Shown piece after piece: positions 1 to 45,826 of a stretch of 45,826 nucleotides of DNA (position 1 is its first letter; each line of letters starts with the position of its first letter). Origin of the DNA: Desulfurellales bacterium (GTDB lineage: Bacteria > Campylobacterota_A > Desulfurellia > Desulfurellales > Hippeaceae); NCBI GenBank assembly GCA_027045065.1, contig JALUBE010000162.1, forward strand, positions 1 through 45,826, written 5' to 3'. Position numbers and translations under genes: made by a program. Under the pieces are notes generated by a model that worked only from the letters and a program-made list of their open reading frames with translations, was not told the DNA's origin and ran no database searches.

Positions 1-83
1 GTCTCGCTTATATCGATAAATTCTTTGGCGTTCTCAATCTCTTTCTTTATTACTTCACTAACTTCGCTCGCCTTAATCTGCAT
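1..83 (-). CDS. atpA: ATP synthase F1 subunit alpha, N-terminal fragment cut by the window edge
   Basis: Reverse complement from ATG at 83 reads MQIKASEVSEVIKKEIENAKEFIDISE, typical of an AtpA N-terminus; directly downstream of atpH. Confidence 0.85.
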   Translation of the reverse strand, partial: MQIKASEVSEVIKKEIENAKEFIDISE

Positions 84-97
84 CTATCCCTTCCTCC

Positions 98-637
98 TTA
101 TATTGAAAGTCTCAAAAGTTTTTGTTCCAAATTAGACAGATAGGTCTTCAAACTGCCATCGTAAACAACATCCTTAACCTGAACAATAATGCCCGCAATG
201 AGACTTGGATCCTTTTCAAAAGTAAATATAACCTCTTTATTTAACTTCTTACCCAAACTCTCTTTAAGTCTTTCCTTTGACTCTTTATCCAAGTCAACGG
301 CGCTTTTGACAAAGGCCTTTATCCTACCCTTCTTCTCATCTACAAGCTCTTCAAAGGTTTCAGCTATTTCGTAAAACAGCTTGAATCTGCCCTTTTTAGC
401 AACGTATTTGGTAAATTCAACCAATATTTCATCTTCACACAGCTCAGATATCACCTTTTCTTTGTTGCTATATGGAACTACATAAGCTGAAAGATAATTA
501 AAAACCTCTGGGTTACCTTTTAGAAAATCCACCAAATCTTTAAGTTTCTTTAGAAGCTCATCCTCATCAACACCCTTATCCATACAAATACTCAAAAGGG
601 CTTTTGCATATCTCGATGATAGCTTTCTATCAATCAT
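98..637 (-). CDS. atpH: ATP synthase F1 subunit delta
   Basis: 179 aa ORF; delta/OSCP-like sequence (SRYAKALL..., LIAGIIVQVKDVVYDGSLKTYLSNLEQKL); between atpF and atpA. Confidence 0.93.
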   Translation of the reverse strand: MIDRKLSSRYAKALLSICMDKGVDEDELLKKLKDLVDFLKGNPEVFNYLSAYVVPYSNKEKVISELCEDEILVEFTKYVAKKGRFKLFYEIAETFEELVDEKKGRIKAFVKSAVDLDKESKERLKESLGKKLNKEVIFTFEKDPSLIAGIIVQVKDVVYDGSLKTYLSNLEQKLLRLSI

Positions 638-1173
638 TGTTGCAAACTCCTTATAAATTTATCGTTTATCTTGGCATGCTCTTCAGGTGTCAAGCTTTCA
701 AACCTCTTCTTTAAGTTTTCTATGGCCTCTTTACTCATCTTTTTAAGCAGCAGCATCCTGGCCTTAGAGAGAATAGAAGCTTTCTCCTCTTCAATAGAAG
801 CAATAATCCTGTGAATAGCCTTTTCCACTTCCTTAAGTATCTGATCCCTTTCGTTCTTTGCCATCGACTCATAGGTCTCTAATAGGCTTTTAATCTCATC
901 CTCGAGTTTCTCGAGTTTCCTCTTTGTTTCTTCGTACAGTTTTTCTGCTTCCTCTTTAAGTTGCTCAGCTTCCTCTAACTCCTTCTTAATACTTTCCCTT
1001 CTTGTTCTAAAGAACTCCGCAACAGGCTTTCTTAAAAAGTAATACAAAATACCAACAAACAAAACAAAATTTATAACCCTCCAGCCCATGTGCGGTTCAA
1101 CACCACCTTTTTCCGCTGCAAGGGCCAATGTAGGCATGAATGCGAGTATTAAACCCAAGATGTACTTAAGCAT
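634..1173 (-). CDS. atpF: ATP synthase Fo subunit b, with signal-peptide-like N-terminus
   Basis: 179 aa; hydrophobic N-terminus, second TM, then long charged coiled coil; overlaps atpH start by 4 nt. Confidence 0.9.
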   Translation of the reverse strand: MLKYILGLILAFMPTLALAAEKGGVEPHMGWRVINFVLFVGILYYFLRKPVAEFFRTRRESIKKELEEAEQLKEEAEKLYEETKRKLEKLEDEIKSLLETYESMAKNERDQILKEVEKAIHRIIASIEEEKASILSKARMLLLKKMSKEAIENLKKRFESLTPEEHAKINDKFIRSLQQ

Positions 1174-1183
1174 GATTGTCCCC

Positions 1184-1600
1184 CTACTCCATAATTTGTC
1201 TATATATTTTGTTAGCTATCTCAATACTGTAATCCTTAGAACTGGAAAGTTCCAACTCTATCTGCTTGTTGATTTCCTCCTCGTACTTTCTGATTTCTTC
1301 CAAAGCTTCCCTCTGCTTCTGAGAAATTCTTTCATCCTTCTCCTTTAGCGTTTGAGAAATCAGATTTGCATAGTCCTCCTTAGCCTTTTGCTCAGCTTCC
1401 CTAATCCTTTTTGCGTACTCCTCTTCGTTCTTTTGAGCCTCACTTTTCAATGTCGAAGCCCTACTCTTTAGATCTTCAATTTTTCCATATCTTTCTCTTA
1501 TCTTTGATAGCAAAGGCCTGTACAAGATTATGTTCAATACAAACAGCAGGAACAGAAAATCCAACATCTGGATAAATAGCGTGTGGTTGATGTTTATCAT
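1184..1600 (-). CDS. atpF': ATP synthase Fo subunit b' (second b-type subunit)
   Basis: 138 aa; N-terminal TM and long coiled coil; directly upstream of atpF. Confidence 0.88.
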   Translation of the reverse strand: MININHTLFIQMLDFLFLLFVLNIILYRPLLSKIRERYGKIEDLKSRASTLKSEAQKNEEEYAKRIREAEQKAKEDYANLISQTLKEKDERISQKQREALEEIRKYEEEINKQIELELSSSKDYSIEIANKIYRQIME

Positions 1601-1636
1601 TCTTACCTCCTACCTCTGGTCCAAAATTGTCGGAGT

Positions 1637-1665
1637 AAAATACCATAACATATTATTTGTGTCAA
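1637..1665 (-). promoter_or_regulatory. Putative sigma70-type promoter for atpF'FHA
   Basis: Minus strand TTGACA (1660-1665), 17-nt spacer, TATTTT (1637-1642), followed by an AGGAGGT-like SD before atpF'. Confidence 0.55.
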
Positions 1666-1673
1666 CAAACTTG

Positions 1674-2117
1674 CTATTCGACAACAATAAAATCATTAAC
1701 ATACTGTTTTATTTCATTAAAAAATGGTTCGATATCATTATGAATTAGCGACCTTTCTATTGGGCCTCTCTCTTCCTTCGGTATAATCAAGGTTCTAACA
1801 ACATTTTCCTTTACAAATCTTAAAATCTCTTCTGCTGTTTTACCTTTAAGTTCAATCCTTTCAACTTTAATCCGGTTATCGGAAGACTTAATTACATCCT
1901 CTAACTTCTCCATTATAACCCTTCCTATATTTTCAATACCTACTTCAAGCTCCTTTTTTAAATGAACATAACTACCCCTTGAAAAGAAGTCTACATCATT
2001 AACAAAGAGTAAATGTATAGTTCCAATGTTATTTTCTTTTGCGATTTTCAAAGCCCTCTTGGCGGCCTTCTTACCGACCTCAGATCCTTTGGCTACAACA
2101 ACCAATTCGTACTCCAT
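1674..2117 (-). CDS. Universal stress protein-like protein (divergent)
   Basis: ORF track start (2183) is probably over-extended; ATG at 2117 gives MEYELVVVAKGSEVGKKAAKRALKIAKENN..., a UspA-like beta1-alpha1 pattern. Confidence 0.65.
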   Translation of the reverse strand: MEYELVVVAKGSEVGKKAAKRALKIAKENNIGTIHLLFVNDVDFFSRGSYVHLKKELEVGIENIGRVIMEKLEDVIKSSDNRIKVERIELKGKTAEEILRFVKENVVRTLIIPKEERGPIERSLIHNDIEPFFNEIKQYVNDFIVVE

Positions 2118-2118
2118 C

Positions 2119-3786
2119 CTAACCTCCCAACAACAGCCACACCATACCAATTGCCACAGACACAATGGTAGCTGGTGCTCCAACCTTTAAAAATTCCTTG
2201 AACGTTATAGGGTAACCTGCCCTTTCGGAAATTCCTGCTGTAACAACATTGGCGCTTGCACCGATCAATGTTCCATTTCCTCCAAGACAAGCACCTAAAG
2301 ACAAAGCCCACCAAAGAGTATTGCCAGCATCGGGTATTGTTCGTGTTAGATAAGCCACTACCGGCAACATTGTAGCGGTGAAAGGAATGTTGTCTATAAT
2401 GGCCGAAGCAAATGCACTTACCCAAATGATCAAGATTATTGCAAGTGTCAAACTATTGCCCGCCAAATCCTTGACCCATGATGCTATCATCATTATAACA
2501 CCCGTCTGCACGCTACCCTCAACAATGATGAATAACATCATAAAGAACACAAGTGTTGTCCACTCAACCTCTTTCTCCATTATCTCTGTAATATCGACAC
2601 CACTTAATATCAAAATCAAACCAGCACCCACTAAAGCTGCTATAGATGGCTCCATATGCAAAAGTCCGTGTGTTACAAACAATGCTATGACGAAAGCCAA
2701 AACAAACAGGCAATATCTAAGCAATTTTGCATCGGTTATCTTGTATTCTTCTCTGAGTTTCTCAAGTAATTTATCCACATTTTCAACCTTGCCCTTTTTA
2801 TACTCCTTACCGAAGAAAAACTTCATAACAAAAACATTGGCAATCAATATCAGAAAAATTACATCACCAAGATTTATGAGAAACTGGTTGAATGTTAAAT
2901 GTGCAAACGAGCCAATCATAATATTGGGCGGATCGCCTATTAACGTTGCGGTTCCACCCATATTTGATGCAATCACCTCGGGTATCAATAGGCTCATAGG
3001 GTTTATATTTAACATAAGAGCAATCTCTATAGAAACAGGAGCAATCAAAAGCATTGTTGTAACATTGTCAAGAAAAGCACTTACAATAGCCGTAACAAAC
3101 ATCAAAATTATTGACAGTTTAAACACATTACCTTTGCTCATGGCATAGGATTTGTAAGCAAGCCATTGGAAGACACCGGTCTTTTTCATTACACCGACAA
3201 TTATCATCATACCCATGAGGAGTAAAATTACGTTAAAATCTATCGATCTAACGGCTTCATCGAACGAAATAACGAAATAATTTTCACTAAAAATACCAAA
3301 CGTGTAAGAGACAAACAGTAAAACTCCAGCACCTATCATGGCTGCTACAGTTCGGTGTAGGATCTCAAATGAAATTAGTGCAAAAGTCATTACCAAAACA
3401 ATTAAAGCTATCCAAAAGGCAGGCGTAGTTACACGCCCCATTGTTTCATTAACTGACGATATGTATATGGTTTCTCCGTTAGGCAACTTTGAAACCAAAA
3501 TATTCCTAATGGGTTCATGTATAGTTTCATAGGTACTCTTTTTAAACTCTATATCTATATCAGCCGGTTTCAATTGTTTTATAGGAATTTCTATAAAATA
3601 ACTACCATTGGTTGTGGTCTCTGCGCGTCCTAACACTTTACCGTTATAGAGAATCTCAACTTCAACACCATCAATGGCCGAACCGTGCTCGTTTTTTATC
3701 ACACCCCCCACCCTTAAAGTGGCAGCTTGAGAATACACAGAAAACACAAAAATAAAAAGCACAACCATCCAGGCTACCTTTTTCAT
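2119..3786 (-). CDS. ArsB/NhaD/SLC13-type ion transporter with N-terminal signal peptide and carboxypeptidase-regulatory-like (Ig-like) domain
   Basis: Signal peptide, then VGGVIKNEHGSAIDGVEVEILYNGKVLGRAETTTNGSYFIEIP (CarboxypepD_reg-like), then multi-TM region with GGTATLIGDPPNIMIGS and GGNGTLIGASANVV motifs of the IT superfamily. Start at 3786 preferred (AGAGGTGG SD); the ORF track extends to 3816. Confidence 0.85.
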   Translation of the reverse strand: MKKVAWMVVLFIFVFSVYSQAATLRVGGVIKNEHGSAIDGVEVEILYNGKVLGRAETTTNGSYFIEIPIKQLKPADIDIEFKKSTYETIHEPIRNILVSKLPNGETIYISSVNETMGRVTTPAFWIALIVLVMTFALISFEILHRTVAAMIGAGVLLFVSYTFGIFSENYFVISFDEAVRSIDFNVILLLMGMMIIVGVMKKTGVFQWLAYKSYAMSKGNVFKLSIILMFVTAIVSAFLDNVTTMLLIAPVSIEIALMLNINPMSLLIPEVIASNMGGTATLIGDPPNIMIGSFAHLTFNQFLINLGDVIFLILIANVFVMKFFFGKEYKKGKVENVDKLLEKLREEYKITDAKLLRYCLFVLAFVIALFVTHGLLHMEPSIAALVGAGLILILSGVDITEIMEKEVEWTTLVFFMMLFIIVEGSVQTGVIMMIASWVKDLAGNSLTLAIILIIWVSAFASAIIDNIPFTATMLPVVAYLTRTIPDAGNTLWWALSLGACLGGNGTLIGASANVVTAGISERAGYPITFKEFLKVGAPATIVSVAIGMVWLLLGG

Positions 3787-3812
3787 ATAGACCACCTCTA
3801 AAAACTTTGCGT

Positions 3813-4619
3813 TCAAGATTGAAACTTGTCAATAAAATCTCTCAGCTCTCTTATGTCGTCAAAGACAAACTCTACTTTAAACCTCTTGCCGGTTCTTTTT
3901 AGCTTTACGTTTTTAAAAATACTGCTCAAAATTTTGAACTCTTCTGGTATATCAAAAGTTTCCCTACTTTTCGCCAGCCTCTCACTTTCCCTAACACTCA
4001 ACTTTTTCTCTATGATCTCCTCAGCTAACCTTTTCTGTTCATCCTCATCCTTTAAAGATAGTATAGCCCTCGCATGGCCCGCCGTTATCAATCCTTTCTT
4101 AATCTTTTCAATGATCTCCTGTGGAAGATTGAGAAGCCTTAAACTATTGGCTATTGTTGCTCTATCCTTACCTATGCGTTTCGCAAGTTCTTCTTGTGTA
4201 TAGTGAAAATTCTCAATTAATCTCTTATACGCCAACGCCTCTTCAATGGGGTTTAAATCCTTTCTTTGAACATTCTCGATCAACGCTATCTCTGCCGATT
4301 CCTCATCTGTAATATCTTTTATAATCGCTGGAATGGAGCCCAGACCAGCACGTTTTGCAGCCAAGAACCTTCTTTCACCCGCAACGATTTGATACTTATC
4401 TCCGTACTCTCTTACAATTATTGGCTGTATTACACCCTTTTCTTTAATTGATTCTGCTAACTCCTCTATGCCTTTTTCATCAAAATTCTCTCTCGGCTGG
4501 AAGGGGTTACTCTCAATTAGATCCAAAGCTATAGTGGTAATCCGATTTTCTTTTTCAAAATCGTCGAGCCCTCCAAAAAGCGCTTCCAATCCCTTTCCCA
4601 AGCCGCCTTTTTTAGGCAT
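3813..4619 (-). CDS. parB: Chromosome-partitioning protein ParB
   Basis: 268 aa; N-terminal KGLGKGLEALFGG, NPFQPRENFDEKGIEELAESI, GERRFLAAKRAGL, IENVQRKDLNPIEEA. Confidence 0.96.
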   Translation of the reverse strand: MPKKGGLGKGLEALFGGLDDFEKENRITTIALDLIESNPFQPRENFDEKGIEELAESIKEKGVIQPIIVREYGDKYQIVAGERRFLAAKRAGLGSIPAIIKDITDEESAEIALIENVQRKDLNPIEEALAYKRLIENFHYTQEELAKRIGKDRATIANSLRLLNLPQEIIEKIKKGLITAGHARAILSLKDEDEQKRLAEEIIEKKLSVRESERLAKSRETFDIPEEFKILSSIFKNVKLKRTGKRFKVEFVFDDIRELRDFIDKFQS

Positions 4620-5358
4620 ACTTCAAAACCTCTTTTGCCAACGACAGATAACTTTGGCTTCCTGGACACTTAATATCGTATGAGATTACGGACTTGCCAA
4701 AACTCGGAGCTTCAGACAACCTCACATTGCGAGGAATTAAGGTCTTAAATATGTACTTTGGAAAATGCCTTTTTAGTTCCATTTCAACCTGTTTGGATAA
4801 ATTATTCCTCTTATCGTGCATCGTAAGGAGTATGCCTTCTATTTTCAAAGATGGATTAAACGTCCTCTTTATAAGGTTAATCGTATGTAAAAGCTGGGCC
4901 AAACCCTCCATTGCAAAATACTCACACTGCACAGGCACCAAAACTGAATTTGCCGCAACAAGGGCATTTATGGTTAAAAAGCCCAATGATGGCGGGCAGT
5001 CTATAAGCACATAATCAAAACCTTTTACATCCTTCAAAAGATTCTTCAAGATCTTCTCTTTGTTTTCCAAATTTTTAAGCTCAACTTCGGCGCCGATTAG
5101 GGAAATATTCGAAGGCACTATAAAGAGATTTTCCATCTCTGTTGGTGTTACCAAAGATTGTAGTCTCTTTTTACCGATTAGAGCATGATAAATGCACATC
5201 TCCCTTTCGGCATTTAGACCACTTGTGGCATTTGCTTGAGGATCAATATCAATTATCAGGACTTTTTTACCAAAAACGGCAAGCGATGCACCAAGATTTA
5301 TTGCCGTAGTGGTTTTACCAACGCCACCTTTTTGATTGGTGATCGCTATCGTCTTCAT
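4612..5358 (-). CDS. parA: Chromosome-partitioning ATPase ParA/Soj
   Basis: 248 aa; MKTIAITNQKGGVGKTTTAINLGASLA deviant Walker A; adjacent to parB. Confidence 0.96.
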   Translation of the reverse strand: MKTIAITNQKGGVGKTTTAINLGASLAVFGKKVLIIDIDPQANATSGLNAEREMCIYHALIGKKRLQSLVTPTEMENLFIVPSNISLIGAEVELKNLENKEKILKNLLKDVKGFDYVLIDCPPSLGFLTINALVAANSVLVPVQCEYFAMEGLAQLLHTINLIKRTFNPSLKIEGILLTMHDKRNNLSKQVEMELKRHFPKYIFKTLIPRNVRLSEAPSFGKSVISYDIKCPGSQSYLSLAKEVLKYA

Positions 5359-6395
5359 CTCTTTCCTGCCACCATGATCTCAAACATCTTTTCACACGCA
5401 TCAGGTTTGCACAGTCTTTTTGCGTTTTCAGACATCTCATCTAACTTATCAACCGTTAGTGATGATATAATACTTAGAATTTTTTTTCCAGTTAAATCTC
5501 TATCCTCTAAAATTAAGGCAGCATGGGCATCTGAGAAAACTTTAGCATTAAAGTATTGATGGTTATAGATTGCATAGGGGTAAGGAACAAGTATAGAACC
5601 TAAAGCTGCACAGGATATCTCGCTCAAAGTACTTGCTCCTGCTCGACACACTATAAAATCAATGGATCTATAGAAACCCTCCATATCATTGATAAACCTA
5701 CGCACTTCCCAATCCTTTTTATTCCTTTTGTATGCATACTTCACGCGCTCATAATCTTCATCGCCTGTCTGGTGAATAACTTTAAAATTAGTTTCAAAAC
5801 CCGAAAGCTCTATCATGGCTTTGTTTATGCTCCTTGCTCCCCTCGACCCACCGATAACACCAATAACAAAAGGTTCCTTTATTATCCTCTTAAAGTTTTT
5901 AAACTTTATCCTTGTGGGATTACCAACGACAATTGCTTTGTTAAAGAATTGCTTTGTAATTTCAAAATTTACAAACGTAAAATCGCAAAACCTTGATAAT
6001 ACTCTGTTTGCCTTGCCGGGATACGAGTTCTGCTCTAAAATTGCAGATCTAACACCCTTTGTAACAGAAGCCAAGACAACGGGAAAACTGACATATCCCC
6101 CAAATCCAACAGTAAAAATAGGCTTGATCTTACCGATGAGCTTCAAAGCATCAAAATATGCTTTAGATACACCCAAAAAGCCTTTAAATCTATCGATCAA
6201 ACCTTTGCCTGCGATACCCCGTGACTTTAACAGGTAATACTCAATGTTATAACGCGGTAAAACCCTCTTTTCCAATCCATAATCCGAACCAATAAGAATT
6301 GGATTGTAACCTTTGTCTTTTAGAAAATCTGCGAAAGCCAAAGCAGCAAAGAGATGCCCACCTGTTCCACCGCCTGTAAGGACAACATTTCTCAC
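5355..6395 (-). CDS. murG: UDP-GlcNAc:lipid II glycosyltransferase MurG
   Basis: 346 aa; TGGGTGGHLFAALAFA; GFGGYVSFP; CRAGASTLSE; YPYAIYNHQYFNA. Confidence 0.96.
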   Translation of the reverse strand: MRNVVLTGGGTGGHLFAALAFADFLKDKGYNPILIGSDYGLEKRVLPRYNIEYYLLKSRGIAGKGLIDRFKGFLGVSKAYFDALKLIGKIKPIFTVGFGGYVSFPVVLASVTKGVRSAILEQNSYPGKANRVLSRFCDFTFVNFEITKQFFNKAIVVGNPTRIKFKNFKRIIKEPFVIGVIGGSRGARSINKAMIELSGFETNFKVIHQTGDEDYERVKYAYKRNKKDWEVRRFINDMEGFYRSIDFIVCRAGASTLSEISCAALGSILVPYPYAIYNHQYFNAKVFSDAHAALILEDRDLTGKKILSIISSLTVDKLDEMSENAKRLCKPDACEKMFEIMVAGKR

Positions 6396-7927
6396 ATTAC
6401 CATCTCCACATTGCTTATACTTTTTCCATCAATAAACTCCTTATCGACCCTATAAACACGATCTGCAATCTCAAGCATTCTATCTGAGTGTGTAACCAGC
6501 AATATCTGATTTGCTCTTGAATAACCCTTGATCATCATCATTAATTTTTCTAAAGCCCTATTGCTCAGGCCAGACTCAATCTCATCAAATATAACAGTCT
6601 CACTTGCATTCAAAAGTTCCGACAATGCAACCTTTAAGGCAAGGATAAACCTTGATTTCTCACCGCCGCTTGCAACCTTATCTATGGAGTCAGGCTCAAT
6701 ATCAGGGTTTGCGGAAAATAGTATATCTACCCTATCAAAACCAAGATGTGTAATCTTGCCCTGATCAAAAACAATCTTAACTTTGCTATTTTCCATATTG
6801 AGCTCGGCCAGATGTTCCTTAATTCTTTTTTCAAGCAAATCTGCAACTTTCTTCCTCTCTAAAGATAAGCGTTTAGCACAATCAATCATTATCCTCTCTT
6901 TTTCTTCCAGCCTCTCTTTCAAATCATCGATTTTCCTCAAAATCTCTTCTTTTTCGTCTATCAAAGACTTCAGATGTTCCTTCTGCTCGATTATCTCATC
7001 CAGATCCTTACCAAACTCCCTCTTCAATTTCTCAAGCTGAAACAAACGGGCATTTATCTTATCCACATCTATATTTGAAAGGTCTTGATTCAATACATCG
7101 TAAAACTCATCTTTCGCCGAACGTATAAGCTCTAATGCCTCATTTAGGGCATCCTTTGAAGAAAACTTAAAAGATTGGGTTTCAAGTCTATCCAAATTGG
7201 ACACAAGCCTACCTAAAAAATCTTCTACTGATCCTTCCTTCTCATAAAGTTCAAAAACAGCCTCTCTTGCAATATCCATTGCAAATTTTGAACTCTTAAC
7301 CCTATTCAGTTTTTTCAAAAGCTCATCATATTCACCCATTTTGGGATTAACCTTTTCTATTGCTTCAAGCAGTATCTCCGGATGTTTATCTGTAATCTCA
7401 CTCAATTTACACTGAAGCTCAACTATTGTGTTTTTAAGCTTTTCATATTCCAAAAACCTATCTTTAAAATCATTAATAACGGATCTGTCGACACGCGCAT
7501 CGATTGTCTTTAGAAGTTTGTCCGGCGAAAAAATCTCAAACCTATAATCTTGAGAAACAATGCTCAAAAAAAGACCTTTAAGCGAAGATACAATTTTAGC
7601 AGTCACAGGTTCATGGTTGATCAGAACCCTCGTAGCCCCTCTTTTTATCACTTTAGTGAAAATAGCCTCGTCATCAAAAATACCGAAATCCGACAACGCT
7701 TTCTTTTGCTCATTCGATAATTGAAACAACAGAGAAACCTTTGAAAAATCTGCAAAATTACCCACAATATTTGTGTCGACTTTTTGAGAAAATACGTAGT
7801 CTATTGCTTTAATTATCAAGGACTTCCCACTTCCAGACTCACCAATAATGGCGGTAATTTTATCCGACGGCTCTATAACGCACTTCTCAATGGTCAGAAA
7901 GTTCTCTATCTCTATCCTCTTTAACAT
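6392..7927 (-). CDS. recN: DNA repair protein RecN
   Basis: 511 aa SMC-like ATPase: GESGSGKSLIIKAI Walker A, coiled coil, VASGGEKSRFILALK signature, VIFDEIESGLS Walker B. Confidence 0.93.
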   Translation of the reverse strand: MLKRIEIENFLTIEKCVIEPSDKITAIIGESGSGKSLIIKAIDYVFSQKVDTNIVGNFADFSKVSLLFQLSNEQKKALSDFGIFDDEAIFTKVIKRGATRVLINHEPVTAKIVSSLKGLFLSIVSQDYRFEIFSPDKLLKTIDARVDRSVINDFKDRFLEYEKLKNTIVELQCKLSEITDKHPEILLEAIEKVNPKMGEYDELLKKLNRVKSSKFAMDIAREAVFELYEKEGSVEDFLGRLVSNLDRLETQSFKFSSKDALNEALELIRSAKDEFYDVLNQDLSNIDVDKINARLFQLEKLKREFGKDLDEIIEQKEHLKSLIDEKEEILRKIDDLKERLEEKERIMIDCAKRLSLERKKVADLLEKRIKEHLAELNMENSKVKIVFDQGKITHLGFDRVDILFSANPDIEPDSIDKVASGGEKSRFILALKVALSELLNASETVIFDEIESGLSNRALEKLMMMIKGYSRANQILLVTHSDRMLEIADRVYRVDKEFIDGKSISNVEMVM

Positions 7928-8817
7928 TTCAAGCTTCTGATTTTCCTTTCTTCCCAGTTGAGCTTCGTCCTCAGAACATCAAAATAGTTCTTATTTCTCT
8001 GCGTTATCAACTTTATCTTCCTCGTTGATTTGCTTATAACAATCCTATGTTTTGTAGTAACTTTATATCCGATTTGACCATCCAGAGTGGCCATTACGTC
8101 CTCAATATCCTCATCCACTCTAACGGTCAGCCTCGCGTTATCAGGCAAAACAATAGGTCTATTGGAAAGCGTGTGGGGACAGATGGGTGTGAGTATTATG
8201 CAATCCATTGTGGGATAAACAATTGGACCACCGGCAGCCAAGTTATAGGCAGTGGAACCAGACGGCGTCGAAACAATTAATCCATCGGCATGGTAGGTGG
8301 CTACATCCATCTCCTTTCCACCAAAACTAACCTTAACATTTATAGGAACGATTCTCGCCAAAGCGCCTTTGCTCAACACAGCATCGTTAAATACGGTTTT
8401 TTTGCTAATCAAATCTGAATTATTGTAAATTTCAACATCCAACATCATCCTTTCTTCGATAAAAAACTCATTCTTAACAAAAACCTTGTCTAAAGCATCG
8501 TACATCTCAGATAAAGGTACTTCTGTTAAAAAACCCATCCTACCCAAATTCACTCCCAATATAGGTATGTCCTTTTTGGACTCATTGACGGATCTTGCAG
8601 CAGAAATGAATGTTCCATCACCGCCGAGTACAATTATCATATCCACATGGGCAGCAAGTCTTTCTCTGTTTACACCCGTTAAGCCCAACGACTGGGCCGC
8701 CTCATACCCAAGAACAACATCAACATCATTTTTTTGTAAATACTCAAGCAACTCTTTTATTATCTTGTCTATATTCTTGACTTTAGCTTTAGCTATAATC
8801 CCAACGGTTTTAAACAT
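7921..8817 (-). CDS. nadK: NAD kinase
   Basis: 298 aa; VLGGDGTFISAAR, LGRMGFLTE, STPSGSTAYNLAAGGPIVYP. Confidence 0.96.
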   Translation of the reverse strand: MFKTVGIIAKAKVKNIDKIIKELLEYLQKNDVDVVLGYEAAQSLGLTGVNRERLAAHVDMIIVLGGDGTFISAARSVNESKKDIPILGVNLGRMGFLTEVPLSEMYDALDKVFVKNEFFIEERMMLDVEIYNNSDLISKKTVFNDAVLSKGALARIVPINVKVSFGGKEMDVATYHADGLIVSTPSGSTAYNLAAGGPIVYPTMDCIILTPICPHTLSNRPIVLPDNARLTVRVDEDIEDVMATLDGQIGYKVTTKHRIVISKSTRKIKLITQRNKNYFDVLRTKLNWEERKIRSLKC

Positions 8818-9528
8818 CTAACCTCCAAAATAAGCTTGCTTTATTATGTTATCGTCTTGGAAATCTTTCGCTTTTCCCGATGCCACAATTTTTCCATTCT
8901 TCAAAAAATACACCCTATCCGCTATTTTTATGGTCTTATTAACATTTTGCTCAACTATCAGTACCGTGAGCCTATTCTTTTTCATAAACGATATTATGTT
9001 GAACAGGTCTTTAACCAATTTCGGCGAAAGCCCTGCAGACGGTTCGTCCAAAATCACAAGTTTTGGCTCCCTCATCAAGCTTTGGGCAATGGATAGCATC
9101 TGTTGCTCCCCGCCTGACAAAAAACCCGCTTTAAGCACCATTTTTTCTTCCAAATTGGTAAAGTGCTCAAAAATCCCCTCAAGCTTCTGTTTAAAACCTT
9201 TTCCCCCTTCAACTTTTAAATTCTTATAAAATGCGACCCTAAGATTGTCAAGGACAGTTAGGTTTTTAAAGATCGTTCTTGTATCTGGTAGATACGAAAT
9301 TCCAAGATTTGCAATTTCATGGGTTTTTAAATTAGTTATATCTCTGTCTTCAAACACAACCCTGCCGTGCTTTTTTAAAACACCCATAACGGCATTGAGT
9401 ATCGTTGTTTTACCCGCACCGTTAGAGCCAACTATTGCAACTATCTCTCCTTTTCCCACTTCTATATTAACATCTTTAACGGCTAAAGCCCTACCATAAT
9501 AAACCGTCAAATTCTCTACCTTTAGCAT
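8818..9528 (-). CDS. livF: Branched-chain amino acid-type ABC transporter ATP-binding protein LivF
   Basis: 236 aa; GSNGAGKTTILNAVMG, LSGGEQQMLSIAQSLM, LDEPSAGLSP. Confidence 0.9.
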   Translation of the reverse strand: MLKVENLTVYYGRALAVKDVNIEVGKGEIVAIVGSNGAGKTTILNAVMGVLKKHGRVVFEDRDITNLKTHEIANLGISYLPDTRTIFKNLTVLDNLRVAFYKNLKVEGGKGFKQKLEGIFEHFTNLEEKMVLKAGFLSGGEQQMLSIAQSLMREPKLVILDEPSAGLSPKLVKDLFNIISFMKKNRLTVLIVEQNVNKTIKIADRVYFLKNGKIVASGKAKDFQDDNIIKQAYFGG

Positions 9529-10287
9529 CTACTCACCCATATATGCCTTAATAACCCGATAATCGTTCATGACTTCACTGGGCAGACCTTCTGCAATCTT
9601 TTTACCACTATCCATGACAACTATGGAATGCGAACAGTTTGTTACAAACTCCATATCGTGCTCTATTAAAAGTATCGATATGCCTCGTTCCCAAATCCTG
9701 AAGATACTCTTGAGCAAGAGCTCTGTTTCATCCTCATTTAATCCCGCAGCGGGCTCATCCAATAAAAGCAGCTCAGGTTCAGAAACCAAAGCTCTTGCAA
9801 TCTCCACAAGTCTTTTTATACCAAATGGTATCTGATTGGGATACTTATACAGATAATCCTCTATTTTTAAAAATCTACAAACCCTTTCAACCTTCTCAAG
9901 AACATCTCTTTCATGACTTTTGTTAAGCCCAAGAATGATGGATACAGGGTTTGACTTAATTTTGCTGTGCAAACCCAAAGCAATGTTTTCTTTAACCGTA
10001 AGAGCATCAATGAGCTGTATGTTCTGGAACGTCCTTGAAATTCCCAAGTTTATAAGTTTGTAAGGTTTATATAAGAAAAGATTCTTACCTTTAAAAATAA
10101 TCTCTCCGCTATCGGCTTTATAAAGCCCTGTTACGATGTTAAACAACGTTGTCTTACCAGCGCCATTTGGACCTACAAGTGCTTTTATCTGTCTTTCTCT
10201 TACAGAAAAACTAACGCCATCAACAGCCTTAACACCGCCAAAGTGTTTCGTTATGTTTTTTATCTTTAAAATATCGCCCTTTTCCAT
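9529..10287 (-). CDS. livG: Branched-chain amino acid-type ABC transporter ATP-binding protein LivG
   Basis: 252 aa; KHFGGVKAVDGVSF, GPNGAGKTTLFNIVTG, GISRTFQNIQL, LDEPAAGLN. Confidence 0.92.
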   Translation of the reverse strand: MEKGDILKIKNITKHFGGVKAVDGVSFSVRERQIKALVGPNGAGKTTLFNIVTGLYKADSGEIIFKGKNLFLYKPYKLINLGISRTFQNIQLIDALTVKENIALGLHSKIKSNPVSIILGLNKSHERDVLEKVERVCRFLKIEDYLYKYPNQIPFGIKRLVEIARALVSEPELLLLDEPAAGLNEDETELLLKSIFRIWERGISILLIEHDMEFVTNCSHSIVVMDSGKKIAEGLPSEVMNDYRVIKAYMGE

Positions 10288-11192
10288 TTTATAAATCCAC
10301 CCAAGCCTTTAGGCATAAACATGGCTGCAATTACTAACAGCAATCCATTAACAATTGGCCAGTAATCCTGTAAAAATGTCATGATATTCGGAAGCGAAGC
10401 CAAAACAACCGTTATAATCAAAGACCCAAAGATACTATCTATGCCACCAACAAAGGCCATGACGATGTAATCTATTGATTTTAAAAGATCAAACGAAGAA
10501 GGAGAAATAAAGCCCAAATAAAATGCATACAAACCACCGGCAAAAGCAGCATAGAAGGCACTCAAAGAAAAGATCACTACTTTATACAGATGAACATTCA
10601 CGCCAAAGGACAATGCCGCTAATTCCTTTTCATGTATGGCTTTTAGTGCCCTTCCAAAATGGGAATTAACAATCCTGAAGCTAATAAAGGCGAAAAAAAA
10701 CACCACAATCCAGACAAAAAAGAAAAACTTCTTTTCACTATCAAACACAAAACTACCAACGCTTAACATAGGCATTCCTGTCAGTCCCTGATGGCCGCCT
10801 GTTAAATCCACCAAATTATTTGCAAATATGTAGATTATCTCACCTATGGCGAGTGTGGCCATAGCTAAGTAGTGGCCTTTTAGTTTTAGCGTTGGATAAC
10901 CGATAATAAGGGCAAAAACGGACGTTAACAGCGATGCTATTAAAATTGATAGCCACGGATTAATGTTGAATCTTATAGCTAAAATCGAAGAAATATAAGC
11001 ACCCAAACCAACAAAACCTGCATGACCCAAAGAAACCTGACCTGCATAACCCAAAAGTAGGTTTAAACCCATCACAACAATAACAGCCAATGCGGCAATG
11101 GAAACCATATTGAGAATAAAGGGGTTTTTTATTATAAAGCCTGAAAGGAGAAAGAGAGCGATCAATACGTAAGTGGCTGTGTTTTCTTTCAT
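10266..11192 (-). CDS. livM: Branched-chain amino acid-type ABC transporter permease LivM
   Basis: 308 aa; GLNLLLGYAGQVSLGHAGFVGLGAY, DLTGGHQGLTG. Confidence 0.92.
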   Translation of the reverse strand: MKENTATYVLIALFLLSGFIIKNPFILNMVSIAALAVIVVMGLNLLLGYAGQVSLGHAGFVGLGAYISSILAIRFNINPWLSILIASLLTSVFALIIGYPTLKLKGHYLAMATLAIGEIIYIFANNLVDLTGGHQGLTGMPMLSVGSFVFDSEKKFFFFVWIVVFFFAFISFRIVNSHFGRALKAIHEKELAALSFGVNVHLYKVVIFSLSAFYAAFAGGLYAFYLGFISPSSFDLLKSIDYIVMAFVGGIDSIFGSLIITVVLASLPNIMTFLQDYWPIVNGLLLVIAAMFMPKGLGGFIKWKRAIF

Positions 11193-12065
11193 TTAAACCC
11201 TTTCAACATCTTTTGAACCAAAAATACCCGAAGGCTTAATAAACAAAACAAGAATCATAATGAAAAAAGTAACGGCATCTTTGTAAGACGAAGATATGTA
11301 ACCCGCAGATAAAGACTCAGATATTCCAATAATCAATCCACCTACAATCGCACCAACATTATTTCCAAAACCTCCCACAACACTTGCAGAAAAACCCTTC
11401 AAACCCATTATTAAACCAATGTTGTATTTAGCAAAACTTATTGGAGCTATAATTGAACCACCAACTGCCCCTAAAAATCCACTTAAGAAAAATGAAACGG
11501 ATTTCACCATTTCAACGTCTATACCAAAAATACTACACGCCAAAGGGTTTTGGGAGGCCGCAAGCATAACTTTTCCAAAATTTGTCAAGTTTAGAACATA
11601 GAAAAGTAAACCAGCAAGGATCAGAGCACCAACCAACACAACCAAATACTGGGATGAAAAAGTTAAACCAAAAATCGTTACACTCTCAAATGGTAAAAAC
11701 TGACCAACAGAATGGGCATTTTTGCCAAAAATCAGCATGGCAGTACCTCTTATAACCATCGCAAGACCTATGGTGAGAATTATCAAAGATAATTCTGTGG
11801 GATTTTTCGTATTTTTAATAAAAACAAAGTGAATAATATAACCTAAAAGACCAACGATTAGTGAGACAAGAAAAAGTGACGCGACTAAAGGAACATGAAT
11901 ACTCATGAAATAAAACTGCAACATTCCACCTAACATAACAAATTCGCCTTGAGCAAAGTTGACAATGCGAGTAGTAGAATAGATAAGATTAAAGCCCAAC
12001 GCTATTAGTGCGTATATTAAACCTGTTATGACACCATTTATTGTGTATTGAATAAACGCTTCTAT
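11193..12065 (-). CDS. livH: Branched-chain amino acid-type ABC transporter permease LivH; probable AUA start codon at 12065
   Basis: ORF track starts at an internal TTG (11999), but the same frame upstream reads [42 protein letters not shown], the conserved LivH N-terminus. No ATG/GTG/TTG lies between the in-frame TAA (12066-12068) and 11999. GGGAGG sits 7 nt upstream of ATA. Confidence 0.88.
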
Positions 12066-12607
12066 TTATTTGCCTCCCATTTCTCAGCTTCTTCCTTAAA
12101 GAGAGACGCCGTTAGCTCATCTATGTTACAAAAATGCACCTCTTTTACGTTTTTTGCACCCTTCAAAAACTCAATCGTTGTTGTGAATATGATATTAGCA
12201 GCCCTTTCTTTTGGAAAACCAAAGATACCAGAGCTTATAGCCGGCAAAGACACGCTTTTTATTCCCTTTTCCTCGGCCAACTTTAATGCACTCAAAACAG
12301 CACTCTTAAGTTTGTTGTCCTCATTCCCTTCGCCCCAAACAGGGCCAACAGCGTGTATCACGTATTTAGCCTTTAGTCTTCCAGCGCCAGTAATGGCTGC
12401 CGACCCAGTAGGCACATAGCCAATCTTGTCACTCTCCTCCTGTATCTCATAGCCGCCCTTCCTAACAATAGCGCCAGCCACGCCACCACCGTGTTTTAGA
12501 TGGGAATTTGCCGCATTTACAATAGCCTCAGTATCCTCCTCTGTTATATCACCCTGAATGACTTTAACAACTTTATCCCCAACCTTCAGTTCCTTTAAAA
12601 CTTTCAT
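12062..12607 (-). CDS. Macrodomain protein (ADP-ribose/O-acetyl-ADP-ribose processing, YmdB-like)
   Basis: 181 aa; [57 protein letters not shown]. Confidence 0.93.
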
Positions 12608-13560
12608 CTCTTGCCCTCCAAACCTAATCTTTTCATTTTTGAATGTTCCCTCAATTCCCTCAAATAAATGCCATCAAACAGCTTTGCAAAACCTAAAGGC
12701 ATATAAGTTGCAAAATACCTCAAGACTATCTTGGGTTTAAATTTCATTCTAAAGGCTTTTAACAGATATTTCCTGGCCTCTGCTCTATTACCTGTATGCA
12801 ACAGATAACTCCCCCAACGGGAATAAACCTTAGAAGCCGAATTGTTTAAGTTCATATTCAACTTTTTAAACTCTTCCTTGCTCAATCCACTTATGAATTT
12901 GTTCATAACCTTGCAATCATTCATCCATCTTTCCCAAGGAATTCTATAATTTAGACATGTTCTTTTATAAACTAAACAATCATCAACATACGCAAAATTC
13001 CAGTTTCTCATCATCCTTAACCACATATCCCAATCCTCTGTAGTCGATAAACTTTCATCGAATAGGCCAGTTTCAACTATTGCTTCTCTCTTCACGACCA
13101 CTGTGCTCGGATCGATAAAACTACCTCTAACTATCCAATCCAAACCAACAATATTCGGCACCTTTCCATCTTTATAGCCTATTTCTTTAACCCCACTTTC
13201 ATAAACTTTGTAATAATTCGTGAAAACACCTACAACATCACCCTTTTCAAGCCTTTCAATGGTTCTCTCAAGAAACATTTCATCCCACCAATCATCGTCA
13301 TCCAGAAAGGCTATATACTTACAGTTTGATTGTCTTATAGCTATATTTCTGCTACACGAGACTCCACAATGATTATGCTTTATAAAAATAACACTTGGAA
13401 ATTTGCTTTTTATTAAGTTCCCCACATCTTTTTCTGATCCATCATCCGATACAATAACCTCTACATCTTTATAAGTCTGATTGAGTGCGCTCTCGATGGC
13501 CTCTAAAACCAACTCTCCCCTGTTGCATGTGGGTATTATAACGCTTACGCACTCAGACAT
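12604..13560 (-). CDS. Family 2 glycosyltransferase
   Basis: 318 aa; [47 protein letters not shown]. Confidence 0.92.
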
Positions 13561-14665
13561 TCATTAACTCCTCGATTGCCCTTGATATTTTATCTGAAGA
13601 TAATACATCAACGATAAATTTTCTACCATTTTTGGAAAACTCATCCAAATCTTTAGCGGCTTTTATGATCCCTTCAGCAATACTTTCGGCGTCAATGTCG
13701 GTTATTATCAAATCCCTGCCGCTTTCTGCCACTTCACCTATACCTGTAGCTTTTGTCGCCACAGTCGGAATTCCACAGGCCATAGCCTCCACCACAACAT
13801 TGTCAAACCCACCCTTTTGGGAAGGCACAACACACACATCGAACATGCTGTAAACTTCAGGTGTGGCTTCAATGGCTCCAAGAAAAACAACCCTATCTTC
13901 AATACCAAAATCCCTTACCATCTGTTTCAACTTATCCCTAAAAGGCCCATCACCAACAAGTACAAGCTTACCCTCAATGCCACTTTTGTAATACGCTTCT
14001 ATTAAAACATCAGCTCCCTTTGGGTTGTAAAATCTAACAACAGAGCCAACAATAAAATCATCATTTTTAAGTCCAAATCTACTTTTTATCTTGGTTTTCT
14101 CATCCTTTGATAGAGGCCTAAAGTAATCCGTGTCTATAGGGTTATAAACAATGACTACCTTATCCTTAACCATGGGCAAAACCCTGAGCACGTTATCCCT
14201 AACTGTCTTAGAATTTACAATATACAACCTGCTTTTCTTTGTAAAATACTCCATAGCTATGCGCCTGTGCCATTTCTTTTCCCACTTCCATACCGTACTG
14301 CCAATAAACGTATAAACAGGCATATCCTTTCCCAACAATGCCATTTTCGTCGTATAGTCCGCTAAAAACTCAAATGTAAATATGACGTCTGGCGCTATGC
14401 TTTTTATAAGTTTTCTCAATTTCAAAAACACATCAACCCTGTAAGATCTCAGAGCCCTGTTATGCTCACCTGTCACTTGATAGGCTTTTATACCGTCGTT
14501 TTCTGCCCTTTTTATTACCCCATCATCTGCTTTCATTATAGAGGCGATAAAAATCTCATAGCCCCTTTTCTTTAAACCTTTTGCAATCCTATAAGCCCTT
14601 CTTTCTGGTCCACCAAAAAAGCCGAACATATCGAGCACAAAGAGGATTCTTTTCATCTGTGCCAT
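13553..14665 (-). CDS. Family 4 (GT-B) glycosyltransferase
   Basis: 370 aa; YNPIDTDYFRP, VGDGPFRDKLKQMV, VVPSQKGGFDNVVVEAMACGIPTVAT. Confidence 0.92.
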   Translation of the reverse strand: MAQMKRILFVLDMFGFFGGPERRAYRIAKGLKKRGYEIFIASIMKADDGVIKRAENDGIKAYQVTGEHNRALRSYRVDVFLKLRKLIKSIAPDVIFTFEFLADYTTKMALLGKDMPVYTFIGSTVWKWEKKWHRRIAMEYFTKKSRLYIVNSKTVRDNVLRVLPMVKDKVVIVYNPIDTDYFRPLSKDEKTKIKSRFGLKNDDFIVGSVVRFYNPKGADVLIEAYYKSGIEGKLVLVGDGPFRDKLKQMVRDFGIEDRVVFLGAIEATPEVYSMFDVCVVPSQKGGFDNVVVEAMACGIPTVATKATGIGEVAESGRDLIITDIDAESIAEGIIKAAKDLDEFSKNGRKFIVDVLSSDKISRAIEELMNV

Positions 14666-15684
14666 ATAGCATAAACCTTTGCGGGTAACATTTCTTTATT
14701 CAAAAGCAATTTCCTCTTAAAGCTACCCCTACTCTGCACAGCTTTAATTCGACCAATTTTACAAAAATCTTCACCAAAAAAGGCGCTCTTTTTTGTTGTA
14801 AAACAGAACTCAAAGCCCAAATCCTTGGCTATTTCAAGTGAATCTTCACAATACTCACCCCACGGCCAGGATAAAAAAGCCGTTACAACACCCAATTTTT
14901 TTCCTATTGCATCCTTTGAACCCTTCAAATCCTCAAAAACCCTATCCTTGAATTCCTCTACACTCTCAAAATGGCCTTTATTACCCAAAGCATTAGCCTT
15001 TTTAACCGTCTCTTCCTCATCTTTGCATTCCAAATACATCTCCCTAAATTTATCTAAAAAATCACCATCTGGGTAAAATCTCCTTGTAGAAAGAGAACTT
15101 TTCATTTCAAATATGGGATAGCCTTCTAATGGTTTCTTACCCAAAGCATATTCATAGCTCCAATGGGCATCAGAAGGTCTTTTCCATACACCTATAACCC
15201 TATCGCTTGAGAAAACCTTGACATGGCTACCCGAATGAGAGCCAATGACAAATACACCACTTTTTCCCATGATCCTCAGTTCATCCCAGCTTAAAAACTC
15301 ACTAAAATCACCGTTTAAAGAATCATATAGAGCCGTTTCCTTCCTTTTTGGTAAAAACAGGTTATCTTTACCGTCTTTGAGTGTCTTTTCCGGGCTTCTA
15401 TCCGTAATTTTAGATGTAATCACAAAAATCAATGCCTTTAACTTTAGCTCTTCTAAAATTGGGTATGCATACACATAGTTATCCAAAAAACCGTCATCAA
15501 AGGTTAAAAGCACAGAAGGCCTTTTAAGATCAACCTCTCCTTTTAAGTCAAATAGAACCTCTGGATCTACAATGTCAAAGTGTTCCTTTAAAAAAGACAA
15601 CTGCCACCTAAACGTATCGACATCTACATCATAACCTTTGAACGGCAGTATCCTATGATAGTAAAGGGCAATTAGTGGCTTCAA
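14653..15684 (-). CDS. Polysaccharide deacetylase family protein (NodB-like/CE4)
   Basis: 343 aa; YYHRILPF, SVLLTFDDGFLDNYVYAYPIL, SHSGSHV, SWPWGEY. Confidence 0.88.
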   Translation of the reverse strand: MKPLIALYYHRILPFKGYDVDVDTFRWQLSFLKEHFDIVDPEVLFDLKGEVDLKRPSVLLTFDDGFLDNYVYAYPILEELKLKALIFVITSKITDRSPEKTLKDGKDNLFLPKRKETALYDSLNGDFSEFLSWDELRIMGKSGVFVIGSHSGSHVKVFSSDRVIGVWKRPSDAHWSYEYALGKKPLEGYPIFEMKSSLSTRRFYPDGDFLDKFREMYLECKDEEETVKKANALGNKGHFESVEEFKDRVFEDLKGSKDAIGKKLGVVTAFLSWPWGEYCEDSLEIAKDLGFEFCFTTKKSAFFGEDFCKIGRIKAVQSRGSFKRKLLLNKEMLPAKVYAIWHR

Positions 15685-17573
15685 TACTCTATTCTTGCAG
15701 CCGTTAATCTATCAACTTCCAATATTCCCTCTATAAAGCGATAGAAGAAGCTTGCTGGCAAACCAATGACAGAAACTATATAATCGCCGTCCTTTCCAAA
15801 TCCCACAAGTCTACCTTTAACGTCGCCCGAAGACCAAACAAGCTTAAGTTTATCACCATTCATTTTAAACATCTTTATGTTGTATCCCTGATAGTGTTGC
15901 TTGTTGATCGTTATATTGTGTGACAGGTAGTTTCTCATGCCCAAAACTTCATAGCCATCTTTCGTCTTTATTACCTCTATACTCTTTGGAATAAATACTG
16001 AGTATTTCAATCTATACTCTGGCGTATAGCCAGCTTGTCTAACGCTTACATTTATGGGCTCAGGGTAACGCTCTATAGCACGCTCTCCACCTCCAAAGAT
16101 ATACGGTGCCTTATACGTTATCTTACCCTCGATCTCGTTGTAAACTTCAAGCTCCCTCGAGCTGTTCACAAAAACTATATCGTTACCCACTTTATAGAGG
16201 TTGTAAAAGCTACTCACATCAACGGGCAGGTTTAGTTTTGTGGTGGCAAACGTGTTCAAATCAAGTTTGTATATCGGACCGTAAAACGGGCTTTTTATAC
16301 TTGCTTTCTGTGCAATGAGTATGGGCTTTTCAGAGAACCTATCAAAGAACCTAATATGATAGGGTAGATCGTCCTTGATTATGTGGAACTTGCCTTTATC
16401 TATGTAACCCAAGGCTGAGGACAAATTGCCGTATCTATCAAAATTGCTTATGGCAACGAGATACTTACCACTAACCTTTGCCGCATCGATGTTTATTATG
16501 TTGTAGCCGTACTTGAAGCTGAACAACTTATCGAAAGAATCTATATCAAACCTGTAAGCCGTAACTTTGGATCCTTGGGCAACGAGTATAACATTTCCAT
16601 CTTTATCGTCAACTTTACCCATAAACATGGCGGTTGTGCCGTAACCAATGTCTTTATAAAGAACAACTTTATAAGAAGAAGACGACATCTGCAGGCGTGT
16701 GTATGGGCTATACAAACCGAATTTATTGAGGATTGACTCCCAAAAGGTCAGCTTAGGTTGTAATCTCAAGTTGGAAGCCACCAAATTATTGGGTGGAATA
16801 CTCTCTACATTGATCTGGTTCAAAACCATGCGCGTCTTGTTGTCTATTCCTATAGAACCCCTTTCAATTACAGAACCTGAATAACCATTGTATAGTTTGA
16901 ATTTCAGCTTTTCATGTTTAACTGTGGAAACCAATAGTACCAAATCGGCATCTACTACATTGGCAAATTTCTTGATGGCATCCCTTTCGTATAGCGTGTT
17001 TATCCTGTTCTTAACCAAAGCAATCTGCAGTGTATCCGGGCTGATGACAAAGAAACGACCCGTACTATTGAGTTTATCCCTAATCTGAGAATAGATGTAT
17101 GGATTCCTCGTTATTACCGCTATCCTGTAAGAAGGCTTGCCAGCAACCCATTGATCTCCCGTCTGTGGCTTTCCACCATATATTTCTTTTGTGCCGCTTG
17201 GTATTATACCCAAACCCAAAAAGTACTTTCTCTCCCTTTCTATACCCTGAGTGATAGTTGCAACAGACTTATGATCGTAAACCTTGTTAATCGTCGCAAA
17301 GCATATCCCTTCCTTTAATTCCACAGGTTTATTTGAATTCAAAGGCACGAAACTACCTTCATTTCTGTAGACGTAAACAAAGTAATTCTTGAATAAACCA
17401 TCCTCATAACCCTTATCTAAGACAAGTTTCCTTCCCTCTACCTTTAAAATTCTACCCTTAATGGGTTTGAGTTTAGGCGCAATTTGAGACACCAAATCAT
17501 CAAACACGGTACCGTAAGCCATATTTGAAATCAAAACAAACAGAACTAAAAAGGTATACACAAATTTCTTCAT
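15681..17573 (-). CDS. Uncharacterised secreted/periplasmic protein, probable C-terminal beta-rich domain
   Basis: 630 aa; signal peptide (MKKFVYTFLVLFVLISNMAYG), KGRILKVEGRKLVLDKGYEDGLFKNYFVYVYR resembling FlgT-C-like domains, then a TolB_N/CsgG-like segment and a beta-rich region. Function unknown. Confidence 0.6.
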   Translation of the reverse strand: MKKFVYTFLVLFVLISNMAYGTVFDDLVSQIAPKLKPIKGRILKVEGRKLVLDKGYEDGLFKNYFVYVYRNEGSFVPLNSNKPVELKEGICFATINKVYDHKSVATITQGIERERKYFLGLGIIPSGTKEIYGGKPQTGDQWVAGKPSYRIAVITRNPYIYSQIRDKLNSTGRFFVISPDTLQIALVKNRINTLYERDAIKKFANVVDADLVLLVSTVKHEKLKFKLYNGYSGSVIERGSIGIDNKTRMVLNQINVESIPPNNLVASNLRLQPKLTFWESILNKFGLYSPYTRLQMSSSSYKVVLYKDIGYGTTAMFMGKVDDKDGNVILVAQGSKVTAYRFDIDSFDKLFSFKYGYNIINIDAAKVSGKYLVAISNFDRYGNLSSALGYIDKGKFHIIKDDLPYHIRFFDRFSEKPILIAQKASIKSPFYGPIYKLDLNTFATTKLNLPVDVSSFYNLYKVGNDIVFVNSSRELEVYNEIEGKITYKAPYIFGGGERAIERYPEPINVSVRQAGYTPEYRLKYSVFIPKSIEVIKTKDGYEVLGMRNYLSHNITINKQHYQGYNIKMFKMNGDKLKLVWSSGDVKGRLVGFGKDGDYIVSVIGLPASFFYRFIEGILEVDRLTAARIEY

Positions 17574-20191
17574 CTCTTTAATCCCTTCAACTGCTCTATA
17601 ATGCCCTTTGTTTTGTTATAGAGCCTTGTAACCTCTTCCAACTCGGCCCTCTTTTCTTCAACCAACTCCTTGGGAGCTTTTTCCAAAAATGCCTCGTTGT
17701 TGAGCTTATTATTTAAGAAATTCATTGACTTTTCTTGTTTCTTCAACAGTTTCGTTAATCTCTCAACCTCTTTCTCCACATCGATATTGCCTTCGACAGG
17801 CAGATAGATATCGGCATAAACAGTTGATTGAACTACACAGCCATCCACAGGCTTTGTTGTTATGGAAAGCTCGTCCACCAAAGCCAAGGCGTGTATGTAG
17901 TTTTTGAAATTCACAAGAATAGACTGAACCTTTTCATCTTCGGTCTTAACAAACACCTTTATCCTCTTTGACGGTGGTATGTTGTACTCACTTCTTAAAT
18001 TCCTTATAGCCCTGATAATGTCTATCACAGTGTCCATTGCCGATTCCAACTCCTCTGCAATATCAGACTCCTTAAACTTCGGATACTCGGCAATCATTAT
18101 GGATTCACCCTTCTTATTGGGCAACTTTTGCCACAATTCCTCTGTAATAAACGGTATAAACGGATGCAAGAGTCTCAAAATCGCTTCAAAAACCTCAAGC
18201 AGCGTGTATTTAATCGAATAAGAGAACTCATCATCCATGTGAACCTTGCTCATCTCGATGTAATAGTCACAGAACTCATGCCACGTGAATTGGTATATGG
18301 CACTTGCAGCTTCGTTGAATTTGTACTGATTTAGGGCATCCTCCACCTTTCTAATCGTCTTTGCAAGCCTCGACTTAATCCAAACGGAAGCTTGGGAGAG
18401 CTTCTTGGGTTTTTCATCAAACGTTTGACCTTCAGTGTTCAATTTTATGTATCTATAGGCATTCCAGATTTTATTCATGAAACGCCTGTTGCCCTCGATC
18501 TTGTCTTCGGAAAGCTTAATATCCCTGCCTTGGGCAGCCAATATTGCAAGTGTAAATCTCAAAGAATCCGCACCGTACTTTTCAACAACCTCAAGCGGAT
18601 CAATAACGTTACCCTTAGTTTTACTCATCTTTTGACCGTATTGATCCCTAACAAGTGCGTGAATATAGACACCCCTAAACGGCACATCCTTCATAAAATG
18701 CAATCCCATCATCATCATGCGCGCGACCCAGAAGAATATGATATCAAAGCCCGTAACAAGTAAACTCGTCGGATAAAAGCGTTTTAAATCTTCTGTCTGT
18801 TCGGGCCAACCCAATGTTGACATGGGCCAAAGGGCTGATGAGAACCACGTATCCAAAACATCCTCATCCTGTTTTATGTTATTGCTACCGCAATGTTCAC
18901 AAACAGCAGGGTCTTCTTCAGAAACCGTGTACTTACCACAGTCCTCGCACTTCCATACAGGAATCCTATGACCCCACCACAACTGTCTTGATATACACCA
19001 ATCCTTTATGTTGTACATCCACTCAAAATACGTCTTTTCCCAATTCTGTGGTATGAATCTTGTTCTACCATCCTTAACAGCCTCGATGGCAGGTTCAGCC
19101 AATGGTTTCGTCCTAACAAACCACTGCTCTGAAACGTAGGGCTCTATAGTCGTTTTACACCTATAGCAGTGGCCAACGGCGTGCCTGTGCTGGGCAACGT
19201 TTTTTATAAATCCCTTACTTTCAAGCTCGGCAACAAGCTTCGATCGGCACTCTAACCTGTCCATGCCTTTGTAGTGTAAAGCCTCATTTGTCATCCTGCC
19301 ATAATCATCAATTGCCACAACCAAATTCAAATTATGTCTTCTGCCAACTTCGAAGTCGTTTGGGTCGTGTGCTGGGGTAATCTTCACAACGCCCGTACCA
19401 AACTCCATATCCACATACTCATCCGCTATAACAGGAATGGGCTTGTTCTTTATCGGGAGTATCACTTTTTTACCAACGATATCCTTATACCTCTCATCGT
19501 TTGGGTTAACGGCCACAGCCGTGTCACCAAACATCGTTTCAGGCCTTGTAGTTGCAACAATTACACCGCCATTGCCATCTTCAAAGGGATATTCAATATA
19601 ATAAAGCTTTCCCTCTTCTTCTTTATGTTCAACCTCCAAATCACTCAAAGCCGTATGACACCTTGGACACCAGTTGATTATGTACTTATCCTTGTAAATC
19701 AATCCCTCTTTGTAAAGTTCCACAAAGACCTTTCTCACAGCCTTAGAAAGCTTCTCATCCATCGTAAAGCGCAAGCGAGACCAATCACAGCTTAAACCCA
19801 GCCTCTTTATCTGTTCAACAATCCTATTGCCGTATTTTTCTTTCCATTCCCAAACCTTCTCGACAAACTTCTCCCTTCCCAAATCCTCTTTCTTTATGCC
19901 TTTGCTCGCCAAATCCTTTTCTACCATATTTTGCGTTGCAATACCTGCATGGTCGGTGCCGGGTACCCAGAGGACGTTATAGCCCTTCATTCTCTTGTAT
20001 CTCACCATTATGTCCTGCAGTGTACCATTTAAGGCATGGCCAATATGCAAAGCCCCTGTCACATTTGGTGGAGGAATAACTATACTAAAGTTTTCTGCAT
20101 TTTGATCATCTTTTGGCTGAAAATAGCCCTTCTTCTCCCAAAATTCGTACCACTTGGTTTCAAATTCCGGTGAATACTTCGTATCTTCCAT
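17570..20191 (-). CDS. valS: Valyl-tRNA synthetase
   Basis: 873 aa; PPPNVTGALHIGHALNGTLQDI (HIGH), GRKMSKTKGN-type QKMSKTKGNVIDP (KMSKS), C-terminal coiled coil. Confidence 0.98.
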   Translation of the reverse strand: MEDTKYSPEFETKWYEFWEKKGYFQPKDDQNAENFSIVIPPPNVTGALHIGHALNGTLQDIMVRYKRMKGYNVLWVPGTDHAGIATQNMVEKDLASKGIKKEDLGREKFVEKVWEWKEKYGNRIVEQIKRLGLSCDWSRLRFTMDEKLSKAVRKVFVELYKEGLIYKDKYIINWCPRCHTALSDLEVEHKEEEGKLYYIEYPFEDGNGGVIVATTRPETMFGDTAVAVNPNDERYKDIVGKKVILPIKNKPIPVIADEYVDMEFGTGVVKITPAHDPNDFEVGRRHNLNLVVAIDDYGRMTNEALHYKGMDRLECRSKLVAELESKGFIKNVAQHRHAVGHCYRCKTTIEPYVSEQWFVRTKPLAEPAIEAVKDGRTRFIPQNWEKTYFEWMYNIKDWCISRQLWWGHRIPVWKCEDCGKYTVSEEDPAVCEHCGSNNIKQDEDVLDTWFSSALWPMSTLGWPEQTEDLKRFYPTSLLVTGFDIIFFWVARMMMMGLHFMKDVPFRGVYIHALVRDQYGQKMSKTKGNVIDPLEVVEKYGADSLRFTLAILAAQGRDIKLSEDKIEGNRRFMNKIWNAYRYIKLNTEGQTFDEKPKKLSQASVWIKSRLAKTIRKVEDALNQYKFNEAASAIYQFTWHEFCDYYIEMSKVHMDDEFSYSIKYTLLEVFEAILRLLHPFIPFITEELWQKLPNKKGESIMIAEYPKFKESDIAEELESAMDTVIDIIRAIRNLRSEYNIPPSKRIKVFVKTEDEKVQSILVNFKNYIHALALVDELSITTKPVDGCVVQSTVYADIYLPVEGNIDVEKEVERLTKLLKKQEKSMNFLNNKLNNEAFLEKAPKELVEEKRAELEEVTRLYNKTKGIIEQLKGLKR

Positions 20192-20202
20192 TTCCTCACC
20201 CC

Positions 20203-20781
20203 TTATGCGTATTCTTCTGAAAGTTTTAGCCCATAGCTAAAGGCAAACTGATTTATCGTCTTTAGTTTTTCAGGTAGTACTTGATCTATGGCATCTACAA
20301 AATACTTCTCATCTATTCCCATAAAACGCGACAAAAGTCCAAGCATCACAGTATTCACAAGCCTTGCATTCCCCAACTTATTCGCGTCATCTATAAATTT
20401 CCTCTTTATCAATCTTCTAACCTTAACCGTTTCAATCATACCATCAATGTTGCTTTCATCTATTGTCTGACCAATTATTGGCACAATCCTGTCGTTAACA
20501 ACAACTATGGAATCATTATTCAAGTATCTAACCCATCGCAGCATCTCAACCTTTTCTGTTGCCAGCATAAACTGAACACTGCCCATCTTATCCGTGGATG
20601 AATAGACCCTGTCTCCATATCTAACAGATGCGCTCACAGAACCACCCCTCTGACTCATGCCGTGTATTTCGCTTTTTTTTACATCAAAGCCAGCAAACAT
20701 GCAGGCATACGCCACGACATTCGAAGCCGTTATAATGCCATCGCCACCCACACCAACAAAGAGAACGCTATATATGTTCAT
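20203..20781 (-). CDS. iorB: Indolepyruvate:ferredoxin oxidoreductase beta subunit
   Basis: 192 aa; VGVGGDGIITASNVVAYACMFAGFDVKKSEIHGMSQRGGSVSASVRYG; downstream of iorA. Confidence 0.92.
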   Translation of the reverse strand: MNIYSVLFVGVGGDGIITASNVVAYACMFAGFDVKKSEIHGMSQRGGSVSASVRYGDRVYSSTDKMGSVQFMLATEKVEMLRWVRYLNNDSIVVVNDRIVPIIGQTIDESNIDGMIETVKVRRLIKRKFIDDANKLGNARLVNTVMLGLLSRFMGIDEKYFVDAIDQVLPEKLKTINQFAFSYGLKLSEEYA

Positions 20782-22553
20782 TTTTCCTCCTTCTTCACTA
20801 TGGCACCTTCAATGGGACAGACGTGCATACACACCTCGCAACCCGTACACAGCACCTCATCAATAATCGCCTTATTATCCTTAAAATCTATAGCTGGACA
20901 GGCAATACGCAAGCACCTCTTGCAACCTATACACTTATCAGGCACAACAACAAGCGGTGTCTCCTTGATCTTCTTTGGCGCCAACACACAAGGTCTTGTT
21001 GGTATTATAACACTCAAGCCGGGTTTGTTTATCTCTTCTTTCAAAAACTTCTTTGTATTTTCATAGTCATACTGATCCACCTCATAGACACGTTCAATGC
21101 CTATGGACTTCACAAGATCATAGATCCTTATGGGCTTTACGCTTTCTCCCTTTAGATTAAACCCACTGCCGGGATCTGGCTGACCACCCGTCATGGCCGT
21201 TATTCTATTGTCCAAAATTATAACTGTCATGTTAGCGTTGTTGATATAGGCATCGATCAAAGGCTGTATACCTGTATGGAAGAACGTTGAATCACCTATT
21301 ACGGCAACGACCTTTTGCTCACTTTGAACCTTGGATGCACCAACACCCATAGAGATACTTGCACCCATGCACACGGTTGTATGCATAGCGCTCAAAGGCG
21401 GTAAACACCCAAGCGTGTAACATCCAATATCGCCTGTAATAAAGATGTTCCTACCCAATGAATGCAAAATGTCAAAAATGGGTCTATGGGGGCATCCCGG
21501 ACACAGAGCCGGTGGACGTTTAGGCAATTCAAACTCATTAAAGACAACCTTTGTGGTCTCTTCCCTTATCAAATCTGCCTTTTTTAGTCCTTCTTCAACA
21601 ATGTCCAGATTAAACTCGCCATCGTAAGGGAAGTATTTCTTACCTTCAACGTTAATGCCTGCAACCTTTAGTTCCTCTTCCATAAAGGGCTCTAATTCTT
21701 CAACAACCACAACCCGATCGAACTTATTAACGAATTCCCGCATCTTCTCAATGGGCATGGGGTAACTAAAGCCAACCTTAAACACGTGCGCATCCGGTAA
21801 AAGTTCTTTTACATAGTTATAAGCCATGCTTGAGGTTATGATGCCAAAGTTGGTTTTACCCTTTTCAATCTTGTTTATCGGCGTCTCATTACTAAAAGCC
21901 TTCAGTTTTTCCAATCTATCTAAAACAACTTTGTGCCTCAAAATTGCATTTGCAGGTATCATCACGTATTTTCTAAAGTCCTTTTCTAACTTCAAATCCT
22001 GTTCATTATCGAGCGTGCGTGGGTCAAACTGAACAACACCCAAGGAGTGTGAGATCCTCGTTGTCGAACGCAAAATCACCGGTGTGTCAAACTTCTCGCT
22101 AACAACAAACGCATACTGCATAAAGGCCATAGCTTCAAACGGATCAGATGGCTCAATCAACGGAACCTTTGCAAATTTCGCATAACGCCTGTTGTCCTGC
22201 TCATTCTGGGATGAATGCATACCTGGGTCGTCAGCCGTTACAACAACAAAACCCGCATTGACACCGGTGTAGGATGCTGTCATTAAAGGATCCGCCGCCA
22301 CATTCAATCCCACATGTTTCATTGTGGCAAAGCTGCGTGTTCCAGCAATAGAAGCGCCCAAAGCCGCCTCAAAACCCGCTTTTTCATTTGGCGCCCATTG
22401 TGCTATGACGTTTGGGTAGTTCTTAAAATGCTCTAAAATCTCACTCGACGGCGTTCCGGGATAGCCGCTACCAAAACGAGCATTACCCTTATAAGCCCCT
22501 ATGGATATCGCCTGATTTCCGCTTATGATCTTCTTTATTACTTTAAGTCCCAC
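20778..22553 (-). CDS. iorA: Indolepyruvate:ferredoxin oxidoreductase alpha subunit, with C-terminal 4Fe-4S domain
   Basis: 591 aa; GYPGTPSSEILEHF, PALCPGCPHRPIFDIL, GDIGCYTLG, CIGCKRCLRIACPAI and CTGCEVCMHVCP. Confidence 0.95.
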   Translation of the reverse strand: MGLKVIKKIISGNQAISIGAYKGNARFGSGYPGTPSSEILEHFKNYPNVIAQWAPNEKAGFEAALGASIAGTRSFATMKHVGLNVAADPLMTASYTGVNAGFVVVTADDPGMHSSQNEQDNRRYAKFAKVPLIEPSDPFEAMAFMQYAFVVSEKFDTPVILRSTTRISHSLGVVQFDPRTLDNEQDLKLEKDFRKYVMIPANAILRHKVVLDRLEKLKAFSNETPINKIEKGKTNFGIITSSMAYNYVKELLPDAHVFKVGFSYPMPIEKMREFVNKFDRVVVVEELEPFMEEELKVAGINVEGKKYFPYDGEFNLDIVEEGLKKADLIREETTKVVFNEFELPKRPPALCPGCPHRPIFDILHSLGRNIFITGDIGCYTLGCLPPLSAMHTTVCMGASISMGVGASKVQSEQKVVAVIGDSTFFHTGIQPLIDAYINNANMTVIILDNRITAMTGGQPDPGSGFNLKGESVKPIRIYDLVKSIGIERVYEVDQYDYENTKKFLKEEINKPGLSVIIPTRPCVLAPKKIKETPLVVVPDKCIGCKRCLRIACPAIDFKDNKAIIDEVLCTGCEVCMHVCPIEGAIVKKEEK

Positions 22554-22562
22554 TGTTCACCC

Positions 22563-22922
22563 CTAAAACGCAATTTTTATTATAGTCTTCACATTACCCC
22601 TCGGCGTAAAATCACCTATGACCTCAAGATGTTTGGGTTTTAAAACCTCTTTCAATGCATTGAAAATCTCATTTGTCGCATCTTCATGTGAAATATAGCG
22701 TTCCCTGTACTTGTTCAAATAAAGTTTCAATGACTTAAGCTCAATAACGTATTTATCCGGTACATACTTGATCCTGATCGTCGCAAAATCGGGATAGCCA
22801 CTCCTTGGACATTTACATGTGAACTCTGGAAATTCTATGCTTATTTCGTAATCGTTCTCTGGATGGTTGTTTGGCCAAACTTCAAGCTTTGCTTCTTCTA
22901 TCGCTTTCTCTCCGTATTTCAA
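22563..22922 (-). CDS. queF: NADPH-dependent preQ0 reductase QueF (short type)
   Basis: 119 aa; [61 protein letters not shown]. Confidence 0.95.
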
Positions 22923-22984
22923 TGCTCACCCCCACAACAAAAACTAAGCTTATTTTTAGCACAAAGGCCTTTCAATTACAAGAT

Positions 22985-24502
22985 TTAGACGTCCCAATCC
23001 AAAGCCCTATAGGAGATGGCCTCTTTTATATGCTTTGGCAAGACATTATCGCTTTCATCAATATCTGCTATCGTTCTTGCTATCTTTAGCACTTTTGAAT
23101 AGCTACGGGCAGAAAAGCCAAACCTATCAACGGTCAGTTTTAAAACAGCGTGGGCTTCGTCATCCAAACGGCAGTATTTCTTCAAGTGTTGTTCATTCAT
23201 CTGGGAGTTGTAGCTTATGCCATCATCCTTAAACCTCAACCGCTGAATATCCATAGTTCTTTGGACAATCTCTTTCATCGTCTTTGAATCCAAATCAACC
23301 CTATCGTCCGACAGCTTATCATAGTCAACCTCGGGTATATTTACCTGAATGTCGATTCTATCTAAAATCGGACCAGATATCTTACTTCTGTATTTCTTGA
23401 TTTGGGCAACAGTGCAGGTGCATTCACGCTTCTTTGAACCGTAGTATCCGCATGGACACGGATTTGCTGCCGCAACAAGGAGAAATCGTGCTGGGTAAGT
23501 TACTTTAGCACTTGCTCTTGACACCGTTATAACGCCATCTTCCAATGGTTGCCTCAAAGACTCAATAACGTTTCTTTTAAACTCTGGAAACTCATCTAAA
23601 AATAGAACGCCGTTGTGTGCAAGTGTAATCTCACCAGGCATGGCGTTTACACCACCGCCGATCAAACTCGCGTCGCTGCTTCCTGAGTGCGGTGCACGAA
23701 AGGGTCTTTCCAAAATTATCGGTCTATCTTGGTTTAACAGGCCACAAATGCTGTAGATTTTTGTCGTTTCAAGGATCTCCTCATCCGTCATATCTGGCAA
23801 AATGGTAGGAATTCTTTTGGCTATCATGCTTTTACCCACGCCGGGCGGTCCAACCATGAGCAGGTTATGGAAACCAGCAGCTGCAATCATCACGGCCCTT
23901 TTGACCTTGCATTGACCCTTTACATCTGCAAAATCCAGTTTACCATTTGTTTTTTCTTTGTAAAAAGTATCATCTAATAGCTCTTCAGGATCTTCCTTCC
24001 GTTCTCCTTTTAGAAACGACAAAACCTCTAAGAAATGATCGAACGCAAAGACTGTTGCCTTGCTCAAAACAGCCTCTTTCGCATTACCCTTGCTTACAAC
24101 AAGCTTCATGCCCTTGCTTTTTGCCAAAACACCTATGGGAAACACACCGTTTATCGGTTTTAACTTACCGTCTAAGGAAAGTTCAGCTGCAAATATAAAC
24201 TGATCCGTATCGAAATCCACATTCAGAGAAACGTTTGCAAGACCTATGGCTATGGGCAGATCAAAACCTGAGCCACTCTTTTTTATATCAGCAGGGGCGA
24301 GACTTATGGTTATCTTCTTAGGCGGTAGCTTTATACCACTATTTGCAAGGCAGTGTATGGCCCTGTCTTTGCTCTCCTTGGCCGCCCCTTGAGCCAATCC
24401 AATGATATTCAAAGATGGTATACCGCGTGTGGCATCAACCTCAATATCTATGGGTATAGCTTCAATGCCTTTAAGTGTTGCACCCTTTATACGTTTAAAC
24501 AT
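22985..24502 (-). CDS. comM: YifB/ComM-family Mg-chelatase-like AAA+ ATPase
   Basis: 505 aa; GIPSLNIIGLAQGAAKESKDR, MVGPPGVGKSMIAKRIPTILP, GEITLAHNGVLFLDEFPEF, AAANPCPCGYYG. Confidence 0.95.
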   Translation of the reverse strand: MFKRIKGATLKGIEAIPIDIEVDATRGIPSLNIIGLAQGAAKESKDRAIHCLANSGIKLPPKKITISLAPADIKKSGSGFDLPIAIGLANVSLNVDFDTDQFIFAAELSLDGKLKPINGVFPIGVLAKSKGMKLVVSKGNAKEAVLSKATVFAFDHFLEVLSFLKGERKEDPEELLDDTFYKEKTNGKLDFADVKGQCKVKRAVMIAAAGFHNLLMVGPPGVGKSMIAKRIPTILPDMTDEEILETTKIYSICGLLNQDRPIILERPFRAPHSGSSDASLIGGGVNAMPGEITLAHNGVLFLDEFPEFKRNVIESLRQPLEDGVITVSRASAKVTYPARFLLVAAANPCPCGYYGSKKRECTCTVAQIKKYRSKISGPILDRIDIQVNIPEVDYDKLSDDRVDLDSKTMKEIVQRTMDIQRLRFKDDGISYNSQMNEQHLKKYCRLDDEAHAVLKLTVDRFGFSARSYSKVLKIARTIADIDESDNVLPKHIKEAISYRALDWDV

Positions 24503-25735
24503 CTATCTAACGGTAATTTTCACCTCTGGCGATGGCTGCGATTCTTGACCGAACTTGTCCACAGCCTTGACGTAATAGTAATACGTCGTATTTGGCGAAA
24601 CAGTGTCGTCCGTAAAGTACGTATTCTTTGTAACTGCAATCTTCTTTGTCAAGATGAGGAAATGCCTTCTAAAGACCTCATATTGAACTGTATCGGGACT
24701 TCCTTTATTCCAACTTATGACAACCGAATGACCCACCTGTTTAACAGATATACCTGTGGGTGGCAGTGGCAAAGGTTTTGTCTTAAATGCATAGGTTTTT
24801 GATGGCAAACTCTCAATCCCGTCCTTATCAACGGCTGTTACGTAGTAGTAATACGTCTTGCCAGGCGCTAAACCCTTGTCCACAAATTGCAGATCACTTG
24901 ATGGCACCTCTCCAACCATTGCCATGGATTGTTTTGTGTCGCCTCTGTATATCCTATATTTCACAACATCCGCTGTCATGCTTGGAAACCAATATATTGT
25001 AAGCTGCCCTGCCCCACTCTGAACAGCGGTTAAATTCCTCGGTGGCATAGGTTTGAACTTTGTTGTGGCCTTTGCAACGGCCAAGATATCTCCCTCAACG
25101 CCTTTGAAATTCACAGATACAACAGAATAGTAGTACGTTGTGCCATCTCTTAAACCCTTATCAATGTAAATCGTATTCACATAACCATCTACCCTACCTA
25201 TCTTCTTAAATGGTCCTTTGGGTTTTGTTGACCTGTAAATATTGTAAGCCACGACTGTATGATCGTTAGGTGGCTGCCACCTTATAACAACCATTCTTGG
25301 AAGCCCACTTGTTGCAGTAATCTTTATTGGAGAAACTGGAGGAGGCAGAGTTTTACCAACAACATAATTACTTGCAGGCCCGACACCTTTGCTTGAATAA
25401 ACGGCAATCTTGTAAAAGTACTCTGTATTGTCCTCAAGGTGTTTCAAAAAACCACCCGTGTCAACGTATGTCGTTTTCAACTTATCGGGAATACGCGCAA
25501 TTTCTTGATACGGACCTGTTGCTTGTGGAGCTCTATAGATCACATAGCCCTCAACCCTTGGGTCGTTGACCGCATTCCAGCTCAAACCCACTTCCCTTAT
25601 ACCACCCTTTGCTGCCAAGCCCGTAACCATTGGAAGCGTCGTTATAACAGGCGGGTTGCTATTCATAGCGCAAGAACTTAACAGGATTATTGCCAATACA
25701 AAGAGTAAAAACCTTTTCATCTCAACCTCCGACAA
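24503..25735 (-). CDS. Lipoprotein with four fibronectin type III repeats
   Basis: 410 aa; lipobox LLSSC near N-terminus; four repeats with ...TTYVDTG..TEYFYKIAVYSSKG, TTYYYSVVSVNFKG, KTYYYYVTAVDKDGIES, TTYYYYVKAVDKFGQES. Confidence 0.88.
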   Translation of the reverse strand: MSEVEMKRFLLFVLAIILLSSCAMNSNPPVITTLPMVTGLAAKGGIREVGLSWNAVNDPRVEGYVIYRAPQATGPYQEIARIPDKLKTTYVDTGGFLKHLEDNTEYFYKIAVYSSKGVGPASNYVVGKTLPPPVSPIKITATSGLPRMVVIRWQPPNDHTVVAYNIYRSTKPKGPFKKIGRVDGYVNTIYIDKGLRDGTTYYYSVVSVNFKGVEGDILAVAKATTKFKPMPPRNLTAVQSGAGQLTIYWFPSMTADVVKYRIYRGDTKQSMAMVGEVPSSDLQFVDKGLAPGKTYYYYVTAVDKDGIESLPSKTYAFKTKPLPLPPTGISVKQVGHSVVISWNKGSPDTVQYEVFRRHFLILTKKIAVTKNTYFTDDTVSPNTTYYYYVKAVDKFGQESQPSPEVKITVR

Positions 25736-26618
25736 CTATTTTAAACATGTCTTCGGGCAACTTTGAATAAAAAACCATTTTCCTGCCAGTTTTGGGATGC
25801 CTAAAAGACAGCTTGAATGCATGGAGAGCCTGCCTTACAATATCTTTCGATGCCTTTCCATAAACCTGATCGCCAAGCAGTGGACAGCCCAAATATTTCA
25901 TATGCACCCTAATTTGATGTGTTCTCCCTGTGAACAATTTAAACATAACAACGTCGTAATTTGCAAGTTTTTTGATAACCTTGTATTGGGTTTTTGCAGG
26001 CTTACCGTTATTTACAACTGTAAATGCCTTCCTATTTTTCGGATGCCTGCCGATGGGTTTTTCAAGCAAACCCTCTACATTTTTCAAATGACAGGATGTA
26101 ATTCCAATGTAGCGTCTATCTATGGTATGTTCGAAGAACTGCTTTGCAAGTTCGAAATGAACCCTATCGTTTTTGGCCAAAATAATCACACCACTTGTAT
26201 CCTTATCGATCCTATGCACAACACCCGGCCTTTGTGGAGCTCCAATATTGGAAAGCTCAACACCCCTATAGAGTAAAGCAGAAACAACGCTTATATCCTC
26301 ACACGCAGCACCAGGATGCACAACAAGACCAGGTGGCTTGTTCACAACAACAATGTCCTCATCCTCAAAAACAATTTCTATATCAGCGTCCCTTGGCTCA
26401 ATTTCAATCTTCTTAGGCGGCGGTATAATTATCCTTATGCACTCAGAACCCTTAATCCTATAGCTTTTCTCAATCCTCCTGTCGCAAACGGTTATGAAGC
26501 CGCCTTTTATGTAATTTTGAATTTGATTGCGAGCTATCTCTAAAATATCAGATAACAGTTTATCAATTCTTTTGCCTACGTAGTCGGGCTCTATCTTGTC
26601 AATGAAAATCTCATTCAT
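25722..26618 (-). CDS. rluD: RluA/RluD-family 23S rRNA pseudouridine synthase with S4 domain
   Basis: 298 aa; S4-like N-terminus, VVNKPPGLVVHPGA, VHRIDKDTSGVIILAKN, GRTHQIRVHMKYLG. Confidence 0.9.
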   Translation of the reverse strand: MNEIFIDKIEPDYVGKRIDKLLSDILEIARNQIQNYIKGGFITVCDRRIEKSYRIKGSECIRIIIPPPKKIEIEPRDADIEIVFEDEDIVVVNKPPGLVVHPGAACEDISVVSALLYRGVELSNIGAPQRPGVVHRIDKDTSGVIILAKNDRVHFELAKQFFEHTIDRRYIGITSCHLKNVEGLLEKPIGRHPKNRKAFTVVNNGKPAKTQYKVIKKLANYDVVMFKLFTGRTHQIRVHMKYLGCPLLGDQVYGKASKDIVRQALHAFKLSFRHPKTGRKMVFYSKLPEDMFKIVVGG

Positions 26619-28566
26619 TTATCGTGTTTTCATACAACTGTTGTATTGTGGGTTGCGTGTTTTGTAGATCCACGGGGTTTTCTGGTTTTTTGTTAAGCAT
26701 TTGCAGTATCTCACTTGTTACACCCTGTGGTATTGGGAAAGTCTCAACGGGTTTATCGTCCAATGCTAAAGACATGAATTTTATCCATATGGGTAGCGCA
26801 GCACGGGCACCCGTTGCACCCTTGAATATCATTCTGTTATTGTCGTACCCAACCCACACACCACACACCAAACTCGGCGAATAGCCTATAAACCATGCGT
26901 CTCTATAGTTATTCGTTGTGCCTGTCTTGCCTGCCAACGGTCTTTTTATAACACGCGCCGCCCTTCCCGTACCGTAAAGTATCACATTCCTCAACATGCC
27001 CGTTAAAATGAAGCCATCGATGGTGTCAAATACACGCTTCAGTTGTGGTTTTGCCGTGTATATTACCTTACCGTATTTGTTCACTATCTTTGTTATGAAA
27101 ATAGGTTTCGGCAACAAGCCATAGTTGTCAAACGCCGCATAGGCTCTCACCATCTCTATGGGTTTGACACTTAGAGAACCTAGAGCAATAGATAAATTGT
27201 GCGGAATTTTTTCTTCTATACCCAGCTGATGCGCCATCCTAATGACATTTCCAATGCCAACGGCGTTTAGCAAATTAATAGTTGCAACGTTTACAGAATG
27301 CACAAGTGCATACATTAGTGTAACAGTGCCATGAAAAACACGCTCGTAGTTCTGTGGACGCCACTCCTTGCCGTCAAACCTAAACACAATGGGCCTGTCT
27401 GCAATTGTATCATCGGGCAAATACCCTTCCGTAAGTGCGGTTAAGTAGATTATCGGCTTAAAGGAACTGCCTGGTTGCCTTTCGGCTTGCAAAGCCCTGT
27501 TAAATTGACTCTTCGAATAGTCAAATCCACCAATCAAAGCTCTTATATAACCCGTTTTTGGATCCATTGCAATCAAAGCTGCCTGCAAACCATCGTATTT
27601 CTTCTTTATTGACAAAATTCCGCTTTTCACAGCTATGAATGCATATCTTTGTAGGCGGGTATCGAGTGTCGTGTAAACCTTTAATCCACTCTTATACACA
27701 ACCTCTTCACCAAAATGATCTATGAGCCACGTTCTCACATAATCCGTAAAATACGGAGCTATAATCAGACCAAAGAGGTTTCTCGACGGCTTTTTCAAAT
27801 AAATATTGGCGTTCATAGCCTCCTGAAACTGTTTCAGTGTAATAAAGTGGTTTTCATACATCCTTTTAAGCACATATATCGTCCTCTGGCGGGCCCTTTT
27901 TGGATGTTTATAGGGGTTATAGTAACTTGGAGCAGCCACAAGACCAGCAAGTAAGGCACTTTGGGCTATAGTCAAATTGCTTGCATGGGTATCAAAGTAC
28001 GTCCTTGCTGCCGCTTCAATACCCCATGCACCCTCGCCAAAGTACACTGTGTTTAAGTAAAGCTCTAAAATTTTATTCTTGGATAACTCTCTTTCAAGTC
28101 TGTAAGCCAAGATTATCTCTTTTAATTTCCTTCTTATGGTTCTTGATGGCGTAAGGTAGATGTTCTTTACAAGCTGCTGCGTTATTGTGCTGCCTCCTTG
28201 AACAATTTTGCCCTTTATAACATCAACCATTAAAGCACGCATAATACCAACGATATCTATTGCCCCATGTTCATAAAAACGGGCATCTTCGGCAGCCAAG
28301 ATGGCATATCTCATCCACGGGGATACTTGAGAAAGCTTTACAGGAATCCTATTTTGCAGTCCAAACTTGGCAATTAACTTACCATCAGCAGAGTAAACCT
28401 TTGTTGGCAGTGGCAACATCTTAACATTGACGATTTTGTTAAAATCACCCTTTATACTTACATATATAGAACCCAAATATATGGCAAGGGCTACTATACC
28501 TACCACAAAAGCAATGGAAAACAGGTATAGAAAGAACTTAAAAATAGGCTTTAGAAACCTCTTCAT
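26611..28566 (-). CDS. mrcA: Class A penicillin-binding protein (PBP1A-like)
   Basis: 651 aa; N-terminal TM, EDARFYEHGAIDIVGI, QGGSTITQQLVKN (GT51), PGSSFKPIIY (SxxK), KTGTTNNYRDAWFIGY (KTG). Confidence 0.95.
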   Translation of the reverse strand: MKRFLKPIFKFFLYLFSIAFVVGIVALAIYLGSIYVSIKGDFNKIVNVKMLPLPTKVYSADGKLIAKFGLQNRIPVKLSQVSPWMRYAILAAEDARFYEHGAIDIVGIMRALMVDVIKGKIVQGGSTITQQLVKNIYLTPSRTIRRKLKEIILAYRLERELSKNKILELYLNTVYFGEGAWGIEAAARTYFDTHASNLTIAQSALLAGLVAAPSYYNPYKHPKRARQRTIYVLKRMYENHFITLKQFQEAMNANIYLKKPSRNLFGLIIAPYFTDYVRTWLIDHFGEEVVYKSGLKVYTTLDTRLQRYAFIAVKSGILSIKKKYDGLQAALIAMDPKTGYIRALIGGFDYSKSQFNRALQAERQPGSSFKPIIYLTALTEGYLPDDTIADRPIVFRFDGKEWRPQNYERVFHGTVTLMYALVHSVNVATINLLNAVGIGNVIRMAHQLGIEEKIPHNLSIALGSLSVKPIEMVRAYAAFDNYGLLPKPIFITKIVNKYGKVIYTAKPQLKRVFDTIDGFILTGMLRNVILYGTGRAARVIKRPLAGKTGTTNNYRDAWFIGYSPSLVCGVWVGYDNNRMIFKGATGARAALPIWIKFMSLALDDKPVETFPIPQGVTSEILQMLNKKPENPVDLQNTQPTIQQLYENTINE

Positions 28567-30788
28567 TTCAACACAATCTTATACGTCAAATAAACATCCG
28601 TATTGAGCCATGCAAAGTTCTGTTGTTTTTTCAAGATTATCTTCAAATAATACTTTATTCCCACTAAACTCCCTTTTTCAGCTTGAATAATCGCTTTAGC
28701 AACATAGGAATTATAAAAATTCACACCTTTCAAAATTGACTTTGTAAAAAAGTTATCTGCAATATCAGGGTATCCTGCCAAAAGATAGGCAACGCCGAGC
28801 TTGTAATAATCTCCAGCTGAATATACCCTAACATTGTACATAGCCTCATAAGCCTTGTTGGGTTCGTTGTTCATCAGATACATCGTCGCCATGAGCCTCC
28901 GCAAGAAATCGTTGTGGTAGTTTTCGTAAAAGTAATTGCACAGAGTAACAAGACTTTCAGGGTTCCAATACAGATGCATCGACCTTTCAAAATCTCTTTG
29001 GATAAATAGGTAATCGATGTCTTGATTTAAAGCCGCCTCAAACAGTAAAAAGACCTTCTTTTCGTAATCTCTCAGCTTTTTAATCCTGCTTTTATCAAAA
29101 TTCTCCCTATCGATGATGTAATCTGAAAATATCGTCAAATACTTTAGTTTCTTCTGCGCATCTTCGTCTAAGGATTTTACGCGTTGAGAGAAGGTGTTTA
29201 AATACTTAATCGCATCCATGTGCTTACCGTTCACCTCTTTAACAATAAACATCGCCAAATATGGCAAAGGAAATTGCTGGTAGGTATTAATGAGCCTTGT
29301 CAATAGCATATTTGCCGTATCTACATCGTGATTTTTCAAGCTCATTATGGCAACGTTGTATGCAAGAAGAGGGTTTGTGGGAACCTTAGAGAGAGCGGAT
29401 TTATAGTACATCAAAGCCGTTTTGTAATCACCCTGAATGTAGAACTTATTTGCATATTCACTCAATAACACCGCCTCAGAAAAATGGGCAGCCTGTTCAA
29501 ATTCGTTTGCTGACTTTTCAGGTAAACCTAACTGCTGATACAAGAAACCCAATTTGATTTGTGGTGTTGCCTTATTAGGCAAAAGATTCACGGGTTTCAA
29601 ATACATATTCAAAATCTCGGCCGCCAAGATATAGTTAAAATCCATCCTATACGAGTAACTCTCAATCGTTAAAGGTGATCTCACCTCAGGTATTATTTTG
29701 AAGTGATCAAAGCACTCACTGCTGTTATCACCATCCAAAGAAAGAAACTTATTGGCAGCATCAAACTTATTAGCTCTAAAGAGTAAAAAGAAGGCTAAAA
29801 AATTCTTGCAAGAAATCTTACTCATATCCATGTAGTACATCTTTGGAATGCTATTCATAGCAACCCTATAGTTGCCATTTTGGGTCTCTATCAAAGATGT
29901 ATTGTAAAAAACACTGCCCATGGGATAATAATTCAAAGCCTGTCTCATGTAATTCAGCGCAGCCTGGGTATTACCCTGCTTCAAATAATAATCACCTGCA
30001 AGACTCAAAAGTAAGGGTGAATGTGGGTAGCTTGAAAGCATTTCAAAGAGCTTTGATGCGTCTTTTTTTACAACGTAGTTGTAATACACCTCCATCAGTT
30101 GAACATCTTTGTTGTCAAGTCGTGTGTCTTTTAAAAGCTTGATCATCTGTTTCGCCTTGTTGTACTCCTTTTGGGCCATGTAGATCCTGAACAGATTCAC
30201 ATATCCGTTGACGTAGTTGGGGTTGTTGTGTATAGCAAGGAGTAGGTAGCGTTTTGTTTTATCAAACAAATATTCCTTTGCCTTTTTTATATTGCCCATT
30301 TTAAGGTAGATATACCCTATGCCGTAGTAGGAGATATACAGATCAAATGTGGCCTTTTTTAGCTGCTCAAGTGCCTTTTTGTATTTGCCCTCTTCCTGAA
30401 GGCGAATGGCGTTTATAAAATGGACATCAACAATGGGATTATACGCTTGTGGTAATATCCTTTTCTTTTTGGGTTTTGGCTTTACCGCTTTATGGACAAC
30501 GTGCTTTACAGGTTTTTTTGGCGCTGGCTTTTTGTGAAATAACAAAAAAGCGGCAGCTGCCACCAAGACAACCACCGCAACAATACCGTAAACAGTCCAC
30601 TTAGGTTTTTTATTGGATACCTCAGGCTTTTCCTCTAAAAGCTCCCCTTCTGGTTTACTTTCCTCTTCAGGCGCTCCTTCATGCTCCTCAACACCTTCAG
30701 GTTCTGTTTCTTCCTCATCCTCTATAACTATGACCTCTTCGTCTTCCTTCGGTTCCTGCTGCGTATCTTTTCTATCTTCTTCAGCCAT
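28563..30788 (-). CDS. TPR-repeat membrane protein with acidic cytoplasmic N-terminus
   Basis: 741 aa; Glu/Asp-rich N-terminus, single TM (YGIVAVVVLVAAAAFLLF), Lys/Pro/His linker, then multiple TPR-like repeats. Confidence 0.75.
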   Translation of the reverse strand: MAEEDRKDTQQEPKEDEEVIVIEDEEETEPEGVEEHEGAPEEESKPEGELLEEKPEVSNKKPKWTVYGIVAVVVLVAAAAFLLFHKKPAPKKPVKHVVHKAVKPKPKKKRILPQAYNPIVDVHFINAIRLQEEGKYKKALEQLKKATFDLYISYYGIGYIYLKMGNIKKAKEYLFDKTKRYLLLAIHNNPNYVNGYVNLFRIYMAQKEYNKAKQMIKLLKDTRLDNKDVQLMEVYYNYVVKKDASKLFEMLSSYPHSPLLLSLAGDYYLKQGNTQAALNYMRQALNYYPMGSVFYNTSLIETQNGNYRVAMNSIPKMYYMDMSKISCKNFLAFFLLFRANKFDAANKFLSLDGDNSSECFDHFKIIPEVRSPLTIESYSYRMDFNYILAAEILNMYLKPVNLLPNKATPQIKLGFLYQQLGLPEKSANEFEQAAHFSEAVLLSEYANKFYIQGDYKTALMYYKSALSKVPTNPLLAYNVAIMSLKNHDVDTANMLLTRLINTYQQFPLPYLAMFIVKEVNGKHMDAIKYLNTFSQRVKSLDEDAQKKLKYLTIFSDYIIDRENFDKSRIKKLRDYEKKVFLLFEAALNQDIDYLFIQRDFERSMHLYWNPESLVTLCNYFYENYHNDFLRRLMATMYLMNNEPNKAYEAMYNVRVYSAGDYYKLGVAYLLAGYPDIADNFFTKSILKGVNFYNSYVAKAIIQAEKGSLVGIKYYLKIILKKQQNFAWLNTDVYLTYKIVLK

Positions 30789-30793
30789 AAGAA

Positions 30794-31996
30794 TTAGCTA
30801 ATTTTGGCAACAAAGTTTTTAAGTCTCCTAATACCTTCCTCGATTTCCTCTAAACTCGTAGCAAAGGATATCCTAACGAAATCATCTGCTCCAAAAGCAA
30901 TGCCAGGAACCAGCGCAACGTGCTCAATTTCAAGCAGAAGCGTTGCAAAATCCATGGAGTTCTTAATCTCTTTGCCCTCAACCTTTTTACCATAGAACGA
31001 CGAAACATTGGGGAATACATAAAATGCACCTTTAGGGTTGTGGCATGTTATACCATCAATCTTGTTAAGCTCAGAAACAATATAGTTTCTTCTTTCCTCA
31101 AAAGCCCTTCTCATCTTCTCAACACTATCCTGCGGGCCAAGTAAAGCCTCAATGGCAGCATCCTGGGCAGCACACGTTGGGTTTGTTGTGCTCTGTGATT
31201 GCAACTTTATCATTGCAGCTATCACATCCTTATCACCACACGTATAACCAATTCTCCATCCCGTCATTGAATACGTCTTGCTTACACCGTTCACAACAAG
31301 TGTTCTCTCTTTTGCATAATCGGACAGTTTGGCTATGCTAACAGGCCTATAGCCATCAAACACAATCTCTTCATAGATCTCATCGGATATGATCCACAAA
31401 TCGTGTTTCTCCGCCAACTTTGCTATTGCTTTGAGGTCTTCTTCTGTGTATGTGGCGCCCGTTGGATTGGATGGATTGTTTATCAATATCATCTTAGTAT
31501 TTTCTGTAATTGCCCTTTCTAAGTCTTCAATTTTAGGCACAAAGCCGTTCTTTTCTTTTGTCTCAACTATAACAGGTTCTGCACCAACGTACCTCGCGAT
31601 CGCCTCATACGTTACCCAATACGGCGAAGGGATTATAATTTCGTCACCTTCATCAAGCATAACAGAGGCTATATTGAACAGTGCATGTTTTGCACCTACA
31701 GATATGCACACATTCTCCCTTTTATACTCTAGTCCATTCTTTTTCTTCTCTTTTTCAACAACGGCATCCCTTAATTCGTTTGTGCCTCCAGCAGGTGTAT
31801 ATTTTGTATGACCTAAAACGATAGACTTAATAGCCGCATATTTAATGTTATCCGGTGTATCAAAATCCGGTTCTCCTGCAGCAAAGTTTGTTACATTAAT
31901 TCCTTGACTTTTTAGTTCCTTAGCTTTAGCACTGATGCCAATAGTTAAAGATGGTTGAATTAAACCAATTCTCCTACTCAGTTTTTGTCTGCTCAT
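30794..31996 (-). CDS. aspC: Class I/II PLP aminotransferase (aspartate aminotransferase-like)
   Basis: 400 aa; [61 protein letters not shown]. Confidence 0.93.
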
Positions 31997-32499
31997 TTCT
32001 TTTCACCTCTTCCAAGCTTTTTATTCATTGCCTCTATTACCTGATCTGGCACAAACCTTGATATGTCACCGCCGTTTACAAAAACTTCTTTTATAATTGA
32101 CGAACTTAAAAATGAGTACTTTATATAAGGCATTAGAAAAATCATCTCAATATCCTTATTTAGCCTTCTATTCATAAATGCCATCTGTAATTCATATTCA
32201 AAATCGCTAACGGCCCTTAAACCCCTAACAATCACCTTAGCATTCTCTTTCTTTGCAAAATCCACCAACAGCCCTTTAACACCTTCTACCACAACACCCC
32301 TCAATTCCTCATCATTCTCTATGACCCTTTTAGTCAACTCAACCCTTTCATCGAAGGTGAAAAGCGGCGTTTTACCAGCATTTACGGCAACAGCAACAAT
32401 AACGCGGTCAAAGAGTTTCTTAGCACGTTTTATAATGTCCAAATGCCCATTGGTAATGGGATCAAACGTACCTGGCACAATGGCTGTAATATCACTCAT
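31993..32499 (-). CDS. coaD: Phosphopantetheine adenylyltransferase
   Basis: [45 protein letters not shown]. Start at 32499 preferred (GGAG SD, ATGAGTGA overlap with rsmD stop); ORF track extends to 32535. Confidence 0.95.
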
Positions 32500-33025
32500 C
32501 TTCCACTCCATAATAGTCAAGCGTATTTTTTCCAAACGTCTTACTCTTTATGCGCTTAAAATCACTAAAGCTCTCTCTAAGCGTTGTCCTTATGTCATGT
32601 TCCACACAAACGATCGCTTTTTTGTTTATTTTAGAAAAGAACTTGTCCAAAAACCCATTAAAATCGAATTCATACGGTGGATCTATGTAAACCACATCAA
32701 CAACCTTCATAATTTCACTATCTAAAAATCTCTCCGCATCCGATCTAACCACCTCTACATTCTCAATGCCCTTGGTGTTACGATTTATCAACGATATGCT
32801 ATCCTTCGAATTATCCACAAATATAACCTTCTTTGCTCCTCTCGATAAAGCCTCCATGCCAACAGAACCACTACCGGCAAACAGATCCAAAAATACACTG
32901 CCCTCAATCAAACCCATCATAGTGTCAAAAAACGATTTCCTTACAATACTTCGCGTAGGTCTTAAAAAGACATTCTTTTTATAATACAGCTTTTTGTACT
33001 TCAACTTCCCTGCTATTACTCTCAC
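32492..33025 (-). CDS. rsmD: 16S rRNA (guanine966-N2)-methyltransferase RsmD
   Basis: 177 aa; [55 protein letters not shown]. Confidence 0.95.
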
Positions 33026-34208
33026 GGCACTTCCTTAACAACGACAGTTTTTCGACTTTTTCAGGTAACCTAATATACACAAATTCATTGGGATTTCCAT
33101 AAAATTTTACATTTCCGTCTTCATCGTAAAGACAATCCAAATTTAAAGATACCCGTTTTAGATTGGGCAGTATAATTTCGTAACTTCCCCTTTCAATCCT
33201 ATCCCTCACCTGGATCTTTGCCATTCCATCCGAATATTCAACAACGATACCGCAGAACTTACAATTCCTTATATAACCTGAGGATTTTAGATACTGCTTG
33301 GGTTGTCCGAGATAAAATCCCAAAGAATACGGCCTATGGCTCACACTTTCAAGTTCCTTCATATAATAGGGAATCATCGACTTAAAGTCTCCCCCTTTAA
33401 TTATCGTATTTAGTGCATCTCTATACACAGAGGTCACAACAGAAACGTAATACACACTTTTCATCCTACCTTCGATCTTAAGCGAACTAACGCCACTTTC
33501 TATCAACTGTGGTAGTATCGGTAAAGCACACATGTCGTAAGAGTTGAATATGAATGTGCCTTCCCTGTGCTCCTCAACTTCCATTGGCATATTGGGTCTT
33601 TTATGTTCAATAACCGTGTATTTCCACCTACAACTCTGCGTGCAATCACCCTTGTTCGCACTTCTACCTGTAAGATAGGCGCTCAAGAAACACCTACCAG
33701 AGTAAGCCATACACATGGCACCATGAATAAATACTTCAAGCTCAAGATCCGTTCCATTTTTGAACCTTCTTATATCCTCAAGCGTCAATTCTCGAGCTAA
33801 AACAATGCGCTTCACATTGAAATCCTTTAGAAAATTAGCGGCGTAGGAATTCGTTATATTGGCCTGTGTGCTTATGTGTATGGGAATTTCGGTATTTTTG
33901 TGAACAACGTTCAAAACACCCAAATCAGAGACAATTACTCCGTCTGGCGGATATTCGTTCAAGAAATCTACAATCTCAAACAGCTCTTCAAAGTCCCTAT
34001 CAAACAAATAGGCGTTTAATGTAAGATAAAGTTTCTTGCCTTCAGTGTGCACAAAATCTAAAGCTTCTAAATAGTCACCCTTTATCAAGTTACCAGCCTG
34101 AGATCTCAAACCAAACTTCTTCAGTGCGCAGTAAACCGCATCCGCACCGTAATGTATGGCAAATTTTATCTTTTCCAAATTTCCGCCAGGACTTAAAAGC
34201 TCAACCAT
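32979..34208 (-). CDS. U32-family peptidase-like protein (tRNA/rRNA hydroxylation-associated type)
   Basis: 409 aa; ELLSPGGNLEKIKFAIHYGADAVYCALKKFGLRSQAGNL, EVFIHGAMCMAYSGRCFLSAYLTGRSANKGDCTQSCRW. Confidence 0.92.
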   Translation of the reverse strand: MVELLSPGGNLEKIKFAIHYGADAVYCALKKFGLRSQAGNLIKGDYLEALDFVHTEGKKLYLTLNAYLFDRDFEELFEIVDFLNEYPPDGVIVSDLGVLNVVHKNTEIPIHISTQANITNSYAANFLKDFNVKRIVLARELTLEDIRRFKNGTDLELEVFIHGAMCMAYSGRCFLSAYLTGRSANKGDCTQSCRWKYTVIEHKRPNMPMEVEEHREGTFIFNSYDMCALPILPQLIESGVSSLKIEGRMKSVYYVSVVTSVYRDALNTIIKGGDFKSMIPYYMKELESVSHRPYSLGFYLGQPKQYLKSSGYIRNCKFCGIVVEYSDGMAKIQVRDRIERGSYEIILPNLKRVSLNLDCLYDEDGNVKFYGNPNEFVYIRLPEKVEKLSLLRKCRESNSREVEVQKAVL

Positions 34209-34229
34209 ATCGGGGAAAGTTTTAGCAAT

Positions 34230-35945
34230 TTATTTTTTCAAATACAAGTCATTGTCCTGTTTTACACCATAGTAGTGCAAAACAAATTCCATTAATTTAG
34301 CAAAAAGTGGCGCTGCAACATCTCCACCGTATATACCACCCTTCTTTGGATTGAATATTGAAACAACTATAACGAATTTGGGGTTTTTATACGGTGCAAA
34401 ACCGGCAAAACTTGCAACATATTCATTTACATACTTACCATTTTTGGCAATTTGGGCAGTTCCTGTCTTTCCAGCAACCTCATAATCCTTTAAAGCTGCC
34501 TTTTTGCCCGTTCCATATAAAACGACCTTTCTCAATATCGATTTAACCTTTTCAATAGTTGACGGTTTAAGTATCCTAATCCTCTGAGGTTTGTATCTAT
34601 ACAACGTTTCATTATCCCTAAAGATTTCCTCAATAAAGTGCGGCTTAACCCTGTATCCACCATTTGCAACGACACTGTACATATCGGCAAGTTGAATTAA
34701 AGTAACACCAATACCTTGCCCAAAGGCCATGTTGGCAAGGTCGAGTTTTCCCACTCTAAATATGTCCTTAACAATACCTTTAGCCTCAGAAACCGTATCA
34801 ATACCCGTTTTACTGCCAAGACCAAACCTGTAAAGATACCTATAAAAGATCTTCTTTCCCAACTTCAGTGCTATTTTTGCACTACCGATATTGCTTGAGT
34901 ACACAAATACATTTTGAAAACTCAACGTTCTAAATCTCTCAACATCGTGTATCACCTTTCTGCCCAATCGCCACCTGCCATTTTCACAGTTTATCAACTC
35001 ATTGCCTTTAAATATTCCACTATCCAACGCAGCAGACATGGTCAAAAGTTTAAAAACACTACCCGGCTCAAACACCGTACTCACGGCCCTATTCTTTATA
35101 AAATCATATGAATACTTCCAGTACTCATTGTTGTTGTAATAGGGGTAAGAGTCCATTGCTATTACTGAACCGTCATAAGGATTAACAATAACAGCCATGC
35201 CAAAGTCCGCCTTATGCTTTTTAACACATTTTTCAAGTTCAACGTGCAAATAATCCTGAACATCTTGATTAAGCGTTATCTTCAGGTTATCACCATTTTT
35301 TGGTATTACCCTATCTATAAATTTAAATGCATCGTACTTCACCCTCTCTTTTACTTTCTCTGGCTTTAAAAACCTATCGTAATAGTTTTCCAATCCTTCG
35401 GCTCCCTTACCATCTTTAAAACAAAAACCAATAACATGTGCGGAAAACTCACCATCGGGATAGTATCTTCTAAAGGACTTAACAAAACCAAAGGCAGGTA
35501 TGAAATTCGGGTCGTCCTTCAACGCTTTGTACTCCTTGTAAGAAACTCTCCTTTTTAAAACAACAAATCTATCCTTGCTTTTATTTTGTATAATCCTCTC
35601 AATTTGTTTTTCAGATACACCTAAAACCTTCTCAATGTCTTGAAAAAATAGCTTTTCTTTGAGTTTGAAATAGTCGCTATTTGAATAGTGTTGATTCAGC
35701 TTTAAGAAATAATAGGGATCAACAAAAAAACTATAGGAAGGATAATTAACAGCAAGAGGCCTATTTTTACAATCGTAGATAAGACCCCTGTAGCCAGAAA
35801 GCTGGACCGTATGAGTGATACTCTCTAAAAGTAGTCTTTTGTAGTAGCTGGATTTTAGTACCTGTATGCGAAAGTCCTTTATTAAAACAATTAAAAAACC
35901 TAAAAATATGAGAAAAACAACAGCTTTAAAACGGGTTAGATTCAA
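34230..35945 (-). CDS. ftsI: Septal penicillin-binding protein FtsI/PBP3-like transpeptidase
   Basis: 571 aa; N-terminal TM, FEPGSVFKLLTM (SxxK), YSSNIGSAKIA (SxN), VAGKTGTAQIA (KTG); in dcw context. Confidence 0.94.
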   Translation of the reverse strand: MNLTRFKAVVFLIFLGFLIVLIKDFRIQVLKSSYYKRLLLESITHTVQLSGYRGLIYDCKNRPLAVNYPSYSFFVDPYYFLKLNQHYSNSDYFKLKEKLFFQDIEKVLGVSEKQIERIIQNKSKDRFVVLKRRVSYKEYKALKDDPNFIPAFGFVKSFRRYYPDGEFSAHVIGFCFKDGKGAEGLENYYDRFLKPEKVKERVKYDAFKFIDRVIPKNGDNLKITLNQDVQDYLHVELEKCVKKHKADFGMAVIVNPYDGSVIAMDSYPYYNNNEYWKYSYDFIKNRAVSTVFEPGSVFKLLTMSAALDSGIFKGNELINCENGRWRLGRKVIHDVERFRTLSFQNVFVYSSNIGSAKIALKLGKKIFYRYLYRFGLGSKTGIDTVSEAKGIVKDIFRVGKLDLANMAFGQGIGVTLIQLADMYSVVANGGYRVKPHFIEEIFRDNETLYRYKPQRIRILKPSTIEKVKSILRKVVLYGTGKKAALKDYEVAGKTGTAQIAKNGKYVNEYVASFAGFAPYKNPKFVIVVSIFNPKKGGIYGGDVAAPLFAKLMEFVLHYYGVKQDNDLYLKK

Positions 35946-36253
35946 TGTGCTATTTCAACGTAACTTGCAGGTTTTCCAGCTACCGAAAGTATATGCTTTG
36001 GATTGAGAAGCTGATTCCGATTCTTTACTAAACTCTGCTCTTCTAAAATCAGGGAGCGAAGTAGTACCCTCTTTGTATTGATCTTGTGTTTCGTCTGTGC
36101 AATACTCATGTTTTGATAGGCAACAAAGTATATGGTAAGTGCTGCGAGAATCGCTATAGATAAATACAGCGGATTAACGTATATAGACCTAACTTTGGAT
36201 TCGGACTTTACGGCTTCCTGCTCCAAAGCCTTTACTTGAGCATAATCAACCAT
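35942..36253 (-). CDS. ftsL: FtsL-like cell division protein
   Basis: 103 aa, one TM plus coiled-coil-like segment; between rsmH and ftsI. Assignment is mainly positional. Confidence 0.6.
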   Translation of the reverse strand: MVDYAQVKALEQEAVKSESKVRSIYVNPLYLSIAILAALTIYFVAYQNMSIAQTKHKINTKRVLLRSLILEEQSLVKNRNQLLNPKHILSVAGKPASYVEIAH

Positions 36254-37136
36254 CCTTTACCTCCGTTTCAATTTTCAATGCGCACCTGAGTTTTGCACTC
36301 CGCGCGTGTTTGTTGGATCTTACCTCATCTTCAGATGGCCTAATGGGTTTCTTGTTGATCAACCTCAAAATACCTTTTTGCTTGTACTCACGGAAAATCT
36401 GTTTAACTACTCGATCCTCCAAAGAGTGAAACGATATAACACAAACAGTCCCACCCACTCTCAAACGTTTAATTGCCGCTTTCAATCCAATTTGTAGACT
36501 CTCAAGCTCGTCATTTACGACAATCCTCAATGCCTGAAACGTCCTTGTTGCCGGATGGATCTTTAATGACACGTTGCGTGGAACAGCCTGCTCAACCAAA
36601 TCGGCCAACTCCTTTGTTGACTTTATGGGCCTCTGTTTTACTATCGCCTTCGCTATACGTTTGGCGAATCGTTCTTCTCCGTAAAGCCTCAATATTTTCT
36701 CAATTTCCTCCATATCCCAATGATTGACAATCCTTTCGGCTGTAAGGGGCTTTGATTGATCCATCCTCATATCAAGGGGTGCGTCGATACTAAAAGAAAA
36801 ACCCCTGTCTGATTTTAACTGATCAAGAGAAACACCGAGATCAAAAATAATTCCATCAACAAAATCGATACCCAACCTATCCAAGTACCCCTCTAAATTG
36901 GCATAGTCATCATTGATCAAAATCAGCCTACCACCGTACTGTTCCTTTAACTTTTCACTGTTTTTAATCGCTTCTTTATCTTTATCAAAAGCAATAACAA
37001 CGCCAGTCGGATGAGACAATTCCAACAATTTTTTTGTATGACCAGACGCACCGAGCGTCATATCCACATATACCCTATCCTTTTCGGGTTGAATTATGGT
37101 CATAAGTTCACGCGTTAAAACACTTTTGTGTTTCAT
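36246..37136 (-). CDS. rsmH: 16S rRNA (cytosine1402-N4)-methyltransferase RsmH (MraW)
   Basis: 296 aa; HKSVLTRELMTII, YVDMTLGASGHTKKLLE, GIIFDLGVSLDQL, FQALRIVVNDELESL, SFHSLEDRVVKQIF. Confidence 0.97.
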   Translation of the reverse strand: MKHKSVLTRELMTIIQPEKDRVYVDMTLGASGHTKKLLELSHPTGVVIAFDKDKEAIKNSEKLKEQYGGRLILINDDYANLEGYLDRLGIDFVDGIIFDLGVSLDQLKSDRGFSFSIDAPLDMRMDQSKPLTAERIVNHWDMEEIEKILRLYGEERFAKRIAKAIVKQRPIKSTKELADLVEQAVPRNVSLKIHPATRTFQALRIVVNDELESLQIGLKAAIKRLRVGGTVCVISFHSLEDRVVKQIFREYKQKGILRLINKKPIRPSEDEVRSNKHARSAKLRCALKIETEVKDG

Positions 37137-37580
37137 TTAAAAAATACCCAACTTTTCAATCTCCTCAGCCAGTTCCTCTTCAGATTCCCTTAAGGCTTTG
37201 GATTCACTGTCCCATCTCTCTTTAGACCAAATCTCTATGTGATCCAAATTACCTAAAACAACAACATCCTTGTCTATACCTGCATCCTCTCTCAAAACAC
37301 CCGGTATCAGTATCCTTCCCTGCTTATCAATATTCACGTCTTGAGCTGACGAGAAAAACATCCTCTTAAACCTTCTTGCCGCTTTATTGGTTAAAGGTAA
37401 ATTCACTGCCTTTTTTTCAAGCTCCTCCCACACATCATAGGGGTAGGCATAGATACAGTCATCAAAAACTGTAAGGACAAGGGTACTCTGATGTTTATCC
37501 CTTAAAATCTCTTTAAACTTTGGAGGGATTTTTACACGCCCTTTATCGTCGAGGGAGTACTCAAATCTACCCCTAAACAT
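37137..37580 (-). CDS. mraZ: Transcriptional regulator MraZ
   Basis: 147 aa; MFRGRFEYSLDDKGRVKIPPKF, DKQGRILIPGVLREDAGID (two SpoVT/AbrB-like repeats). Confidence 0.97.
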   Translation of the reverse strand: MFRGRFEYSLDDKGRVKIPPKFKEILRDKHQSTLVLTVFDDCIYAYPYDVWEELEKKAVNLPLTNKAARRFKRMFFSSAQDVNIDKQGRILIPGVLREDAGIDKDVVVLGNLDHIEIWSKERWDSESKALRESEEELAEEIEKLGIF

Positions 37581-37603
37581 CCACTTTCACCCACTTTCAC
37601 CCA
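37579..37603 (-). promoter_or_regulatory. Candidate MraZ operator: three TGGRN boxes with exact 10-bp periodicity
   Basis: Minus strand AGTAAAGTGGGTGAAAGTGGGTGAAAGTGGATG: TGGGT-N5-TGGGT-N5-TGGAT, last box overlapping the mraZ ATG (37580). Confidence 0.8.
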
Positions 37604-37632
37604 CTTTACTCAATTTACATATCGGATGTCAA
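37603..37632 (-). promoter_or_regulatory. Putative promoter for mraZ-rsmH-ftsL-ftsI
   Basis: Minus strand TTGACA (37627-37632), 18-nt spacer, TAAAGT (37603-37608). Confidence 0.55.
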
Positions 37633-37710
37633 GAAAAAAAGTTAAACCTTACTAATGTTATGAGTTTTTATTTAAAAGGATATGGGAAGGGAAGAAATGG
37701 TTTCAGAAGA

Positions 37711-37992
37711 TTATAGTATTTCTATTTCTACCGCTTCTACGCCGGGAAACTTCAAAAATTCCTTTGATAATTCATCTGTAATTTTCTTTTGAACAAACCA
37801 AGCAATTGGCAAGCACCCAACACAACTTGGATTTCTTCTTAAGAAATCACACCTAATCACCAATGTCCCATTATCCTCACAAAAATCAATATTCTTTACA
37901 AGTCCTAACTCAAAAACACTCATACCGCTTTCCGGATCTCTAACACCTTTTAGAATCTCTACAATCTCTTCTTTTGTTGGCAAATCACCCAA
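37711..37992 (-). CDS. DUF59/MIP18-like small protein with CxxC motif
   Basis: 93 aa; EIVEILKGVRDPESGMSVFELGLVKNI is DUF59-like; contains NPSCVGCLP; C-terminal GVEAVEIEIL. Confidence 0.7.
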   Translation of the reverse strand: MGDLPTKEEIVEILKGVRDPESGMSVFELGLVKNIDFCEDNGTLVIRCDFLRRNPSCVGCLPIAWFVQKKITDELSKEFLKFPGVEAVEIEIL

Positions 37993-37996
37993 TATT

Positions 37997-38878
37997 CTAC
38001 CTCTCTAATTGACTATTTCCCGATACTATAAGTTCTTTGTTATCACAAAAATCAACTTCAAACTGCACTGTTAAATGCGTTATACCAAATTTCTTCAATA
38101 TTTCTAACATTTTATCTTTTATGCTCCTTGTTTTACTTACTTCAAGATCATCGATTTCAGCGTGCATTTCTGCTAAGTAAACCCCATCTTTCAGTGCCCA
38201 TACATGTAAATGGTGAATATTTTTAATATCGGGCAATCGTTCTAAAGTTTCCTTGATTTTTTCAACATCTATCCCTTCTGGAGAGCCTTCTAATAGAATG
38301 CGAGTAGAATCTTCGAGCACTTCTACACCTTCATGAGCTATATACAACGATATTAGAATAGTCAAAATTGGATCAACCACATAGATTCCTGTATGTTTAA
38401 TTACCAATGCAGCGATAATAAGCAAAAGTGAGGCAAGGGAATCGGCAAACATATGAAGATACACAGACTTTGCGTTCAAACTCTCTTTAGACGGTTTCTT
38501 AAGCAAAAGAACACTAATTGTGTTACCAAAAAACGCAACAGCAGCACTTATAAGCATTATGTTTGTAAGCAAGGGTTCAGGATGTATTATTCGCTTTATT
38601 GCTTCTGCTATCATAAACAGGCTGACAACAATAAGAAAAAGGGCGTTTACAAAGGAGGCTAAAATCTCTGCCCTTTTCAGTCCGAATGTATATTTTTTAG
38701 TGTTTTCTTTCTCTGATAAATGCACAGCTATATACCCAATCAAGGCTGATAGTGCATCTGTAAGGTTATGTATAGAGTCAGAAATCAACGAGAGGCTAAA
38801 GGAGAGTAACCCTCCAATAACCTCTGTCAGAGTTATCACTAAGTTTATAACAAAAGTTATCATAAACTTATTTTTCAT
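37997..38878 (-). CDS. Cation diffusion facilitator (CzcD/ZitB-like) metal transporter
   Basis: 293 aa; SLISDSIHNLTDALSALIGYIAV and HMFADSLASLLLI (HxxxD pairs), C-terminal cytoplasmic domain with HHLHVWALKDG. Confidence 0.93.
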   Translation of the reverse strand: MKNKFMITFVINLVITLTEVIGGLLSFSLSLISDSIHNLTDALSALIGYIAVHLSEKENTKKYTFGLKRAEILASFVNALFLIVVSLFMIAEAIKRIIHPEPLLTNIMLISAAVAFFGNTISVLLLKKPSKESLNAKSVYLHMFADSLASLLLIIAALVIKHTGIYVVDPILTILISLYIAHEGVEVLEDSTRILLEGSPEGIDVEKIKETLERLPDIKNIHHLHVWALKDGVYLAEMHAEIDDLEVSKTRSIKDKMLEILKKFGITHLTVQFEVDFCDNKELIVSGNSQLER

Positions 38879-38909
38879 TGTGCACTCCTTCTCGGTTTTT
38901 GAATTTCTT

Positions 38910-40334
38910 TTAATTCAAATTTATCATCACCATCTTGATATTCGTCATCTCCTCTATTGCAAACCTCACACCCTCTCTTCCTATGCCACTCATCTTATTG
39001 CCACCGTAAGGCATATGATCGACCCTGAATATAGAGGTATCGTTTATCATCACACCACCAACATCGAGGTTATCTATAGCGTAATGAATCTTCCTTATGT
39101 CATTTGTGTAAATGCCTGCCTGCAGACCGTAGTCTGAGTCATTGACATGCTGTATTGCCTCTTCAAGTGTGTTGTATTCAACAATGGATACAATGGGTGC
39201 AAAGACCTCCATGCACATAACACGCATGTCTTTCGTTGTATTCCTCAAAACAGTGGGTTTCAATACCCTACCTTCCCTCGTTCCGCCTGTAACAAGCTGA
39301 GCACCCTGATTTATAGCCTCTTTAATCCACTCTTCAGCCCTCTTCGCCTCATTCTCATCTATCATAGGACCCAAATCCGTATCCCTCTCAACGGGATTTC
39401 CTACTTTTAAATTCTCTGTGGCTTTGGCAAACTTCTCTGTGAACTCATCTGCAATGTCCTTGTGTACATAAATCCTTTGGAGTGATATGCACACCTGACC
39501 TGAGTTTGCAAAGGCACTGTCCACACACCTTGGTATAGCCTTATCCATATCAGCATCCTTCTCAATTATTGTCGCAGAGTTGTTTCCAAGCTCGAGTGTA
39601 ACTCTTTTGATACCTGCAAGCCGTGTTATTCTATCACCTACTTTGGCAGAGCCTGTGAATGTGATCTTTCTTACTCTGTAGTCTTTAACAATTACCTCTC
39701 CAATCTCTCCTCCAGGGCCAATTACAACGTTGAAGGCGCCTTTGGGTAGTCCTGCTTCCTCCAAGATTTCAGCCAAAATCAATGCCGTTATGGGCGTTGT
39801 TGATGCTGGCTTCAACACAACCGTATTACCACTTGCAATGGCAGGTGCAACCTTATGGGCTACCAAATTCAATGGAAAGTTAAACGGCGTTATGCCCCCT
39901 ATTACACCCATTGGCACCCTGATGTAATATCCAACCCTACCAACACCACCCATGCTTGCATCCATTGGAACGGTTTCACCGTGTATACGCTTTGCCTCCT
40001 CTGATGCAAATTTGAACGTCTCGTATCCCCTATTTACCTCACCAATGGAATACTTCCATGCCTTTCCCGCTTCTCTGCAGATCATTGTTGCTATCTCTTC
40101 CGATCTCTCTTTGATCAGATTTGCAGCCTTTTCTAAGATTTCAGATCTCTTGTATGCTGGCATACTCTTCATTTCTTCAAAAGCTTCCTGCGCCGCAGCG
40201 ATGGCTTTATCCACATCCTTTTCACTTGCCCTTGGAACAACACCTATGGTCTCACCTGTGTACTTATCGATAACATTGATAGTCTGACCCGTTTCTACCC
40301 ATTCTCCACCAATATAGGTCTTGTAGTGTTTCAT
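38910..40334 (-). CDS. NAD(P)-dependent aldehyde dehydrogenase
   Basis: 474 aa; GVIGGITPFNFPLNLVAHKVAPAIASGN, FTGSAKVG, LELGNNSATII, NSGQVCIS. Confidence 0.95.
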   Translation of the reverse strand: MKHYKTYIGGEWVETGQTINVIDKYTGETIGVVPRASEKDVDKAIAAAQEAFEEMKSMPAYKRSEILEKAANLIKERSEEIATMICREAGKAWKYSIGEVNRGYETFKFASEEAKRIHGETVPMDASMGGVGRVGYYIRVPMGVIGGITPFNFPLNLVAHKVAPAIASGNTVVLKPASTTPITALILAEILEEAGLPKGAFNVVIGPGGEIGEVIVKDYRVRKITFTGSAKVGDRITRLAGIKRVTLELGNNSATIIEKDADMDKAIPRCVDSAFANSGQVCISLQRIYVHKDIADEFTEKFAKATENLKVGNPVERDTDLGPMIDENEAKRAEEWIKEAINQGAQLVTGGTREGRVLKPTVLRNTTKDMRVMCMEVFAPIVSIVEYNTLEEAIQHVNDSDYGLQAGIYTNDIRKIHYAIDNLDVGGVMINDTSIFRVDHMPYGGNKMSGIGREGVRFAIEEMTNIKMVMINLN

Positions 40335-40362
40335 GGTGGCACCTCCTTTGTTTTTCTTAAAA

Positions 40363-40390
40363 ATGTTATTCCTATTTTTCTTTATGTCAA
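40363..40390 (-). promoter_or_regulatory. Putative promoter for the aldehyde dehydrogenase gene
   Basis: Minus strand TTGACA (40385-40390), 16-nt spacer, TAACAT (40363-40368); AAAGGAGGT SD before ATG at 40334. Confidence 0.45.
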
Positions 40391-40401
40391 AAAATTTCAG
40401 C

Positions 40402-40430
40402 TTGAAAAAAGTTCATCAAATAAATAAAGT
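40402..40430 (+). promoter_or_regulatory. Putative promoter for the methyltransferase-dprA-topA operon
   Basis: TTGAAA (40402-40407), 17-nt spacer, TAAAGT (40425-40430). Confidence 0.45.
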
Positions 40431-40460
40431 AACGTGTGAAGCAAATTTTGGAGTTTAAAA

Positions 40461-41093
40461 GTGGATAGAAAGATCTCAAAGGTGGAAATCGACGGTCTTG
40501 AAGCTCTATTCTACGACGAATTGACGCTCCTTTTGAGTGGCTTCACGTACAACAGGTTCATAAAAGACGCAATAAGCAAGATCAACTTAGGCATATCGGA
40601 CACCGTTCTGGACTTCGGCTGTGGCACGGGTAAAAATTTGTGTATCATGAGAAACTACACCCAAGGGCTAATTGTCGGATTCGATACAAGCAAATACATG
40701 ATAAAACAGGCAAAAAAGCGATGCAAAAACATTAATACACACATATTCTACCACGACATCAGAAAACCCAATCCCTTCATAGATCTGTTTGACGTTGTAT
40801 TCATATCATTTGTTTTGCACGGATTTATCGACAAGGAGAGAGATATGATAATATCAAATGCCTTTAATTCGCTGAACTCCAACGGTCGTTTTTGCATACT
40901 GGATTACAACGAGTTCGACTTAGATAAGAAAAATCCGCTAATTAGAGCTATATTTAAGTATGGTGAATGCCCTCTGGCAAGCGAGTTCATAAAAATAGAT
41001 TTAAAGAATAAACTGAGAAAATTTGGCTTTAGACACTTTGAAGAGCATCTCTACTACTCCAACCTTGTGAGGTTACTCATTGCATACAAATGA
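40461..41093 (+). CDS. Class I SAM-dependent methyltransferase
   Basis: 210 aa, GTG start; VLDFGCGTGKNLCIM motif I; FCILDYNEFD. Confidence 0.85.
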   Translation: MDRKISKVEIDGLEALFYDELTLLLSGFTYNRFIKDAISKINLGISDTVLDFGCGTGKNLCIMRNYTQGLIVGFDTSKYMIKQAKKRCKNINTHIFYHDIRKPNPFIDLFDVVFISFVLHGFIDKERDMIISNAFNSLNSNGRFCILDYNEFDLDKKNPLIRAIFKYGECPLASEFIKIDLKNKLRKFGFRHFEEHLYYSNLVRLLIAYK

Positions 41094-42081
41094 ACTTGCC
41101 ATACTACTTTCGGGTTTGTCAATAAAAGACTTAAATGACTTTAAAAGCTTAGAAGAAGCCTACGAACGATACAAGGGCAAAATAAAAAAGAGGAACATTT
41201 CAAAAGAGCTTGACTACATAGAAAAAAACAACATCGAGGTGATAAACTTCTTCGATGACAAGTACCCTGACAGCTTAAGACAAATCCCATACCCTCCTGT
41301 AACGCTTTATGTTAAAGGAAAGATCAAAGAGATGGAGCTACCCATTGCCATTGTCGGCACACGGTATCCCTCTGGATACGGAGAAAAGGTCGTTAAGTAC
41401 TTAACGGAAAACTTAGTGGATGCTGGTTTTTCAATAATCAGCGGCTTGGCTTTGGGAATTGACGCAATGGCACATGCCTGGACATTGAACAAGGGTGGAT
41501 ACACCATCGCCGTTTTGGGCTGTGGAATAGATGTGGTATATCCACAAAAAAACAAAAATCTCTTCAAAAGAATTGAAGAAAATGGTTGCATAATCAGCGA
41601 ATTTCCCATCTCAACACCACCCAATAGATATAACTTCCCAGCAAGAAACAGGATTATTGCGGGGCTGTCAAAAGGCACAATTGTTGTCGAAGCGGATATA
41701 AAAAGTGGATCACTGATCACGGCAAGACTAACTGCCGAACAGGGAAAGCCCGTATTTTCCGTTCCCGGAGAAATATTCTCAAAAAGAAGCAGGGGAACGA
41801 ACAAACTCATAAGTGAGGGGGCTATACCCGTTTTGGATATAAATTCGGTTTTATCGTACTTCTATCTGGAGTTGAAGGCAGATTTAGACAGACTCAAGGA
41901 AGAAAACGCAGAGTTAACAGAAAAGGAGAAGCTTGTTCTGAATTTGCTTGAAGGCGAAATGAACGAAGATGAGCTATCGAGTTCTACTGGGCTAAATATA
42001 GAAGAACTAAGTGAAATACTGTTTGACTTAGAACTCAAAGGCTTAATAAAAAGAACAGTGATCGGTTATCAAAAAATCTAA
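41080..42081 (+). CDS. dprA: DNA-processing protein DprA
   Basis: 333 aa; AIVGTRYPSGYG, SGLALGIDAMAH, VLGCGIDVVYPQKN, FPARNRIIAGLS; C-terminal winged-helix-like segment. Confidence 0.96.
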   Translation: MHTNELAILLSGLSIKDLNDFKSLEEAYERYKGKIKKRNISKELDYIEKNNIEVINFFDDKYPDSLRQIPYPPVTLYVKGKIKEMELPIAIVGTRYPSGYGEKVVKYLTENLVDAGFSIISGLALGIDAMAHAWTLNKGGYTIAVLGCGIDVVYPQKNKNLFKRIEENGCIISEFPISTPPNRYNFPARNRIIAGLSKGTIVVEADIKSGSLITARLTAEQGKPVFSVPGEIFSKRSRGTNKLISEGAIPVLDINSVLSYFYLELKADLDRLKEENAELTEKEKLVLNLLEGEMNEDELSSSTGLNIEELSEILFDLELKGLIKRTVIGYQKI

Positions 42082-42101
42082 AACCTCAAGGAGAGAAGGG
42101 T

Positions 42102-44270
42102 ATGGATTTGGTCGTTGTGGAATCGCCAGCAAAAGCAAAAACTATAGGCAAATTCTTGGGTAAAAAATACGATGTCGTGGCATCATACGGACACATTAGA
42201 GATCTGCCAAAGAACTCGTTTGGTGTGGATATAGAGAAGGACTTTAAGCCGAAATACGTAGTGCCTAAAGAGAAAAAGTCTGTCGTTGATAACCTAAAAA
42301 AATTGGTTAAACAATCAAACACAGTCTATATAGCAACGGATGAGGATAGAGAAGGCGAAGCCATAGGTTGGCACATAACACAGGCAACAAAGGTAGATCC
42401 AGAAAAGGTAAAACGCATAGCCTTCCATGAAATAACAAAAAAAGCAATCCTTGAAGCCTTAAAATCACCGCGACAGATAAACATGGATATGGTGAACTCT
42501 CAGGAGGCCCGAAGGATACTGGACAGAATTGTGGGATACAAGTTGTCGCCTTTGCTTGCAAAGAAAATCCAAAGGGGACTGTCCGCCGGAAGGGTTCAAT
42601 CCGTCGCATTAAAACTCATAGTGGACAGAGAAGAAGAAATAAAGAACTTTAAACCCCAAGAATACTGGACAATACACCTGTTGTTCGAAGATAAGGTTGA
42701 GGCAACACTGGAAAAAATAGACGGCAGGCAATTGGAGAAATTAGAGATAAATTCAAAGGACAAGGCAAACAAAATCATTGAGGAGATAAAGAAAGAGCAA
42801 TTTACTGTAATATCTATTAAAAAGACCAAAACAAAAAGAAGACCTGAACCACCGTTTATAACAAGCACAATGCAGATGGCAGCTTCAAATCTACTTGGAT
42901 TTTCAGCCCAAAAAACAATGCGTATTGCACAAACGCTTTATGAAGGTGTTGATATAGGAAAAGACAGGGTTGGACTTATCACCTATATGAGAACAGATTC
43001 GTTTAATATTGCTGAAGAGGCCATTCAAAAGGCAAGAAAAACACTAAAGGAGCTTCTGGGCAACGATTACATACCGGAAAAACCGAATATATACAAAACA
43101 AAATCAAAGTTGGCTCAAGAGGCACACGAGGCAATAAGGCCCACAGACCCATCCCTTCTGCCAGAAATGGTAAAACCTTACCTTAACGAAGATGAATTCA
43201 AGCTATACGACTTAATTTGGCGCAGGTTCATGGCTTCACAGATAAAACCTGCCGAGTTTAAAAATGCATCCATAAGTTTCGGATCAAGCAGATTTGAAGC
43301 AAAAGCAAACTTCAAGGAACTGGTTTTTGATGGTTTCTTGAGGATCTGGACATTTACTAACACGCAAGAGAAAAAGGCACCGGATTTCAAGAAAAACCAA
43401 GCTGTAAAGCTCACAGATGTCAATGGAAAGCAACACTTTACAGAACCGCCTCCAAGATACACGGAGGCAAGCCTAATCAAAGAATTAGAGAAACACGGCA
43501 TTGGAAGACCCTCAACGTACGCAACAATAATCGACACACTTCTCAAACGTGGCTATGTGATTCTAAAGGACAAGAAGTTCTATCCACAGGAGATAGGTAT
43601 AGTTACAAGCAAAATGTTGGATAAATTCTTTTCTGATATCATAAACGTTAAATTCACAGCACAAATGGAAGAGGGATTGGATAAGGTCGCAAATAGAAAA
43701 CTGGACAAGGTAGAACTCCTAAAGAGGTTTTACGATAAATTCAAAAAGCTTTTGGACAATGCCTATGAAAACATGGAAAGACTAAAGCCAGAAGATGAAC
43801 CGACGGATGAAAAGTGTCCTATATGTGGTGCACCGCTTGTAATAAGACACGGCAAATACGGAAAGTTCTTGGCGTGCTCCAATTATCCAAAGTGCAAATA
43901 TACAAAACCGTTGGAAGAAGAGATCACAGATATCAAGTGTGACAAATGCGGCGCACCGATGGTTGTCAAATACTCAAAAAAAGGGACAAGATTCTTGGCA
44001 TGCTCCAACTATCCAAAGTGCAAGAATACAAAGCCATATCCAACGGGTTTAAAATGTCCCTTGTGTGGCGGCGAATTGGTTGAGAGAAGCTCAAAAAATG
44101 GCAAATTCTACGGATGCTCAAATTACCCAGACTGCAAGTTTACAATAAGAGGAGAGATAAAAAATCAGGTTTGCCCCATATGTGGTTATACACTTTTTGT
44201 AAAGAAAAAAAACAAATGGTGCTGCGCGAATAGCAAATGTAACTATTGCGAAGGAAATGAAGGGGCTTGA
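42102..44270 (+). CDS. topA: DNA topoisomerase I with four C-terminal zinc ribbons
   Basis: 722 aa; MDLVVVESPAKAKTIGKFLG, ATDEDREGEAIGWH, GLITYMRTDS, four CxxC...C-type modules at the C-terminus. Confidence 0.98.
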   Translation: MDLVVVESPAKAKTIGKFLGKKYDVVASYGHIRDLPKNSFGVDIEKDFKPKYVVPKEKKSVVDNLKKLVKQSNTVYIATDEDREGEAIGWHITQATKVDPEKVKRIAFHEITKKAILEALKSPRQINMDMVNSQEARRILDRIVGYKLSPLLAKKIQRGLSAGRVQSVALKLIVDREEEIKNFKPQEYWTIHLLFEDKVEATLEKIDGRQLEKLEINSKDKANKIIEEIKKEQFTVISIKKTKTKRRPEPPFITSTMQMAASNLLGFSAQKTMRIAQTLYEGVDIGKDRVGLITYMRTDSFNIAEEAIQKARKTLKELLGNDYIPEKPNIYKTKSKLAQEAHEAIRPTDPSLLPEMVKPYLNEDEFKLYDLIWRRFMASQIKPAEFKNASISFGSSRFEAKANFKELVFDGFLRIWTFTNTQEKKAPDFKKNQAVKLTDVNGKQHFTEPPPRYTEASLIKELEKHGIGRPSTYATIIDTLLKRGYVILKDKKFYPQEIGIVTSKMLDKFFSDIINVKFTAQMEEGLDKVANRKLDKVELLKRFYDKFKKLLDNAYENMERLKPEDEPTDEKCPICGAPLVIRHGKYGKFLACSNYPKCKYTKPLEEEITDIKCDKCGAPMVVKYSKKGTRFLACSNYPKCKNTKPYPTGLKCPLCGGELVERSSKNGKFYGCSNYPDCKFTIRGEIKNQVCPICGYTLFVKKKNKWCCANSKCNYCEGNEGA

Positions 44271-44288
44271 AAGCCCCTCTTTTGTTTT
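44261..44288 (+). terminator. Intrinsic terminator of the topA operon
   Basis: AGGGGCTTGAAAGCCCCT followed by CTTTTGTTTT; the topA TGA (44268-44270) lies in the loop region. Confidence 0.85.
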
Positions 44289-44637
44289 AAATATGAAATG
44301 GGTTTGTGTAGAAGATGATCAAGACGATAACGAGCATATAGATAACGAGGGATTCAATCATTGCAAGGCCGATCATCATCGTTGTAAGTAATTTACCAGA
44401 AAGCGCTGGATTCCTTGCAGTGCCCAAAACTGTACCGTTTACAGCATGTCCCTGCCCTATACCACCGCCACCTGCTGCAAGACCCAATCCAATGGCACCA
44501 CCCATGGCAACAAACATGTAGTACTTTTTCAAAACAAGATTAGCCGTCTGGGATGCCGTGTTAGCGTCTCCAGCAGCCAGAGCCGGTAGTGCAACAACCA
44601 TAGCAAGTAGCGTTAACAATAGAACCTTACCTTTCAT
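44287..44637 (-). CDS. atpE: ATP synthase Fo subunit c, with N-terminal signal-peptide-like extension
   Basis: 116 aa; MKGKVLLLTLLAMVVALPALAAG then GLGLAAGGGGIGQGHAVNGTVLGTARNPALSGKL and GLAMIESLVIYMLVIVLIIFYTNPF hairpin. Confidence 0.95.
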   Translation of the reverse strand: MKGKVLLLTLLAMVVALPALAAGDANTASQTANLVLKKYYMFVAMGGAIGLGLAAGGGGIGQGHAVNGTVLGTARNPALSGKLLTTMMIGLAMIESLVIYMLVIVLIIFYTNPFHI

Positions 44638-44682
44638 AACTCCACCTCCTCACAAAAAATCAAAATAACATTACAAACTTTT

Positions 44683-45354
44683 TTAAGCATGAGGCTCACT
44701 TACCGCATCTGCAATGTACAGTGTCGTGAGTAAGAAGAATATAAACGCCTGCAGTGTAGCTGCAAAGAGAACCAAACCCATTATGGGCAGAGGAACAAGC
44801 CACGGTGCAAGGAAAAAGATAATGGCCAAAAGCAAGTCGTCGCCAAATATGTTTCCGAACAACCTGACGGACAACGATATAATCCTTGCAAAATGACCGA
44901 TCAACTCAACAGGTATCATCAACGGCGTAAGCCACCAAACAGGCCCCATAAAGTGCTTAATATACTTTACACCGTGCTTTTTTATGCCCAAATACTGATA
45001 ATAGATAAAAACCAAAATTGCCATTGAAAGCGTTGTATTGAGATTGCTCGTGGGTGGCGTAAAGTACGGTATAAGCTCTGTGATGTTGCAGAAAAATATA
45101 AAAATGGCAAGTGTTATAATCAGTGGAAAATGCTTTGGCGTCTCTTCCTTGCCCAAAATATCCTCAACAAATGTATAAATACCGTAAACCACCGATTCAG
45201 CAACGTTTTGGATGCCCTCTGGAACCAGCTTGAGCGACGCTCTAACGATTAAAGCCAAAACAAGTATAACCAACATTATAAACCACGTAAAAACCAAATA
45301 ACCTGGTAAACCCGTTGCTTTAATTATAAAATCCAAAAAAGTTGGAGCTTCCAT
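44683..45354 (-). CDS. atpB: ATP synthase Fo subunit a
   Basis: 223 aa; SLSVRLFGNIFGDDLLLAII with conserved Arg; multi-TM. Confidence 0.95.
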   Translation of the reverse strand: MEAPTFLDFIIKATGLPGYLVFTWFIMLVILVLALIVRASLKLVPEGIQNVAESVVYGIYTFVEDILGKEETPKHFPLIITLAIFIFFCNITELIPYFTPPTSNLNTTLSMAILVFIYYQYLGIKKHGVKYIKHFMGPVWWLTPLMIPVELIGHFARIISLSVRLFGNIFGDDLLLAIIFFLAPWLVPLPIMGLVLFAATLQAFIFFLLTTLYIADAVSEPHA

Positions 45355-45363
45355 GTTTCCACC

Positions 45364-45747
45364 TCACACCACAATTTTTCTTGCGTTAAAAAGATTTGCT
45401 ATTGCTACAATCATCAAAGAAATCGGTATTATCGACACGCCAAGCACAATACCCAAGCTATTCACACCCAAACTTAAAAGAAAATAAACGCTAACACCCA
45501 CGATTGTTAACCTAATTATATAATCCACAAGCGAATATCTGCCTTTTTTAAGCCACTTTTTGGCCATAAATTTTAAAAGATACCAATCTCCCAAAGACAC
45601 CATAAAACCAAACAGGCTGCCTACAACACAACTTGTACTTTTAAAAAACAGAAAACACAACAAAGTTGTTAAAAAATATACTATTAAGAAAATAATTTCA
45701 AGTCTTTTTGTCTTTATCTTTATCTCGCCCTTGCCTTTTGATTCCAT
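45364..45747 (-). CDS. atpI: ATP synthase protein I-like membrane protein
   Basis: 127 aa, four predicted TM segments, upstream of atpB. Confidence 0.65.
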   Translation of the reverse strand: MESKGKGEIKIKTKRLEIIFLIVYFLTTLLCFLFFKSTSCVVGSLFGFMVSLGDWYLLKFMAKKWLKKGRYSLVDYIIRLTIVGVSVYFLLSLGVNSLGIVLGVSIIPISLMIVAIANLFNARKIVV

Positions 45748-45826
45748 AAAACATATTCCTAAACGCGGCTACAATACCGAAGAAAAGAAAATGAAAAAAA
45801 AGCCAGTGGTGAGTTGATGCAAATTT
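45698..45826 (-). CDS. atpZ: AtpZ-like protein, C-terminal fragment cut by the window edge
   Basis: Reverse complement reads ICINSPLAFFHFLFFGIVAAFRNMFYGIKRQGRDKDKDKKT*; the GIVAAFRNMF segment resembles AtpZ; overlaps the atpI ORF by 50 nt. Confidence 0.6.
   Translation of the reverse strand, partial: KFASTHHWLFFHFLFFGIVAAFRNMFYGIKRQGRDKDKDKKT

Follow-up and report, generated by a model that had tools for sequence, protein, structure and literature searches.

The livH gene of this Desulfurellales bacterium, which encodes a branched-chain amino-acid permease, opens with AUA, and none of the 14 livH orthologues found in its family, the sulfur-reducing Hippeaceae (Hippea and related genera), has a canonical start codon at this position. 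The most probable explanation, to which we assign a probability of about 0.75, is that AUA is a weak start that has been kept in the family, that it is coupled to translation of an upstream macrodomain gene, and that it is probably sensitive to IF3 and limits the amount of LivH.

The livH start site

The window, that is, the whole stretch of 45,826 nucleotides analysed, is contig C162 of a 1.53 Mb draft genome in 171 contigs. The features that define the livH start are as follows.

11193..12065, minus strand: livH, 290 codons, branched-chain amino-acid ABC transporter permease (Pfam PF02653, 120.5 bits)
12063..12065, minus strand: AUA start codon of livH (direct reading; orthologous base reads ATA in 13/14 and ATT in 1/14 family orthologues)
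12066..12068, minus strand: in-frame TAA closing the livH frame directly upstream of AUA (direct reading; same in G005 and G002)
12062..12064, minus strand: TAG stop of the macrodomain gene, overlapping the livH start as ATAG (direct reading)
12073..12078, minus strand: Shine-Dalgarno (SD) sequence GGGAGG of livH (direct reading; 7 nt before AUA)
11997..11999, minus strand: TTG picked by the ORF caller, rejected as livH start (codon 23; lies within the first hydrophobic segment and lacks conservation)

The preliminary description had placed the TAA, the ATA, the ATAG overlap, GGGAGG at 7 nt and the TTG at 11999, and on re-reading these positions are exact to the base. On the minus strand, the macrodomain gene ends with ...GGGAGGCAAATAAATAG, and the spacer between GGGAGG and the livH AUA comprises the seven nucleotides 12072-12066. 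Codons 1-22 of livH contain no ATG, GTG, TTG or CTG, the first canonical codon being the TTG at codon 23. The N-terminal peptide read from AUA is homologous to the first segment of LivH proteins, and the BPD_transp_2 match of Pfam (PF02653) extends over residues 8-274. Judged from these sequence features and from the conservation described below, the true start of livH is the AUA at 12065-12063 and not the TTG at 11999.

Conservation in the Hippeaceae

A search of 60 relatives with the 290-residue LivH yielded 13 further orthologues, all of them in the family of the window. Together with the window, the 14 orthologues cover five genera and share 56-95% protein identity. Aligning the orthologous junction, a check proposed in the preliminary description, gave ATA at the same base in 13 of the 14 and ATT in G013, and livH measures exactly 290 codons from AUA or AUU in every one. 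Several orthologues have a stop codon directly upstream of AUA, and the start is preceded at about 5-9 nt by a GGAGG-like sequence. The orthologues differ widely at synonymous sites (pS about 0.7); since codons 2-22 are nevertheless as constrained as those that follow (pN/pS 0.27, against 0.26 in codons 23-60), this head is translated.

These data bear on two of the alternatives. The window comes from a fragmented draft genome, and the preliminary description had allowed for a point mutation or a sequencing error. That ATA arose through faulty sequencing or assembly, or through recent mutation of a single strain, has a negligible probability: the same start position is non-canonical in 13 other genomes across the five genera, two of them assembled as single contigs, and any change from ATG to ATA would predate the family. 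Another candidate is a downstream canonical codon, the TTG at 11999 or its like, giving a shorter LivH; this start was reported by an ORF caller limited to ATG, GTG and TTG. We regard it as very improbable. The first canonical codon differs among orthologues, falling at codon 3, 16, 20, 23, 35, 43 or 44; in 13 of the 14 it lies at codons 16-44, whereas homology and constraint begin at codon 1-2. Initiation there would remove the conserved first segment, as the preliminary description had pointed out for the TTG, and the constraint on codons 2-22 argues that this segment belongs to the protein. One genome counts against the AUA reading: livH of G002 has a GTG at codon 3, although its spacing from the SD sequence is poor (13 nt).

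The identity of the start triplet carries less weight than its position. Isoleucine codons 9 and 17 inside livH are also ATA in 12 of the 14 orthologues, and ATA is the commonest isoleucine codon of livH, so that sameness of the triplet alone is weak evidence of selection on start strength. The argument for a kept weak start rests on the absence of AUG and not on triplet identity. More distant homologues serve as a control for this absence. Among 80 named LivH homologues with 38-45% identity, 79 have ATG, GTG or TTG in the head, while the sequence of the last is truncated where its contig ends; the nearest ATG lies most often exactly at livH codon 1 (18 homologues) or one codon before it (17 homologues). 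The lack of a canonical start throughout the family (14/14), set against 79/80 ordinary homologues, is far beyond chance.

The junction with the macrodomain gene

The gene directly upstream of livH is:

12062..12607, minus strand: macrodomain gene (Pfam PF01661, 142.1 bits; synteny)

The order macrodomain gene-livH holds in all 14 family genomes. The macrodomain stop overlaps the livH start in 12 of them, as ATAG in ten and as ATAA in G009 and G012, which represent two genera. G010 and G013, both of one genus, have no overlap, their macrodomain stops lying 12 and 7 nt upstream of the livH start. As in ordinary ATGA coupling, stop and start share bases and the SD sequence lies inside the upstream gene; unlike it, the tetramer is ATAG or ATAA and the start is AUA. 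The earlier description of livH as a coupled start whose ATG had become ATA thus holds for the overlap in most genomes, but the change would be older than the family, and the overlap involves UAA in two genera and is missing from one.

The junction raises two further explanations. In most genomes the two genes share a few bases, and isoleucine is retained at livH codon 1, as might be expected if livH had no start of its own and LivH were produced, through frameshifting or readthrough of the stop, fused to the macrodomain protein. Such a fusion is highly unlikely: the relative frame is not conserved (macrodomain stop at +1 relative to the livH start in 12 genomes, at -7 in G013 and at -12, in frame, in G010), inspection of the aligned junction revealed no common slippery sequence, and its consensus fold contains no structure. 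A stronger competitor, although still rather unlikely, is that AUA is a harmless relic held in place by the overlap with the macrodomain stop (A-UAG), low output being tolerated and not selected. In the ten genomes with ATAG, the single substitution that yields ATG would also convert UAG to UGG and so destroy the macrodomain stop, and evolution could not easily leave AUA; this counts against selection. However, in G009 and G012 a single A-to-G change in ATAA would give ATGA, that is, an AUG start with a UGA stop retained, and G010 and G013 start at AUA and AUU, respectively, although they are free of the overlap. Because the overlap is gone in one genus and ATGA is one change away in two others, the overlap cannot be the whole reason for the persistence of the AUA start. 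That these four genomes from three genera (G009, G012, G010 and G013) keep AUA or AUU, easy or free as the change would be, favours probable selection for a weak start over retention by the overlap, with the reservation that the independent lineages are few.

An RNA structure or known regulatory RNA at the junction was also considered and rejected; besides the empty consensus fold of the aligned orthologues, there is no Rfam match anywhere in the window.

infC and Shine-Dalgarno strength

IF3 discriminates against AUA start codons, and the AUU start of E. coli infC, the gene for IF3, is autoregulated. The infC loci examined (L259-L264, L266, L268, L269 and L271-L274) lie outside the window, and infC was not found in the draft genome of the window itself. 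In the Hippeaceae the gene opens with AGGAGGTGATGCT-AUA-AGAGGCGATTTT or close variants, with AUA in all ten family members in which infC was found and an SD sequence stronger than in 98-99% of ordinary genes. In the sister-family genomes G016-G018, infC reads GGGGGTGTTTT-AUA and its SD sequence is stronger than in 95%. Inside infC, a canonical codon first occurs at codon 22-54 in the family and at codon 7 in G018. Upstream of the infC SD sequence, three of the genomes contain a TTG or GTG in frame; these codons are not conserved. The statement in the preliminary description that the known infC case uses AUU is therefore correct for E. coli, but the infC of the Hippeaceae uses AUA.

The SD sequence of livH is less exceptional. 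That of the window has a computed anti-SD pairing energy of -10.2 kcal/mol; of 419 G003 genes that start at AUG, 72% pair more weakly. It stands at 7 nt in most orthologues, and 33-80% of background genes have weaker ones, compared with 95-99% for infC. On this evidence livH and infC share the unusual AUA as their apparent start, and livH combines it with an ordinary SD sequence and, in addition, a stop/start overlap.

Extent of non-canonical initiation in the genome

Conserved starts were scanned by comparing G003 (complete, minus 79.5 kb, within which infC probably lies) with 1.04 Mb of G008. The comparison gave 880 non-overlapping conserved ORF pairs, and in 168 of these the first ATG, GTG or TTG is preceded by six or more codons in both genomes; genes whose AUA precedes a canonical codon by less than about six codons would escape the scan. 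A loose filter for a conserved coding head retained eleven of the 168. Three of these are convincing by inspection, namely prfB, livH and a yraN-like gene. In the other eight the head is short or matches poorly, or the frame resembles a shadow ORF or one that overlaps an RNA. The prfB gene (identified from its sequence), the known +1 frameshift gene, served as an unplanned positive control. G003 contains three tRNAs with CAU anticodons, read by eye as one initiator, one elongator methionine and one isoleucine-type tRNA.

Genome-wide use of AUA or a special initiator tRNA was rejected on these grounds, only livH, prfB and the yraN-like gene having emerged from the 880 pairs and a single initiator-type tRNA having been recognised in G003. 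Relaxed initiation across the genome thus appears unlikely. An attempt to list start sites solely by the strength of their SD sequence was discarded, as it picked internal codons.

The two other genes are of interest in themselves. In prfB (near 514822 of G003:C1, and its G008 counterpart), the in-frame-stop layout of programmed frameshifting is apparently kept in the family. The yraN-like gene (near 349879 of G003:C1, minus strand, and its G008 counterpart) overlaps the end of the gene for ribosomal protein L19. Its head is conserved as coding sequence and lacks ATG, GTG and TTG in both genomes; no obvious AUA or AUU start was seen for it in G003.

Proposed control of LivH synthesis

In the explanation we prefer, a kept weak start, ribosomes finishing the macrodomain gene at the overlapping UAG would re-initiate on AUA, helped by GGGAGG 7 nt upstream. 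The ordinary initiator tRNA would be used, at a rate reduced relative to AUG. A low output of LivH tied to translation of the macrodomain gene would most likely be favourable, and the weak start would have been kept across the Hippeaceae for this reason. Because IF3 discriminates against AUA and its own gene uses AUA, IF3 may tune the rate of initiation at livH, the output of which would then probably follow the ratio of IF3 to ribosomes. The preliminary description had offered low-level, IF3-sensitive translation as one of its two possibilities; conservation and the AUA of the family infC argue for the weak start, and low expression and sensitivity to IF3 would follow from it. A more doubtful, though possible, extension is that infC and livH form a small IF3-controlled set in the Hippeaceae, in which the amount of permease is set by the IF3-to-ribosome ratio. 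If so, amino-acid uptake would be linked directly to translational capacity.

The genes downstream of livH complete the order livHMGF:

10266..11192, minus strand: livM, ordinary ATG start (Pfam PF02653, 150.1 bits)
9529..10287, minus strand: livG, transporter ATPase, ATG start (Pfam PF00005 and PF12399)
8818..9528, minus strand: livF, transporter ATPase, ATG start (Pfam PF00005)

As the genes for LivM, LivG and LivF have AUG starts, one may speculate that LivH is the limiting subunit of the transporter.

Comparison with known near-cognate starts

Natural AUA starts have rarely been documented; the examples found are three S. aureus genes, infC, ccpN and citZ. The starts of infC and ccpN at AUA were mapped by Ribo-Ret (PMC13009471). 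In poor medium, output from the AUA or AUU starts was about 10% of that from AUG for ccpN, citZ and cvfC1, and a ccpN reporter reached up to 30% of AUG in rich medium (PMC13009471). S. aureus and B. subtilis share the conserved ccpN start, whose reporter output is about 10-30% of AUG (PMC13009471). Like livH, ccpN (AUA) and cvfC1 (AUU) combine a conserved non-canonical start with a function unrelated to translation (PMC13009471). They differ in that their SD motifs are extended and that, for ccpN, an effect of growth medium was measured, whereas livH has an SD sequence of 5-6 bases and a stop/start overlap.

In E. coli, infC and pcnB have AUU starts (cited in PMC1780047). The pcnB gene resembles livH, as proposed here, in that a near-cognate start limits the amount of one protein, and differs in its AUU codon, its function and its unrelated gene. 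The closer likeness is to infC (AUU in E. coli, AUA in S. aureus and in the Hippeaceae themselves), which also has a near-cognate start with an SD sequence, conserved in the family. Unlike infC, livH encodes a transporter permease, so that no autoregulation loop is possible, and it has an ordinary SD sequence and overlaps an upstream stop.

A search of the open-licence literature returned no report of a conserved AUA start in a transporter gene. Conserved near-cognate starts are already known, and a conserved AUA in a transporter gene adds a new case. Its presence throughout a family provides another instance in nature for asking whether selection favours weak starts, and the occurrence of AUA in both infC and livH of one family offers a ready pair for testing IF3 control beyond the translation machinery. 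In practical terms, gene callers limited to ATG, GTG and TTG will truncate or miss livH in the Hippeaceae.

Other features of the window

An NAD kinase gene follows livF. At 15681-17573 on the minus strand, the window encodes a 630-residue protein that is predicted to be secreted or membrane-anchored and has no Pfam match at E 0.001; its gene forms the upstream end of the run of glycosyltransferase, macrodomain and liv genes.
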